From Acholeplasmatales bacterium (lineage in GTDB: Bacteria; Bacillota_I; Bacilli_A; Acholeplasmatales; JAEDCM01), in assembly GCA_017961685.1 (NCBI GenBank), contig JAGCWW010000003.1:1-64000 (forward strand): a stretch of 64,000 nucleotides of DNA, written 5' to 3'. Positions 1 through 64,000 of the stretch are shown here, piece after piece. The stretch's first letter is position 1. Each line of letters opens with the position of its first letter. Below the pieces are notes generated by a model, which saw only the letters and a list, made by a program, of their open reading frames with translations, did no database searches and had not been told where the DNA came from. The position numbers and the translations under genes were made by a program.

Positions 1-293
1 ATAGGTCTATCAATAACTCTACTAGTTAAAGTTTCATGTTCTGAACTTCTACCTTCTCTTCTTAAGAATCCTCCAGGAATTTTTCCTGCAGCATATAATT
101 TTTCTTGGTAAATTACCATTAATGGGAAGAAGTCAAAAGCACTTGGGTTATTAATTGATACAGCTGTTGATAAAACTACTGAATCACCATAATGAACCAT
201 TGCTGCTCCATTTGCTTGTTTTGCAACTTCTCCTATTTCTACTACTAATTTACGACCAGCCCAGTCGTATTCGAATCTTTTAACTTCATTCAT
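1..293 (-). CDS. pnp: Polyribonucleotide nucleotidyltransferase (PNPase), N-terminal part
   Basis: The first 97 codons of PNPase, a phosphorolytic 3'-5' exoribonuclease of mRNA decay; the gene runs off the left edge. The translation opens [16 protein letters not shown] and continues with the conserved [21 protein letters not shown] and REGR(S)SE segments of the first RNase PH domain. These follow the family closely, so the call is secure despite the truncation. The start is the ATG at 293-291. The nearest GGAG lies about 15 bases upstream, an unusually long spacing. rpsO normally sits next to pnp but here lies about 4.5 kb upstream. Confidence 0.95.
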
Positions 294-408
294 AAAGATC
301 TCTTTTTTCTCCTTTTTCTATTTTTTCACCATTTCTTATTATACTACAAATATTTATATATTTAAATAATAAAATATATTTATTCCACTTATTTTGTCTC
401 ACAAAAAA

Positions 409-430
409 AGATAGAGCATAAACTCTATCT
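409..430 (-). terminator. Intrinsic terminator after nitroreductase gene
   Basis: On the minus strand an 8-bp stem (AGATAGAG paired with CTCTATCT) with a 6-base loop is followed by a T-run. It lies just past the nitroreductase stop and separates it from pnp. Confidence 0.85.
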
Positions 431-436
431 TAAAAA

Positions 437-1063
437 TTAGAACTTATTATAATGAATTCTTGATTTTATATCAATTTCTTTTTGTTTATTTCTAGGCTTT
501 GAAGTATCTTCTTTTCCTATACCTAAGATACAAGGAATGAAATATCCATCAGGTATATTTAATTCTTGTTTTAATATCAAATCTTCATCATTTAAAGGTA
601 TTCTTAAACTACATCCGTATCCTTCAAATGTAGCGGCAAGAAGTAAGTTTTCAATACTGCACCAAATGGATGCAAAACCATTTAAATGACTTAAATTTTC
701 AGGATGTAGGATATCTACTTTTTCCTTTAATAAAGGGATTATTACTAAATTAGCATCAAGAAACATACGGTATTGTTTAGGTACTGCATTTCTATAACAT
801 TCTTGTTGTAATTTATCATTTAAATTCCAATTAACAAATAGTTCTTCTAATTCTTCATTAGTAATACCTTTAGGAACTGTTTTTAAAGCCTTTTTAAGCG
901 TTTCTTTATCATTAATGATAATATATTCCCAATCCCTTAAATGATCATTTGTAGGGGCTTTAAAAGCTGCATCTATTATTCTTTCTAATGCATCTTTTGG
1001 AATATCTTCATCAACAAAATCTCTAATAGTTCTTCTATTATTAATTACATCATAAAAGTCCAT
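437..1063 (-). CDS. Nitroreductase family FMN oxidoreductase
   Basis: A 208-residue protein of the nitroreductase superfamily, NAD(P)H-dependent flavoenzymes that reduce nitro groups, quinones or flavins. The family signature is at the N-terminus: NNRRTIRDF at residues 8-16 (arginines contacting FMN phosphate) followed by AAFKAPTNDHLRDWEYIII. A later stretch, EGYGCSLRIPLND, matches the usual GLGS/T region near the second flavin contact. Length is normal. The gene starts two bases after the HD-GYP stop, so it is probably co-transcribed with that gene and ends at the terminator at 409-430. The substrate cannot be told from sequence. Confidence 0.88.
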   Translation of the reverse strand: MDFYDVINNRRTIRDFVDEDIPKDALERIIDAAFKAPTNDHLRDWEYIIINDKETLKKALKTVPKGITNEELEELFVNWNLNDKLQQECYRNAVPKQYRMFLDANLVIIPLLKEKVDILHPENLSHLNGFASIWCSIENLLLAATFEGYGCSLRIPLNDEDLILKQELNIPDGYFIPCILGIGKEDTSKPRNKQKEIDIKSRIHYNKF

Positions 1064-1065
1064 AA

Positions 1066-4000
1066 CTATTCTCCTTCTTTACTATCTTCAATAGTAACAA
1101 TATCATCATTTTTATGCTTTGTATCTTCTTCAAGAATAGTTTTAAACTTATCTTCTTTAATTAATTTAATAATTATATCCGCTATTTCAGGATCAAATTG
1201 AGTTCCTTTACAACGTTCAAATTCATTAATAATATATTCTTTACTACAAGGTTCTTTATAGCTACGTTTTGTTGCCATAGCATCAAAACAGTCAGCACAA
1301 CAAATGATTCTTGCAATTAATGGTATTTCTTCACCCTTTAATCCACTAGGATAACCTGTACCATTATATTTTTCATGGTGATACATTGCACCTTCAACAA
1401 TATTTGGAATAGTTGAAATATCTTTTAAAATCTTACCGCCTTTAGTTGTATGAGTCTTCATAATTCCGAATTCTTCATCATCTAATCTTGCTGGTTTATT
1501 AATGATTTTAATTGGAATACCAATCTTACCAATATCATGTAATAATGCTGTGTAGAAGATATTTTCTACTTCTTTTTCGCCTAAGCCCATAGCTTTAGCT
1601 ATTTCTCTTGAATAATAACCTACTCTTCTAGAGTGACCATTAGTGTAGGCATCCTTAACGTCTATTGTACGGGCAATTGCTTCAATTGATTCTAGTGTAA
1701 TCTTCTTATATTCTAACTCTCGTTTAATTGTTAATCTAATCTTATGCATAAAGTAGAATACAATTATACCAATTATAATAGCAACACCTAAAAGAATCAT
1801 TAAAGCAATAAATATTGGATATTCATAGAAATGTTTAGGTTTATTAAATGAAATATCAATTTGATTACTTAATTGATTATTTTCATCTACTACATAAACG
1901 TGGAATTGATACTTACCACCTTTAAGGTTAGTATAACTTACACTTGTAGTACCTTCATCTACTTGAATATAACGTTTATCAACACCATCAAGTTTATACC
2001 AAATTTTATAACCCTTATTTGGCCTAAACGCAAATACTGATAAATTAAATGTAACACGATAAGTGTTTTTGCTTATTGTAAAACTAGTTCCATTATAGAT
2101 TTTATCATCTACTTTTATAGAGTTAATAGCAATTTTTAATTCTGAACGCTTATCTTCAGATGAATCATCATTATTAAAGTGATATGCAAATACACCTTCT
2201 TGTGATTGGAAATAATAAATACATTCTTCTTCATCATAACAACCTGAAGAATTACCTTTAATAGGACTCTTTAAGCCGTTTGATGAATCATAGAAAGAAT
2301 AATTAAAGTTTTCTTGTTTTAAATCATCAATAATATATATTTGTTTTTCACTTGCTAAAACATATTTATAAGTACTACCTACTTTAACCTTATTTATTTC
2401 AACAATTGAACCACTAACATATGGAATATTTATTTCTTCTGGTTCTTCTACTATAAGCTCATTATTTGCGTTTTTACTTGTTTTAATATAGAAGAAACGA
2501 CCATAAATGTTATAGAAGAAATAATCTCCATCTTGATAGAATTTAAGCATACCTGATGTACCAGCTTCAACGCCTGGAACTGTTTTTAAGGAATCACTAG
2601 TTAAATCTTTATCAATTGTGTAAATTCCATAACCACTACATACATAAGTAACATCACCAAATACAGATTCATCAATATATAGGATTTGTCCTTTAGATGC
2701 TAATTCTCTATTAAAGATAAAGTTTGTTCCATCAAATCTAACAATTGAGTTTGTTGCTGTACCGATATATAGGTAATCATCAAATCCCTTTAAGCATCTT
2801 TGTGCTGCTACATAATATCCTGCTTTATTTGCATCTGGATCTAGAGGGTTAATATCTGTTCCTCTATATTGAACAAAGGTTTCAGTTGCTGGATTGTATT
2901 CAAATAATCCTGATCCATATGTAGCAAAATATAATTTATCATTCCATATTTCAACATCTCTAACATCATTATATGGAATTCTAACATCATAATTTGGGTC
3001 TAATTGTTGTTGTTCTTTATCATAACTAATTATTTCATTGATTGCTGTTATAAGTGGATGATTATAATTAACATTACCTGTTGTTAAATCAAATACAACA
3101 ACTCCAGCGTTTGTTGCTAAATATAAGTCATTTCCATATTTTTCAACGGCATATATTAAACGATTAGCTTCAGGTATTTTCTTTGTATCTACATCAAACA
3201 TAATATCAACTAGTGTTGATTTAGTAATGATTGATACACCGGAAATATATGATGCTATCCATAAGTTACCTTCATAATCAATTTCTAAGTCTACTAATTT
3301 TGTATTTTTTTCTAGTTTATTTGCTGCTGTTGCTTTATAAGTTAGAGTATCAATTGATTGTAAGCTCTTCTCACAAGCCGCAAATAATGTTTTGTCTTTG
3401 TCTGAATAAATGAATTTATGAGCAGTATCTGAACTACCTAAATTAATTGATTCATCTCTTACTTCTTGTGTATTTAAATCGTAGAAATTAATCATTCCAT
3501 CTCTACCTGAAATAACTAGAATGTCATTATAACAATAAATTGTATTAACTACTTGAGAAGGATAAATTAATTTTCCAGAATCATTACATATTCCTTCTGG
3601 TGTTTCAATGTATAAGTTATCATTGTGTAAAGCTAGTGATTCACAGTCAAATGTAATTGTTTCACTTTTTGACATTACATCTTTTTCAATATCATAGATG
3701 TATAAACCTTTTGAAGTTGAAATATAAAGTATTCCATTACTATCAACACCTAGGTCATTAATTAGTACGTTATCTTCAAATAATTCAATCTTTCTAAATT
3801 CATAGTTATAATACATCGATAGTCCTATTGATGAGACCATAAATAATCTATTACGATATTGTTCTAAAACACGTACGTTTTCTAAAACATAATCGTTATT
3901 TTTGTATGAGTATTTGTTATAGGTTACTAATTCTTTTGAATCATATCTATTTAGTCCAGCAAATTGGCCAATCCAAATATAACCATCATCTGTTTGACAA

Positions 4001-4152
4001 ATAGATCTTGCGCCTGTATTTTCTAATGCAACAGGAATTTCAGCTTTATCACTTAAATAAGAATAAGCAAATGCTTTTTTAGGCGCAACAAAGAATATGC
4101 AAATAGCAATTATTATGAATAAAAATCTTCTTAAAAATATTTTTTTCATCAT
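1066..4152 (-). CDS. Membrane sensor c-di-GMP phosphodiesterase: beta-propeller, Y_Y_Y, HD-GYP
   Basis: About 1028 residues. A signal/anchor segment is followed by roughly 680 residues of propeller-like repeats (IWIGQFAGLNRYD, LYISTSKGLYIYD, LYLATNAGVVVFD), then a Y_Y_Y domain (YKIWYKLDGVD, YTNLKGGKYQFHVY), one membrane segment (IFIALMILLGVAIIIGIIVF) and a C-terminal HD-GYP domain. The last holds HDIGK near residue 874 and HHEKYNGTGYP near 927, the metal-binding signatures of c-di-GMP phosphodiesterases. Reg_prop and Y_Y_Y modules usually sit on histidine kinases, so the fusion is unusual. An upstream in-frame GTG at 4158 overlaps the AGGAAG ribosome site (4163-4158), so ATG at 4152 or 4149 is preferred. 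Confidence 0.9.
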   Translation of the reverse strand: MMKKIFLRRFLFIIIAICIFFVAPKKAFAYSYLSDKAEIPVALENTGARSICQTDDGYIWIGQFAGLNRYDSKELVTYNKYSYKNNDYVLENVRVLEQYRNRLFMVSSIGLSMYYNYEFRKIELFEDNVLINDLGVDSNGILYISTSKGLYIYDIEKDVMSKSETITFDCESLALHNDNLYIETPEGICNDSGKLIYPSQVVNTIYCYNDILVISGRDGMINFYDLNTQEVRDESINLGSSDTAHKFIYSDKDKTLFAACEKSLQSIDTLTYKATAANKLEKNTKLVDLEIDYEGNLWIASYISGVSIITKSTLVDIMFDVDTKKIPEANRLIYAVEKYGNDLYLATNAGVVVFDLTTGNVNYNHPLITAINEIISYDKEQQQLDPNYDVRIPYNDVRDVEIWNDKLYFATYGSGLFEYNPATETFVQYRGTDINPLDPDANKAGYYVAAQRCLKGFDDYLYIGTATNSIVRFDGTNFIFNRELASKGQILYIDESVFGDVTYVCSGYGIYTIDKDLTSDSLKTVPGVEAGTSGMLKFYQDGDYFFYNIYGRFFYIKTSKNANNELIVEEPEEINIPYVSGSIVEINKVKVGSTYKYVLASEKQIYIIDDLKQENFNYSFYDSSNGLKSPIKGNSSGCYDEEECIYYFQSQEGVFAYHFNNDDSSEDKRSELKIAINSIKVDDKIYNGTSFTISKNTYRVTFNLSVFAFRPNKGYKIWYKLDGVDKRYIQVDEGTTSVSYTNLKGGKYQFHVYVVDENNQLSNQIDISFNKPKHFYEYPIFIALMILLGVAIIIGIIVFYFMHKIRLTIKRELEYKKITLESIEAIARTIDVKDAYTNGHSRRVGYYSREIAKAMGLGEKEVENIFYTALLHDIGKIGIPIKIINKPARLDDEEFGIMKTHTTKGGKILKDISTIPNIVEGAMYHHEKYNGTGYPSGLKGEEIPLIARIICCADCFDAMATKRSYKEPCSKEYIINEFERCKGTQFDPEIADIIIKLIKEDKFKTILEEDTKHKNDDIVTIEDSKEGE

Positions 4153-4184
4153 TATCACTTCCTATAACGTACTCTACAATTTAA

Positions 4185-4193
4185 ATTATAGCA
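4185..4193 (-). promoter_or_regulatory. Extended -10 promoter for the HD-GYP gene
   Basis: TGC-TATAAT on the minus strand, about 33 bases before the start codon and just past the terminator of the preceding gene. No convincing -35 is seen, which fits an extended -10 promoter. Confidence 0.6.
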
Positions 4194-4202
4194 TAAAAAA
4201 AA

Positions 4203-4245
4203 GTAAATTATCTATTCTTTCTATAAGAAATCATAAATAATTTAC
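4203..4245 (-). terminator. Intrinsic terminator after phosphopantetheinyl transferase gene
   Basis: A 9-bp stem (GTAAATTAT paired with ATAATTTAC) around a 25-base loop, followed by eight Ts on the minus strand. Confidence 0.7.
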
Positions 4246-4252
4246 CAAATTT

Positions 4253-4789
4253 CTATTCACTAATGCATAAATAGTATTCTTTATCGTGGAAAGTTACTTT
4301 ACTTATTTTAACATTAATTGTTTGTCTAAAGATTTTATCGCTTAGACCAACACCTTCTTTTTTAGCATAAGCTTCTTTCATTGCCCATTTTCTTGCGATG
4401 AAATCTTCTTTATCGATTGCTTTTTCAAAATCTTCATATTCATCCTTAGATAAAATCTTTTGAGCAAGTTTTAAATTAGTAACTTTTCTAGCTAAGTCAA
4501 TACCACATTCTTTTTCAGATACAACTACACCAATGATATTATCTTCATGAGTAATATTAAAAAAGACATCTGGTTTGTTAGCAAAATGTGGTTTACCTTC
4601 AAAGATAATTTCTTCATCTTTAAATTCAGTTTCAAATGCTTCATCAGCAAGCTCAATCATCTTTAAATAAGCGAATTTACTGATTTTTCTCATTGTTGGA
4701 TCAGTGTACTTGTTACAGTGTTCAACAATTGATGGATGAAGTTGTTTTTCATCAAAGTTTTCTTCAAATTTGTAAAGTTTAAATTGCAT
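4253..4789 (-). CDS. Sfp-type 4'-phosphopantetheinyl transferase
   Basis: A 178-residue member of the 4'-phosphopantetheinyl transferase superfamily, which transfers phosphopantetheine from CoA to a serine of carrier proteins. The two diagnostic Mg-binding motifs are present: GIDLARK near residues 96-102 (GVD/E-type) and KWAMKEAYAKKEGVG near 134-148 (W-x3-KEA-x2-K-x2-G). Size lies between AcpS (about 120) and Sfp (about 225). The ATG at 4789 is chosen because AAGGAGGG lies 7 bases before it; an upstream in-frame start at 4828 would overlap the rpsO terminator. It may be the only enzyme making holo-ACP in this cell, but that cannot be judged here. Confidence 0.88.
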   Translation of the reverse strand: MQFKLYKFEENFDEKQLHPSIVEHCNKYTDPTMRKISKFAYLKMIELADEAFETEFKDEEIIFEGKPHFANKPDVFFNITHEDNIIGVVVSEKECGIDLARKVTNLKLAQKILSKDEYEDFEKAIDKEDFIARKWAMKEAYAKKEGVGLSDKIFRQTINVKISKVTFHDKEYYLCISE

Positions 4790-4814
4790 AATTTTACCCT
4801 CCTTATATATAACA

Positions 4815-4841
4815 AAAAAAGGCCGCAATAAGCCCTTTTTT
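4815..4841 (-). terminator. Intrinsic terminator of rpsO
   Basis: AAAAAAGG pairs with CCTTTTTT around a short GC-containing loop on the minus strand. It overlaps the rpsO stop codon and is followed by further Ts. Confidence 0.75.
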
Positions 4842-5106
4842 ATCTACGTAAACCAAGTTTATCGATCAATGCTCTATATCTATTAAGATCTTTCTTTTGT
4901 AGATATTGTAATAAACTTCTACGTTGACCAATCTTCATCATTTGACCACGTTTAGAACCAAAATCATGGATATGGAACTTTAAGTGTTCATTTAAGACGT
5001 TGATTTCTTCTGTTAAAATTGCGATTTGTACTTCTGGAGAACCTGTATCTCCTTCTTTAGTTGCAAATTCTTTAACAATTCTAGCTTTTGTTTCTTTAGA
5101 TAACAT
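4840..5106 (-). CDS. rpsO: 30S ribosomal protein S15
   Basis: An 88-residue S15, exact family length. It contains [17 protein letters not shown], the [17 protein letters not shown] segment and the [25 protein letters not shown]-terminus. S15 binds the 16S rRNA three-way junction early in 30S assembly. The ATG at 5106 has a GGAGG site about 7 bases upstream. It has its own strong promoter and a leader of about 75 nt, and it ends at its own terminator, so it is monocistronic here rather than joined to pnp. Confidence 0.98.
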
Positions 5107-5189
5107 TTTCTTTTCCTCCTATTTTTTATTGTCGTTTAAATCTAAGTAATTCGTTGGAGATTCGAAAAACCAAGAATTAAACCAAAGAT

Positions 5190-5218
5190 ATTATATTATA
5201 ATTATATAATTAAGTCAA
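5190..5218 (-). promoter_or_regulatory. Sigma-A promoter of rpsO
   Basis: TTGACT (5218-5213), a 17-base spacer and TATAAT (5195-5190) on the minus strand, about 83 bases before the start codon. Confidence 0.85.
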
Positions 5219-5222
5219 TAAA

Positions 5223-5594
5223 TTAATTTACTTTTTTACCGCAATATTTGCAAAATTCACTATCTTCATCAATTATATTGCCACAGTACTTGCAAAACTT
5301 TTCTCTATTTGAATATTCATCGTTACTTTCATTAGTTGTTTTTCCATGCATAGCGTTATATAAATTTTCTCTTGCTTTATCAATTTCTAAATCTGTTCTT
5401 AATCTTCTCATGGTAGGTAAACCTGTAACCATACAACCTAAAGCAAATATAATTCCACCACCAAAGCTAATGAAAATGTATCTTGCATCTTTGTTCATAA
5501 AACATAATACTGGGCCTGTAAAAAATATAGCTAAACCAATTAGTATAATTAATATTCCAAATATTGTAATTGGCTTTATACCGTTCTTTTCCAT
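5223..5594 (-). CDS. Small membrane protein with C-terminal zinc ribbon
   Basis: 123 residues. Two hydrophobic segments near the N-terminus (about residues 10-30 and 38-62) look like membrane helices. The C-terminus carries a paired CxxC zinc ribbon, CKYCG at 101-105 and 115-119, the zinc_ribbon_2 type found on many small bacterial membrane proteins. It begins 8 bases after the potD stop, so it is probably the last gene of the polyamine operon. No function is known to me; the link to polyamine uptake is positional only. Confidence 0.7.
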   Translation of the reverse strand: MEKNGIKPITIFGILIILIGLAIFFTGPVLCFMNKDARYIFISFGGGIIFALGCMVTGLPTMRRLRTDLEIDKARENLYNAMHGKTTNESNDEYSNREKFCKYCGNIIDEDSEFCKYCGKKVN

Positions 5595-5602
5595 TACATC
5601 AC

Positions 5603-6721
5603 CTATTTAGAATCAGCGTAATATCTTTCTAGTGTGCTATCAAAATCATTAGAGATGAATTTATATACTTCACCACCAGTAATCTTAGATGGATCATAAG
5701 CATCAATAGCCATTAATGCTGAATAATATTCATAATCTTCAGGATTAGATGTATCATTAGCTAATTCTACATATTGTTGATAAACTGCTTCTATTGTTGC
5801 AGAATAACCTACATAATCAGTATTTTCAAATGAGTTATCAGTATCTAGGAAGAAATCAATAAATTTATGTGCTAAATCTACTTTTTCACTAGTTGTTGGA
5901 ATAACTAAACCATCATAGAATACATTATTCTTTTCAGTTGGAGCGTATAGACCAAATTTTGTATCTGGATCATCTTCATCTTGAATGAATTTATATCTTT
6001 GATCAAAATAATCTCCTGAATATACTAAGGCAATATCTAAGTTACCTAAAGCAACTTTACCCTTTAGGTCATCTCCTCCTCTACCTTCGTATTTATTAGC
6101 TTTAAGTAAATCTCTACAAGCTTTTAATTCTTCATCATTAGTAGTATTAAGTGAATATCCTAGATATGCTTCACAAGCAGCAAATGCATCTCTTGCACAA
6201 TCATACATTCCTCTAGTAGTTCCTGAAGGAAGTACTGATTTATCAAATAAACACTTAAATCCATTTGCTTTAACAGCTTCTTCTACACCAGCTTTTTGCT
6301 TATTATACATAATACCTAGCGAACCCCAGAAATAAGGAATGAAATAATCTTTATATTCAGCACCATCAGTATTAATTAATGTTTGTAATGATTCTCTAAA
6401 CATACCTTCAGAATAGTTAGTTAATTTAGATTTATCAATCTTATTTAATAAACCATCATGTTGTAGCTTTGAAATCATATAATCGCTTGGTACTGCGATA
6501 TCATATTTAGATTTTTGGTTTTTAATGTTTAAATACATATCTTCATTTGATTCAGATAAAATGATTTTAACATTACAATTATTTTCCTTTTCAAACTTTT
6601 CAACTACTTCTTCATTAATGTAGTCTCCCCAGTTTAAAACCTTTAATGTTTCTTTATTTGAACATGCAGCTAAACTAAACATTGAAGCTGCGCCTAATAA
6701 TAATCCTAATAATTTTTTCAT
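5603..6721 (-). CDS. potD: Spermidine/putrescine ABC transporter substrate-binding lipoprotein
   Basis: A 372-residue lipoprotein with a signal peptide ending in the lipobox LAAC (Cys20), followed by VLNWGDYINEEVVEKFEKE, the hallmark opening of PotD/PotF polyamine-binding proteins. Further matches include YDIAVPSDYMISKL, FIPYFWGSLGIMYN and the GYSATIEAV region near the C-terminus. It captures extracellular polyamine and delivers it to PotBC. Its start overlaps the potC stop by 4 bases (ATGA type), so the two are translationally coupled. Processing would need LspA, encoded near 52 kb. Confidence 0.93.
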   Translation of the reverse strand: MKKLLGLLLGAASMFSLAACSNKETLKVLNWGDYINEEVVEKFEKENNCNVKIILSESNEDMYLNIKNQKSKYDIAVPSDYMISKLQHDGLLNKIDKSKLTNYSEGMFRESLQTLINTDGAEYKDYFIPYFWGSLGIMYNKQKAGVEEAVKANGFKCLFDKSVLPSGTTRGMYDCARDAFAACEAYLGYSLNTTNDEELKACRDLLKANKYEGRGGDDLKGKVALGNLDIALVYSGDYFDQRYKFIQDEDDPDTKFGLYAPTEKNNVFYDGLVIPTTSEKVDLAHKFIDFFLDTDNSFENTDYVGYSATIEAVYQQYVELANDTSNPEDYEYYSALMAIDAYDPSKITGGEVYKFISNDFDSTLERYYADSK

Positions 6722-7575
6722 TTTAATTTCTTCTCCTTTTTTCTTTTAATTATGTTATAAACTATTAAGCAAGTAATAGTTATTAATGTAAGTAGCGTGT
6801 TGTATGCAGCAGCAAGTTGCATTTGTCCAGATCTTTGAGTTCTTCTATTAGTATAGAACCAAGTTGAGAAGTTTTGAGCATTATCTCCACCAACAAAATA
6901 ACTAATAACGAAATCATCAATTGACATTGTAAATGCTAGCATTGCACCTGTAAATATACCCATCTTTATAGCTGGAATAATTACTTTTAATATTGCACGT
7001 CTAGGTTTGCAACCTAAATCAAGTGCTGCATCATATAAGTTCTTATCAATTTCACCTAGCTTAGGTAGTACTGATAATACTACATAAGGGGTAGCAAAGA
7101 ATATATGTGATATTACTAATGTAAAGTAATTTAATCTATTAGATGGATCTATTCTTAATATTACTCCAATTACTTGGAATACGATGAATAATAATATTGC
7201 TGTAGCTATATCGGCATTTAATATTGGAACGTTATTTAACATAATCATTTGTTTTCTTCTCTTCTTACTTAAAGAGTGAATACCTATTGCTGTTATAGTT
7301 CCAAGTATTGTCGCAAAGATAGTCGCAATAATTGATACTAAAATAGTATTTTTAAATATGATTGTCATCAAATCATGATTTTGGAATAATTTAACATACC
7401 ATTTAAGAGTAAAACCAGTAAAACTCTTTTCTGTTGTACTCTTATTAACTGATGTTAAGGAAATTGTAACTAATGGAATATATGTTAAGAATAATACAAT
7501 AATTAGGAAGCTGTATTTAAGAATACTTGATATGATTGGCTTTCTTTTCTTGTTATAATATGTGTTTGTTCTCAT
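6718..7575 (-). CDS. potC: Spermidine/putrescine ABC transporter permease PotC
   Basis: 285 residues with about six predicted membrane helices. The EAA loop of binding-protein-dependent permeases, which docks on the ATPase, is visible as LYDAALDLGCKPRRAILKVIIPAIKMGI. The SIDDFVISYFVGG segment is typical of PotC/PotI. It lies between potB and potD with 4-base overlaps on both sides, the usual pot operon order. Confidence 0.92.
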   Translation of the reverse strand: MRTNTYYNKKRKPIISSILKYSFLIIVLFLTYIPLVTISLTSVNKSTTEKSFTGFTLKWYVKLFQNHDLMTIIFKNTILVSIIATIFATILGTITAIGIHSLSKKRRKQMIMLNNVPILNADIATAILLFIVFQVIGVILRIDPSNRLNYFTLVISHIFFATPYVVLSVLPKLGEIDKNLYDAALDLGCKPRRAILKVIIPAIKMGIFTGAMLAFTMSIDDFVISYFVGGDNAQNFSTWFYTNRRTQRSGQMQLAAAYNTLLTLITITCLIVYNIIKRKKEKKLK

Positions 7576-8390
7576 AGTAAAGTTTCTCCTTCTGGATCTA
7601 ACTTACCTATTAGCCAAATCGCAAATAATATTATTATAATTATTGTTAAAGCCGCAAGCATTCCTTGTGTCCAATTTTGTGTTTTCTTAAATATTTTTTC
7701 AATAATATTACCTATTAATTGAATGTTTCCATCAGATATAATTTCAGTTATTGTAAATCCCATCGCACAAGGTAGAAATACCATTGTTACGCCACTTGTC
7801 ACACCTTTCATAGAAAGTGGTAAAGTGATTTTTAAGAATGTTTTTCTAGGATTTGCTCCTAAGTCTTCACTAGCTTCTATTAGTGAATTATCAATCTTTT
7901 CTAAGACGGTATAAATTGGGAAAATCATAAATGGTAAATAGACAATTATCATTACAATTATTACCGCAGCCTCAGAACCTGTTAGGTTTAAACTATAATG
8001 GAATATGCTTTGCATTAATCCATTTTTAGATAACATTTTATTAATTGTCTCTATTCTAAGTAACATGTTAGTCCACATTGGAAGAATAAAGATTATTAAA
8101 AGTAATGACTTACTTATAAATTTTATTTTACTTATGATATAAGCAATTGGATAAGCTATTAAAAGACAACCAGCGGTTGCGATTAAGCTTATTTTAAGTG
8201 CTCTTAAGAATGCTTTAATATAAGTTTGGTTAAATACATTAGCAAAATTTGATAGGGTAAATTTAGCGTTTTGAATATCTAGATAATCCATCTTTACAAA
8301 AGACATGATTATCATTAGTACTAAAGGAATTAAAACTAAGATCATCATCCATACTAAATATGGAATAGCTAGTTTTTTAAATTTGTTCAT
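7572..8390 (-). CDS. potB: Spermidine/putrescine ABC transporter permease PotB
   Basis: 272 residues, about six membrane helices. The EAA-type cytoplasmic loop reads LIEASEDLGANPRKTFLKITLPLSMKGV, and the N-terminus (YLVWMMILVLIPLVLMIIMSF) is typical of PotB/PotH. It overlaps potA by 14 bases and potC by 4. Together with PotC it forms the membrane channel of the importer. Confidence 0.92.
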   Translation of the reverse strand: MNKFKKLAIPYLVWMMILVLIPLVLMIIMSFVKMDYLDIQNAKFTLSNFANVFNQTYIKAFLRALKISLIATAGCLLIAYPIAYIISKIKFISKSLLLIIFILPMWTNMLLRIETINKMLSKNGLMQSIFHYSLNLTGSEAAVIIVMIIVYLPFMIFPIYTVLEKIDNSLIEASEDLGANPRKTFLKITLPLSMKGVTSGVTMVFLPCAMGFTITEIISDGNIQLIGNIIEKIFKKTQNWTQGMLAALTIIIIILFAIWLIGKLDPEGETLL

Positions 8391-10101
8391 TAATTACTTC
8401 TTCCTCTTTGTCTACCTTCATTAAGTGAATTTCATATGGATCAACAGAAAAACCTATTTTATCTCCTACATTAAAGTTTTCATATTGATGTAATACAAAT
8501 TCAACTCCATCAACGATAGCACAAATTTCAAAGTGAACTCCTTTAAATACAATTGAATCAACAACACCAACTAATTTTGCTTTATCTAAACTTACTATAT
8601 CAAAGTCTTCTGGTCTAATAACTACATCACATGCCTCATTAACTTCAAAGTTTTCATCTACACAGTCAAATACTTGACCCATAAATTCAACTTTTTTATC
8701 TCCTAAGTACTTTCCTCTAATGATATTAGATTCACCGATAAAGTTCGCTACAAAGCGGTTTTTAGGTTCATTATATACATCTTCAGGAGTACCTATTTGT
8801 TGAATAATACCATCTTTCATAACTACAACAGTATCACTCATTGTTAAAGCTTCTTCTTGATCATGTGTTACGAAGATAAAAGTAATACCTAGCTTTCTTT
8901 GCATTTCTTTTATTTCATATTGCATGTTTTGACGTAACTTTAAATCTAGGGCTGAAAGTGGTTCATCAAGTAACAATATCTTTGGCCTATTAACAACCGC
9001 TCTAGCGATAGCTACACGTTGTTGTTGACCACCAGACATATTATTAATTCTTCTATATTCATAACCTTCAAGCTTAACTAATTTTAATGCTTCTAATACT
9101 TTTTCTTTTATTTGCTTTTTAGTAAGCATTAGAGACTTTGCACTTTTGGTTTCAGCAGCTTGATCCTTATATAATTCTTTTAATTCTTTTTCTAATTTAT
9201 CTAATTCTTCCCATGAAGAAACTTTCTTAAGTTGCTTTAATTCAACTTCATATTTTTTTTCGGCTTTTCCCTTAGGTGTGCCATTTTGAATATCTTCATA
9301 AATTAGATTTTCGATTTCTTTAATTCTTATTTTAGCGTTCTTAACTTCTTCGTCCTTATTCCATTCAACTTCAATTTTAGCTTCTAATTCAGGAATTAAT
9401 TTATTATATTTATCTTCAACAGCTTTTAAACGTTCTTCTACTAATTTTTCTTTTTCTTCATAGATTGTTTCATCTATTTTTTTCTTTAGAGCTTTCATTT
9501 CCATTTTAAGCTCATATTTTCTATTACTTATTTTCTTCTTTTCTTCATATAAGATATTATCATTTTCTTTATCTTTTTCTTTGATTTGTAGAGCTAAAGC
9601 ATTTTTTTCTTCATCAGTCATATTCTTTTTAGTGTTTGACTTTTTGAATTCATCTAATTCTTTTTTAAGTTTGTTTTTTAACTTATCATAATTAATATCT
9701 AAATCTTTATCTTCTTTAGCAATTCTTCTACGCTCTGGTTCAAATTTTCTTCTTATATTACTTTTTAACTCTTCATAAGTTCTATTATAGTTTCTTAAAC
9801 CAAATGCGACATTATCAAATACATTTAAATGTGGAAATAAGGCATATCTTTGAAATACAGTATTAATTGGTCTAACGTATGGTGGGAAGTTATTAACTAA
9901 TTCACCATCTAAAATAATTTCACCTGAATCTGGTGATTCAAAACCACCAATCATTCTAAGTGTAGTTGTTTTACCACAGCCTGATGGACCAAGTAGAGTT
10001 ACAAATTCATTTTCATTAATGTATAAGTTTAAATTTTTAACAACTTCTACTCCATCATATGATTTAGTTATATTCTTTAAAATAATTAATTTCTTAGCCA
10101 T
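8377..10101 (-). CDS. potA: Spermidine/putrescine ABC transporter ATPase PotA with large coiled-coil insertion
   Basis: 574 residues against about 350-380 for typical PotA. The ATPase core is intact: Walker A GPSGCGKTT (38-46), Q-loop FQRYALFPH (83-91), signature MSGGQQQR (355-362), Walker B ILLLDE (375-380), H-loop VTHDQ, and a C-terminal TOBE-like regulatory domain (EACDVVIRPEDFDIV). Between the Q-loop and the signature, roughly residues 104-330, lies an almost entirely charged Lys/Glu-rich helical insertion that reads as coiled coil. Some Mycoplasma PotA proteins of about 560 residues have, to my recollection, a comparable enlargement. No frameshift is seen, and the insertion has the same base composition as its surroundings. 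Confidence 0.93.
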   Translation of the reverse strand: MAKKLIILKNITKSYDGVEVVKNLNLYINENEFVTLLGPSGCGKTTTLRMIGGFESPDSGEIILDGELVNNFPPYVRPINTVFQRYALFPHLNVFDNVAFGLRNYNRTYEELKSNIRRKFEPERRRIAKEDKDLDINYDKLKNKLKKELDEFKKSNTKKNMTDEEKNALALQIKEKDKENDNILYEEKKKISNRKYELKMEMKALKKKIDETIYEEKEKLVEERLKAVEDKYNKLIPELEAKIEVEWNKDEEVKNAKIRIKEIENLIYEDIQNGTPKGKAEKKYEVELKQLKKVSSWEELDKLEKELKELYKDQAAETKSAKSLMLTKKQIKEKVLEALKLVKLEGYEYRRINNMSGGQQQRVAIARAVVNRPKILLLDEPLSALDLKLRQNMQYEIKEMQRKLGITFIFVTHDQEEALTMSDTVVVMKDGIIQQIGTPEDVYNEPKNRFVANFIGESNIIRGKYLGDKKVEFMGQVFDCVDENFEVNEACDVVIRPEDFDIVSLDKAKLVGVVDSIVFKGVHFEICAIVDGVEFVLHQYENFNVGDKIGFSVDPYEIHLMKVDKEEEVINEQI

Positions 10102-10110
10102 AATAACCTC

Positions 10111-10638
10111 CTAAAAATTAGGTGGGCAACTTACCCATATAACCTTAGATTTTTTTACTGATTCAATGTAATGTACTTTATCAGTTTTATAATAAAAGGA
10201 TTCACCCTTTTTAACACGTTTTTTTAAATTACCATAGATGACATTTATTTCACCATCTATTACATAACCAAATTCTTCACCAACATGAGGCATATCTTCA
10301 ACTGTTTTTTGTTTTTCAGCAAGCTCTATAATAATTGGTTCCATTTCTTGAATTTGACTATTTGGAACTAACCAAGTAATAGTGTAACCATTATATTCAC
10401 AAACATAATGATCGTCTTTATTAAAGACAATTGGTGTTTCTTCATCTTCTTGGAAGAATGTAGATAAATTGGTTCCAAGTATTTCTAATATATTTGTTAA
10501 AGTTTTTAGTGATGGACTTGTTTTGTTATTTTCTAACTGTGAAATATAACTTTTGGTAAGTTCACATCTATCCGCTAATTCTTCTTGTGTTAGATTAAGA
10601 AGAATTCTTCTATCTTTAATTTTTTTACCTAAATCCAT
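10111..10638 (-). CDS. XRE-family regulator with cupin domain, probable polyamine operon regulator
   Basis: 175 residues. An XRE helix-turn-helix spans about 6-60 (NLTQEELADRCELTKSYISQLENNKTSPSL) and a cupin fold about 105-172 (HVGEEFGYVIDGEINVIYG and the KGESFYYKTDKVHYIES barrel strands). This two-domain form is the PuuR-like type that often heads pot operons in Bacillota and senses small molecules through the cupin. It is the first gene of the pot operon, 9 bases before potA. A perfect 15-bp inverted repeat in its leader (10663-10677) is a candidate operator for autoregulation. Confidence 0.88.
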   Translation of the reverse strand: MDLGKKIKDRRILLNLTQEELADRCELTKSYISQLENNKTSPSLKTLTNILEILGTNLSTFFQEDEETPIVFNKDDHYVCEYNGYTITWLVPNSQIQEMEPIIIELAEKQKTVEDMPHVGEEFGYVIDGEINVIYGNLKKRVKKGESFYYKTDKVHYIESVKKSKVIWVSCPPNF

Positions 10639-10662
10639 ATTATCACCTCGGTTGTTTATTAC

Positions 10663-10677
10663 TAAACTTTAAGTTTA
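10663..10677. promoter_or_regulatory. Inverted repeat, candidate operator of the pot regulator
   Basis: TAAACTT-T-AAGTTTA is a perfect 7-1-7 inverted repeat between the promoter and the start codon of the XRE-cupin gene. Its position suits autorepression; binding is inferred. Confidence 0.45.
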
Positions 10678-10710
10678 TAATTACTTAACAATACTAACAA
10701 ACAATTATGA

Positions 10711-10738
10711 TTATATAACAAATATTTTGTATGTCAAT
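10711..10738 (-). promoter_or_regulatory. Sigma-A promoter of the pot operon
   Basis: Consensus TTGACA (10738-10733), a 16-base spacer and TATAAT (10716-10711) on the minus strand, about 73 bases upstream of the regulator gene. Confidence 0.85.
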
Positions 10739-10792
10739 ATATTTATAATATATTTTAATAAAAAAACTAAAAAATTAATTAAAAAGAAAAAA

Positions 10793-10811
10793 ATGCTAGT
10801 TTTTCTAGCAT
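10793..10811 (-). terminator. Intrinsic terminator after tyrosine phosphatase gene
   Basis: ATGCTAG pairs with CTAGCAT around a 5-base loop, followed by seven Ts on the minus strand, 8 bases past the stop codon. Confidence 0.85.
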
Positions 10812-10818
10812 TTTTAAG

Positions 10819-11958
10819 TTATTTTTTTAGTTTATTAATTAAAGATGTTATTTCAGCATCTGTCATACCACCGTATTTTAAATAATTTCTTGCATAACTA
10901 CTTAAATCACCTTTAGTATAATCAGCATCATTACATATAAATTTAAGCATAGCATCAACATTTCTTTTCTTAATAATTTCATATCTATCATCAGTTTTAG
11001 TGATTCCATAATAATTATCATAAGTTAACATATAATCATCAACAATTTCTTTGTATGTTGCGCTCATTAAAGCTTCTATAACAATACAAACAAAGCCTGT
11101 TCTATCTTTTCCTTCTTGACAGTGAATTAGAATTGCGCCGTCACTATTAAGTATTGATTTAAAGCCTAAAGCGACCTTTTCTGCAAATTCTTCTGATGTA
11201 TAATTCATATTCATTGCTAGTGGTATTACACTATCTTTATCATCATTAGTATATGTTAAGAAAAACTTTTCGCTTTGGTATAAGCTTAAGAAATATGGAG
11301 AATTAAAATCATCTTTTTCAATATAGCTTTGAATCTTTTCTGGAGTATCCGCTAAATTTATGATAAATTTAATTTCTTCTCTTTCCATTAAAGAATCAGT
11401 TGTGCTTGCTCTTTTTCTTTTATTATCACAAGGACTAGCTGAACGATATAATATGTTTTCTTTTAGATTACCTACATTCATAGCTCTAAAATTAGCAAAT
11501 ATTTCATCACTTTCAAATAATGATTTATCATCATAATATGTAATATCACATGATTTTTGAATATCTAAATATTTACCAGTTTTATTTAGGGTAATAGTTG
11601 CTTTATCTTCTAAAGATAGGTTAGCTACAACAAATAAATCATCACCATAATTTATGGCTGCTTTTATGTAGTCATATCCAGGATAACCAACAAGTAGTGT
11701 ACTACCTGCATCTACATAATAGCCATTATAATAAGGAATATCTTTTAATTTATAGCCGTTTGTAAATGTAATATCAACACTATCACCAAAAGTAAAGCCT
11801 AATTCATTAAATTCTTCGATAGTCTTTTTAATATAAATACCACCAAATTCCTCTTCATTAGTTATCTCTATATTTTTTATTTGTAGTTTTTTCTTATTAC
11901 AAGCAAGTAATGTAAAAACCATAAAAATAGATAAAACTATACCTAAAACTTTCTTCAT
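10819..11958 (-). CDS. Tyrosine phosphatase-family lipoprotein
   Basis: 379 residues with a lipoprotein signal peptide ending LLAC (Cys20). The C-terminal half is a tyrosine phosphatase of the Y_phosphatase3 type with the P-loop HCQEGKDRTG (nucleophile Cys280, Arg286; Cx5R), preceded by the family segment LYRSASPCD near residue 171. The N-terminal 150 residues form a separate domain that I do not recognise. The enzyme would act on the outer face of the membrane, on phosphoprotein, phosphoinositide or another phosphoester. It is the last gene of an operon with a diguanylate cyclase and an EAL protein, 14 bases after the cyclase gene. Confidence 0.82.
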   Translation of the reverse strand: MKKVLGIVLSIFMVFTLLACNKKKLQIKNIEITNEEEFGGIYIKKTIEEFNELGFTFGDSVDITFTNGYKLKDIPYYNGYYVDAGSTLLVGYPGYDYIKAAINYGDDLFVVANLSLEDKATITLNKTGKYLDIQKSCDITYYDDKSLFESDEIFANFRAMNVGNLKENILYRSASPCDNKRKRASTTDSLMEREEIKFIINLADTPEKIQSYIEKDDFNSPYFLSLYQSEKFFLTYTNDDKDSVIPLAMNMNYTSEEFAEKVALGFKSILNSDGAILIHCQEGKDRTGFVCIVIEALMSATYKEIVDDYMLTYDNYYGITKTDDRYEIIKKRNVDAMLKFICNDADYTKGDLSSYARNYLKYGGMTDAEITSLINKLKK

Positions 11959-11972
11959 CCTATCAAATCCTT

Positions 11973-13112
11973 TTAATCAATGTTATGATATCTCTTCTTA
12001 TTTTCATACATTTTTTGATCAATATTATTCATAAAATCATCAACTGTTTGTTTCTTAGAATTATAAATACTATAACCCATTGAAGCACTTAATTTATAAT
12101 CAGCAATTTTTGATTCATTAAATTTATCAATACATCTTTGAATTTCTTCTAGACATGCATCAATTACAACTTGTTTATGTGAATTAATTAATACAATAAA
12201 TTCATCACCTGCATATCTTATAACATTACCCATATCTCCAACAGCTTCTTTTAATATTTTAGCCATTTGTTGTAATGCTATATCACCTACAGCATGGCCA
12301 TATTTGTCATTAATATGCTTAAAATCATCTAAGTCTAGCATTACACCTGTAATATGTAGACTTTCCTTTTTAAAGACATTTTTTTGTAAGAAGTTTAAGT
12401 AACTTCTATTATATAAACCAGTTAATTGATCACGGTAAATTACTTCATTTTGTAGTGATGCTAATACACCTGCAATACTTATGGCATAGCATGGCCAAGA
12501 TAGAGTTAATCCTGGAATCAATGTTTCCATAATTAAAGCTAAAAGTATTGGTCCAATATATAAATATATTGGGAAAAACTTAAGTAAACCACCTTTAATT
12601 TTATTTATAACAAAATATACTAAGGCATAAACCATATAGAATATATCTATACCAAACATCATCATATATAAAGGTTTTCTACCATATGAGTTATTATCAT
12701 CAAGAATATAAATACATGGGACAAATAAGTTAACAACAATAGTAATTAAACCAACTACCATTGGTATAGCTAGTAATGCTTTCTTTCTTGTTGATGGTTC
12801 ACATCTTAAATGTGTTTCAATTAATAACATCCATAAGAATGCTCCAACCATATTCGCAATAAATATGAAGGAATTAGTCACATGTCCAAAGAAACGATAA
12901 CTCATTCCTGGCTTTCCATCAATTAAATATGATACAACTACATCAACACTAGCTAAAAATCCTAAAATAATTAGACTAATTAAAACTTTATTTTCATATG
13001 TTTTATATTTAAAACGCCAGAAATTACAGTTAAATAGGACTAATAATAGGACAACTGCTATTAAATTCGTCGCATATATACTTTGAATATTTATTTCATT
13101 TGCAAAAAACAT
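11973..13112 (-). CDS. Membrane diguanylate cyclase (GGDEF domain, AGDEF motif)
   Basis: 379 residues. About seven membrane helices fill residues 10-220. A GGDEF domain follows: DQLTGLYNRSYL (228-239), DLDDFKHINDKYGHAVGD (260-277) and the active-site loop AGDEF (301-305) in place of GGDEF. AGDEF cyclases can be active, and the metal-binding and nucleotide-contact residues are kept, so c-di-GMP synthesis is likely. No RxxD inhibitory site is present upstream of the loop. The N-terminal membrane region presumably senses a signal. It lies 11 bases downstream of the EAL gene. Confidence 0.88.
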   Translation of the reverse strand: MFFANEINIQSIYATNLIAVVLLLVLFNCNFWRFKYKTYENKVLISLIILGFLASVDVVVSYLIDGKPGMSYRFFGHVTNSFIFIANMVGAFLWMLLIETHLRCEPSTRKKALLAIPMVVGLITIVVNLFVPCIYILDDNNSYGRKPLYMMMFGIDIFYMVYALVYFVINKIKGGLLKFFPIYLYIGPILLALIMETLIPGLTLSWPCYAISIAGVLASLQNEVIYRDQLTGLYNRSYLNFLQKNVFKKESLHITGVMLDLDDFKHINDKYGHAVGDIALQQMAKILKEAVGDMGNVIRYAGDEFIVLINSHKQVVIDACLEEIQRCIDKFNESKIADYKLSASMGYSIYNSKKQTVDDFMNNIDQKMYENKKRYHNID

Positions 13113-13123
13113 ATTATCACACC

Positions 13124-15313
13124 CTAAATTAGATTATCTGAGATTTCAATATTACCATTTGATATTTCATTATCAAATTCATCAATTGGTAATGGTTTAC
13201 CAAATAGATAGCCTTGAAGTCTACCACAACCAATTTCATTTAAGAAATCAGCTTCTGCTTGTGTTTCTACACCTTCAGTTAAAGTCTTCATGCCTAAACG
13301 TGAAGCAAGACTTATAATACAATCTAGTGTGTCTTTTGTTTTTTCGTTCTTTTCGAAGTTTGTTAAGAACTTCATATCAATTTTAACAACATCAAATACA
13401 AAGTCTTTTAAAGTACTTAAAGATGAATAGCCACTTCCAAAATCATCTAGCCATATTGCATATCCTTCTTTATTTAATTCTTCTATTGTTTTGTTTAATA
13501 ATACAGGATTTTCAGATAAGGCACTTTCAGTTATTTCAATATGAATAAAGTTCTTATCTAAGTTATACTTATTAACTCTTTCATTTAATTCTTTTTTAAC
13601 ATCCATTAATTCAAAATCTAGTCTAGAAAAATTAACAGAAACAGGAACAATAGGTTTGTTATTATCTTTTGCGTTCTTCATTTCTTTAGTTATTAAATCT
13701 AGCATATATTCATCTAATTTATGAATTAATCTTGTTTCTTCTAATACAGGGATGAAATCTCTAGGTGAAATATAACCATATATTGGATCTATCCATCTAG
13801 CAAGAGCTTCAGCACCGCATAATTTCTTATCATTACTCCATACAACTGGTTGATAATGAGCTCTAATATATCCTTTTTCAATAGCTTCATCTAAGTTATT
13901 TACAATATATTGTCTCATTGTGAATAATTTATCAAGTTCAGCATTATATTCGTTATAAATTTCTGCATAAGTCTTTTTAATCTTACCACAAGCATATCTT
14001 GCTTTATCGATTGCTCTATTTATATTTTCATTTCTTTCGGCTTTATATCCACCGACTTTTAGTAGGATATATAAACCTTCAGCTTCACACTTAACTAATT
14101 TTTCTAATACTGCTATTTTATCTTCATAGCCATCTACTTTTGTTAAAACACAAAAATGATCATCAGCTAATCTTGCTGAGAAGTCTCTAGGGAATGATGC
14201 TTCAACATCTTTAGCTAATCTTGCTAAGAATTTATCACCATAGCCAAAGCCTTTTTGGGTATTAATTGTTTTAAAGTTACAAATGTTTATGAACAAATAT
14301 AATTTATCATCTAAGAATGCTGGATTCTTTTCTAATTTTTGATTAATACTAGTTACAAAGTTATGGAAGTTATGAATTCCAGTTAATGAATCAAAGTTAG
14401 CATCATGTACTAATTGTTCATCTTTTAATGCTTCAGTAATACGTTGATGATAAATAGAAATTGTGATTGTTGTTAAACTAACAAAGAAAGTTATATAGTT
14501 AATTCTATCTGCTTCTAAGAATTCTCTTTTATCATAATTTTCTAGGAACATACCAAATACAACAAATATTCCTGTAAGCATAATAATTGAAATATAAGGC
14601 TTAAAGATTAATAGACAAGCAACAAAGGTAATCATTGTTAAGAAACATGTTATCATCTTTATTTTTTGAATATTAACATTTCCATCATCTTTTACAAATG
14701 GGTTAGCAAAGTCAGAATAGCCTACTTTTACACCGAATAGTAAACATACAGCTGCAAAGCAAACAATTACGAAAATAGATAATAACATATTATCTTTGCC
14801 TTTGAATTTGCTATATAAACTGTTTCCAATAATAGATATGCCGAATACAGCCATTGATGAATAAACCATTATAGTTGTTGTTTTATTGATTAATGTACCA
14901 TCGTTATATGTAGGTAAGTTTATTTCTGGAATTAATAACAAAGACCAAATGATGCATAATGAACCAAATACACTATTAGTTATAAATGATTTTTTGCCTC
15001 TCTTTTTTAATACATAGAAAAGTCCAAACATAAACATGGCGAGTGAACATATTATAAACAGACAATATAATCCTACCCATCCAAAAATCAATTGAAGTTT
15101 AGATGAGTATTCATAACTACCTACTTTTAGAGTATCCCATGCTGGTCTAATATATTTTCTTGTTTGTCTAAAAATCATCCAGATTTCAAGACAAATGATA
15201 ATAAAAGCCATATAAATACTACTTCTAATATTCGCATCGTTTAAATGTTTTCTTACGTATTTACTATCTCTTCTAAAACCAAATAAGTCTTTCAAAAACG
15301 ATAAAACTTTCAT
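13124..15313 (-). CDS. Membrane GGDEF-EAL protein, probable c-di-GMP phosphodiesterase
   Basis: 729 residues: about eight to nine membrane helices, then a GGDEF-like domain, then an EAL domain. The GGDEF loop is degenerate (ARLADDHF, so LADDH replaces GGDEF), hence not a cyclase. The EAL domain keeps all its hallmarks: AEALARW, VSVNFSRLDF, IEITESAL, DDFGSGYSSL, VKIDMKF, TEGVET and LQGYLFGKPL. It should hydrolyse c-di-GMP to pGpG. The ATG at 15313 is chosen because GGGGGTG stands 5 bases before it; the longer reading to 15364 has no ribosome site. First gene of the c-di-GMP/phosphatase operon. Confidence 0.9.
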   Translation of the reverse strand: MKVLSFLKDLFGFRRDSKYVRKHLNDANIRSSIYMAFIIICLEIWMIFRQTRKYIRPAWDTLKVGSYEYSSKLQLIFGWVGLYCLFIICSLAMFMFGLFYVLKKRGKKSFITNSVFGSLCIIWSLLLIPEINLPTYNDGTLINKTTTIMVYSSMAVFGISIIGNSLYSKFKGKDNMLLSIFVIVCFAAVCLLFGVKVGYSDFANPFVKDDGNVNIQKIKMITCFLTMITFVACLLIFKPYISIIMLTGIFVVFGMFLENYDKREFLEADRINYITFFVSLTTITISIYHQRITEALKDEQLVHDANFDSLTGIHNFHNFVTSINQKLEKNPAFLDDKLYLFINICNFKTINTQKGFGYGDKFLARLAKDVEASFPRDFSARLADDHFCVLTKVDGYEDKIAVLEKLVKCEAEGLYILLKVGGYKAERNENINRAIDKARYACGKIKKTYAEIYNEYNAELDKLFTMRQYIVNNLDEAIEKGYIRAHYQPVVWSNDKKLCGAEALARWIDPIYGYISPRDFIPVLEETRLIHKLDEYMLDLITKEMKNAKDNNKPIVPVSVNFSRLDFELMDVKKELNERVNKYNLDKNFIHIEITESALSENPVLLNKTIEELNKEGYAIWLDDFGSGYSSLSTLKDFVFDVVKIDMKFLTNFEKNEKTKDTLDCIISLASRLGMKTLTEGVETQAEADFLNEIGCGRLQGYLFGKPLPIDEFDNEISNGNIEISDNLI

Positions 15314-15422
15314 AACTACACCCCCTATAAATTTAAAATCGGCGTTATAAATATATATTACCATATATTTACTTTAGATTAAACATAATTTTATTATTGT
15401 TTATCTAAAAATAATAAAAAAA

Positions 15423-15441
15423 GGAAGTGAAATTCACTTCC
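15423..15441 (-). terminator. Intrinsic terminator after ABC permease gene
   Basis: GGAAGTG pairs with CACTTCC around a 5-base loop, followed by a seven-base T-run on the minus strand. Confidence 0.85.
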
Positions 15442-15447
15442 CAAATT

Positions 15448-16299
15448 TTATTTAAATTGAATTTTCTTAAATCTAAAGTAACCGATAACTAATTCTAATA
15501 CAATTACAATTGGAGTTACAATTAAGAATCTTCCAAGTGGGTTTAGTGGTACAGCATATCTTTTTTCATTTACTTCTACCCAACTCTTTAATATGAAGTC
15601 TTCTAGGCTTGTCATATTTTGGAATTCTAATGATTGATAGCAGTTTGTAAATGACATAACCTTTGTGAATCCTTCACTAACACCTAAAATTGCAAATGAA
15701 CCAATTAAAGAAAGAATAAATCCAATAGCAATTGGTAATACGATACCTAAGGCAATACTTTGCTTATTAATTGAGAATATAATACAGAATCCCATTAAGA
15801 CATAACTTAATAAGAATTGAATGATAAATCCAAATATTAATAAGCCTACTAAATCTAAGGTAAAGTCCGCACCTAAGCCAAATAATACAGTTCCAAATAC
15901 TAGTCCAACAAATGATGCACCAAATAAATAAACAAGTGAAATAATGAAATGAACTAGAATAATTGTGAAGAAGATTTGACTTCTTGTATAACCGATAATT
16001 AGTTTATTTCTAATAGTTCTATCATTAAATTCTTTTACGAAGAATATTGTAATAAATATTGGAGCAATCATTTGAGCTGTATTACCCATAACTGATACAC
16101 CATTACTCCATGCAGCAATACCTGATGTAGTCATCATTGCACCAATAGCACCTGATTCATCAGCATTATTTGCCATAGTTTCTAAGATTTTAGTAAGAAA
16201 TAAAGATAAAATAACTAAACCAATTGAAACGATAAAGCCAATTAATAATACTTTATCTTTTCTTGCTCTAAATAGTTCTGATCTAAATAAGTTTTTCAT
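15448..16299 (-). CDS. ABC-2 type transporter permease
   Basis: 283 residues with a cytoplasmic N-terminus (FRSELFRARKDK) and six predicted membrane helices, the typical ABC-2 exporter layout (ITIFFVKEFNDRTIRNKLIIGYTRSQIF resembles the loop between helices 2 and 3). Its start coincides with the stop region of the ATPase gene. Permeases of this form work with BcrA-like ATPases in export of, or resistance to, peptides, but substrate specificity cannot be read here. Confidence 0.8.
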   Translation of the reverse strand: MKNLFRSELFRARKDKVLLIGFIVSIGLVILSLFLTKILETMANNADESGAIGAMMTTSGIAAWSNGVSVMGNTAQMIAPIFITIFFVKEFNDRTIRNKLIIGYTRSQIFFTIILVHFIISLVYLFGASFVGLVFGTVLFGLGADFTLDLVGLLIFGFIIQFLLSYVLMGFCIIFSINKQSIALGIVLPIAIGFILSLIGSFAILGVSEGFTKVMSFTNCYQSLEFQNMTSLEDFILKSWVEVNEKRYAVPLNPLGRFLIVTPIVIVLELVIGYFRFKKIQFK

Positions 16300-17201
16300 T
16301 ATCTGTTACCTCCTTCGTCACTTAGAAGATTAATGAAGTAATCTTCAAGATCTTCTTTCTTTTGCTCGAAGGATTCAATTTTAACATTGATTTCTCTTAA
16401 TGCTAAACCTAAATCTAGTGAATCTATTTCTTTATCTGTAGTAAATGTTTTATCATCTACTATTTCACAATAACAATTAAATTTTTCTCTTAAAACTTCT
16501 TTTACACCTTCAGTAGTATTTACCTTATAGATGAATGAAACACCCTTATTTGCATGTTCATGTAAGTCTTCAGCAGATATTTCTTTTATAACTGTTCCGT
16601 TATCTATAAAACCGTATGTTGTAGCCATTTTATCTAGTTCTGATAGAATGTGAGAACTAATGATAAATGTTATACCTTTTTCTTTATTTAACTTAACAAT
16701 TAATTCTCTCATTTCTTTCATACCTTTAGGATCTAGACCATTTGCTGGTTCATCTAGAATTAATAATTCTGGATCACCTAAAAGTGAACTTGCTATTGCT
16801 AGACGTTGACGCATACCTAGTGAATAGTTACCAGCTTTTTTCTTATCATTTGGTAGTTCTACTAATTCTAATGTTTCTTTAATTTTAGAATCGTAATCCT
16901 TTAAACCAAGTAGAATTGCTTGAAGTTTTAGGTTATCATAGCCTGTTAAACCTGCTTTAATAGCTGGAGCTTCAACTATTGCTGAAACAGCACCTAGACG
17001 CTTACTTACGTTTAATTCATAACTTCCTTTTTGTGCTGTGATTAAACCAGTTATAACTCTAATTAGAGTAGTTTTACCAGCACCATTTCTTCCGACGAAT
17101 CCATATACATCTCCTTTATGGACTGTCATGTTTACATCTTTTAGAATTTCAAATTGTCCAAAATTCTTATAAAGATTTTTTACACTTAAAATTTCTTCCA
17201 T
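16299..17201 (-). CDS. ABC transporter ATPase, BcrA/CcmA-like
   Basis: 300 residues. Walker A GRNGAGKTT, signature YSLGMRQRLAIA and Walker B LLILDEPANGLDP followed by the H-loop SSHILSELD define an ABC exporter ATPase of the type paired with ABC-2 permeases. The C-terminal 80 residues form the usual accessory region. ATG at 17201 is preferred to the in-frame GTG at 17210, because that GTG forms part of the AAGGGTG ribosome site. It is followed directly by its permease. No two-component system lies beside it. Confidence 0.88.
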   Translation of the reverse strand: MEEILSVKNLYKNFGQFEILKDVNMTVHKGDVYGFVGRNGAGKTTLIRVITGLITAQKGSYELNVSKRLGAVSAIVEAPAIKAGLTGYDNLKLQAILLGLKDYDSKIKETLELVELPNDKKKAGNYSLGMRQRLAIASSLLGDPELLILDEPANGLDPKGMKEMRELIVKLNKEKGITFIISSHILSELDKMATTYGFIDNGTVIKEISAEDLHEHANKGVSFIYKVNTTEGVKEVLREKFNCYCEIVDDKTFTTDKEIDSLDLGLALREINVKIESFEQKKEDLEDYFINLLSDEGGNR

Positions 17202-17369
17202 AAAAATCACCCTTATTTATAATAAGGCTCCTTTCATTCCTTAATCATTTTACCATTATTTAACCATTATATCAATAGTAAAATGTCTTTCCATTGTTTA
17301 TTATACACAAAAATTATTTTATTTGCAAGATAAAATTATTAAAAATTATTTTTTATCACTCAAATTAAA

Positions 17370-17385
17370 AAGCACGATTGTGCTT
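17370..17385 (-). terminator. Intrinsic terminator of the mutS2-truB-ribF operon
   Basis: AAGCAC pairs with GTGCTT around a 4-base loop and is followed by Ts on the minus strand. It overlaps the ribF stop codon. Confidence 0.75.
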
Positions 17386-18274
17386 AATAATTATTATTAA
17401 TATTTAATTTATCTGATTTTAGTTGATTTTTAAGTTCATCTAGTGAATTAAACTTTACTTCTTCTCTAATAAAGTCAATAAATTGAACCTTTATGACTTC
17501 ACCATAAATCATTTTATCAAAGTTAAAGATATGAGTTTCAAGCTTTAATTGATCTAACTTACCTATTGTAGGGTTAAAACCTACATTACACATGCCTAAA
17601 TATCTTTTCTTATTGTATATTACATTAACTGCATATACTCCCTTTTTAGGTGGTACATTACCTAAAATATCTAAGTTAGCGGTACGATAACCTAGCTTTT
17701 CACCATTATGGAAGCCTTCAACTACAACTCCTTCAATAGTGTAACATCTACCAAGTAACATATTAGCTTCTTTAACTTTTCCTTCTTCAAGTAGAGCTTT
17801 AACATTTGATGAACTAACCTTCATATCATTAACATATAAATCATCAATTACTTCTACTTCAAAGTTTTCTTCTAAGTCAGATATCTTTCCTTCATTTTTA
17901 TATCCAAATGAAGTATCTTTACCACAAACTATTTTAGTTATACCTAAATCTTTTAAGTATTTCATGAATTCATCTTTTCTTGTTATAGCTGTTTCTCTAG
18001 TGAAATTAACTATTATTAAATAAGTAGGATTTAGTTTTCTAATTATTTCAATTTTCCAATTTAGAGCTGTTAAAAAACAATACTTAAAATTAGTTTTTAA
18101 AACAGTTAATGGATGAGGGTAAAATGTTATAACAACGCTCTTTCTACCACTATTAACACATTTATTTATTAGTTGTTGGTGAGCTAAATGTACGCCATCA
18201 AAGTTGCCTATTGTGGCGCATAAATTTGACCCTAAATTTAATTTTTTACCTAAATCTATTTTAAATACTCTCAT
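17384..18274 (-). CDS. ribF: Bifunctional riboflavin kinase / FAD synthetase
   Basis: 296 residues, usual length. The N-terminal nucleotidyltransferase domain has GNFDGVHLAHQQLI (with Ala where the family usually has Gly), TFYPHPLTVL and FGYKNEGK. The C-terminal flavokinase domain has LGYRTANLDI, GVYAVNV, CNVGFNPTIG and ETHIFNFD. It makes FMN and then FAD from riboflavin. It lies in the common truB-ribF arrangement, with one membrane-protein gene inserted between the two. Confidence 0.94.
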   Translation of the reverse strand: MRVFKIDLGKKLNLGSNLCATIGNFDGVHLAHQQLINKCVNSGRKSVVITFYPHPLTVLKTNFKYCFLTALNWKIEIIRKLNPTYLIIVNFTRETAITRKDEFMKYLKDLGITKIVCGKDTSFGYKNEGKISDLEENFEVEVIDDLYVNDMKVSSSNVKALLEEGKVKEANMLLGRCYTIEGVVVEGFHNGEKLGYRTANLDILGNVPPKKGVYAVNVIYNKKRYLGMCNVGFNPTIGKLDQLKLETHIFNFDKMIYGEVIKVQFIDFIREEVKFNSLDELKNQLKSDKLNINNNY

Positions 18275-18282
18275 AATTTCAC

Positions 18283-18879
18283 CTACTCAAAATCAAGTGC
18301 TCTACCTGTTTTTGTTATACCTCTAATTAAACCTATAAATTCAAATACTAAATATCCTAAAATTAATATTGGAAGTAATATTAATATGATAATTAAAACT
18401 AATAATCTAATTGGAATTAATATAGGCATTAATGATAAATCTTGTTCTTCTATATTATCATTACCAAAATCTTTATTTTGTTCAACATAATCATGATAAT
18501 AATAAGGATTAGCTTTTGCTTTTTTAAATCTTAATTTAAATGCTTGAAATCCTCTAAATGTTAAAAATTGGAAGAATGTTATTAAGAAAGGTAGTGAACA
18601 TATACCAATTATTACTAAGAAACATTTTTCATTAATTGTTATATCACCATAATGGAATGTAAATAAATATACTATAGTATCAGAAAATGAATCAATAAAC
18701 TGGATACAGAAATAATGATATAGATCTTTCATTCCATAATTTAATACTTTACTATAATCTTTAATTGGATTTAATTTCTCATCAGTAATATAAGTGTGAT
18801 TATATATGATAATATATGCCACTACTAATATTATTAAAATGATACTCATAAAACTTAAGAACTTTTTAAAAAGTGGCAT
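18283..18879 (-). CDS. Uncharacterised membrane protein between truB and ribF
   Basis: 198 residues. I see an N-terminal hydrophobic helix (about 8-26), a second membrane segment near 90-110 (CFLVIIGICSLPFLITFFQFL), a hydrophilic, Lys/Tyr-rich middle (around 115-140) and a long hydrophobic C-terminal stretch (about 150-188) that could hold one or two helices. I recognise no domain. It starts 12 bases after the truB stop and ends 8 bases before ribF, so it is co-expressed with them. Confidence 0.6.
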   Translation of the reverse strand: MPLFKKFLSFMSIILIILVVAYIIIYNHTYITDEKLNPIKDYSKVLNYGMKDLYHYFCIQFIDSFSDTIVYLFTFHYGDITINEKCFLVIIGICSLPFLITFFQFLTFRGFQAFKLRFKKAKANPYYYHDYVEQNKDFGNDNIEEQDLSLMPILIPIRLLVLIIILILLPILILGYLVFEFIGLIRGITKTGRALDFE

Positions 18880-18891
18880 GTAATCACTTCC

Positions 18892-19743
18892 TTATAAAAT
18901 AATCACTGGTTTATATTTATTATCTTCTACTGGCTTATATAAAGCTAAAGTTTTATTATTGTTTATTACTCTAAAAACTTCTTTAGTGTTTGTTTGTCTA
19001 TTATCTAATATTATACCATTTTTTATTAAAGGTACTAAATAATCTTTAACTTCAACACTTGGGAACCTTTCTATAACTCTTTCTAAAGGTATAATATTCG
19101 ATTCATCAACTAAATCTAAGTCGATTGCTTCATCTATTGAATAATCGCCTAATCTAACCCTTTTAAGGCTTTTCATAGTGCCAAGCTCATTTAATCTTTC
19201 TGCTATATCACTACATAAAGTTCTTACATATAACCCTTTTGATGAATTAACAGTAAAACTAAACTCATTATTTAATATATCACTAGTTCTTTTAATTGAA
19301 TATATGTTAATTAATCTAGCGCTTCTTTCTATTTCAATATCTTTTACAGCATATTGATATAACTTTTTACCATTAATTTTAATTGATGAATACATTGGAG
19401 GTATTTGATTATATTCTCCTAAAAATGAATTTAGAACTTTATCTATTTCTTCATTAGAATGAATACCTGGGTCTTTTTCTTCTACTATATCTCCATATAT
19501 ATCATCAGTTTTAGTTTTTAATCCTAATTTCATCACACAATCATATGTTTTTTCATGATCTACTAAAATATCTACAAGCTTTGTAGCCTTACCAACACAT
19601 ACAACTAATACACCGTCAACTTCTTTATCAAGTGTGCCTGTATGACCTATTTTTTTAATACCTAATTTTTTCCTTAATATGCTTATACAGTCAAAGCTAG
19701 TCATTCCCTTTGGCTTATTTAAAACAATTATCCCATCTATCAT
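18892..19743 (-). CDS. truB: tRNA pseudouridine(55) synthase
   Basis: 283 residues. TruB converts U55 of the tRNA T-loop to pseudouridine. LNKPKGMTSFD and GHTGTLD with the catalytic aspartate (Asp39) are present, as are YDCVMKLGLKTKTDD, QIPPMYSSIKINGKKLYQYA and SSKGLYVRTLCSDIAERL. The segment after the catalytic Asp reads KEVDGVL instead of the usual PLATGVL, a mild divergence. Its ATG overlaps the mutS2 stop by 4 bases. Confidence 0.95.
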   Translation of the reverse strand: MIDGIIVLNKPKGMTSFDCISILRKKLGIKKIGHTGTLDKEVDGVLVVCVGKATKLVDILVDHEKTYDCVMKLGLKTKTDDIYGDIVEEKDPGIHSNEEIDKVLNSFLGEYNQIPPMYSSIKINGKKLYQYAVKDIEIERSARLINIYSIKRTSDILNNEFSFTVNSSKGLYVRTLCSDIAERLNELGTMKSLKRVRLGDYSIDEAIDLDLVDESNIIPLERVIERFPSVEVKDYLVPLIKNGIILDNRQTNTKEVFRVINNNKTLALYKPVEDNKYKPVIIL

Positions 19744-22040
19744 TTAAAATAAACTATAGTGGCTCCGTTAAGCCCTTCTCCTTGTTCGCCATAACGATAT
19801 GATTTTACAAATTTATTTGTTTTTAAATAATCCCATACTAGCTTTCTAATAACTCCTGTACCAAAACCATGAACGATTGTACAATTAGGTATTTTAGCAC
19901 ATACACAGTCATCAATATATTTATCTAAGGCAATATAAGCATCTTCATAACGATAACCTCTTAAATCTAGTTTAGTTGAAACTGATTTAAAGACTTTATC
20001 AGTATATTTTTTAGGTTTAGTCTCTTTTTTTAGTTCCGTGTAAGCATATTTTAAATCAGTAATTTTGAAATCTTTTTCTAGATTACCAAATTTAACTCTA
20101 TACTTATCCTTATTGATCGATAAGATTTCACCATTACATTCATAAGGAATAATTGTAACAGTATCTCCAACCTTTAGTTCCTTTAAGTTTAAATTAACTT
20201 CTTTTTCTGTTTTAAGCGAATTAATCTTATGTTTAACTACCGCAACATCATTAAGTTGTGTATTTTCATTAAGTAGTCCTTCAACTTCTTTCATTAAGTC
20301 GCTTGCTTTTTCTTTAGCTTCTAAATATATTTTATTCGCATCATCTTTAGCACGCTTAATGATTGATTCTTGTTTTAATTCTAATTCTTTTATTTCATTT
20401 GCGTATTTTATCTTTTCATTAAGTATATCTTTTCTAATTTGTTCATTTTCTTCAATTAGTTTATTTAAATATAGACCTTTTTCTTCTACCTTCTTCATTA
20501 ATAGAGAATCACTATTATCTTCATATAAATATTTATTCGCATTATTTATAATTTCTTCATCTAAGCCTAAATGCTTACTAATTAAGAAGGCATTTGATTT
20601 ACCTGATATACCAAGTAGTAATCTATATGTAGGCATATAAGTTTCTTCATTAAATTCCATAGATGCATTCATTATTTGATCATTTTCATATCCATATTCT
20701 TTTAACGATGGATAGTGAGTTGTGATTATAATTCTAGCATTTTTATCCATGAAATAATTAAGTAGACTTATAGCTAAAGCTGAACCTTCAATAGGGTCAG
20801 TTCCACCACCTAGTTCATCTAATAAAACTAAAGAATTATCATTAATATTTTCAGTAATATTAACTATTTTTTTCATATGAGATGAAAAAGTTGATAAGCT
20901 TTGTTCTATTGATTGTTCATCTCCAATATCAGAGAATATATTGTCAAAAACGGCTATTTTAGCAGTTTTTACAGGAATTAAGATTCCGCTTTGAGCCATT
21001 AAAGTTAATAATCCTACTGTCTTTAAACTTACTGTTTTACCACCAGTATTAGGTCCAGTAATAATTATTGTTTTATATTTCTTTCCTAAGCTTATATTTA
21101 GTGGTACAGCCTTTTCTTTATCAAGTAAAGGATGTATGGCGTTATTTAATTCTAAATAACCATCCTTATTAAGTTCTGGTTTATTAAAATTAATAGAATA
21201 ATTAGCTTTACTTGAAATCATATCAAGTTTAGTTATCATATCTAGGTTATATAATAATTCATCAGCATATGAACTAATATTACTAGATAACATAATTAGA
21301 ATCTTTTGGATTTCTTCTTTTTCTTTATTTTGTTCACTAATTAGTTCATTATTTATTTCATAAGTAGCTTGTGGTTCAATATATATAGTTTGACCTGTAG
21401 CGGATTGATCATGAATAATACCTTTGAAAATATTTTTATATTCTTGTTTAACAGGTAGACAGAATCTATCATTTCTAATAGTTATATTAGATTCAACTAG
21501 CATTTCCTTCTTACTTGAAATTAATTCTTGAAGTTTGTTTTTAAGTTTAACTTCAAGTAATTTTATTCCACGTCTAATTCTAACTAAATCAATACTAGCA
21601 TTATCACTAATAGTTAAATCAGGTAAAATACATCTATCAATTTCTTTATTTAAATCGTTTAATTCAACTAAAGTATCAATATATTTAGTTAGTTTAACAA
21701 AACTAAATTGATTTTGTAGGTTTGTTTTAGTTTTCTTTATGTTTTTAGAAGTTTTAATTAATTCATTAATTAGATAAATTTCACTTATACTTAAAGTTCC
21801 ACCTTTTTTAGCTAAATTGATAAAACTAAAAACATCCTTTCTATCACCAAAAGGAAGATTACCAAATTTAACGATAAAATTACGCATTTCATCAGTTTCA
21901 TCTAATAGTTCATTAATTAAATCTAAGTCATTAATTGGTTTAATATCTTTGATATAACTAACTGTTCTATCTAAATTAGCGTATGCAACAATTTTATCTA
22001 ATATCTTATTAAATTCTAAAGTTTCAAGTTCAAAATACAT
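19740..22040 (-). CDS. mutS2: MutS2 / RqcU, ribosome-associated ATPase with Smr domain
   Basis: About 766 residues. MutS-core and ATPase domains contain Walker A GPNTGGKTVSLKT and DEQSIEQSLSTFSSHM, LVLLDELGGGTDP and TTHYPSLKEY. A long Lys/Glu coiled coil (about 500-600), a KOW-like stretch (KVGDTVTIIP) and a C-terminal Smr nuclease domain (LDLRGYRYEDA, HGFGTGVIRKLVWD) follow. MutS2 is linked to suppression of recombination and, more recently, to splitting of collided ribosomes. ATG at 22040 follows an AAAGGTGG site; the in-frame GTG at 22049 lies inside that site. It heads the operon with truB and ribF. Confidence 0.95.
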   Translation of the reverse strand: MYFELETLEFNKILDKIVAYANLDRTVSYIKDIKPINDLDLINELLDETDEMRNFIVKFGNLPFGDRKDVFSFINLAKKGGTLSISEIYLINELIKTSKNIKKTKTNLQNQFSFVKLTKYIDTLVELNDLNKEIDRCILPDLTISDNASIDLVRIRRGIKLLEVKLKNKLQELISSKKEMLVESNITIRNDRFCLPVKQEYKNIFKGIIHDQSATGQTIYIEPQATYEINNELISEQNKEKEEIQKILIMLSSNISSYADELLYNLDMITKLDMISSKANYSINFNKPELNKDGYLELNNAIHPLLDKEKAVPLNISLGKKYKTIIITGPNTGGKTVSLKTVGLLTLMAQSGILIPVKTAKIAVFDNIFSDIGDEQSIEQSLSTFSSHMKKIVNITENINDNSLVLLDELGGGTDPIEGSALAISLLNYFMDKNARIIITTHYPSLKEYGYENDQIMNASMEFNEETYMPTYRLLLGISGKSNAFLISKHLGLDEEIINNANKYLYEDNSDSLLMKKVEEKGLYLNKLIEENEQIRKDILNEKIKYANEIKELELKQESIIKRAKDDANKIYLEAKEKASDLMKEVEGLLNENTQLNDVAVVKHKINSLKTEKEVNLNLKELKVGDTVTIIPYECNGEILSINKDKYRVKFGNLEKDFKITDLKYAYTELKKETKPKKYTDKVFKSVSTKLDLRGYRYEDAYIALDKYIDDCVCAKIPNCTIVHGFGTGVIRKLVWDYLKTNKFVKSYRYGEQGEGLNGATIVYFK

Positions 22041-22086
22041 AAAGACCACCTTTTTTCGTCCTTATCTTTTATTTTAACAAAATAAA

Positions 22087-22095
22087 TGATAAAAT
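22087..22095 (+). promoter_or_regulatory. Extended -10 promoter for rnhC
   Basis: TGA-TAAAAT on the plus strand, 17 bases before the rnhC ATG. This spacing implies a very short leader carrying the GTGGTG ribosome site. No clear -35 is seen. Confidence 0.4.
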
Positions 22096-22112
22096 GAAAG
22101 TGGTGATTACAT

Positions 22113-22979
22113 ATGTATGTTATTTTAATAGACAAATTATATATTAATAGACTAAAAAACTTATTTGTTGATTTTTTAGTTACAACAAATAACCCATATA
22201 TTGCCTTTAAAGCAAGTTATTCAACTATTACTATTGAGTGTTATACATCTGGTAAGGTTGTATTTAAGGGCGATGATAATGATCTAATTAAAAAAATGTT
22301 GGAGAAAATTGATTTTAACTTTGAAATTACTACTTCTCCAGATAAACAGGAAGTTGAATGCACTTCATCTATTGGTAGTGATGAAGTAGGTACAGGAGAT
22401 TTATTTGGACCGGTTGTAATTTGTTCGTTTTTTTTAGATAGTAAAGATAGTGATTATTTAATTAGTTTAGGTATAACTGATAGTAAGAAATTAACTGATG
22501 AAAAAATCATGAAAATCGGACCTTTATTAAAGGACTATACATATAATGTAATTTTAATCAAAAACGAGAAATATAACGAATTAATTGATTCAGGATACAA
22601 CTTAAATGAAATAAAAGCAATAGCGCATAATAAAGCGATTATTTGTACCATTAATGATATAGAAAAAAAGGTACCTGTAATACTTGATGAGTTCTGCAGC
22701 CCAGATAACTATTTTAGGTATTTAAAGGGTTGTAAAATGGTATATGATGAAATAACTTTTAAGACTAAGGCGGAAAGCAAATATTTAGCTGTTGCTTGTG
22801 CTTCAGTTATGGCTAGATATATCTTCTTAACTGAAATGGATAAGATGAGTAAATTACTTGGATTTGAAGTACCAAAAGGTGCTGGAATAAAGGCTGATGA
22901 AGCTTTAAAGAAAATAAAAGATAAAGATTTAAAGCGATTTATCAAACTTAACTTCAAGAATGTAAGTAATATTGACTAA
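22113..22979 (+). CDS. rnhC: Ribonuclease HIII
   Basis: 288 residues. RNase HIII cleaves the RNA strand of RNA/DNA hybrids. An N-terminal TBP-like substrate-binding domain (about 1-85) precedes the catalytic core, which holds GSDEVGTGDLFGP (the DE pair of the active site), TDSKKLTDEKI, the third acidic site in VILDEF and the VACASVMARYIFL helix. It is the first of two plus-strand genes and divergent from mutS2; rnhC and mutS2 are frequent neighbours in Bacillota. Confidence 0.95.
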   Translation: MYVILIDKLYINRLKNLFVDFLVTTNNPYIAFKASYSTITIECYTSGKVVFKGDDNDLIKKMLEKIDFNFEITTSPDKQEVECTSSIGSDEVGTGDLFGPVVICSFFLDSKDSDYLISLGITDSKKLTDEKIMKIGPLLKDYTYNVILIKNEKYNELIDSGYNLNEIKAIAHNKAIICTINDIEKKVPVILDEFCSPDNYFRYLKGCKMVYDEITFKTKAESKYLAVACASVMARYIFLTEMDKMSKLLGFEVPKGAGIKADEALKKIKDKDLKRFIKLNFKNVSNID

Positions 22980-23001
22980 ATAAATAATATTAAGATATAA
23001 T
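22972..23001 (+). promoter_or_regulatory. Sigma-A promoter for the SHOCT membrane protein gene
   Basis: TTGACT (22972-22977), an 18-base spacer and TATAAT (22996-23001), overlapping the rnhC stop codon. The next gene is therefore probably transcribed on its own as well as by read-through. Confidence 0.7.
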
Positions 23002-23022
23002 TTAATAAAGGAGTTGATTTTT

Positions 23023-23988
23023 ATGAAACGAACTCGTTACAAAAATATAACAATGACTATTGGTCTAATTTGTTTAATGTTAGTTGCGGTTATGATTATT
23101 GCACTAGCTACTACTTTAGTAAAAGGTAATGCTATATATGCAAAAACAGTAGGTATATTTATTATTGCAGCATTCTCATGCTTATCACTAAATAGTGCAA
23201 CAACAATTCTAGATAGGCCAAAAGAAAAGGTTCCATCCTTCTATCGTAAAATGGTTTTAGGAATAATTATTGCAACAGGTGTAGTTGTTGTATTCTGGTT
23301 AATTGTCTTATTTGCAACTGATCCAGGTTTATTTGTAAGATATTGTACTGGTAAGAAATTCAGATTTGAAGGATCAAATGCTCTTTATGAAACAGCCGAT
23401 CTTGCTTTAAAAGATGCTACAGCTGCAAGAGATAAAGTAGCATCACAATTATTAATTACACAAATTGCTGTTTGCTTAACTATAGTTGTAGCTTACTTCA
23501 ATTTAATTGTTACAAGACGTTTTATCTTCAAGAATAGAATGATTCCAATTCAAGTAGCTCTATACTTTGGTGCCTTCTTATTCTATGCATGGTTATTATT
23601 ATTCTTCTGCTCTGCACATGTTATTGTTGAGACAAAAGCACAATATTATGATGTTGTTTTAGAGCCTACAGGTTCTATGTCAGTTTTAGTTAATGCTTTA
23701 GGATTTACAATTGCCTTTAGTGGTCTAGCTATTTACTTGATTGCTAAGATATCTTCTATTTGGAGTATTAGACGCTTTAAAAACGAAGGCTTATATGATG
23801 AAAAAGCTGTTGTTAATAGCGATAATTCAAAGACTAAAGTTGAAAATAAACCAGAAGAAATTAAACCAAATAATGACACAAATGATGTAAAAGCAAGAAT
23901 CGAAAAGCTTAAAGAATTACATGATCAAGGCCTAATAAGTGATGAAGAATTTGAAGCTAAGAAAAAAGATATAATAGATTCAATATAA
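23023..23988 (+). CDS. Membrane protein with C-terminal SHOCT domain
   Basis: 321 residues. About five hydrophobic helices lie in the first 240 residues (near 10-35, 45-62, 80-105, 145-165 and 180-205, plus one around 225-245). A polar linker and a SHOCT motif follow at the very C-terminus (IEKLKELHDQGLISDEEFEAKK), the short oligomerisation module found at the ends of many unrelated proteins. ATG at 23023 follows AAAGGAG at 9 bases; an in-frame TTG at 23014 is disregarded. Function unknown. Confidence 0.7.
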   Translation: MKRTRYKNITMTIGLICLMLVAVMIIALATTLVKGNAIYAKTVGIFIIAAFSCLSLNSATTILDRPKEKVPSFYRKMVLGIIIATGVVVVFWLIVLFATDPGLFVRYCTGKKFRFEGSNALYETADLALKDATAARDKVASQLLITQIAVCLTIVVAYFNLIVTRRFIFKNRMIPIQVALYFGAFLFYAWLLLFFCSAHVIVETKAQYYDVVLEPTGSMSVLVNALGFTIAFSGLAIYLIAKISSIWSIRRFKNEGLYDEKAVVNSDNSKTKVENKPEEIKPNNDTNDVKARIEKLKELHDQGLISDEEFEAKKKDIIDSI

Positions 23989-24015
23989 GAGTTAGATTTA
24001 ATCTAGCTCTTTTTT
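23988..24015 (+). terminator. Intrinsic terminator after SHOCT gene
   Basis: AGAG-TAGATT pairs with AATCTA-CTCT and is followed by a run of Ts on the plus strand. Confidence 0.8.
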
Positions 24016-24042
24016 ATGAAAAGGAGATATACGAGGACTATC

Positions 24043-24067
24043 AAAAAAGGTTAGAAATTTTCTAACC
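24043..24067 (-). terminator. Intrinsic terminator after Fic gene
   Basis: GGTTAGAAA pairs with TTTCTAACC (24049-24067), followed on the minus strand by six Ts. It overlaps the stop of the Fic gene and faces the terminator of the convergent SHOCT gene. Confidence 0.8.
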
Positions 24068-25171
24068 TATTATTTTTCTAAATTTATATTTTCCTTTTCC
24101 GAATCCTTTGACAGATACAATTATATTATTATCTAGCATTTGTTTAATTAAATCCGATGATCTAGAAGGCGATAAATTAAGCGTTTGAGAAACTTCTTTT
24201 CTACTAAAAACATTGTTATTTATTGTTTTTATAAGAATAATTATATTATCTTTTGTTTTTGAAATAAAATTATACTTGGCTAAGTCGTTAATAATTGAAT
24301 TAACGTCAATATCCGGCTTTTTTGTTTCAATGTCCGGTTTTTTATATTTAAAATCTTCTTTTTTGTGCGAAATATGCATATATCTATTTTTTAAATCATT
24401 ATTTTCTTTAAGTAAAAGATTTCTTAAAAACAATTCTAAATAAGATGTATCTTCTTTAATATTCTTTTCATAATTATTGTAATTTGCTCTAACTAATGCA
24501 TTTCTAAAATACCATGAATTATTTGCAAACAAATCATTATTTACATTAAAACCTAATTTTCTTAAATATTTAATTAAAAATACTGCTGTTGTTCTTGTAT
24601 TTCCTTCTGGAAACACATGTATCTGCCATAGATTTGAGACGAATCTTGCTAGATGTTTGATTGTCTCATCAATCGATAATTTAGAATAGTCAAAATTTCT
24701 TTCCATATTAAAGTCATATTCTAATGTTTTATATAGGCTTTGACAACTACCATATGTAACAGTATCGCCGTCTAAAACCCATTCTTTTTTAGTTATATCA
24801 AACTTTCTAACTTCACCAGCATTTTTTATTATGCCTTTAAATAAATATTCGTGAATATTGAAATATTCATCAAGTGAATAAGAAAATGAATTGGAGGATA
24901 AAATCTCTGCAATTCTAGTTGATACTTTATCAGCTTCAAGTGTTGTCTCTTTTGTATCATTTAACTCTTCATAATATGAATCAATTAATATTTTAGCCTC
25001 AGGCAAAGTAATTTCACCATTGATATTTTTTTTTGCCAAATCATTTAAGTATGATGATGTTTCTAACCCATCAACTTTTTGAAGTCCAATTGCTGTATAC
25101 CATGCATACTGTTTTTCTTCTTTAGATGGCTCTTTAGAGATTATATATTCTTTGTATGGATCAGAATTCAT
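24062..25171 (-). CDS. Fic-domain protein with C-terminal winged helix-turn-helix
   Basis: 369 residues. The catalytic Fic motif is HVFPEGNTR at about 185-193 (HxFx(D/E)GNxR), so AMP or another nucleotide moiety could be transferred to a target hydroxyl. The N-terminus (about 41-69) resembles the VbhA-like antitoxin helix module (KNINGEITLPEAKILIDSYY). TRIAE at 85-89 could be the inhibitory helix, but the next residue is Ile, not Gly or Asn. A helical linker leads to a winged HTH at the C-terminus (KEVSQTLNLSPSRSSDLIKQ). ATG at 25171 follows AAAGGAG; it has its own promoter and terminator. Target unknown. Confidence 0.87.
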   Translation of the reverse strand: MNSDPYKEYIISKEPSKEEKQYAWYTAIGLQKVDGLETSSYLNDLAKKNINGEITLPEAKILIDSYYEELNDTKETTLEADKVSTRIAEILSSNSFSYSLDEYFNIHEYLFKGIIKNAGEVRKFDITKKEWVLDGDTVTYGSCQSLYKTLEYDFNMERNFDYSKLSIDETIKHLARFVSNLWQIHVFPEGNTRTTAVFLIKYLRKLGFNVNNDLFANNSWYFRNALVRANYNNYEKNIKEDTSYLELFLRNLLLKENNDLKNRYMHISHKKEDFKYKKPDIETKKPDIDVNSIINDLAKYNFISKTKDNIIILIKTINNNVFSRKEVSQTLNLSPSRSSDLIKQMLDNNIIVSVKGFGKGKYKFRKIIG

Positions 25172-25191
25172 ATCAACCACTCCTTTATTTT

Positions 25192-25220
25192 ATTATACCA
25201 TAAAACGCTTAAAAATACAA
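25192..25220 (-). promoter_or_regulatory. Sigma-A promoter of the Fic gene
   Basis: TTGTAT (25220-25215), a 17-base spacer ending in TGG, and TATAAT (25197-25192) on the minus strand; an extended -10 with a fair -35. Confidence 0.75.
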
Positions 25221-25239
25221 TTTTTTTAGAAATATAAAA

Positions 25240-25267
25240 AGCGCTAGATAAAAGCATTTCTAGCGCT
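25240..25267 (-). terminator. Intrinsic terminator after the XRE/unknown/HEPN operon
   Basis: AGCGCTAGA pairs with TCTAGCGCT around a 10-base loop, followed by a T-rich run on the minus strand. It overlaps the HEPN-like gene's stop. Confidence 0.8.
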
Positions 25268-25715
25268 ATTGTATCTTCTTTTTAATTAATAAAACTAAAG
25301 TGTTTAAATCATTACATAACTCATTATTCATGTCATTTAATCTATTTAAATCTCTATCTAGCTTTTCAATTATTTTTTTAGGATTATTATTCATTTCATT
25401 TTTCTCAAAATCATCTTTAAAGAATCTATGAGCATAATAGTTTCTTGAATGAACCACTTTAGATAAACTAGTTAAGAAATCTTCAGTAAAAATCTTTGTT
25501 TTTCTTGCTAGATCTAATGAATTACCAATTGATTCTTTACTTAATCTTTCATAATATTCATTTTTAGTGCTTAATTTCTTTTTGACATCTTCTTTAGTCA
25601 TACAAGTTTTTAAGATACTATCATAAATAATAATATAGTGTAAATTATATTCAATAGCTTGTGAAACATTTAATAATTGACCAACTTTTAGATAAATTGT
25701 TTCTTTATCTGTCAT
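25266..25715 (-). CDS. Small all-helical HEPN-like protein
   Basis: 149 residues, predicted all alpha-helical. The segment SRNYYAHRFF contains Arg91-x4-His96, the Rx4-6H signature of HEPN ribonucleases and nucleotide-binding toxins, placed after the long central helix as in that fold. An acidic residue in the first helix (Glu22, QAIEYNL) also fits. The gene overlaps its upstream neighbour by 11 bases and has no visible ribosome binding site before its ATG, so translation probably depends on coupling. A HEPN toxin is a hypothesis; I did not match a named family. Confidence 0.55.
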   Translation of the reverse strand: MTDKETIYLKVGQLLNVSQAIEYNLHYIIIYDSILKTCMTKEDVKKKLSTKNEYYERLSKESIGNSLDLARKTKIFTEDFLTSLSKVVHSRNYYAHRFFKDDFEKNEMNNNPKKIIEKLDRDLNRLNDMNNELCNDLNTLVLLIKKKIQ

Positions 25716-26394
25716 AAGGCATAATTTGTGTTCTTGGTCTTTGTAGAGTTGCTAAATGGAATGGGGATGTGAATATTACTTCATCATTCGCATTATATTC
25801 AATAACTCTTATTTTATAAGTTCCATAAGCTAAATTATTAATTGCTAGAAAGAATAATTCATCACTTACCTTATATCTAGCCATTAATAAAGGTTGATTA
25901 TCCATATATGAATATAATTCAATTTTAGAATAACTATATTCATCATTTATAGGCTGAAATAAGACATTTATTAGAGATTGTCCTGTTGTTACTCTAATTG
26001 ATGCTTTTCTATAAATTATTTCATCATTTTTCTTCTTTAAAATTAAATCATAATCATCTCTATTAGCGTAAATATAATTTAAATTTAGGATAATATGATC
26101 AACTATATCATCATTAAAGATTAATTTTATTTTTCTTATTTGTTCATTAAAATCAATATCTAAATTAAACTTATTATTATATGGTTTAATTAAATCCCAA
26201 GCTTCAATTAATACTTCAATGCTTGAAATAGCTTCTGAATCAATAATTAAGTTATATTTAGTGATATTATAATTTTCATCTTGGTATAAATTAAGTTCTT
26301 CATTTTCAATTACATAATTACAATCTTTATCTAAATCTTTAGAGTAAAAAGAGAAATTAATATTGTTTAAAATCGTTTTTTGATATTTATTCAT
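25705..26394 (-). CDS. Uncharacterised protein in the XRE/HEPN operon
   Basis: 229 residues, no signal peptide or membrane segment, no recognised domain. The first half is mixed helix and strand with many Asn, Asp and Ile; the last 90 residues look beta-rich with an immunoglobulin-like feel (LFQPINDEYSYSKIELYSY, YGTYKIRVIEYN), followed by a short basic tail. It overlaps the upstream XRE gene by 8 bases and the downstream HEPN-like gene by 11. Being the middle gene of a coupled set suggests that the three products act together. Confidence 0.6.
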   Translation of the reverse strand: MNKYQKTILNNINFSFYSKDLDKDCNYVIENEELNLYQDENYNITKYNLIIDSEAISSIEVLIEAWDLIKPYNNKFNLDIDFNEQIRKIKLIFNDDIVDHIILNLNYIYANRDDYDLILKKKNDEIIYRKASIRVTTGQSLINVLFQPINDEYSYSKIELYSYMDNQPLLMARYKVSDELFFLAINNLAYGTYKIRVIEYNANDEVIFTSPFHLATLQRPRTQIMPYDR

Positions 26395-28036
26395 TATTCA
26401 TTCCTACTTTCTTTAAATAATCGTTATATAGCCTTAATTTATACGTATCACTTATCTTTTTAATGTTAGTTTCATTCATTTGCATCAAATTAGAGAAGCT
26501 CATGAACTCATTTTGGGTATCTAACATTTCTTTATACATGTTTTTATTTAAATTAGATTTCTTATGAACTAAATTAAATGTCCAGTTTAATTGTTCATCA
26601 TTTATTAATTTAGATATTCTTTCATAACATCTATTCTTTTGATAAGTATTATTTTCCTCATCAAATTTGATCGCATCATTTGATAAAGTTTTAATCTTTT
26701 CTTTTAATGTTTTAATATGTCCATCATTTAAAACATCATAATATCCAAATATACTTACTGTATAATTTAAGATTTCATCATATCTTTTACTCATTATAAG
26801 CAAAGCTAGAGTATCAAGCTCATAATCAATAGAGAATTCAAATAATTTTTTATATGATTTATTAATTAAGCAAGTATTAACATATTCTAAATAGCTAATT
26901 GGATAATTATTAATCATGTTAAATAAGACTTGTTTTTCATATTCTGAAGGTTTATTAAATGCTTTAAGCATATTTTTTATATCAAGCAAATCATTTCTAA
27001 CGTATTTTATTCTTAATATATCCATATCTGTAGCATTTCTATCATCTAATAATTCTTTTTCATTTATTTCTTTTTCATCAATATACGGTTGATTTAATTG
27101 CTTATTTAATTTATTAAAATATCTTAAAATAGTAAAATACTTCTTTTCTAGCATTAAGTTAAGTAAATCAATACTAACTACAGCAATAGGTATATTAGTT
27201 ACATCTTGCGCTTTATACTTTGAAAGTGGTGTTGTATATAATGTATATCTCATTAATTCATCTCTAATAACAGTTAAAGCATAACCATTAGCATCAAACA
27301 TTGCTTTATAAATTTTATGAGCTAAATTAATATTTTCATACTTAATAGAATATTCTAATAACTTAGGATAAGTTAATTGCCATAAGCCTTTAACATGTCT
27401 ATTATCATTAGGCATATAAATGTATTCATCTTCTTTAATATCTCTAGTATGCATAGTTAATATATAATCAATCTCATCATCATTAATTCTATTGTCACAT
27501 ACAAAAGCGATTAGAGCCTTTTCTGGCCACTTTTTAACTGTAGCTATATCATTTATACCTATTTGTGGTAAAAGCTTAATATTGTTTGAAATTAAAGCTA
27601 GATAAATTAAATCATCTGTTAAATTATTGATATCTCTATTATTAATTGCGTATTTTAATTTATTGTTTTTAATTAAATATGTAAATATTTTAACTGATTC
27701 ATTTTTAATGACATAATCAATTAAAGAATTATTCTTTTTATCAATTCCTTTAATAATATCATCATCTAATTGATTAACATCATCCTTTTTACTTATTTGG
27801 TTTAGTATTTGATCATAATTCTTATGAACTGAAACTTCTCCAGTAGTTAAATAATCAATAGAAACATTAAAAATGCTTGCGATTTTAGGAAGTAACATAA
27901 TATCTGGATATTCTTCCTCATTTTCCCAAGCTTTAATTAAACTTTCACGGCATGATAAAAGAGTAGAAAGCTCACTTTCACTCATTTGGTTTTCTATTCT
28001 TAAGTTTTTAATGTTTTTTCCAATATTAAAACTCAT
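26387..28036 (-). CDS. XRE-type DNA-binding protein with large helical C-terminal region
   Basis: 549 residues. A clear XRE helix-turn-helix fills about 1-66 (ENQMSESELSTLLSCRESLIKAWENEEEYPDI, then the scaffold SIFNVSIDYLTTGE). The remaining 480 residues are hydrophilic, Lys/Asn/Ile-rich and helical, with a repeat-like feel near 100-190 (SLIDYVIKNESVKIFTYLIK) that resembles ankyrin-type units but lacks the consensus. It is the first gene of a three-gene operon with its own extended -10 promoter. It could be the regulator and sensor of the downstream genes. Confidence 0.65.
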   Translation of the reverse strand: MSFNIGKNIKNLRIENQMSESELSTLLSCRESLIKAWENEEEYPDIMLLPKIASIFNVSIDYLTTGEVSVHKNYDQILNQISKKDDVNQLDDDIIKGIDKKNNSLIDYVIKNESVKIFTYLIKNNKLKYAINNRDINNLTDDLIYLALISNNIKLLPQIGINDIATVKKWPEKALIAFVCDNRINDDEIDYILTMHTRDIKEDEYIYMPNDNRHVKGLWQLTYPKLLEYSIKYENINLAHKIYKAMFDANGYALTVIRDELMRYTLYTTPLSKYKAQDVTNIPIAVVSIDLLNLMLEKKYFTILRYFNKLNKQLNQPYIDEKEINEKELLDDRNATDMDILRIKYVRNDLLDIKNMLKAFNKPSEYEKQVLFNMINNYPISYLEYVNTCLINKSYKKLFEFSIDYELDTLALLIMSKRYDEILNYTVSIFGYYDVLNDGHIKTLKEKIKTLSNDAIKFDEENNTYQKNRCYERISKLINDEQLNWTFNLVHKKSNLNKNMYKEMLDTQNEFMSFSNLMQMNETNIKKISDTYKLRLYNDYLKKVGMNNE

Positions 28037-28061
28037 ATAAATATCACCACTACCTAGTTTT

Positions 28062-28070
28062 ATTATAGCA
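28062..28070 (-). promoter_or_regulatory. Extended -10 promoter of the XRE/unknown/HEPN operon
   Basis: TGC-TATAAT on the minus strand, 25 bases before the ATG of the XRE gene. It is the same form as the promoter at 4185-4193. Confidence 0.6.
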
Positions 28071-28118
28071 TAATATTCATTTTAAATTATATAAATAATA
28101 TTAAGAAAAAAAGAAAAA

Positions 28119-28140
28119 AGTTAGATTTTTTAATCTAACT
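28119..28140 (-). terminator. Intrinsic terminator of the pyrimidine operon
   Basis: AGTTAGATT pairs with AATCTAACT around a 4-base loop, followed by six Ts on the minus strand. It overlaps the stop of the last gene. Confidence 0.85.
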
Positions 28141-28600
28141 AATCTTCTTCATCTTCTAAATCAGTATCCAGGTTATGCTTTTTCGTGTTAACCTTGCTTA
28201 ATTTATTGAAAGTATTAATAAATAACATAAAGACACCAACAACAGTTAAACCAGCACCACCAGCAGATCCCATAGTAGATAAATTCATTCTAAAGCTTGA
28301 ATACCATGGAATGTGCTTTTCATAAACATCTTCACTTTTAATATAAACCTTGTATGAGCCTTTTGTTGTTTTATCATATATAAGCTTAGAATCTATATCT
28401 ACATATCTTGTCTTATTTTTTTCTTCAATAATATAGAATACTACTTCTTGGTTTGTTTCATAATCCTTACCCTTAGTAAAGTTAGTACCTGGGAAGAATA
28501 ATAAAATTAAACCAACTCCTATAATTATTAGAATAAATGGTAATATCCATTTAGCGTAAAATGTTGTTGTTACATTATAGCCTTTAACATCATTTGACAT
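28139..28600 (-). CDS. Uncharacterised membrane protein at the end of the pyr operon
   Basis: 153 residues. Two membrane helices, near 17-35 (ILPFILIIIGVGLILLFF) and 108-128 (GGAGLTVVGVFMLFI), flank an extracytoplasmic domain of about 70 residues rich in strands (EVVFYIIEEKNKTRYVDIDSK). The architecture recalls DUF3592-type proteins, but that is a weak impression. Its start abuts the pyrE stop, and the operon terminator lies directly after it. Role unknown; a part in pyrimidine metabolism is only suggested by position. Confidence 0.6.
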   Translation of the reverse strand: MSNDVKGYNVTTTFYAKWILPFILIIIGVGLILLFFPGTNFTKGKDYETNQEVVFYIIEEKNKTRYVDIDSKLIYDKTTKGSYKVYIKSEDVYEKHIPWYSSFRMNLSTMGSAGGAGLTVVGVFMLFINTFNKLSKVNTKKHNLDTDLEDEED

Positions 28601-29229
28601 TATTTAGTAATCCAACTTTCATCATGCGGATTAATCTTCCAAGCTTTTAGTTTTTCTAAATCAGATTCTTTAATGTATTTTCCTTCAACTGCTTCTTTGA
28701 TTAGATCATCATAGTTAGCAATTGAGACGTATCTACAATTGGCATTTTTGAAGTTTTCAAAGCCTTCTTCAAGATTGTAAGTGAATATTGAAACAACGCC
28801 TAAAACGTCAAGTTTTGCCTCTCTTAAAGCATTTACGCATTCAATACTTGATCCACCTGTTGAGATTAAATCTTCAACAACGACAACTTTTTGTCCTTCT
28901 TTGTAGAATCCTTCAATTTTATTTTCTCTACCATGGCTTTTTGCACTACTTCTTACATAACCCATTGGTAAATCTAAGATATTTGCAGCTAGTGCTGCAT
29001 GTGCAATACCAGCAGTAGCTGTACCCATAAGCATTTCAACTTGTGGGAATTCTTTTTTGATTTTTCTTGCGATTTCAATTTCAACCATACTTCTTACCAT
29101 TGGATAAGATAAAATTAGTCTATTATCGCAATAAATTGGTGATTTAATACCACTTGCCCATGTAAATGGTTCATCTGGTCTTAAAAATACTGCTCTAATC
29201 TTTAATAAATTCTTTTCTACATTTCCCAT
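28600..29229 (-). CDS. pyrE: Orotate phosphoribosyltransferase
   Basis: 209 residues. It joins orotate to PRPP to give OMP. The PRPP-binding motif is VVVVEDLISTGGSS; FTWASGIKSPIYCDNR at the N-terminus and RSSAKSHGRENKIEG (flexible catalytic loop) are diagnostic. It lies 2 bases after pyrF in the pyrimidine operon. Confidence 0.96.
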   Translation of the reverse strand: MGNVEKNLLKIRAVFLRPDEPFTWASGIKSPIYCDNRLILSYPMVRSMVEIEIARKIKKEFPQVEMLMGTATAGIAHAALAANILDLPMGYVRSSAKSHGRENKIEGFYKEGQKVVVVEDLISTGGSSIECVNALREAKLDVLGVVSIFTYNLEEGFENFKNANCRYVSIANYDDLIKEAVEGKYIKESDLEKLKAWKINPHDESWITK

Positions 29230-29231
29230 TA

Positions 29232-29918
29232 TTATTCACCTAAAAAGTCCTTTCTAATTTGTTTATAAGCTTTTACTGGATCATCTGCTTTAGTTATAGG
29301 TCTACCTACAACGATAAAGTTAGTTCCAAGAATTCTTGCATCTTTTGGTGTTGTAATTCTAACTTGATCATCTTTTGAATTAGATTCTAAACGAATACCT
29401 GGAGTAACAGTTATAAAATCATTTCCGCATGCTTTTTTAATTGCTTTAACTTCTAGTGGTGAGCATACTACACCATTTAAGCCAGCTTCTTTTGCGTTTT
29501 TAGCATGTTTAATAACCATTTCTTCCATAGTTGTTGAACATAATAATTCATTAGTTAACATTTCTTGGCTAGTTGATGTTAATTCAGTTACAGCAATAAC
29601 TAATGGTTTTTTCTCCATACCATCAAAAGCAGTTAGACATTCACTCATCATTTTAATTCCGCCTTTAGCATGTACATTAACCATATCAACATCTAATTTA
29701 GCTAAGTTTTTCATAGCACTTTTTACAGTGTTTGGAATATCATGTAATTTTAAATCTAAGAAGATATGATGTCCTAATTTCTTAATTTCTTTAATAATTT
29801 CAGGACCACATCCATAAAATAATTCCATACCTACTTTTACCCAAAGTGGTTCATCAAATTTCTTTAAAAATTCTATTGTTTTTTCCTTATCTGGAAAATC
29901 AAGAGCAACTATAACCAT
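29232..29918 (-). CDS. pyrF: Orotidine 5'-phosphate decarboxylase
   Basis: 228 residues. It decarboxylates OMP to UMP, the last step of de novo synthesis. IVALDFPDKEKTIEFL, the catalytic FLDLKLHDIPNTV with the DxKxxD array, VHAKGG and VTPGIR are all present. The ATG at 29918, directly after the pyrD stop and 6 bases after AAGGA, is preferred over the longer in-frame reading to 29957. Confidence 0.96.
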   Translation of the reverse strand: MVIVALDFPDKEKTIEFLKKFDEPLWVKVGMELFYGCGPEIIKEIKKLGHHIFLDLKLHDIPNTVKSAMKNLAKLDVDMVNVHAKGGIKMMSECLTAFDGMEKKPLVIAVTELTSTSQEMLTNELLCSTTMEEMVIKHAKNAKEAGLNGVVCSPLEVKAIKKACGNDFITVTPGIRLESNSKDDQVRITTPKDARILGTNFIVVGRPITKADDPVKAYKQIRKDFLGE

Positions 29919-29919
29919 T

Positions 29920-31566
<1,647 letters not shown>

Positions 31567-31567
<1 letters not shown>

Positions 31568-34500
31568 TAGATCATTGCCACCTTAATTGTAATATCTTCT
31601 AATACATCTAGTAAAATTCTAACAGTATCAAGTGAAGTAAATGTAGTAATGTTATTTAAACTAGCTACACTTCTAATCTTAAATCCATCTTTTCTTCTGT
31701 TGATTTCACTTCTATTAGCTGTATTAATTACATATGAGATGTGACCTTTTCTTAAAGCATCTAGAATTTCTTCTGAACCTTCTGATACTTTCTTCTTAAT
31801 TCTTGTTTTAACACCATGTTCTTTTAAGAATTTACCTGTACCAGCTGTTGCTTCAATGTTAAATCCTAAATCATAGAATCTCTTAATTAAAGGTAAGGCT
31901 AATTCTTTTGTTTCATCAGATAATGTAACAAAGATTGTACCGTAATTAACAACTCTCATTCCACTAGCCTTTAACGCCTTATATAAAGCTCTATTTAGTG
32001 ATTTATCATATCCGATTGCTTCACCTGTAGATTTCATTTCTGGTGAAAGAACTGCATCAAGACCATTAATCTTACTCCATGAGAATGTAGGTACTTTTAC
32101 ATAGTATTTTTCAGGTACTTGACCAAGTCCTGTGTATAAGCCTTGTTTCTTTAAAGATATACCCATCATACATTTTGTTGCGATTTGAGGCATATTAATC
32201 TTTGTTGCTTTACTTAAGAATGGTACTGTTCTACTACTTCTAGGATTTACTTCAATAATTGATACATTATTATCCTTATCAACGATAAATTGAATATTAA
32301 ATAGTCCAACAATTCCAATTTCAATACCTAATCTTACTGTATAATCAGTAATTGTCTTTTTAACTTCTTCATTTAAAGTCATGCTTGGGAATACTGAGAT
32401 TGAATCTCCTGAGTGAACACCTGTTGCTTCAATATGTTCCATAATTCCTGGGATAAATACATCTTTACCATCACAAATGGCATCTACTTCGCATTCACGT
32501 CCTTGAATGTATTTATCGATTAAAACTGGTTGTTTTTCATCAATAGCAACGGCATTTTCAAGGTATGCTAGTAATTGTTCATCATCATTTACTATTTGCA
32601 TAGCACGTCCACCAAGTACATATGATGGTCTAACTAAAACAGGGTAACCTATTTCATTAGCTGCTTTAACACCATCTTCTAGTTTAGTAACTGTTGTACC
32701 TTTAGGTTCTGGTATATTTAATTTAATTAATAAATCTTCAAATAATTGTCTATTTTCTGCCTTAGCAATAGCTTCATTAGATGAACCAATAATATTTACA
32801 CCTAATTTTTCTAATCTATCAGCTAAGTTGATTGCTGTTTGACCACCAAGTTCAACTATTACACCAAGTGGTTGTTCTAGATGAATTACATTCATTACAT
32901 CTTCAATTGTAAGTGGTTCAAAGTATAACTTATCACTAATTAAATAGTCAGTTGATACTGTTTCAGGGTTATTATTTATTACTATTGCTTCATAACCCAT
33001 TTCTTTTAATGCCCAAATAGAGTGAACTGTTGAATAGTCAAATTCTACACCTTGACCGATTCTAATAGGACCAGATCCAAGTACGATTACTTTCTTTCTA
33101 TCACTTCTAATTGATTCATTTTCTTGTTCATATGTTGAATATAAGTAGCTTACATTACTCTTAAATTCAGCTGCACAAGTATCTAGCATCTTATATACTG
33201 GATAAATGTTGTTTTCTTCTCTTATTTTATACATTTCAAGTTCAGAAATACCCATCTTTTGAGCCATAAATTGGTCAGAGAAGCCGATTTTCTTTAATTC
33301 TAGAATTGTATCTTTATCTAGATTTGGTTTAATTCTCTTTTCAGCATTTGTGATATTTTTAAACTTATCTAGGAAGAATTTATCAATCATTGTTAGATTA
33401 TAGATTGTATCTATATCAATATCTCTTCTTAAAAGTTCAGCAATTTCAAATAATCTTAAATCACTAGCCTTCTTAATTGATTCTAATAATTCTTCTGTAG
33501 GAGTATTATCGAATTTTTTCATATACATATGGTTTACACCATATTCTAAGCTACGGCATCCTTTTAGTAATGCTTCTTCAGTAGTTCTACCAATACTCAT
33601 TACTTCTCCTGTAGCCTTCATTTGAGTTGATAGTGTTCTATCAGCTGTATTAAACTTATCAAATGGGAATCTAGCTAATTTTAATACTACATAGTCAATT
33701 GTAGGTTCAAAACTAGCTATAGTTGATGCGATGTTTATTTCTTCTAGGAATAATCCAGCTGCAATTTTAGCTGAAACTCTAGCAATTGGATAACCTGATG
33801 CTTTACTTGCTAGAGCACTACTACGTGAAACACGTGGGTTAACTTCAATTACATAATATTCATAGCTTTTTGGATTTAAGGCAAATTGTACGTTACATCC
33901 ACCAAGAATATTTAATGCTCTAACAATCTTTAAAGCACTAGTTCTTAGCATTTCATATTCTTTTGGTGTTAATGTTTGAGCTGGTGCTACAACCATTGAA
34001 TCTCCTGTATGAATACCAACTGGGTCGATATTTTCCATTGAACAAATACAAATAGCTGTATCATTAGCATCACGCATAACTTCAAATTCAATTTCTTTAT
34101 ATCCTTTAATTGATTTTTCAATCATGATTTGTCCAACTGGACTAATCTTTAAACCATTTTTAGCAAGTTCAGCTAATTCTTCATCATTATCAGCAAAACC
34201 TCCACCTGTTCCACCTAATGTGAATGCTGGTCTAACGATAATAGGATAACCTATTCTATTAGCTTCTTGGATAGCATCTTCAACATTATGAGCGAAATAA
34301 CTTTCAGTCATAGGCTCGCCGATTTCTTGCATTAAGTTTTTAAATAATTCTCTATCTTCTGCTTTTTCAATTGCTTTAAAGTCAGTTCCCATTACTTGAA
34401 CTTGGCATTCATCTAAAACACCCTTTTTAGCAAGTTGAACAGCTAAGTTTAATCCTGTTTGACCACCTAATGTACAAACAATTCCATCAGGACGCTCATA

Positions 34501-34737
34501 TCTAATAACTCTAGATACGAATTCTAGATCGATTGGTTCCATATAAACCTTATCAGCAACAGTGTAGTCTGTCATGATTGTTGCTGGGTTTGAGTTAATT
34601 AATACTACTTCATAACCTTCTTCTTTAAGAGCAAGACAAGCTTGTGTACCTGCATAGTCAAATTCAGCAGCTTGACCTATAACAATTGGACCTGATCCAA
34701 TTACTAAAACTTTTTTAATATCAGTTCTTCTAGGCAT
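31567..34737 (-). CDS. carB: Carbamoyl-phosphate synthase, large subunit
   Basis: 1056 residues, full length. Two homologous synthetase halves each carry the opening signature (KVLVIGSGPIVIGQAAEFDY near 10-29; KVIVLGSGPIRIGQGVEFDY near 550) and an ATP-grasp fold with VRPAFTLGGTGGG in the first and VRPSYVLGGRAMQ in the second. The C-terminal MGS-like allosteric domain (from about 930) contains DLGFNIEATAGTGKFL. It makes carbamoyl phosphate from bicarbonate, ammonia and two ATP. Partner CarA overlaps it by 8 bases and appears to lack glutaminase activity. Confidence 0.96.
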
Positions 34738-35770
34738 TTTTCTTACCTCCTAAATCCATAAAGTCATTAAATCTTTCAAGTAATAAATTGAAGTCTTCTG
34801 GGTTAGCTTCATTATCTAGGTTATATAAAATACCTAGTAAATGCTTATCATAGTTAACTACGCCTTCAATTTCACCATCAAGTAAGTTTTTACTTAATAT
34901 ATCTAAGTTAGTGTTTGTTAAATCGCTAATTCTATAGAAATGGTTTTGACTAATTACATAATTTTTCTTTGTATCTTCATATTTAATAGTATGATTTCCG
35001 CCTCTATGGCCAAACTTCATTAATTCATTCTTACCACCACAAGCTTCAACTAATACGTTAGTTCCAATTCCTGTAGCAAAGATTGGTTTTTTACCAATTA
35101 AATTCTTTACTAAATCAACTGAAACAATTTTAGGACCTCCTGCAAAGAAGATTCCATCATATTTAGCAATTTGTTCTGCTTTAGCATCATATGGGAAAAC
35201 TGTAACATCGTAATAGTTAGATAACACATCAAAAATTGATTTTCTAGCACCTAAATCTAGACAAGCAATCTTTCTTTTTGCTTCTTTATTTTTGATTTCA
35301 TACTTATCAATTTTAATATCAGGCTCACCTTTTTTATATTTGCTTATTTTTTCTAAAGCAGTTTCTACTGATGTAGATAGTGGTGTAATAATACCTAACA
35401 TTTCACCATTATTTCTAATTTCTTTTGTAAGCATTCTTGTGTCTAAATCATACATATAAGTTACATTTTCTTTAACGAATAAATCAGTTAAACTCATATT
35501 TGATCTAAAGTTTGATGGTTTAGAATTAAATTCTTTCGCAATCATACCTTTAATTTGAACCTTATCAGATTCATAATCTTCATCATTAATTCCATAATTT
35601 CCAATTAATGTGTAAGTCATAACAACAATATCATCAAAGTTTGCTTTATCATACATTATTTGTTGATAACCAACCATAGATGTATTGAATGTGACTTTTC
35701 CAATTTTTTCTTCTCCATAGCCTTCGCCTATGAATTCTTTACCATTTTCTAAAACTAGCTTAAGCTTCAT
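34730..35770 (-). CDS. carA: Carbamoyl-phosphate synthase small subunit with degenerate glutaminase site
   Basis: 346 residues. The N-terminal CarA-specific domain is kept (VTFNTSMVGYQQI, TYTLIGNYGI), and the C-terminal half is a class I glutamine amidotransferase fold (MKFGHRGGNH, ISQNHFY). But the catalytic cysteine of the usual GICLGHQ is replaced: the aligned stretch is ATGIGTN, with Gly234 at the Cys position and no gap up to FGHRGGNH. The oxyanion segment NGPGDP reads GGPKIV (211-216), and the terminal YHPEA reads YNLDNEA (316-322), losing His and probably Glu. It should not hydrolyse glutamine and may serve as a structural partner of CarB fed by ammonia. No frameshift is seen. Confidence 0.9.
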   Translation of the reverse strand: MKLKLVLENGKEFIGEGYGEEKIGKVTFNTSMVGYQQIMYDKANFDDIVVMTYTLIGNYGINDEDYESDKVQIKGMIAKEFNSKPSNFRSNMSLTDLFVKENVTYMYDLDTRMLTKEIRNNGEMLGIITPLSTSVETALEKISKYKKGEPDIKIDKYEIKNKEAKRKIACLDLGARKSIFDVLSNYYDVTVFPYDAKAEQIAKYDGIFFAGGPKIVSVDLVKNLIGKKPIFATGIGTNVLVEACGGKNELMKFGHRGGNHTIKYEDTKKNYVISQNHFYRISDLTNTNLDILSKNLLDGEIEGVVNYDKHLLGILYNLDNEANPEDFNLLLERFNDFMDLGGKKNA

Positions 35771-37007
35771 ACACTATTCCTCCATTTAAAATTGTATATT
35801 TAACTAATCCATTTACTTTCATTCCCATAAATGGAATAGCTTTTGACCTACTTAGTATGAATTTATCATCAATAATAAATTCTTTATTTAAATCAACTAT
35901 TGTTAGATTTGCTTTATTTCCTTCAATTATTTCATGACTATCTAAATGGAATAATTTAGATTCATTTAAACTCATTAAATCAACTAATCTCTTTAATGAA
36001 ATTATTCCAGTTTTAACAAAGTTTGTATAAATTAGTGGAAATGATGTTTCAAGTCCAACAATACCAAATGGTGATTTTAATAATCCCTTACTCTTCTCTT
36101 CATTTGAATGAGGAGCATGGTCTGTTGAGATTATATCAATTGAACCATCCTTTAAGCCTTCAATTAAAGCTTTTTGATCTTCAACTGATGAAAGTGGTGG
36201 ATTCATTTTATATGCGCCATCATCAACTAAATTCATTTCATTTAAAACTAAGTGATGTGGTGTTACTTCACAGCTTACATTACATCTTTTCTTATACCAT
36301 TTAATTAATTCTAGTGAATATCTACTAGATATATGACATAAATGATACTGACAATTTGTTTTTTCAGCTAAAACTAAATCACGAGCAAGTTGTACAGTCT
36401 CACTTACATCTAAGATTCCTGGAATTAAATGATCTTTATTCCAAGCACCTTCTCTAATTACACCACCATATAAAAGTGATTCATCTTCAGAGTGTGCTAT
36501 AATTGGGCGATTTAAGCGTTTTGCGTTTAACATTGCTTGATACATTAAATCAGCTGTTTTAACGCCTTTACCGTCATCTGAGAAGCCCTTAACATAGCTT
36601 TTAATCGCATCCATATCTGATAAAACTTCTGATTTTTCATCTTTAGTAATTGTACCAAGTATATGACAGTTTATTACTGCATCACGCCTTAATTCATCTA
36701 ATACCTTAACTGATTCTAAGTCAGATGGACTTGGTTTAAGATTTGGCATCATAAATACATCAGTATATCCGCCTTTAGCCGCAACTTTAGCTTCTTCTTT
36801 AATTGTTGCTTTATATTCAAAACCTGGTTCTCTAAAATGAACATGACAATCTATAAATGATGGTAGAATAGTTAGATTAGTACAATCTATTACTTCACCT
36901 TCATTAATATTATCATCAATTTTAACTATTACTTCTTTATCAATTAAAATATCTTTTTTAACTAAATCACTACCGATTAGTACATTTCCGTTTTTTAAAG
37001 TAATCAT
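35760..37007 (-). CDS. pyrC: Dihydroorotase
   Basis: 415 residues, class I dihydroorotase of the amidohydrolase superfamily; it closes carbamoyl aspartate to dihydroorotate. Zinc ligands are seen in DCHVHFREPG, the AHSEDE and HLCHISS histidines and the aspartate of STDHAPHS. VFMMPNLKPSP is characteristic. It overlaps pyrB by 4 bases upstream and carA by 11 downstream. Confidence 0.95.
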   Translation of the reverse strand: MITLKNGNVLIGSDLVKKDILIDKEVIVKIDDNINEGEVIDCTNLTILPSFIDCHVHFREPGFEYKATIKEEAKVAAKGGYTDVFMMPNLKPSPSDLESVKVLDELRRDAVINCHILGTITKDEKSEVLSDMDAIKSYVKGFSDDGKGVKTADLMYQAMLNAKRLNRPIIAHSEDESLLYGGVIREGAWNKDHLIPGILDVSETVQLARDLVLAEKTNCQYHLCHISSRYSLELIKWYKKRCNVSCEVTPHHLVLNEMNLVDDGAYKMNPPLSSVEDQKALIEGLKDGSIDIISTDHAPHSNEEKSKGLLKSPFGIVGLETSFPLIYTNFVKTGIISLKRLVDLMSLNESKLFHLDSHEIIEGNKANLTIVDLNKEFIIDDKFILSRSKAIPFMGMKVNGLVKYTILNGGIVYEA

Positions 37008-37879
37008 AGGCCTAAACTCCTTTTAACTACTGCCATTCTAATGTATACTCCATTAGTCATTTGCTTAAATATTCTTGATTTACTACATTCAACAACATCA
37101 TCAGCAATTTCTACTCCTCTATTAAATGGAGCTGGATGCATTATAATCGCATTTTCTTTCATTTTTTCTACTTTATCCATTGTTAAACCGTAATTCTTTA
37201 AGTATTCAGCATTTGAGATTTGTAAGTGTTCTGAGCTACCTAATCTTTCATTTTGAATTCTAAGTAGCATTATTATATCCATTTTATTAATTGCTTCATC
37301 TAGTGGAATATGTTTGTAACATGCTTCTTCATATTCTTTAGGTCCTGATGTATAACATTCCATACCTAGTCTAGTCATAACTTCAATATTTGTATGAGCT
37401 ACTCTAGAATGCTTAATATCTCCAACAATTGCAATCTTTAGTCCTTCAAAGTGACCATATTCTTCATATATCGTAAATAAATCCAAAAGTGATTGAGTTG
37501 GATGATCTCCCATTCCATCTCCGGCGTTAATAATTGGAATAGAGATATTTTTTAATTCATTATAATATTTTGTTTTAGAATGTCTTATAACAAATAAATC
37601 AATACCAAATGATTCAAATGTTTTAATTGTATCATAGAAAGATTCACCCTTATTTAAGCTAGATGTTTGAGCATTAAAGTTAATTACTTTCATATCAAGC
37701 TTTTCTTCAGCCATATTAAATGAATATTGTGTACGTGTAGATGGTTCAAAAAATAAATTACATACAACCTTATTCTTAATAGGATATTCTTTTCCTCTTT
37801 TGAAGCGTCTTGCTTCTTCTAATATTTCCATTATTTCTTCATTTGTTAAGTCTCTTAAGGAGAATAAATTCTTTTTCAT
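37004..37879 (-). CDS. pyrB: Aspartate carbamoyltransferase catalytic subunit
   Basis: 291 residues. Carbamoyl phosphate-binding FEPSTRTQYSF, GDGMGDHPTQSLLDL and HPAPFNRGVEI define the enzyme. No PyrI regulatory chain is adjacent. It is the first structural gene behind the PyrR-type attenuator; GGAGG lies 7 bases before the ATG. Confidence 0.96.
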   Translation of the reverse strand: MKKNLFSLRDLTNEEIMEILEEARRFKRGKEYPIKNKVVCNLFFEPSTRTQYSFNMAEEKLDMKVINFNAQTSSLNKGESFYDTIKTFESFGIDLFVIRHSKTKYYNELKNISIPIINAGDGMGDHPTQSLLDLFTIYEEYGHFEGLKIAIVGDIKHSRVAHTNIEVMTRLGMECYTSGPKEYEEACYKHIPLDEAINKMDIIMLLRIQNERLGSSEHLQISNAEYLKNYGLTMDKVEKMKENAIIMHPAPFNRGVEIADDVVECSKSRIFKQMTNGVYIRMAVVKRSLGL

Positions 37880-37903
37880 AAAAACCTCCTAATTTATAAA
37901 TAA

Positions 37904-37931
37904 AGGCACTATAGTTAGTCCTATAGCGCCT
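37904..37931 (-). terminator. Attenuator terminator in the pyr leader
   Basis: AGGCGCTATAG pairs with CTATAGTGCCT (one G-T pair) and is followed by TTTATTT on the minus strand, 25 bases upstream of pyrB. Its loop carries AGGACTA (37922-37916), which is complementary to TAGTCCT in the PyrR site (37994-37988). The two structures are therefore mutually exclusive, as in an antiterminator/terminator switch. Confidence 0.85.
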
Positions 37932-37979
37932 AAATAACATACCAAAAAGCTTCTGCTTTATAAAATATAATTATTTTAT

Positions 37980-37993
37980 AGCCTCACAGGACT
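37980..37993 (-). promoter_or_regulatory. PyrR-binding anti-antiterminator element
   Basis: AGTCCTGTGAGGCT on the minus strand fits the conserved PyrR RNA-binding loop of Bacillota pyr leaders (AGUCC-N-G-N-GAGGCU). In B. subtilis UMP-bound PyrR stabilises this hairpin so that the downstream terminator forms. The pyrR gene itself is not in the window. Confidence 0.88.
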
Positions 37994-38019
37994 ATTTAAA
38001 ACTTCTTTACTCTAGTAGT

Positions 38020-38048
38020 ATTATAATACTATTGATTATTAAATGCAA
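38020..38048 (-). promoter_or_regulatory. Sigma-A promoter of the pyrimidine operon
   Basis: TTGCAT (38048-38043), a 17-base spacer and TATAAT (38025-38020), giving a leader of about 135 nt that contains the PyrR element and attenuator. Confidence 0.8.
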
Positions 38049-38102
38049 ATACTTTTTTCATTTTTTTAATAATTAATTATATATTTATATTAAATATAAG
38101 AA

Positions 38103-38126
38103 AAACGCCTAGCAATTTAGGCGTTT
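38103..38126 (-). terminator. Intrinsic terminator of the surface-protein operon
   Basis: AAACGCCTA pairs with TAGGCGTTT around a 6-base loop, followed by Ts on the minus strand just past the stop of the large lipoprotein gene. Confidence 0.88.
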
Positions 38127-38130
38127 AACT

Positions 38131-41100
38131 TTATTTTATTATTGTTACTACTGGTCTAATACCTGTATTAGTATAGTTAGTGTTAATATTTGAGAATGAG
38201 CCTGATGCATTAACAGTAGAAACCTTTGAAGCTGAACTATATGGACTTCTTAAAAGCCAAGTTGCATATTTATGACCGCTATAATCAGTTAGCACACCTT
38301 GACATTTTGCATAATCAGTAGCTAAGCATCTCATATTATTTGAGCCATAATATGCTTCTGCTTCTGTATATGATAATAGTGTTACTAGATCACTAGTATT
38401 AGCACATTCATATGTAGTTTGTGATGTAGTTGATTTGCTATTATCAACTGTCATAATTTCCATGATTTCTTTTTCCAAATCATTAAATGCAGTATTATAG
38501 AAATTATTATTTAACCATTTTCTAATATTTGATAACTTATAGTTATTAGAATATCCATCTTGACCATTATGAATAAATGATGTAGATTGACTAGTCTCAT
38601 AGAATTCTTGACTATCTAAAACTAAATTAGCAATTATCTTTATAGAATCATCAGTTTCACTAATAATATCCCATTCAATTTGTTCATATTTAAAGAAATA
38701 AATATGTTCTGGAGCCAAATCTGATCCTTCTGGGTAGAAATGAATTGGATAATAACTATTATCATATTGATTACTATTAGAGTAGTATGGTCCACTATTT
38801 TGACTATAGGTATTATTACGATAATCAAAGAAAATTACGCCTCTATATCTATCTCCATCAACATCTATATCTTTATACCACATTAATGGAGCATTATAAT
38901 AAACAGTTCTATATTGTGTAGCGCCATATTGGTCTTTATATTCTTCTGTTTTTGTAGCAGTAAAGCGATAATTACTATACAATGTCCAATCAGTTCTAGA
39001 TTCACAACCATCATATTTATCTGCGCTTGTTACATCAGGTAGTGTTCCTGATAAATGATATAATTGAGTATTTAATGCACTATCAGTTACTAGAGTTTGT
39101 GGGTACGTACCAAAATAGATTTTATCCCCAAATCTTTCGTAACCATTGCAAGCGCATTTGCCAAATACAGCTGTAATATATCTTATTGCTTCAATTTCTG
39201 GGTCTGCAAATAAATCATATGATGGGTTACTTGATATTAATTCACCATTTTCATACCATCCATCAAAGCCATATCCATCGTTTGGATGAGCTACTATAGT
39301 AGTTGGAGATTCAATTAATAAATAAACATAACCACCATTATCTATATATCCATAATTAGAATTATCTACTGATATTAAAGCAGGATAGCACTTTGAAAAT
39401 GCTTTATATCTTACATCATGTGCAGGCATTTTAAATGTGATTGATGAATTATAGAATACTTCTTCTGTATCCATATTCTTCCAATAATCAAAATAATTTC
39501 CATCTTTAAGTGATACTGTTAAAGTTATTTCACTATCACAATAAGCTTTTGTATAGTTTCCTTCAGTAAATAAATTAGTTCCACTAACAGTTAAACCTGT
39601 TTCACCTGTAAGTGTTACTTTGTAGCTATTAGGATCAAAATGTGGGATTATAATTAGATTTTCTGTAATAGGTGCACTAAAATCAAAACGTTCTCCATTA
39701 CATTCCCAGTAATTAAATGTATAACCAGTTTTTGTTTGTTGTGGAGTACCAGGATTATATGTTGTAGCTCCTACTTCAACATATACTTCATTTCTTACTT
39801 TAATCATATCTGGTTCATAGAATGTTACTCTACACTTCCATGAAGCAGCTACCTTTATATCATAAGCAAATTCAAATCTTTCGCCAATCTTTACAACTAT
39901 ACCTGTTAAATGCGCTTCAATTTCGATAACGTCTCCTCTAGTTACACGTGTAGTTTCAGTTGCTACTTCTCCATTTTTAAAGACATGATTAGTATTAACA
40001 TATCCATCTGCATAACCTATTTTTAAGGCACTATTCATATAATCAACTATATAAAGTGAATAATCTGTATCTACATCATATTTAGCATATTCTTGGTAAT
40101 ATAAGTATCCAGTAAATGATAAGCCTTCTAAAGTAGGTTCTTCGATATCGAAAATATCACCATATTTCATTTTAACTGAACTAGGAACACTACTAGTTCC
40201 ACCATTATTATCAATAGTTATAGTATATTCATTTTGAGTATAATATGCATAAATATTCTTATCTTCATGAGGCATTTTAAATGTAATACTATCTTCTGTT
40301 GAATAAACTTCTGTTGAATCTTCACTTTCAAGCCATCCAACAAATGTATATCCATCTACATCTAATTTTTCTCTTGTGTAATTTGTTAAATAATCTATGC
40401 CCCATGAATAAACTTCTTTTACTCCATCAGGTGAAACCTTATAATACTTTAATAAATAAGTATCAGGAGTAAATATGGCTTTAATTGTGGCATTTCCAGT
40501 TAGCCAATGACCTATAATTTCAGGGTGATTATCAAATTCTCTACTCCAGAAAGCATCTTCTAGGTCATATCCATCTTCACTAACCCATTTAACGAATCTA
40601 TATCCTGTATTTGATGTAGCTGTAAATGATACGTAGTGACCATATTCAAATTCACCAGTACCTTTAACTGCAGTATCTGGATCTTCATCAAGTGTTATTG
40701 TTACATAACCTTCCTCTTCTTCACAAAGAGCTTTTACAGTACACATTCTACCTGTTACATCAAGTGTTAGATAATAATTATCTACCATAGTTAAAGCGAA
40801 TGTATAAATACTTTCAGCTTTATCTTTTGTAAGAGTTCCTACATTACCATAATATGAATCAACAAGGTTATTTAATGTGTAATCTTCTAGAATATAAAGC
40901 TTAAATGAAGCTACACTATTATAGTTATAAATAGCAGCAAAGGCTCCATTTGTTTTATCGTTTGTAACTATTTCTTTAGCCTCATTAACTAAGACTATTT
41001 TCTTGCCAACGACTACGCTTGTACTATAACTTAAATTTAAAGTATATTCATTTATTTCATAAAATACTTCTACTTTTACATCCTCTAACATAGTTACAAA

Positions 41101-41910
41101 GAAATATGAATAATACTCATATTCTCCGTTAACTAGGCAATGATCAAAGTGATATCCTTCAACAGATTTAACATATATTGATACGTCTTCATCATATTCA
41201 TATGTTAAAGTTACTTTGCCAGTATATTCATTATATTCATCTATTTCATATTCACCTTTGTTTTTTATGTTATCAGTGATTGTTAGAGTAAATGTTTGAA
41301 TAACGAATTTTGCTTGTATTTCAATATCTTTTGCAGGCATTTTAATTGTTGTTTCTTCTTTATCATTTAGATAAACTCCATCAATATACCAGCCTTCAAG
41401 CTTATAGCCTGTAATTGGCATAGCCTTTAAAGTGATTGTACTACCACATTCATAGGCTCCATCAGCTACTTCGATATCACCATAAGTATCATCTTCAATA
41501 GTTGAAGTTAGATTAAATGTTTCTGCGCTAAATTTGGCATTTAAATTGATATCTTTAGTTATATTAGTTATATTGTATGTTGTTTCATTTGTTAGTAGAT
41601 TTTCTCCATCATATAAACCTTCATAAACATAACCTTCATTTGTTGAGATTGTAATTGTTGTATTACTATTTAAACTAAACTTACCAACTCCTGTTATTGT
41701 TGCGGCTTCTTCTTTATTCATAGATACCTTTACTTCAAACTTTTTCTCTGTTGTAGTTGGTTTAGTTGTTGTTTTAACTGTTGTTACAGTTGTTTTTTCT
41801 TTTGTAGTTACGTTTGTTGTTTTTTTATTAGTTGTAATACTTTTTTTACTACAACCTACAATTAGTAGTATAAAAGGTATTATGTATAATAATTTATTAA
41901 ATTTCCTCAT
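38131..41910 (-). CDS. Large surface lipoprotein with InlB-like repeats and DUF6273-like C-terminus
   Basis: 1259 residues. The signal peptide ends in the lipobox LIVGC. A Thr/Lys-rich spacer of about 35 residues follows. Seven or eight divergent repeats of about 70 residues come next, each with a GY-x-F/L-x-x-W core (GYKLEGWYIDG, GYRFVKWVSED, GYTFVGWLESE, GYGFDGWYENG) and often a FKMP or IKMP strand, the pattern of InlB B-repeat or Flg_new modules. The last 300 residues resemble DUF6273 (SNIRKWLNNNFYNTAF, ATWLLRSPYS, GIRPVVTI). It is probably an adhesin or exopolymer-binding protein. Last gene of the FecR operon, 10 bases after its neighbour. Confidence 0.82.
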   Translation of the reverse strand: MRKFNKLLYIIPFILLIVGCSKKSITTNKKTTNVTTKEKTTVTTVKTTTKPTTTEKKFEVKVSMNKEEAATITGVGKFSLNSNTTITISTNEGYVYEGLYDGENLLTNETTYNITNITKDINLNAKFSAETFNLTSTIEDDTYGDIEVADGAYECGSTITLKAMPITGYKLEGWYIDGVYLNDKEETTIKMPAKDIEIQAKFVIQTFTLTITDNIKNKGEYEIDEYNEYTGKVTLTYEYDEDVSIYVKSVEGYHFDHCLVNGEYEYYSYFFVTMLEDVKVEVFYEINEYTLNLSYSTSVVVGKKIVLVNEAKEIVTNDKTNGAFAAIYNYNSVASFKLYILEDYTLNNLVDSYYGNVGTLTKDKAESIYTFALTMVDNYYLTLDVTGRMCTVKALCEEEEGYVTITLDEDPDTAVKGTGEFEYGHYVSFTATSNTGYRFVKWVSEDGYDLEDAFWSREFDNHPEIIGHWLTGNATIKAIFTPDTYLLKYYKVSPDGVKEVYSWGIDYLTNYTREKLDVDGYTFVGWLESEDSTEVYSTEDSITFKMPHEDKNIYAYYTQNEYTITIDNNGGTSSVPSSVKMKYGDIFDIEEPTLEGLSFTGYLYYQEYAKYDVDTDYSLYIVDYMNSALKIGYADGYVNTNHVFKNGEVATETTRVTRGDVIEIEAHLTGIVVKIGERFEFAYDIKVAASWKCRVTFYEPDMIKVRNEVYVEVGATTYNPGTPQQTKTGYTFNYWECNGERFDFSAPITENLIIIPHFDPNSYKVTLTGETGLTVSGTNLFTEGNYTKAYCDSEITLTVSLKDGNYFDYWKNMDTEEVFYNSSITFKMPAHDVRYKAFSKCYPALISVDNSNYGYIDNGGYVYLLIESPTTIVAHPNDGYGFDGWYENGELISSNPSYDLFADPEIEAIRYITAVFGKCACNGYERFGDKIYFGTYPQTLVTDSALNTQLYHLSGTLPDVTSADKYDGCESRTDWTLYSNYRFTATKTEEYKDQYGATQYRTVYYNAPLMWYKDIDVDGDRYRGVIFFDYRNNTYSQNSGPYYSNSNQYDNSYYPIHFYPEGSDLAPEHIYFFKYEQIEWDIISETDDSIKIIANLVLDSQEFYETSQSTSFIHNGQDGYSNNYKLSNIRKWLNNNFYNTAFNDLEKEIMEIMTVDNSKSTTSQTTYECANTSDLVTLLSYTEAEAYYGSNNMRCLATDYAKCQGVLTDYSGHKYATWLLRSPYSSASKVSTVNASGSFSNINTNYTNTGIRPVVTIIK

Positions 41911-41920
41911 AAAAAACCTC

Positions 41921-44323
41921 CTATACTGGTCTTACATCCCTATCCTTAATTACTGTCTTATTTGAGCCCTTAATTGTTATATCATACTTTGATTTTGCAT
42001 CTGATTTAACTTTATCAAAGATATCATCAGTTAAATATTCAGGATCTCCATCTACATCATATAATGTAACACTACCATCCATACTATATTTACTGAAACT
42101 AGCATAAATTGTTGCTTCTAGAAGCATATAGTCATAATATTTATTGATTGTATAATTATTAAATGTCATACCATCCATTAATGATTTGCTTACTTTATAA
42201 TAATCTTCACCATAGCTTAAGATTATATCTTCATTTGTATCGAAGCAATCAGACATTGAATGAATTGTAGTTGTATCATCAGAATCATTAGTTAATATTG
42301 CAAATTGATTATTAGCTGTATTAGGATTAATTGAAATTGAGCTTGCTGAAGATCTTCTAACAGTATAATATACTTGATTATATTTTGTAACTGCTACTAC
42401 TTCGCTTAAATAATATGTACCTTGATATAAATCTTCAAATGGGATAACTCTACTATTTGAACCAATTGCTAGTTTTGAATAATATCCATTTTCTTCGGCG
42501 TCCATATTAACAAATCCACTTCCACTACAATAAATGTATGAGAAATATTGTACACCATCAGAAATAGTTGTGAAGCTTGAATCGAAATATGCATTCATTG
42601 TTCCATCTTCATTAAATGTAAAAATTGAATTACCATAATCTGTAATTGTTGTTCCTGAATCAACATCTGTTCTATTAAAATCAATTTCGACTTCACGATA
42701 TCCTTTAGTTTTATCAGTCCCATCATATTCAGGTGCTTCAATAGCAATTTCTACAAAGTCTACACTATTAAAGTCAAAATATAATTCGCCATAATCATTA
42801 TAAATTTCTACATCTATATATTCAGATATTTGATCATAGTCATCTCTTTCAATTTTTTGAACCTTAATTTCATCATTAATTGTTGTTGCAAAATATTGTT
42901 CACAGAATAAATTAACTATTGCAGTTCCATCTACATAATTAGCAAGAACGATGATATTATCAAAATCTAATTCATTTTTAAATGAGAATTCATAGCTATC
43001 ATCAAATGTAACATCATAGAATTCTGGTAGGTTATATGTAACAGTTACATTAAATGTAGCTCCTGATGTATAAATATATGGGAATACAACATCCTTATTA
43101 GCATAATCAATAACTAATGTTTTATCATCATTCTCACCATCAGTAGCTCTTAATGCGATGTAATATTTATATTTAGAAACTCCACCAAGTTCTCCTAATT
43201 CTTGAGCAAAATCTTTTGAGAATATTTCATCATATTTATCAGCACTAAAATGCATTGTTGCTGAACCATAATTTGATTTTTGAGTTCCTAAAATTTCCAT
43301 ATTAAGCTTCTTAGTTGAAATAGTTAGCTTAAATGGATCTGATCTATAAGCATCTCCTGCTAGAGCTTTAACATAAATATCGCCTAGATCAAATGGAGTT
43401 GTTTCATCAAATTCTAGGTTGTATTCTCCATCAAGAGTTAATGAATAATAGAATTTAATTCCTTCATATTCCTTATCAGTAACAATTAAGTTTGCTGGGT
43501 CAATTCCATATTCAACGTTTTCTGGTTTGTTTGTGAATTTGATTACACCATTTAATTTGTTATTATCTCTTTCAAAATTATTAACAGCATCAACCATACT
43601 ATCGATTTCTTCACTTGTTAATTCTTGTTTAACAACATTAAACTTAGTTTCCAAGTCTTCATCTGTTACAGTTTTAATTGTATCTTTCTTATCAATTAAT
43701 TCTGATACTTTATCGATTGATGTGTTGTTATTAGTTGTATAAGTTAATTTGTTTAAAGTATCATTAAATGTTGCTTGATTTAACTCGTTATCCTTTAAGA
43801 AATAAACCATTGTCTTACCATCAAGTAGTGATAATGTAGATTTTATAGTATTTTGTGCTTCATCTATTTCTACATCAAAACCTATTTTAGTACCACGAAT
43901 TGCCATTACTGAGTTACTTGATGCAATTTCAAAGGTTTCAGAATCTTTTAATTTTTCCTTAACTTCAACAACGACGCCACCTTTATCAACTAAAATCTTT
44001 GTTTTTGTATTATTTGATTTACCTGTAGCAACTAGTGTTAAAGTAGTATTTTCTTTAGCCATAATGAACTTGTCATTATCAAGCTTTAAAATAGCACTTG
44101 ATGAAGCATTTACTTCAACCTTATCACCGTTTTTCAAACTCATTCCTTCAACTACTTCTTTATTTTCATCTTTTCTAATGACATTAACATTGTTTGTCAC
44201 TTTGTATAGATTAATTTTACGGTAGCTTTTAGATTTAGGAATGCATAGGCAAATAATTAAGACAATAGCCGCAATTAAAACTGCTCCCCCTATTGAAGAA
44301 AATAATATAATTTTCTTTTTCAT
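41921..44323 (-). CDS. Membrane-anchored FecR-domain surface protein, paralogue 1
   Basis: 800 residues. An N-terminal signal anchor (SSIGGAVLIAAIVLIICLC) is followed by a FecR-like domain at about 35-165 (VEVNASSSAILKLD, ILVDKGGVVVEVKEK, SSNSVMAIRGTKIGFDV). The rest is a long beta-rich extracellular region with a module of about 90 residues (YYSLTLDGEYNLEF, YRSDPFKLTIS) shared with the gene upstream. There is no LPXTG motif. The ATG at 44323 follows GGAGG; a longer reading to 44368 runs through a leader hairpin and is rejected. Function unknown; secreted FecR domains in Gram-positives are uncharacterised to my knowledge. Confidence 0.72.
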   Translation of the reverse strand: MKKKIILFSSIGGAVLIAAIVLIICLCIPKSKSYRKINLYKVTNNVNVIRKDENKEVVEGMSLKNGDKVEVNASSSAILKLDNDKFIMAKENTTLTLVATGKSNNTKTKILVDKGGVVVEVKEKLKDSETFEIASSNSVMAIRGTKIGFDVEIDEAQNTIKSTLSLLDGKTMVYFLKDNELNQATFNDTLNKLTYTTNNNTSIDKVSELIDKKDTIKTVTDEDLETKFNVVKQELTSEEIDSMVDAVNNFERDNNKLNGVIKFTNKPENVEYGIDPANLIVTDKEYEGIKFYYSLTLDGEYNLEFDETTPFDLGDIYVKALAGDAYRSDPFKLTISTKKLNMEILGTQKSNYGSATMHFSADKYDEIFSKDFAQELGELGGVSKYKYYIALRATDGENDDKTLVIDYANKDVVFPYIYTSGATFNVTVTYNLPEFYDVTFDDSYEFSFKNELDFDNIIVLANYVDGTAIVNLFCEQYFATTINDEIKVQKIERDDYDQISEYIDVEIYNDYGELYFDFNSVDFVEIAIEAPEYDGTDKTKGYREVEIDFNRTDVDSGTTITDYGNSIFTFNEDGTMNAYFDSSFTTISDGVQYFSYIYCSGSGFVNMDAEENGYYSKLAIGSNSRVIPFEDLYQGTYYLSEVVAVTKYNQVYYTVRRSSASSISINPNTANNQFAILTNDSDDTTTIHSMSDCFDTNEDIILSYGEDYYKVSKSLMDGMTFNNYTINKYYDYMLLEATIYASFSKYSMDGSVTLYDVDGDPEYLTDDIFDKVKSDAKSKYDITIKGSNKTVIKDRDVRPV

Positions 44324-44348
44324 AGAATCCCTCCTAATATAAAATAAA

Positions 44349-44369
44349 GGTGCTATAGTGCTTAGCACC
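44349..44369 (-). promoter_or_regulatory. Terminator-like hairpin in the leader of FecR paralogue 1
   Basis: GGTGCTA pairs with TAGCACC around a 7-base loop, followed by TTTATTTTAT on the minus strand and then the GGAGG ribosome site. It lies inside the transcript made from the promoter at 44425-44453, so it may be an attenuator. Confidence 0.55.
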
Positions 44370-44424
44370 TTAAATAATTTATAAATTATATTTAAGTCTA
44401 ATAAGACTACTTTAAACCCCTTAT

Positions 44425-44453
44425 ATTATATTCTTAATATAAAGTAAAGTCAA
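44425..44453 (-). promoter_or_regulatory. Sigma-A promoter of FecR paralogue 1 / lipoprotein operon
   Basis: TTGACT (44453-44448), a 17-base spacer and TATAAT (44430-44425), giving a leader of about 95 nt. Confidence 0.85.
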
Positions 44454-44468
44454 CTAAAAGTTAAAAAA

Positions 44469-44492
44469 GAGCCTAAGCGTATGCTTAAGCTC
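44469..44492 (-). terminator. Intrinsic terminator after FecR paralogue 2
   Basis: GAGC-TTAAGC pairs with GCTTA-GCTC with one mismatch around ATAC, followed by six Ts on the minus strand. Confidence 0.8.
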
Positions 44493-44509
44493 ATATTTTT
44501 TTATGTGTT

Positions 44510-47101
44510 TTATGCCTCTACAAAGTCAACACAATCAACCATGTGCATATTAGTTCCCTCAATAGTTATTCCGCTATTAGCTAATAATTGGCTAACTTGT
44601 TCCCAAACTGTATCATTAAATGCACCATCAATGTCTAAACTAGAAATCTTTATATATCCGTATGCCATACCAGATACTTTTACTAGATTTTGATCATAAT
44701 CAGTTAATGTTTTTTCAAATACATTTTCACTTATGAAATCATCATCAGTTACAAATATATTCATATGATTCCAGTGGCCATCTAATATTTCAATTTCATA
44801 GCCATTGCCTCTTTCGAAGTATTCATATGATCTTACTATTTTATTGCTACCATCAGTCACTAACGCTCCATATTCAGGAGTATGTTTATTAATTCCTTCA
44901 GTAGGACTTTCTACTACTGTTGAAACATAAATCATTCCATCTATTTCTTTCATAATACCGATTAGACCAATATTACAATCACAATCATTACAGCTTGAAT
45001 CATATATATCTTCTATTACAGCATATTTTTTTGCTCCTGTAGAGATTTTAGTGTGATTAATACGTTCTATGCCTCTATCATATTTTGTAACAACAATATG
45101 ACTATATTCATCATTTCCATCAAAATTTAGATCATAATATACATTCATTCTTCTATCGCCATGATATGTACATATTGCTTCTTCAGGATTTCCTGAGCTT
45201 ATAGTTACACCAGAAGTATCAGAGAAATTTGTAGTATCTACATGGATATATTGAGTCGCATAATTTGTATTAGCCATATAAAATTGAACGTCATATTCAG
45301 TTTCTGCTACATTAACAGAATATAATCCACCATAATGGTTATTTGCTTCAAGTTCAACAGGTTCATTATCTCCTACCTTTATTCTTGCCATAATATCATC
45401 ATGATTTGGGCTAAATGAATCAATAGTTACATAGAATGTTGAATTATTATTATCGCCTTTAACAACAAATGATTCGTTGTATTTAAAATTATAGCTATGT
45501 GTATATAGTTCATAATCTTCTTCAGGTACTATAAATTCTTCAGGTAAATGATATTCAATATAATATCGTAATGTTCCGGTACTTCCATCGCTAGAACATA
45601 TCTCTGTTTTATTTCCATAATCAATTACAATTGAATAATCATCTTCTGGATCTTCAGGATCATCATAATGTACAATAATGTAATACTTATAGTCTGATGG
45701 CCAATATCCATCAGCTGGAATATCTGCTGGAGTACTAGCATAATCTGAATTGAAGAATTCATCTAAATCACTAACTGATATAGTCATAAAAGCACAATAT
45801 ACTTCAAATTCATCAGTAAAATCAAGTTTTAACTCAATTTCTCTTTTTACAACTTCAAATTCATAAACATCTGATTTATAATTTTCAGTTTCTAATACTT
45901 TACAGTACCATGTACCAAGTCCAAGTGGATTCATTGTATCATATTCTGTAAATGTACCATTTCTTTGAGTACTATAAACAAATTTAATATCCTCAGTTAC
46001 TTTTTTATCTGTTGTAATTATAGTTTTTGGATCAATCATAAATCCGGCATCTGATGAGAAACTTAACTTTAAATCAAGTGCACCATCTTGTAATACACTA
46101 AACTTGAGTGGATCTGATCTATAAGCTTTATTATCTTTTGAAATAAGCTTAATATACCATTCGCCTATATCTAGTGTTCCAATTTCACTTAATTCCTTAT
46201 ATTCTCCATCAACAGTTTTACTATAAAGATATGATATATTACCTAAATCATTATAATCTTCTTCAATTTCTATTAATGTAGAAGGATCTTCATTATATTT
46301 AGGTTGTGATTTAAAACTAAACTTTATAACACCATTAACTTTTTCAGATTGTTCTATTCTTTCAAATTCATTAATGATATCTACGATTTCATCAATTTCT
46401 TCACTAGTTAATTCTTCTTTTATTACATTAAATATTGTTTCAAGATCACTATCGGCAATATCTACTTTTTCACTATTATCAATAAATTCATTGATATCTT
46501 CTACTGCTTCAGATAAATCAGTAGTATAGCTAAATGAATAATTTTCAGGCAATAATGTTTTATTTAATTTTTCATTTTTAAATAAATAAACTTCAGTATT
46601 ACCATCTAAAACAGCTAGGCTTGTAGTTATCTTATTATCAACAACACTAACATTAAAGCTAATTTGTGTACCACGAATAGCCATAATGGAGTTAGTTGAT
46701 GCAATTTCAAAAGATTCAGTGTTTTTTAACTTTTCTTTTAATTCAACTACAATACCACCTTTTTCAACGATGATTCTTGTTTTTGTGTTACTCTTTTTCC
46801 CTGTTGCAATAAGTTTTAATGTTGTATTCTCCTTAGCCATTATAAACTTATCACTATCAAGCTTTAAAATTGTTGATGAAGCTTCTTTTACTTCAACTAT
46901 ATCATCATTTTTAAGCTTCATTTTATCTTGAGCAATTAAAGTTGCTTCTTTTCTTTTAACATTAACTGTACCAGTAACGCTATAAACATTAATTGATCTA
47001 TATGCTTTACCTTTTGGTAGGCATAAGCAAATAATTAATACAATAGCCGCAATTAAAACTGCTCCCCCAATTGAAGAAAATAATAAAATTTTCTTTTTCA
47101 T
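44510..47101 (-). CDS. Membrane-anchored FecR-domain surface protein, paralogue 2
   Basis: 863 residues with the same plan as the gene downstream: signal anchor (SSIGGAVLIAAIVLIICLC), FecR-like domain (VEVKEASSTILKLDSDKF, IIVEKGGIVVELKEK, STNSIMAIRGTQISFNV), then beta-rich modules. The module with TVDGEYKEL and YRSDPLKFSV occurs twice here (about 265-335 and 340-420), against once in paralogue 1. The C-terminal 400 residues are acidic and unrecognised. The first 60 bases of the two genes are almost identical in DNA. It has its own promoter and terminator. Confidence 0.72.
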   Translation of the reverse strand: MKKKILLFSSIGGAVLIAAIVLIICLCLPKGKAYRSINVYSVTGTVNVKRKEATLIAQDKMKLKNDDIVEVKEASSTILKLDSDKFIMAKENTTLKLIATGKKSNTKTRIIVEKGGIVVELKEKLKNTESFEIASTNSIMAIRGTQISFNVSVVDNKITTSLAVLDGNTEVYLFKNEKLNKTLLPENYSFSYTTDLSEAVEDINEFIDNSEKVDIADSDLETIFNVIKEELTSEEIDEIVDIINEFERIEQSEKVNGVIKFSFKSQPKYNEDPSTLIEIEEDYNDLGNISYLYSKTVDGEYKELSEIGTLDIGEWYIKLISKDNKAYRSDPLKFSVLQDGALDLKLSFSSDAGFMIDPKTIITTDKKVTEDIKFVYSTQRNGTFTEYDTMNPLGLGTWYCKVLETENYKSDVYEFEVVKREIELKLDFTDEFEVYCAFMTISVSDLDEFFNSDYASTPADIPADGYWPSDYKYYIIVHYDDPEDPEDDYSIVIDYGNKTEICSSDGSTGTLRYYIEYHLPEEFIVPEEDYELYTHSYNFKYNESFVVKGDNNNSTFYVTIDSFSPNHDDIMARIKVGDNEPVELEANNHYGGLYSVNVAETEYDVQFYMANTNYATQYIHVDTTNFSDTSGVTISSGNPEEAICTYHGDRRMNVYYDLNFDGNDEYSHIVVTKYDRGIERINHTKISTGAKKYAVIEDIYDSSCNDCDCNIGLIGIMKEIDGMIYVSTVVESPTEGINKHTPEYGALVTDGSNKIVRSYEYFERGNGYEIEILDGHWNHMNIFVTDDDFISENVFEKTLTDYDQNLVKVSGMAYGYIKISSLDIDGAFNDTVWEQVSQLLANSGITIEGTNMHMVDCVDFVEA

Positions 47102-47116
47102 ATAATCCCTCCCAGT

Positions 47117-47132
47117 AAGTGTATATACACTT
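47117..47132. repeat. Perfect 16-bp palindrome in the leader of FecR paralogue 2
   Basis: AAGTGTATATACACTT is its own reverse complement. It lies between the promoter and the GGGAGGG ribosome site (47113-47107), four bases from the latter. It may be a protein-binding site or an mRNA hairpin. Confidence 0.55.
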
Positions 47133-47159
47133 TAATATAGATTATTTTTAACCTCTTAT

Positions 47160-47189
47160 ATTATACTTTTTATAATATACGTTTGTCAA
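47160..47189 (-). promoter_or_regulatory. Sigma-A promoter of FecR paralogue 2
   Basis: TTGACA (47189-47184), an 18-base spacer and TATAAT (47165-47160) on the minus strand. Confidence 0.82.
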
Positions 47190-47215
47190 ATATATATTTT
47201 TTTAAACAATAAAAA

Positions 47216-47234
47216 AACGGCTAAATAAGCCGTT
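47216..47234 (-). terminator. Intrinsic terminator ending the long apt-to-ltaS gene train
   Basis: AACGGCT pairs with AGCCGTT around a 5-base loop, followed by seven Ts on the minus strand. It overlaps the stop of the LtaS-like gene. Confidence 0.85.
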
Positions 47235-49029
47235 ATTCATTAAAGTAGTAACTTCTAATTAAGTTATCTGAAATATCAAAGCATTTGCTTAAAATTTCCT
47301 TTTCATCTTTAGTTAAACTTCCTTTAAGTTTTCCATTAGCTAAATATGCATAACTTAAATTTGTTTTAAGTAAATTTCTTCCCATAAAGATTCTACCATC
47401 TTTATAATTAAACTTTAAATCAAACATATAAGCAAGTGTTGGTAGGGCATCTACTTGTCCACCAATTACATCTATTTTTTGTTTATCTAGCTTTTTATTA
47501 TAAACGATATATGGAACTTTATAGTCACTAGAATTACCTATAAATTCATAAGTTTTTGCTTGTTTATTTGCTAAATGTGGTGCATATTTATGAATGCCAC
47601 CATGATCTCCAGTAATAACTAAAGTTGTATTATCTAATATTCCTTCATTATCTAGTTTTAAAACAAAACTTCCAATACATTTATCAACATAATGAGCCCA
47701 GTTGATGTAATTACCAACCTTACCCATTCCTTTTAAATCAAGGTCAAAGAATTCTTCTTGTTTAGGATATGGGAAGTGTGATGAAGCTAAAACAATATGA
47801 GTATAGAACTTACTATCCTTCATCTTATAAATCTCATTATAAGCAGTATCAAGTACATGTTCATCAGCTACATATCCTACAGTTTTTTTATCTCCTGGAA
47901 TGTCATATAATTCACTATCAAAACCAATGGTTTTTGTCTCAACGGCCTGATAATTCCATTCTGAGTGTTTACTTGCATTAATATATAATGACTTATATCC
48001 TTCAAGCTTTAGTTCTTCTGCTAAACTATGATATTCACTATCCTTAAAATGGATAAAAGTAATAGGTTTATTAGTTGGTAACATACCTGTCATCATCATG
48101 ATATCACAGTCACTACTATTACCATTTTTCACCTGTTCATATAAGTCGAAATGGTAAGCATTATTAAGTAATTTATTAATGTTTGGTGTTATTTCAATAC
48201 CATTTATAGAATTACCTATAACAAAGCTTTCAATAGCTTCAAGTTGTAAAAATATTACATTGCTATCTTTTAGAATGCCACTTGAATTAGTTGAATCAAC
48301 TGCATTTAATTCATCATTTTTAAGTAAGTTTTGATAGTTTTTATAATCTTCTTTTACACTATCTTTTAGCTTTATTTTTTTACTAATAGTAATACTATCT
48401 TTTATATCAATTAAGTGATATCCAAGTGATGTATATGCAGCAACTTGATTTTCCGTATTAGTTGAATTAATTGTCTTTTTTGAATTAATTGTGGAAAAAC
48501 TAATTAATGTTAAAAAGCTAAACGTTACAAATAAAGGGCTATTTATTTTTGGATAAGTAAATAAATCTTTTTTGAAACCATAAATAAGTAAAAATATAAC
48601 AAAAGGTATATCAATAAAGAATAAAATATCAAGTATTGATACATAAATGGATGGATCTAGAAAATAATTATTTCCTTCTGCTTCACCACCAGAATTTTTG
48701 AATAACCAATAAGCTGAAGGTGCACCTTGGAAGCATCTACAATATACTAAGTCTATGACGCTAAAAATCATAATCACAATATAGATTATAAATGGATAAA
48801 TATATCTTCCCTTCTTCTTAAAGAATAGGGCAAATGATAATATAAACGATATAAATGCGATTTCAATTAATAGCTTTAAACCAGTAAAACCTAGTCCATA
48901 GAATAAATGATATCCAAAGTGATTTGAATGATGCATAAATCCTACAACTAAGGCGTTTTTTATAATTATTAGTAGATACAATAAAACTATGAAAATGGCG
49001 CTATAATGTTTCTTCAGAAACAACTTCAT
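47233..49029 (-). CDS. LtaS-like membrane sulfatase-fold enzyme with serine at the nucleophile position
   Basis: 598 residues: about five membrane helices in the first 180 residues, then an extracytoplasmic sulfatase-fold domain. FLQLEAIESF (metal-binding Glu), NGNSSDCD at the active-site loop, SSHFPYP and TGDHGGIH match the LtaS layout. In LtaS the loop reads GKTADAE with a threonine nucleophile; here a serine (about Ser305) takes its place. It probably transfers a glycerol-phosphate or similar unit from phosphatidylglycerol. ATG at 49029 follows GAAGG; the ORF overlaps the flippase-like gene by 29 bases. An in-frame GTG at 49038 is less likely. Confidence 0.82.
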   Translation of the reverse strand: MKLFLKKHYSAIFIVLLYLLIIIKNALVVGFMHHSNHFGYHLFYGLGFTGLKLLIEIAFISFILSFALFFKKKGRYIYPFIIYIVIMIFSVIDLVYCRCFQGAPSAYWLFKNSGGEAEGNNYFLDPSIYVSILDILFFIDIPFVIFLLIYGFKKDLFTYPKINSPLFVTFSFLTLISFSTINSKKTINSTNTENQVAAYTSLGYHLIDIKDSITISKKIKLKDSVKEDYKNYQNLLKNDELNAVDSTNSSGILKDSNVIFLQLEAIESFVIGNSINGIEITPNINKLLNNAYHFDLYEQVKNGNSSDCDIMMMTGMLPTNKPITFIHFKDSEYHSLAEELKLEGYKSLYINASKHSEWNYQAVETKTIGFDSELYDIPGDKKTVGYVADEHVLDTAYNEIYKMKDSKFYTHIVLASSHFPYPKQEEFFDLDLKGMGKVGNYINWAHYVDKCIGSFVLKLDNEGILDNTTLVITGDHGGIHKYAPHLANKQAKTYEFIGNSSDYKVPYIVYNKKLDKQKIDVIGGQVDALPTLAYMFDLKFNYKDGRIFMGRNLLKTNLSYAYLANGKLKGSLTKDEKEILSKCFDISDNLIRSYYFNE

Positions 49030-50086
49030 TATTTTCACCTTCTTCTTTAGTTTCTTTCTTCTTCTTTCCAGTAAATGTTACAAACATAGTTGTTACACCT
49101 GATACAATGATTAAGAAATAATAGCTTATTCCTCTAACCATCATTAAGGCAGCTTTACCTAAATCACCAGGATAGATTTCTTCATATAGGCCCATGAATG
49201 TTGCTTCATAAGCACCTACACCTCCAGGGATTGGGAAGGAATCTGCAACTAATGCTATAACAGTTTGTACGGCTATAATGTATATAAATGAATATTCAGG
49301 TAAATCAAAACCTGCTTTTAAACCTAAATATATAAAATAGCCCGTTGAGAAAGTCGCAATTCTTTTTAATATACAAAGTAGTAAAACAATAAAGGAAATA
49401 AATAAGTGTTCTTTTACAAACTTATTGCTTTCTTTAAAATCTTTAATACTACGTCTTAATTTTCTAATCTTTTTATATGGTTTTTTAACTAAACCTTTTT
49501 TATGTAATCTAAGTATTGTTTTAGTACTTGTTCTATATACAACCCCCCCCATAAACATACATACTATAGAAATACTTGCGATAATTAAGTTGCATATAAT
49601 ACCAAATATAATTAAAGCAACTTGCCACCAACTATCCGCAATAAATAAACCTCTATAAAGTATAACAGCTAATATAGCCATTAAAATTAGGGCTAATTTA
49701 TTTAAAAATGAATACAATAATACCATTGTAGTAGTCTTACTTGCTGGTAGGTTACGCTTACTCATTTCATAGATCATGATAGGTTGTCCACCTACAGCAA
49801 ATGGCGTTATTTGGGAAAAAAACAAATCTATACTACAATAACCGAAGCCTTGTAAGGTATTAAATTTCATCTTAAAGCTATGTGTCATAACTTTATAACA
49901 CAAGCCTTGAATATATGTTTGTAAAAAGACCATTGAAAGTGCTAAAACAAAGAACCAGGGGTTCATCTTACTAAAATTATTACCTAGTTCGTTAAAGTCA
50001 CAATCTCTTAAAAGAAAGTAAAATGATAGTACATATATTAATATTAAAACTAGAGGTTTCCATATTTTTTTAAATACCTTTTTCAC
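49001..50086 (-). CDS. Lysylphosphatidylglycerol synthase TM-domain (UPF0104) family protein
   Basis: 361 residues with about eight membrane helices, related to the membrane half of MprF and to YbhN/AglD proteins (LSFYFLLRDCDFNELG, TPFAVGGQPIMIYEMS, DSFPIPGGVGAYEATFMG, which are the conserved loops). It lacks the cytosolic aminoacyl-transferase domain, so it is likely a lipid flippase or lipid-binding protein. The C-terminus is highly charged. A run of eight Gs lies in its coding strand (49550-49543, codons for MGGV). It lies between pssA and the LtaS-like gene, fitting a role in membrane lipid or teichoic acid handling. Confidence 0.82.
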   Translation of the reverse strand: MKKVFKKIWKPLVLILIYVLSFYFLLRDCDFNELGNNFSKMNPWFFVLALSMVFLQTYIQGLCYKVMTHSFKMKFNTLQGFGYCSIDLFFSQITPFAVGGQPIMIYEMSKRNLPASKTTTMVLLYSFLNKLALILMAILAVILYRGLFIADSWWQVALIIFGIICNLIIASISIVCMFMGGVVYRTSTKTILRLHKKGLVKKPYKKIRKLRRSIKDFKESNKFVKEHLFISFIVLLLCILKRIATFSTGYFIYLGLKAGFDLPEYSFIYIIAVQTVIALVADSFPIPGGVGAYEATFMGLYEEIYPGDLGKAALMMVRGISYYFLIIVSGVTTMFVTFTGKKKKETKEEGENNEVVSEETL

Positions 50087-50115
50087 TTTCTCACTTCCTT
50101 TAAAGAGTTAATTAA

Positions 50116-50745
50116 TTAAAATACATTACATTTTCTTAAAATTAAGAATGTTAATATGATAGCACCGAAAACAACCATGGCAATAACCATAGGTAATTTT
50201 GGCTTTTTAATATGAATTCTTACAACAAATAAAGTACCTATTAGAATTAAGAAGCCCATATAAACTAATTGGAACCAATCACCTAAGTCTTCAGCAAATA
50301 TAACTATTAATGGAAATATTAATGCTGAAGTTGTAATAGGTAAGCCAACAAAGCCTGTATTTGCTCCGCCTTCACTAGACATTCTTTCATCTTCTAGCAC
50401 GTTAAAGTATGCTAGTCTAACTAAGCCGCATAATACGAAAAGCGCTAGAATAACCCATTGATACCATCTATGTAGACCAATAGAGTAACCTATAGCTGCA
50501 GGTAAAACACCAAATGCAACTAAGTCTGCTAGTGAATCAATTTGCATACCAAATTTCTTCTCTCTATCTGTTCTATTTTTCTTTGTTCTTGCAACCTTAC
50601 CATCAAATAAATCCAAGAAACCAGAAATAAGTAAGCACATTGCAGCTGCGAAATAGTTTCCATCAGCAGCAAAGCCTACACCTATTACAGCAGATATTAA
50701 ACTAAAATAAGTTAAATATACTGTATATCCCCAATATCCAACCAT
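50116..50745 (-). CDS. pssA: CDP-diacylglycerol-serine O-phosphatidyltransferase
   Basis: 209 residues of the CDP-alcohol phosphatidyltransferase family: DLFDGKVARTKKN followed by FGMQIDSLADLVAFGVLPA, the split DG-x2-AR-x-G-x3-D-x3-D active site with the spacing of phosphatidylserine synthases. About six membrane helices. Product PssA is favoured over PgsA by the DSLADLVAFG segment. No psd decarboxylase lies adjacent. The ATG at 50745 follows AGAGGTG; the in-frame GTG at 50754 is part of that site. Confidence 0.87.
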   Translation of the reverse strand: MVGYWGYTVYLTYFSLISAVIGVGFAADGNYFAAAMCLLISGFLDLFDGKVARTKKNRTDREKKFGMQIDSLADLVAFGVLPAAIGYSIGLHRWYQWVILALFVLCGLVRLAYFNVLEDERMSSEGGANTGFVGLPITTSALIFPLIVIFAEDLGDWFQLVYMGFLILIGTLFVVRIHIKKPKLPMVIAMVVFGAIILTFLILRKCNVF

Positions 50746-50763
50746 AAAATTCACCTCTTTGTG

Positions 50764-50964
50764 TTAGTGTTTCTTTTGGAATTTTCCATCTTTTGTCTTA
50801 ATAGAAACACTTGCATTTTGATTTTTAGCTAAAACTTTAAGTCTTGCTTCAGCTTCTGCTTTTGTTTTAAATGTTTGGATAACTTTATCGCTTCCTTGAA
50901 GCTTTATGATCCACATTTTATCTTCTTTTCTATTTGACAAATAATATTTCTTTGCATCAGCCAT
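50764..50964 (-). CDS. DUF2188-like small protein
   Basis: 66 residues, basic, soluble. The core WIIKLQGSDKVIQTFKTKAE and the Lys-rich end resemble the DUF2188 family of short proteins of unknown function. The start overlaps rluD by 8 bases. Confidence 0.65.
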   Translation of the reverse strand: MADAKKYYLSNRKEDKMWIIKLQGSDKVIQTFKTKAEAEARLKVLAKNQNASVSIKTKDGKFQKKH

Positions 50965-51874
50965 TGATCTTCTCTCCTTTCCTTAATTTTTCTAATATAT
51001 CTTTAAAATTATCTGGAAGTTCACTATCGAATTCTAGATATTTATTAGTTCTTGGATGATTAAAACCAATAATTTTGGCATGTAAATACTGTCCAGTATT
51101 TCCTATTTGTTTTTTTGGTCCATATAATGGATCACCAACAAGTGGATGTCCAATATACTTCATATGAACTCTAATTTGATGAGTTCTACCTGTTTCTAAC
51201 CTACACTCAACTAAAGTATAACCATCAAATCTTTCTAAGACAGTAAAGTTAGTTACAGCAGGCTTACCGCCTTCAACTACTGCCATCTTTTTCCTATCTA
51301 ATTTATCTCTACCTATAGGTGCATTGATTCTTCCTTTAGATTCTTCAATAATTCCATAAACTAAAGCAATATATACACGTGTAGTAGTTTTATTCATTAA
51401 TTGTTGCACTAATGAATTGTGCGCAAAATCGTTTTTGGCAACCATTAATAAACCTGATGTATCTTTATCTATTCTATGTACAATTCCTGGCCTGTTTACG
51501 CCATTTATACCACTTAAATCCTTTATCTGATACATTAGTCCATTAACTAAAGTTTTTTCTTTTGTTGTTAGTGTTGGATGTACTATTAAGCCTTGAGGCT
51601 TATTAACAACTAACACATCAGAATCCTCATAAACAATATCTAAATTCATGTTTACAGGTTCTAAATCATAATCTTCATCAAAAGGAATACTAACGATTAT
51701 TAAATCATTTTCCTTAACTTTATAATTTGCTTTGACTAATTTTTCATTTACGGTGATTAATTCATTATCTAATAAATTTTGTATCTTATTGCGTGATAGT
51801 GTAGTGTGACTAGCTAGATATTTATCTATTCTTTCTCCAGCCTCATCAACTATAATTTCAATTTCTTCTTTCAT
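50957..51874 (-). CDS. rluD: RluD-family rRNA pseudouridine synthase
   Basis: 305 residues. An N-terminal S4 RNA-binding domain (ERIDKYLASHTTLSRNKIQN) precedes an RluA/RluD-type catalytic domain with GIVHRIDKDTSGLLMVAK (catalytic Asp), TGRTHQIRVH and the HPLVGDPLYG stretch. It modifies uridines in 23S rRNA. It follows lspA by one base, the common lspA-rluD pairing of Bacillota. Confidence 0.92.
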   Translation of the reverse strand: MKEEIEIIVDEAGERIDKYLASHTTLSRNKIQNLLDNELITVNEKLVKANYKVKENDLIIVSIPFDEDYDLEPVNMNLDIVYEDSDVLVVNKPQGLIVHPTLTTKEKTLVNGLMYQIKDLSGINGVNRPGIVHRIDKDTSGLLMVAKNDFAHNSLVQQLMNKTTTRVYIALVYGIIEESKGRINAPIGRDKLDRKKMAVVEGGKPAVTNFTVLERFDGYTLVECRLETGRTHQIRVHMKYIGHPLVGDPLYGPKKQIGNTGQYLHAKIIGFNHPRTNKYLEFDSELPDNFKDILEKLRKGEKING

Positions 51875-51875
51875 T

Positions 51876-52457
51876 TTATTCCTCTACTTTTATAGTATCT
51901 TCATCATTTTCTACAGTTTCTTCTTGATTTTCTTCAATCAATTCTTCTTTTGGTTCATCAACTAATTCTTCATTAGTTGTTTCATCTTCATCTTTATTTA
52001 AGAAAACCATGTCTATAATGAATAGGAAGAATCCAATAACAAGTAAGATATCTGCGAAATTAAACACTGGGAAATCATAACCAAATATGATGAAATCTAA
52101 ATAATCAGTTACACTTCTAAAGAATATTCTATCGATTAAATTACCTATTGTACCACTTATAACCATTACTAAGCTTATAGAAAATATCAACTTAGCTTTA
52201 AAATTAATTTTACGGTACATATAAATAAAGAATCCAAGAATTATAATAGATACAATTATTAGAATTACAGTGTAGCCTGAGAAACCTCCCCAAGCAGCAC
52301 CAGTGTTTTCAACATGAGAGAAATAAAAGAAATTACCTATGATAGTTATAGATTTACCAACTTCCATATTAACTCTAACAATTATTTTAATTAATTGATC
52401 GATTAAAATGCCTAAAATGATAAAACCTATACCAAGAATAATATCTTTCTTCTTCAA
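51876..52457 (-). CDS. lspA: Lipoprotein signal peptidase (signal peptidase II)
   Basis: About 193 residues, four membrane helices. NTGAAWG, GNLIDR and FNFADI carry the conserved Asn and the two catalytic aspartates of this membrane aspartic protease. It cleaves prolipoproteins such as PotD, the phosphatase and the 1259-residue surface protein here. After the last helix there is an unusual 40-residue acidic tail of mostly Glu, Asp and Asn. The start is uncertain: a TTG at 52457 is 8 bases after GGGTGG, while in-frame GTGs at 52466 and 52469 overlap that site. It overlaps the preceding gene's TGA. Confidence 0.9.
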   Translation of the reverse strand: MKKKDIILGIGFIILGILIDQLIKIIVRVNMEVGKSITIIGNFFYFSHVENTGAAWGGFSGYTVILIIVSIIILGFFIYMYRKINFKAKLIFSISLVMVISGTIGNLIDRIFFRSVTDYLDFIIFGYDFPVFNFADILLVIGFFLFIIDMVFLNKDEDETTNEELVDEPKEELIEENQEETVENDEDTIKVEE

Positions 52458-52462
52458 TATAA

Positions 52463-52822
52463 TCACCACCCAAAGCTAAACATTAAAATGATAAATGCAA
52501 CAATAGCAACTATACTTACTATTGATATATCAACTACTCTTATATAGAATAAATTGACGTTTTTCGCATCACTATTATAGCTTTCTAATACTTTATCTTT
52601 AAAATAAAGCATTAAATAAATCCAAAATAGTGTTACGACTAATAATAAACACATAATTATTGTGAAATAACGATTTAAATAAAGCAAATTAAGTAATGGT
52701 AGATAAGCTATTAAAGAGATTAGAAAGGCTAAAATACCGGCAAATAAATAAGCTTTTAAAACTTCATATGGTTTAAAATATAATTTCTTATAGTTATCCA
52801 TTTCCTTATTGTATTTTCTCAT
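52463..52822 (-). CDS. Small membrane protein, unknown
   Basis: 119 residues with three predicted membrane helices (about 24-46, 54-74 and 93-117) and a charged N-terminus. I recognise no domain. Its ATG overlaps the Lon-like gene's stop by 4 bases and its stop overlaps the lspA start region. Confidence 0.6.
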   Translation of the reverse strand: MRKYNKEMDNYKKLYFKPYEVLKAYLFAGILAFLISLIAYLPLLNLLYLNRYFTIIMCLLLVVTLFWIYLMLYFKDKVLESYNSDAKNVNLFYIRVVDISIVSIVAIVAFIILMFSFGW

Positions 52823-53742
52823 TCTAAAGCCCTCAAATACATTATGGCATCATTTATATTATCTACATAAAAGATAACCATATTTGTACTCATTTTCTTT
52901 CTTGCTTCTTCAGCTTCTTCTTTATTTTCTTTTGGTACAAAGAAGATATCACAGTTATTATACATTGCTGTAAATAACTTAATATCTACACAGCCTATAG
53001 CTCCAACATTACCATCTTCATCAATAGTTCCAGTACCAGCAATTTTATAATCTCTAGCTAAGTTTTCTTCAACTAGATCATCATAAAGCTTAAGTGCTTG
53101 CATAAATCCAGCACTTGGTCCTTCATTATTTGATGCATAAACTTTAATTTTATCGTTATTTATTTCATAATAGCCATACTCTAAATTAATTAGCTTTAAA
53201 TCATCACTTGTTAGAGTTACGCTCATCTTTTCATTACTTCTTAAGATTTCTACTACTCCATTATTTAAATTATTTACACATTCTTCATAACTACTACCTA
53301 ATATAACATCACCTATGTTTAATTTATCTGTTTTTGAGTAATATACATAAGTTCCTAAGTATTTATAATCTAAATCTACTCCTGCCTCATTATATGCGGC
53401 AATAATAGATTGATAAATAGCGCTATTATGCTCTATTATTCCTCTTAGGGAATCTTCTTTATTAGTAATAGTCTTACTTTTTTTATAAGTTTTTGAATCC
53501 TCTAAATAATCAAAAACAAATTTTTGGAATGGAGTAATACTATTTAAATAGCTTACACTTGTTGAATAATAATTATTTGATTTATCAGGTGTATCTATTT
53601 CAATAACATCATTTACATTATCAACATTGCCTGGAATGTAAGCAACATAATCAATTTTGATTGTTGTAATGCAAATAATAAATATTAATAATAAGCCTAA
53701 AATGATAAACAAGAACTTGAATTTCTTGAGTATATTAATCAT
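52819..53742 (-). CDS. Membrane-anchored Lon-like (S16) serine protease
   Basis: 307 residues. One N-terminal membrane helix (FLFIILGLLLIFIICITT), a YlbL-type middle with possible PDZ region (about 110-180, LNIGDVILG), and a C-terminal Lon protease domain: catalytic Ser in NEGPSAGFMQAL and the partner Lys in GCVDIKLF, after the TGTIDEDGNVGAIG strand. The active site faces outside, unlike ATP-dependent Lon. The substrate is unknown. It overlaps comEB by 8 bases. Confidence 0.87.
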   Translation of the reverse strand: MINILKKFKFLFIILGLLLIFIICITTIKIDYVAYIPGNVDNVNDVIEIDTPDKSNNYYSTSVSYLNSITPFQKFVFDYLEDSKTYKKSKTITNKEDSLRGIIEHNSAIYQSIIAAYNEAGVDLDYKYLGTYVYYSKTDKLNIGDVILGSSYEECVNNLNNGVVEILRSNEKMSVTLTSDDLKLINLEYGYYEINNDKIKVYASNNEGPSAGFMQALKLYDDLVEENLARDYKIAGTGTIDEDGNVGAIGCVDIKLFTAMYNNCDIFFVPKENKEEAEEARKKMSTNMVIFYVDNINDAIMYLRALE

Positions 53743-54205
53743 TTTCTAAAGATACCTTGATTTTATCAATCTTTTTGTAGCTAATACCTGCAGCATCAAG
53801 CATCTTCTTACTTGCGATATCTCCATCAGTACCATTATATTTATCATCCATATAAACGATATGCTTGATACCTGATTGAATAATTACTTTAGCACATTCA
53901 TTGCATGGAAATAAGCTAACATATAGTGTTGCACCTTCAAGTTTACTGCTAGAATTAAGTATTGCATTAACTTCAGCATGTACAACATAAGCATACTTTG
54001 TAGTTAAGAAACTACCTTCTCTTTCCCAAGGGAATACTTTATCTTCGCATCCTTTAGGGAAACCATTATATCCAATTCCAATGATTCTTTTTTCATTATT
54101 AACAATACAAGCACCAACTTGTGTTGATGGATCTTTACTACGCTTTGCAGATAGTAAAGCTACTCCCATAAAATATTCATCCCATGAAATATAATCAGTT
54201 CTCAT
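53735..54205 (-). CDS. comEB: dCMP deaminase family protein
   Basis: 156 residues. The zinc site of cytidine/deoxycytidylate deaminases is seen in VHAEVNAIL (His, catalytic Glu) and PCNECAKVI (two Cys). SWDEYFMGVALLSAKRSKDPSTQVGA is the typical dCMP deaminase opening. It turns dCMP to dUMP for thymidylate synthesis, complementing the pyrimidine operon. It starts 34 bases after aspS with no terminator between. Confidence 0.92.
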   Translation of the reverse strand: MRTDYISWDEYFMGVALLSAKRSKDPSTQVGACIVNNEKRIIGIGYNGFPKGCEDKVFPWEREGSFLTTKYAYVVHAEVNAILNSSSKLEGATLYVSLFPCNECAKVIIQSGIKHIVYMDDKYNGTDGDIASKKMLDAAGISYKKIDKIKVSLEND

Positions 54206-54239
54206 AATTTATTCCTCCTAAGCTTATTAGTTTTAATTT

Positions 54240-55967
54240 TTAAGATTTTCTTACATCAATATGAACATCAATTAATTGTTTTTCTTCTACACTTGATGGA
54301 GATTCACACATTAAATCTCTAGCAGATTGTGTTTTAGGGAAGGCAACAACATCTTTGATGTTATCTGTATTTGTCATAATCATTGTGATTCTTTCTAAGC
54401 CCATACCAATTCCTCCATGAGGTGGTGTACCATATTTTAAGGCTTCAGTGAAGAATCCAAACTTATTCTTGATATCTTCATCAGTTAATCCAAGTGTTTC
54501 AAACATTAATTTTTGAACATCTTGGTTATAAATTCTTAAACTTCCACTACCAAGTTCATATCCATTTAATACAATGTCATAAGCATTTGCATAACATTTT
54601 TCTGGATTAGTCTTCATATATTGTAAGCATTCATCCTTAGGTGCAGTGAATGGATGAGTTGAAGCATACCAGCGGTTATCTTCTTCACTCCATTCAAATA
54701 CTGGCCAATCTACAATCCAAGCAAATTCAAATCTATTTGGATCAAGTAATCCTTCTTTTTTCGCAATAAAGCTACGAAGTGCACCAAGTGAGATTTGAAC
54801 AATCTTTAGCTTACCATAAGTAATTAGAATTAAATCTCCTTCTTTTAAGTTTAGTTGAGATATAATTTCTTTTTGTTTTGCTTCATCTAAGAATTTCATA
54901 ATAGAACCAGATAATTCATTATTTTGATATCTTAAATAAGCAAGTCCTTTTGCTTTATATTTTTTAGCCAAATTAGTTAATTCATCTAAGTTCTTTCTAG
55001 TGTATGAATTAGCATTTTCAACCTTTATACCTTTAATAGCTCCACCAGCCATAAATTCGATATGATTAAATAGATTAGCACAATCAAATAATACCATACC
55101 AAATCTTAAATCTGGCTTGTCTGAGCCATAAGTATCCATACTATCTTCATAACTAATTCTTCTAAATGGTGTTTTTAAATCTACATTTAAAATCTTTTTA
55201 AAGACATGTTTAAACATACCTTCAATAATTGTTTGAATTTCTTCAGCATTTAAGAATGATGTTTCAACATCGATTTGTGTGAATTCTGGTTGTCTATCAG
55301 CACGTAAGTCTTCATCTCTAAAGCATCTAGCAATTTGGAAGTACTTTTCAAATCCGGCAATCATATATAATTGCTTAAAGATTTGAGGAGATTGTGGTAG
55401 AGCATAGAATTCACCTTCATATAGACGTGAAGGTACTAGATAGTCTCTTGCTCCTTCTGGTGTTGATTTAGCAAGAATTGGAGTTTCAAGCTCTAAGAAA
55501 TCTTGACTAATCATATATTCTCTAATTGCTTGAGTAATTTTAGATTTAGTGATAAAGAATTTTTGCATACAAGGTCTACGTAAATCTAGGTAACGATATT
55601 TTAATCTTGTATCTTCTAGTGCATCAGTATTATCAGCAATAATAATTGGTGGTTGAATTGATGTATTTAAGATTTTTAATTCAATACAATCAATTTCAAT
55701 ATCTCCTGTAGGAAGATCTTTATTTTTGCTTTCACGTTCAATAACTTTACCTTTAACTTGAATAACATATTCATTTTTTAGTTGGTTAGCTACTTCATAA
55801 TTAGCATTATCTGGTTTAACAGCAATTTGAGTTATACCAAATTTATCTCTAATATCGATAAAGATTAAACCTCCAAGGTTTCTTTTTTTAGCAACCCAAC
55901 CTTTAAGTTCAACTATTTTATTAACATCTGTAATTCTTAATTCTCCATTATTATGTGTTCTATTCAT
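54240..55967 (-). CDS. aspS: Aspartyl-tRNA synthetase
   Basis: 575 residues, class II synthetase of the bacterial type. An N-terminal OB anticodon-binding domain (VAKKRNLGGLIFIDIRDKFGI) is followed by motif 2 (CFRDEDLRADRQPEFTQID), the GAD insertion (about 280-400) and motif 3 (GIGMGLERI). The ATG at 55967 follows CGAAGGAA and overlaps the hisS stop; the longer reading to 56033 is a frame shadow of the hisS cysteine tail. It is in the classical hisS-aspS pair. Confidence 0.96.
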   Translation of the reverse strand: MNRTHNNGELRITDVNKIVELKGWVAKKRNLGGLIFIDIRDKFGITQIAVKPDNANYEVANQLKNEYVIQVKGKVIERESKNKDLPTGDIEIDCIELKILNTSIQPPIIIADNTDALEDTRLKYRYLDLRRPCMQKFFITKSKITQAIREYMISQDFLELETPILAKSTPEGARDYLVPSRLYEGEFYALPQSPQIFKQLYMIAGFEKYFQIARCFRDEDLRADRQPEFTQIDVETSFLNAEEIQTIIEGMFKHVFKKILNVDLKTPFRRISYEDSMDTYGSDKPDLRFGMVLFDCANLFNHIEFMAGGAIKGIKVENANSYTRKNLDELTNLAKKYKAKGLAYLRYQNNELSGSIMKFLDEAKQKEIISQLNLKEGDLILITYGKLKIVQISLGALRSFIAKKEGLLDPNRFEFAWIVDWPVFEWSEEDNRWYASTHPFTAPKDECLQYMKTNPEKCYANAYDIVLNGYELGSGSLRIYNQDVQKLMFETLGLTDEDIKNKFGFFTEALKYGTPPHGGIGMGLERITMIMTNTDNIKDVVAFPKTQSARDLMCESPSSVEEKQLIDVHIDVRKS

Positions 55968-57294
55968 TTTCCTTCGCCTCGCAATCACAATTACAGTCAC
56001 CACAACTACTACTGCATCCAGAACAGCTTCCACTTCTTAGTTTATTTACAACATAAGAATATAAGCTATCTAGAGGGATAGTAACTTGTTCAGTTGAATT
56101 AGGTGTTTTAACATTAATTACGTTATTTTCTAATTCTGTATCTCCTAAAATACCAATGTATCTTGCATGGTATTTTTCAGACATTTTAAATTGGTTTTTA
56201 AGTTTTCCGTTAAGATAATCCATTTCAGTGATTAATCCACCTAAACGCATATCATTAACTAATTTCATTGCTTTAAGTCTTGCTTTATCACCTAAAGCAA
56301 TAATGAATAAGTGAATTTGATTTTCACTATTTAAATTATGTTCTGCTTCTATAGCAGCAAGTAATCTTTCTAAGCCAAAGGCAAAACCAATACCTGGAGT
56401 AGATGGCCCACCTAAATTTTCTACTAAGTGATCATATCTACCACCACCACACATTACATTTTGGCTACCAAAGCCTTCAATTGAAGCTTCAATTTCAAAG
56501 ATTGTGTGAGTATAATAATCTAGGCCTCTAACAATCATAGGATCTACTTCAAAGTTGATATTCATTTCTTTTAAGTATTCTAATACTTTATTAAATCTAC
56601 TTTTTGCTTCATCTGATAAATAATCGATGATTTTAGGTGCATTTTTGAATATTTCAGTATCTCTATCAACCTTACAATCTAAGATTCTTAAAGGATTCTT
56701 TTCTAGTCTTACTTGACAGTCTGGACATATTACATCCCTATATTGTGTAAAATATTCAACTAAAGCTTTTTTATAAGTTTCTCTAGTTTGATCATCTCCT
56801 AAAGTATTAAGTCTAACCTTTATACCTTTTAAGTTAAAAGCACGAATTATTGTTACTGCAAGGCTTATTACTTCTGCATCCATAATAGGATCAGATGAAC
56901 CAAAACATTCTACACCGAATTGATTAAATTGACGATAACGCCCTTTTTGTGGACGTTCATATCTAAACATACTACCGATATAAAATAGTTTATTAATAGG
57001 TTCAACAAACATTTTATTTTCAATAAATGCTCTAACAACACCAGCTGTACCTTCAGGACGTAGTGTTACTAATCTATCTCCTCTATCTTTAAAATCATAA
57101 GTTTCTTTTTTAACTAAATCAGATGTTTCACCTACAGTTCTATGAAATAATTCACTTGCTTCAAATATAGGTGTTCTAATTTCTTCATAATTAAATATTT
57201 GGCATACTTGTCTTATTTTATCTTCCATAAAACTCCATTTGTATGAGTCAGTAGGTAAAACATCATAAGTACCCTTTGCTTTTACAATAGCCAT
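55960..57294 (-). CDS. hisS: Histidyl-tRNA synthetase with cysteine-rich C-terminal tail
   Basis: 444 residues. Class II signatures: GTYDVLPTDS, motif 2 MFRYERPQKGRYRQFNQFG, the histidine site GLDYYTHTIFE and motif 3 GFAFGLERLL, then an anticodon-binding domain. After the normal end near residue 418 comes a 25-residue Ser/Gly/Cys-rich tail with six cysteines (424, 427, 431, 434, 436, 438; CxxCxxxCxxCxCxC), read cleanly from the DNA. It resembles a metal- or cluster-binding peptide. ATG at 57294 follows AAGGAGGA; the preceding in-frame extension is ignored. It starts one base after the ltaS stop. Confidence 0.94.
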   Translation of the reverse strand: MAIVKAKGTYDVLPTDSYKWSFMEDKIRQVCQIFNYEEIRTPIFEASELFHRTVGETSDLVKKETYDFKDRGDRLVTLRPEGTAGVVRAFIENKMFVEPINKLFYIGSMFRYERPQKGRYRQFNQFGVECFGSSDPIMDAEVISLAVTIIRAFNLKGIKVRLNTLGDDQTRETYKKALVEYFTQYRDVICPDCQVRLEKNPLRILDCKVDRDTEIFKNAPKIIDYLSDEAKSRFNKVLEYLKEMNINFEVDPMIVRGLDYYTHTIFEIEASIEGFGSQNVMCGGGRYDHLVENLGGPSTPGIGFAFGLERLLAAIEAEHNLNSENQIHLFIIALGDKARLKAMKLVNDMRLGGLITEMDYLNGKLKNQFKMSEKYHARYIGILGDTELENNVINVKTPNSTEQVTIPLDSLYSYVVNKLRSGSCSGCSSSCGDCNCDCEAKENE

Positions 57295-57295
57295 T

Positions 57296-59284
57296 TTAAT
57301 CCTCCTTGCTAAGTAAGTTATATCTATTTGCCATATCAATAACTAACTTATATGTCTTTACTTTTTCTACTTCATCTAACATAGTTTCCTTATCATATTC
57401 ATTAAAGAATCTATAACTCTTCTTTTTAGTGTAATAGATATAATTATCAGTAATGATTGTTAAGTTATTTGGATCATAGTAGAATGTTTTTTCATCAGTT
57501 AATCCATTTACACCTAGTCTAACACCTCTATAATCTAGGTTAAATAAATCAACTACTGTTGTGAATAAATCTGTTTGGCTTCTAACTAAATTAGTTTCCA
57601 TAACTCCTGATGTAGCTAAATATAAACTATTTGAGCCATCAAAAATTAAGGCTGGAACCTTTAAATTATTAAGTGCACTATCAATAATTGATTGCTTACC
57701 GAATAATTCTTTCATTTCACTATTAGTTAAGAATGAGCCATGATCACCATAAATTAGATAGATACTATTAGTATCATTTTTCATTTGTGTATATAAATCA
57801 CCTAAATAGTCATCTACATATTTCATATATGCTAAATATCTATTTAACATCTTGTTTTTATATCCAAAATCATATTCTTTTTCTTTTGGATTTCCTTTAA
57901 ATGGTGTATGACTTATTGTCATTATTGAATAACTTAAAAAAGGTGTTGTTAAGTCTTTTGTAACTTCCTCTTCCCAGTCTAAGACAACTTTATCATCAAC
58001 CCAACCATTTATATAACTATCTGGATCTTCTTTTTCAGTTTTATGCGTTTTTAAATAATCCTCTAGAGAATAGAATTCATCATAGCCAAATAAGTATTCG
58101 TGTACTATTTCTCTATTATAGAAGGCTTCTAAATCTCCATGGAAGGAATAACATGTTGAACTATATTTTTCTTTAAACATATCCGCTAATGTTTGGTAAC
58201 TATAATTATTTTTCTTATATTTATAGTCCCAGTGAAGTGTATTTTGTCCTTGAACATTTACACCCGTATTAACGGCAAGTTCCGCATCGGCTGTTTTACC
58301 TTGTCCAGCTGATGTATAGAAATTCTTAAAGTAGAATGATGCATCATCATTAATAATTCTATTTAAGTTTGGCATTAATAATGAACCATCTTCTAGTTTT
58401 AAATTAACACAATAAGTGTTAACTGATTCTAGTTGTATTATTTTTAAGTTTTTACCTTCAAACAATCCTACATAATCATGACTATTTGAATTAGTTGAAT
58501 CTAAATAGTTAGTATAAGTTGATTCATTTCTATCAAATTCTTTAACTAATACAGTAACTTCTTCTTGTTTATAATCTTTCTTTCCAGAATAATAGAAATT
58601 CCAACCTAAAGCTTCATGGAAATAATAATTATAAACACCTAGGTTTTCACAACCATACATAGCTAAATCACTATTATATGGCCATTTATTTTTAACACTA
58701 CGTCTAAATGATAAAACCATACCAAAACTTAATGATATCGCAAGTAGTATTGATGCGACCTTTTTTGGTGTAGTGTGTGATTCTCTTCTATCATTTAAGA
58801 TTTGTCTTTTCCTAAATACAATAGGTAAGACGATAAAGGCGATTCCAGGAAGTATAAATGCAAACATACCTGTAGTGAAGAATTCCGCTAAAACTTGTAA
58901 AGCAACATTTGCGCCAAGCTCTCCTGCAGGGTTTCTTACTAAAGACATTTGATGGAAGGAAAATAAGACGAAATAATATCTTGAATATACTCTTAAAGCA
59001 TAAATTAAGATGGTAAGTAATATCATAATTATACCTAAAGTATAGATTCTACGATAAGGTCTTCTTATAAAGATAAATACGATTAGACAAATTATTGATA
59101 ATATGGAAATATTACCAACAATTGATGTGAACTCTGATTTAAAAGTCCTTTTAAAAGATACGACATATGGGTTAAATGTACGTGTTGTTAAGGCATAAGT
59201 TAGTATTAAGCCAACAAATAAAAATATACAAATAGAAATTGTTTGAATTACTATTGCTTTATTTTTAAATAGTCTTTTAAACAT
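57296..59284 (-). CDS. ltaS: Lipoteichoic acid synthase (LtaS-type)
   Basis: 662 residues: five N-terminal membrane helices and an extracytoplasmic sulfatase-fold domain. The active-site loop GQGKTADAE (nucleophile about Thr331), the metal-binding IIQLESVN, CYSFHGDLEAFYNRE and IYGDHGS match true LtaS closely. It polymerises glycerol phosphate from phosphatidylglycerol. The ATG at 59284 has AAGG six bases before it; an in-frame TTG upstream (59305) is less likely. It overlaps the DJ-1 gene by 8 bases. It differs from the second copy near 48 kb, which has Ser instead of Thr. Confidence 0.9.
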   Translation of the reverse strand: MFKRLFKNKAIVIQTISICIFLFVGLILTYALTTRTFNPYVVSFKRTFKSEFTSIVGNISILSIICLIVFIFIRRPYRRIYTLGIIMILLTILIYALRVYSRYYFVLFSFHQMSLVRNPAGELGANVALQVLAEFFTTGMFAFILPGIAFIVLPIVFRKRQILNDRRESHTTPKKVASILLAISLSFGMVLSFRRSVKNKWPYNSDLAMYGCENLGVYNYYFHEALGWNFYYSGKKDYKQEEVTVLVKEFDRNESTYTNYLDSTNSNSHDYVGLFEGKNLKIIQLESVNTYCVNLKLEDGSLLMPNLNRIINDDASFYFKNFYTSAGQGKTADAELAVNTGVNVQGQNTLHWDYKYKKNNYSYQTLADMFKEKYSSTCYSFHGDLEAFYNREIVHEYLFGYDEFYSLEDYLKTHKTEKEDPDSYINGWVDDKVVLDWEEEVTKDLTTPFLSYSIMTISHTPFKGNPKEKEYDFGYKNKMLNRYLAYMKYVDDYLGDLYTQMKNDTNSIYLIYGDHGSFLTNSEMKELFGKQSIIDSALNNLKVPALIFDGSNSLYLATSGVMETNLVRSQTDLFTTVVDLFNLDYRGVRLGVNGLTDEKTFYYDPNNLTIITDNYIYYTKKKSYRFFNEYDKETMLDEVEKVKTYKLVIDMANRYNLLSKED

Positions 59285-59810
59285 TACTTGCCTTAAGTCT
59301 TTCAACTAAAGTAGTATTATTTGTTAAATATTTAACAATTTCTAAGCCAAATTCAATGGAATAATACATTGATCTTGCTGTAATATAATTATCTGTCCTT
59401 ACAACTCCTGTGTTTTTATAATTACCATTAATGTATTTATCAAAACCAGGGAAGCAAGTATAATCTTTACCTACTAAATAGTCTCTAAGTAATGCTGGGG
59501 CAGCACAAATAGTTGCGATTAGTTTTTTATGTTTATTAAAAACTTCTATCGCATCATATACTCTCTTATCGTTAAGTAGAGAATTCATTACAGCTTTACC
59601 ACCAGGAATAACTAAGAAGTCATAATCTGATAGTTTAACATCCTTATAGAATGTATCAACTACTATTTTATTACCACATTGTGTAGTTAATTCCTTATCA
59701 TTACTCATATTAACCCTTAAAACTTCAAGTCCTCCTCTAACTAAAACATCAATTGTAGCTAGAGCTTCTGTATCTTCAAAATAATTGTCTAAAAGTATAA
59801 TTCCTTTCAT
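59277..59810 (-). CDS. DJ-1/PfpI family protein
   Basis: 177 residues. The DJ-1/PfpI fold is shown by LLDNYFEDTEALATID (conserved Glu), VIPGGKAVMN and the nucleophile elbow IATICAAPALL with its Cys. Members act as glyoxalases, deglycases or chaperones; the specific role is not shown. It lies 11 bases after dtd. Confidence 0.85.
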   Translation of the reverse strand: MKGIILLDNYFEDTEALATIDVLVRGGLEVLRVNMSNDKELTTQCGNKIVVDTFYKDVKLSDYDFLVIPGGKAVMNSLLNDKRVYDAIEVFNKHKKLIATICAAPALLRDYLVGKDYTCFPGFDKYINGNYKNTGVVRTDNYITARSMYYSIEFGLEIVKYLTNNTTLVERLKASNV

Positions 59811-59821
59811 TTTAATCCTCC

Positions 59822-60259
59822 TTAAATCTCAAGTAGAATTGTTGTTGGACCGACATTTGTGATTTTTACATTCATATCAGCACCAAAAATTCCTTCTTCG
59901 ACTACTAAGTTATAATCTTTTCTTAAAATTTCATTAAATTCTAAATATAATTCTTTTGCACCATCTTTTAGTGCAGATGTAAATGATGGTCTATTACCTT
60001 TTCTTGCATCACCATATAAAGTGAATTGTGAAATAGATAAAATCTTTCCATCAACATCTTTAATTGATAAATTAAGTTTATCATTACTATCAGGAAATAT
60101 TCTTAAATTAGCGACTTTATAAGCCATTTTTTTAACAATTTCAATATTATCATCTAAGCCAAAGCCTACTAAAAGCATATATCCTTTATCAATTTGTCCA
60201 TTTATTTTACCTTCAATTTCAACACTTGCATCTATTACTCTTTGTACTACAACTCTAAT
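59822..60259 (-). CDS. dtd: D-aminoacyl-tRNA deacylase, probable AUU start
   Basis: 145 residues if started at the ATT at 60259-60257. It hydrolyses D-aminoacyl-tRNA. Family landmarks: RVVVQRV at the start, LNLSIKDVDG, SQFTLYGDARKGNRPSF and TNVGPTT (Gly-cisPro site, with Thr where Val is usual). The first ATG (60178) would remove the first 27 residues, including the RVVVQRV strand; no ATG, GTG, TTG or CTG occurs in frame between it and the TAG eight codons above. ATT lies exactly at the family's Met position, overlaps the relA stop (ATTAG) and restores normal length. Confidence 0.85.
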   Translation of the reverse strand: MRVVVQRVIDASVEIEGKINGQIDKGYMLLVGFGLDDNIEIVKKMAYKVANLRIFPDSNDKLNLSIKDVDGKILSISQFTLYGDARKGNRPSFTSALKDGAKELYLEFNEILRKDYNLVVEEGIFGADMNVKITNVGPTTILLEI

Positions 60260-62441
60260 TGTTATCTCTTTCTACTTGTATAACATTCTTAATCTTTTGG
60301 ATATTATTTATTAATGTTTGTAATTCATCAATATTTTTAACCAAAATCTTAATCTTTGTTACAACAAGTCCATCTTCTTTTTGGTTTGCTTGCAAAGATA
60401 ATATAGAAGAGTTAGATGAAGTGATAGTTGAAATTAAATCCGCAAATATAGAATTATTTTGTGAAATAACTTTAATTCTACAAGAATATTTCTTTTCGTT
60501 ATTTCCTTCCCAGAATACTTCTACGAATCTCTTTTTATCTAAATCTTGGATATTCTTACAGTTAATAGAGTGGACAATTACTCCATTACCCTTAGAAATA
60601 TAACCAACGATTGGATCTCCTGGTATACAGTTACAGCAGTTACCTAACTTTACTTCAGCATTGCTTACACCTGAAACAATAATACCAGTTGATTTATTTG
60701 CTTTTACAATTCTTTCTGTTTTAGCGATTTGCTTTTGTAAAGTATCTTCATAATGATATTCTTTACCTAAAAGCTTAGCTACAACAGTTTTTGGACTTAC
60801 AATTTTCTTAGCAATTTCAACGTATAAATCTTCAATTGTTTCGATTCCTTGACGTTGGAAATGTTTTCTAATAAATTCTTGAGTAACTTCAGAATTAACT
60901 TTATTAGCAATAATTTCTTTTTCTAAGTCTTCTCTACCACGTTCAATCATTTCATCACGGTATTTATTACTTAAGAAACTCTTGATTTTAGCTCTTGCAT
61001 GTCCTGTAGTTACTTTCTTTAACCAATCTTCTGATGGCCCTTGAGAATTCTTTTGTGTTCTAATATTTACAATATCACCAGTTTTTAAAACAGTATCTAA
61101 GACAACATTTTTATTGTTTATTGTTGCTCCAACAGCATTATTACCTACATCTGTATGAATTTTATAGGCATAATCTAGTACTGTTGCACCTTGTGGTAAG
61201 GCGATAACTTCTCCTTTAGGTGAGAATACATAAATATTAGTATCAAGTAAATCAGTTTTAACAGCATCAACGAATTGGGTTGGGTCTCTATTAATGTCTT
61301 GATCCTTAGATAGCATTAATAATTCACCATACCATTTTAGTTTTGTTGCCATTTCAAATTGAATCTTATCTTTTGAATAAGTTTTATTTTCTTTATATGC
61401 CCAGTGAGCAGCGATACCTACTTCCGCTACATCATCCATATCCTTAGTTCTTATTTGAATTTCAAATATTTCACTATTTACACCAACTACTGTTGTATGT
61501 AGTGATTGATAAAGATTTGGTTTAGGCACTGCGATATAGTCTTTAAAACGTTTAGGTAGTGGTACAAAGTGAGCATGTATAATACCTAATGCTTGATAGC
61601 ATGTTTCAATTTTATCAACTATTATACGTATAGCTAATAAATCGTAGATATCATCAAAATCACGATTTTTTTCATACATTTTCTTGTAGATAGAATAAAT
61701 ATTTTTAATTCTACCTTTTATTTCATATTTCTTTAACTTAATTGTTTTAAAATGTTCTTCAATTGCCGAAATCATTTCTTTAATCAAGTTTTCTCTTTCT
61801 GTTTTCTTTGCGTTAATTAAATTAGTGATGTGATAATAAATATCAGGGTTTTCATATCTTAAAGCTCTATCTTCAAGTTCAGCTTTAATTTTGAACATAC
61901 CTAATTTGTGAGCAAGTGGTGCATAAATTTCTAGAGTTTCTTTTGCCTTTCTTATTTGGGCTTCCCTAGGCATTGCATCCATTGTACGCATGTTGTGTAA
62001 TCTATCAGCAAGTTTAATTAAAATAATACGAATATCATTTGCCATAGCAAGTAACATCTTTTGATGTGTTTCAGCTAGAGCTTGTTCTTTTGAAGATTCG
62101 AAAGTGATTTGGTTAATCTTTGTTACACCTTCAACTAAATAAGCAATATCGTAGCTAAAGTTTTCTTTGATATCTTCAAATGATGCATCAGTATCTTCTA
62201 TCGTATCGTGAAGTAGTGCTGCGGCTATAGTTACTGGTTCAACTGATAATTCAGAAAGTATATAAGCTACTGCAAGTGGGTGAATGATATATGGTTCACC
62301 TGTTCTTCTAAACTGATTAGCATGCTTTAAAAGAGCATAGTTATATGCCCTATTAATTAGGTTTAAGTTTTCATCCTTCTTTAAATATTTACGACAACTT
62401 TCTAGTAAGTCATCAATAGTTACATTTTTAACCTGTGACAT
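60255..62441 (-). CDS. Bifunctional (p)ppGpp synthetase/hydrolase
   Basis: 728 residues, Rel-type. The HD hydrolase domain is intact (ALLHDTIEDT near 76-85), followed by the synthetase domain (GRIKNIYSIYKKM, RFKDYIAVPKPNLYQSLHTTVVG), TGS (VFSPKGEVIALPQGATVLDYAYKIH), a zinc-finger-like region (GNCCNCIPGDPIVGY) and a C-terminal ACT domain. It makes and degrades the alarmone of the stringent response. ATG at 62441 is preferred to the in-frame start at 62459 because GGATGTG lies just before it. Followed by dtd, the common rel-dtd pair. Confidence 0.95.
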   Translation of the reverse strand: MSQVKNVTIDDLLESCRKYLKKDENLNLINRAYNYALLKHANQFRRTGEPYIIHPLAVAYILSELSVEPVTIAAALLHDTIEDTDASFEDIKENFSYDIAYLVEGVTKINQITFESSKEQALAETHQKMLLAMANDIRIILIKLADRLHNMRTMDAMPREAQIRKAKETLEIYAPLAHKLGMFKIKAELEDRALRYENPDIYYHITNLINAKKTERENLIKEMISAIEEHFKTIKLKKYEIKGRIKNIYSIYKKMYEKNRDFDDIYDLLAIRIIVDKIETCYQALGIIHAHFVPLPKRFKDYIAVPKPNLYQSLHTTVVGVNSEIFEIQIRTKDMDDVAEVGIAAHWAYKENKTYSKDKIQFEMATKLKWYGELLMLSKDQDINRDPTQFVDAVKTDLLDTNIYVFSPKGEVIALPQGATVLDYAYKIHTDVGNNAVGATINNKNVVLDTVLKTGDIVNIRTQKNSQGPSEDWLKKVTTGHARAKIKSFLSNKYRDEMIERGREDLEKEIIANKVNSEVTQEFIRKHFQRQGIETIEDLYVEIAKKIVSPKTVVAKLLGKEYHYEDTLQKQIAKTERIVKANKSTGIIVSGVSNAEVKLGNCCNCIPGDPIVGYISKGNGVIVHSINCKNIQDLDKKRFVEVFWEGNNEKKYSCRIKVISQNNSIFADLISTITSSNSSILSLQANQKEDGLVVTKIKILVKNIDELQTLINNIQKIKNVIQVERDNN

Positions 62442-62474
62442 AATAATCACATCCTTCATCGTGCAAATTTCTTT

Positions 62475-62987
62475 TTAGTATTTTAGTAATGATTCTACCT
62501 CATATTTTTTAAGTAATTCTCTACCATTTAAATCAACTAATTCAATAGCAAAGATCATACCTACAACACTACCCTTACTTCTTTCAACTAGCTTACAAGC
62601 AGCATTAACAGTTCCACCTGTAGCAAGTAAGTCATCAACGACTAATACTTTATCATTTTCATTAATAGCATCCTTATGAATACTAATAGTGTTTGTTCCA
62701 TATTCTAGAGCGTATTCTTCGCTAATGATTTCTCTTGGTAATTTACCAGGCTTTCTAACTGGTACAAATGGTAGAGCTAATTCATAAGCTACAGCTGTAC
62801 CAAATAAAAAACCTCTAGCTTCAGGAGCAACGATTTTAGTTGCGCCTACCTTTTTAGCATATTCAACCATTTTACTAACAGCATACTTAAATGCTTCACC
62901 ATTATTAAGTAATGGTGTGATGTCTCTAAATAAAATTCCTTTAGTTGGGAAATCAGGGATATCATAAATATATTTTTTTAAATCCAT
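62475..62987 (-). CDS. apt: Adenine phosphoribosyltransferase
   Basis: 170 residues. PRPP motif [28 protein letters not shown] and the [10 protein letters not shown] loop define Apt, which salvages adenine to AMP. The ATG at 62987 follows AGGAGTG; the in-frame extension to 63005 has no ribosome site. It is the first gene of the long train to ltaS and usually precedes rel in Bacillota. Confidence 0.95.
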
Positions 62988-63065
62988 AAAAATCACTCCT
63001 AACATTTAAATTATACATTTTTTTAAGCGATTTTTCTATATATTTATATTAAAATATATATAAAA

Positions 63066-63084
63066 AAGGCAAAAATTTTGCCTT
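63066..63084 (-). terminator. Intrinsic terminator after DEAD-box helicase gene
   Basis: AAGGCAAAA pairs with TTTTGCCTT, followed by six Ts on the minus strand, just past the helicase stop and before the apt leader. Confidence 0.85.
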
Positions 63085-63087
63085 ATT

Positions 63088-64000
63088 TTACTCTAATTTT
63101 GATAATTTTCTTAAACTTAGTTCAAAACCATTTACTTTTCTTCCTTGGATTTGAACTATTTTTTTATTCATATCAGGTCTAATTTCAAAGCTCGTTTTAT
63201 TGTTATGAATGATAATATCACCAAAACAATAATTAGGTATTTTAGTTAGTTTTGATAAGAATTCTACTAATTCTTTTGGCCTAACTCCATCATTTCTACC
63301 TAAGTTAATTTGATAGTAAGAATATGATATTTCTTTACCCTTAGCATCAGTTCTATTATGCTTTTTAGAATCTTTATTTTTCCTTTTGTATGGTTCTTCT
63401 ATTTCAATTTCTTTATATTCTTTGATTTCATCTTTTACGATTTTATCAAGTAAAGCATTTAAAATATCAATACCATCATAACCTTCAGCAAGTAATTTAT
63501 TGATGATTGGTTTATAAGTATTTTTCTTTTCACTTGAATCAATAATCATAGTGATATCTGAATATATTTTCTTTTGTTTTTGTTTAATTATTTCATCAAT
63601 TGATGGAATTTCTTTCTTTTCCATCTTACTTTTTGTGAATCTTTCAATTTCACTAATTCTATTTCTTCCTCTACCTGTAACAAAGCTTAAAGAAACTCCA
63701 CTTAAACCTGCTCTACCAGTTCTACCTATACGATGAACATATGATTCATCATCTTGTGGTAGATCATAGTTAAATACAGCTTCAACACCTTTAACATCAA
63801 TACCTCTAGCCGCAACATCAGTAGCAATTAATATTTTTGTTAAGCCGTTTCTAAATGAATTCATTACTCTATCTCTTTGAACTTGTTTTAAATCTCCATG
63901 AATGGCATCTGCGGCATAATCATGTTGTTGAAGAGCGCTTGTAAGTTCATCTACCATACTCTTTGTGTTACAGAAAATGATAGCGGAATTAAAGGAATAA
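63088..64000 (-). CDS. DEAD-box RNA helicase, C-terminal part
   Basis: The C-terminal 303 residues of a DEAD-box helicase that runs off the right edge; the frame is open at the edge ([13 protein letters not shown]). Helicase motif IV and V are seen ([12 protein letters not shown]), then motif [15 protein letters not shown] Lys/Glu linker leads to a C-terminal DbpA/DeaD-type RNA-binding domain ([46 protein letters not shown]). It is probably a DeaD/CshA-like helicase in ribosome assembly or cold response. The next gene is apt, after a terminator. Confidence 0.9.

Follow-up and report, generated by a model that had tools for sequence, protein, structure and literature searches.

An AUU codon overlapping the relA stop as the probable start of dtd in a family of Acholeplasmatales

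Results

Overview of the locus

The proofreading gene for D-aminoacyl-tRNA deacylase (dtd) of this Acholeplasmatales bacterium is very probably initiated at an AUU codon, which overlaps the stop codon of a relA/spoT homologue directly upstream and has been retained in the three species sequenced from the host's small, uncultured family. Taken as a whole, translation from AUU, with a Shine-Dalgarno (SD) sequence inside relA and coupling to relA translation as the predicted mechanism, is the best explanation of the locus, at a probability of roughly 0.85. It is favoured by coding constraint, the alignment of Met1, the SD spacing and the conserved overlapping junction. The direct basis is the sequence, its conservation, the coding constraint and the Met1 alignment, and from these we infer the initiation event, the coupling, the effect of IF3 and the reason for the persistence of the codon. 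Positions refer to the window, that is, the whole stretch of 64,000 nt that was analysed. A preliminary description had correctly placed the gene at 59822-60259, without giving a strand; it lies on the minus strand. The features are:

62459..60255, minus strand: relA/spoT homologue of 734 aa that immediately precedes dtd (TIGR00691, 720 bits, positions 1-687 of 687)
60264..60274, minus strand: Shine-Dalgarno-like UAGAAAGAGAU within the relA 3' end (duplex of -7.5 kcal/mol with the 16S tail of the order, GGAUCACCUCCUUUCUA)
60274..60272, minus strand: upstream in-frame TAG that closes the dtd frame
59822..60259, minus strand: dtd, encoding D-aminoacyl-tRNA deacylase; 145 codons counted from ATT, then the TAA stop
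60259..60257, minus strand: ATT, proposed initiation codon at the Met1 position (identical in 3/3 family genomes)
60257..60255, minus strand: relA stop TAG, its T being the third base of ATT
60256..60254, minus strand: AGA, second dtd codon
60178..60176, minus strand: internal ATG, the gene-finder choice for the dtd start (118 aa product)
59824..59822, minus strand: dtd stop TAA

The dtd frame and its product

The relA gene ends with GTA GAA AGA GAT AAC AAT TAG, and across this end the dtd frame reads TAG AAA GAG ATA ACA ATT AGA GTT GTA GTA CAA AGA, so that the two genes overlap by 5 nt (ATTAG) with one base common to ATT and TAG, as had been proposed from the sequence at the outset. Reading of the frame also bore out the claim that ATG, GTG, TTG and CTG are absent between the upstream TAG (60274..60272) and the internal ATG (60178); the same stretch does hold near-cognates, namely one ATA that precedes ATT by two codons and, internally, several ATA and ATT codons. 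The earliest in-frame ATG, GTG or TTG is the ATG at 60178, from which the product would have 118 rather than 145 aa, the loss of 27 residues that had been predicted for gene finders.

Judged by its profile matches, the product read from ATT is a full-length DTD. The dtd translation (P0001) matches TIGR00256 with 162.3 bits (cut-off 101.5, E=1.1e-47, residues 5-147) and PF02580 with 174.7 bits (cut-off 25), all 144 positions of the latter profile being covered, and it carries the DTD motifs SQFT (as SISQFTLYGD) and, at the C-terminus, NxGPxT (as TNVGPTTI). In an alignment with PDB 2dbo (E=1.8e-31), residue 5 of P0001, the Arg after the ATT codon, corresponds to residue 2 of 2dbo, which places ATT at Met1. 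Alignment to the DTD families gives the same position, in agreement with the view in the preliminary description that ATT stands where the family has its N-terminal Met.

Shine-Dalgarno pairing and spacing

Pairing was assessed with the 16S 3' end of the order, GGATCACCTCCTTTCTA; the family's own 16S was searched for and not found. The aligned spacing of UAGAAAGAGAU to ATT is -1, the genome mode being +1, and among genes with a strong SD 178 of 207 have an aligned spacing of -2 to +4. The dtd SD is moderate, weaker than in about 64% of the sampled genes. Both alternative starts are out of register, with spacings of -8 for the upstream ATA and -5 for the internal ATG, which suggests that the SD spacing suits ATT and neither of the others.

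Initiation at the ATA two codons upstream (ATA ACA ATT AGA), giving a protein that begins M-T-I-R-V, is improbable. This ATA is kept in all three species of the family, and AUA, known as a weak start, is predicted for the host infC gene too, but at its spacing the SD would abut the codon, and DTD would become two residues longer than the family length.

Coding constraint upstream of the internal ATG

Coding constraint and homology extend up to the AUU of dtd, with no canonical start on offer. Between the host (G000) and one of the other family genomes (G001), dtd codons 2-27 have three differences, all at third positions and two of the three synonymous, and the pN of these codons (0.016-0.081 for the host against G001 and G002) is not above that of the rest of the gene. 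DTD residues 2-27 share 51.9% identity with 67 homologues from the order, and the remainder shares 52.2%. By these measures, codons 2-27 are unlike an untranslated stretch, and the protein begins before the internal ATG.

A start at that ATG, with the 27 upstream codons untranslated and DTD shortened, is accordingly a shade less probable again than a start at ATA. It would have the first canonical start codon, with AAAGGAUAU just upstream (duplex -5.8), but this SD match derives from the conserved codons for DKGYM, is out of register as given above and weakens in G002. The shortened protein would also drop the N-terminus seen in solved DTDs, and the discarded codons are under amino-acid constraint and conserved like the rest of the gene.

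Synonymous codons are more often conserved near the relA-dtd junction (19/21) than elsewhere in both genes (287/516; Fisher P=0.0008), for a region that was picked after inspection. Within dtd, a run of 32 nt in codons 6-16 (window 60244-60213, minus strand) is identical in all three species. It is the longest identical run of the relA-dtd region, and synonymous constraint there continues past the start codon.

Conservation of ATT and the relA-dtd overlap

The host's family is represented by three genomes (G000, the host; G001; G002), and the junction CAAGTAGAAAGAGATAACAATTAGAGT (27 nt) is without any difference in 3/3 of them, the DTD proteins of the other two being 95% and 83% identical to that of the host. 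Comparison of the junction in close relatives had been proposed as a check, and it found ATT in both other family genomes, with ATG confined to the order's other families; relatives with ATG at the dtd start have a relA/dtd overlap of a different length from that of the host's family. Outside the family, 67 anchored dtd genes from the order were compared, and the start position holds ATG in 66 of them and GTG in one; the more distant dtd loci with junction sequence that were inspected all have ATG or TTG. On this distribution, ATT is derived within a single family, from an ancestral ATG-start overlap, and its occurrence in three genomes probably represents one evolutionary event. Elsewhere, a switch from AUG to AUU was recorded for 1 of 61,358 reconstructed ancestral AUG starts (PMC5622118).

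Across the order, the spacing between relA and dtd is -4 nt in 48 cases, -1 in 12 and +1 or +2 in five, and because these gaps are mostly -4 or -1 nt the tight junction is best read as ancestral in the order. With its 5-nt overlap, the host pair has the overlapping or closely spaced stop and start that are typical of termination-reinitiation pairs. Two genes that overlap by 5 nt use a single base both to end the start codon and to begin the stop, and this base is always T; ATG, GTG and TTG are therefore impossible, the start codon must end in T, and ATT is the natural near-cognate. A T-to-G change at the shared base (ATT to ATG) would turn the relA TAG into GAG and add 12 residues to RelA in each of the three species.

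A fusion of RelA and DTD by a +1 frameshift near the relA stop, with a P-site shift of the tRNA from AAU to AUU, is less probable still than a start at the internal ATG. In its favour, dtd is read in the +1 frame with respect to relA, this frame runs on across the stop, and the junction is unusually conserved. Against it, the Asn-tRNA would meet AUU with a U-U mismatch at the middle base, relatives in the order begin dtd with ATG at the same place, and the junction has no slippery site and no RNA structure beyond chance (fold z=0.32). A sequencing or assembly error hiding an ATG might be suspected in a draft assembly of 84 contigs and 82% completeness, but it is excluded for practical purposes because both other family genomes, which are divergent, match the junction at all 27 nt, and a change to ATG would also abolish the relA stop in all three.

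Other unusual starts and codes in the same genome

When 394 kb of host contigs (333 ORFs) were screened for upstream coding, dtd was the clearest case of coding before the first canonical start, with a few weaker candidates, in a screen that is blind to cases with a canonical codon nearby. The infC gene (L114:1455-1475, G000 C12; L115) has no ATG near its start and reads AAAGGAGTGATTTCT ATA ATA CCA, with an SD spacing of +2 at the first ATA, the same as in G001; an in-frame GTG inside its own SD is the likely pick of a gene finder. From this arrangement, the host infC appears to use an AUA start. On another contig, a surface-protein-like ORF (G000 C6:42639-42127, minus strand) has 91 coding-like codons before its first canonical start, after a TAG; it may be a disrupted gene or one more unusual start.

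A phage-like contig of 126.7 kb (G000 C4:1-126708; L165, L174-L178, L221) that was binned with the host reads TAG as an amino acid. Over its first 120 kb, ORF cover rises from 0.41 with the standard code to 0.89 when TAG is taken as sense, and the frame of a UvsX-like recombinase (phrog_97, E=1.8e-25) continues through TAG; ARAGORN detected no suppressor tRNA in the stretches that were examined. The presence of this contig in the bin makes TAG usage in the host relevant; a reassigned TAG would open the dtd frame to an upstream ATG in the host genome. This was rejected: among 285 host genes 78 terminate with TAG, coding cover hardly rises when it is read as sense, and the open frame from the upstream ATG is not conserved. 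In the host, TAG is a stop.

Discussion

In the proposed reading of the AUU start, AUU would be codon 1 of dtd and be decoded as fMet by initiator tRNA. The UAGAAAGAGAU motif in the last relA codons would hold a 30S subunit, or retain a ribosome immediately after its termination at the overlapping UAG, and AUU, which lies one base ahead of the P-site codon, would then move into the P site. Coupling of dtd initiation to relA is likely. Control of the AUU start by IF3 is expected from established knowledge: initiation at AUU would be weaker than at AUG and sensitive to IF3, so that DTD would be kept low and tied to relA translation. The codon would have arisen in the family ancestor from an ATG-start overlap, and have been held in part by the relA stop. 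That is, the rare ATT may persist partly because the one-base change to ATG would destroy that stop; just as possible is selection to keep DTD output low. It can be suggested tentatively, at less than even odds, that the -5 ATTAG overlap is a distinct start/stop arrangement, in which dtd is locked into a rare start by the relA stop, and relA translation and IF3 determine how much DTD is made. This geometry was not found described in the literature searched, and the search returned no paper on an AUU start for dtd.

The infC gene, encoding IF3, is known for AUU, AUA or AUC starts that are disfavoured by IF3, and it combines a strong SD with autoregulation. Like it, dtd has a near-cognate start that differs from AUG at the third base, whereas its SD is moderate and lies inside relA, and there is no link to IF3 function. 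A second parallel is pcnB of Escherichia coli, a different gene, which also has an AUU start outside infC; to our knowledge, no stop-codon overlap is known for it. The pcnB start limits expression (Binns and Masters 2002, as cited in PMC9410913). In Staphylococcus aureus, the starts of infC (AUA), ccpN (AUA) and cvfC1 (AUU) have been verified, and non-canonical starts there gave about 10% of AUG output, in poor medium (PMC13009471). The ccpN and cvfC1 starts resemble that of dtd in being conserved, non-canonical and paired with an SD in Bacillota, but they have strong, extended SDs and were verified by initiation profiling and reporters.

IF3 represses non-canonical starts (PMC5472188), and the GTC start of Streptomyces sigR, like the one proposed here, is IF3-sensitive and belongs to a translationally coupled pair, although in that case the upstream gene carries the non-canonical codon, and dtd is the downstream gene of its pair (PMC5472188). 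Termination-reinitiation has been described for ATGA and TGATG overlaps (PMC6728339), and the relA-dtd pairs of the order use the corresponding -4 and -1 spacings; the host family differs in its -5 ATTAG overlap, which is impossible for ATG, GTG or TTG.

Apart from infC, few bacterial genes are known to begin with AUU, and dtd would be a new addition to this short list. Gene finders that accept only ATG, GTG and TTG would give a DTD that is 27 residues short in the whole host family. The relA-dtd case would indicate how a rare start codon can arise from, and be maintained by, overlapping genes; it also bears on whether a terminating ribosome can restart at an AUU one base away. If the reading is true, the gene of an ordinary enzyme would be tied to a rare start by the stop codon of its neighbour, in a -5 overlap open only to start codons that end in U.
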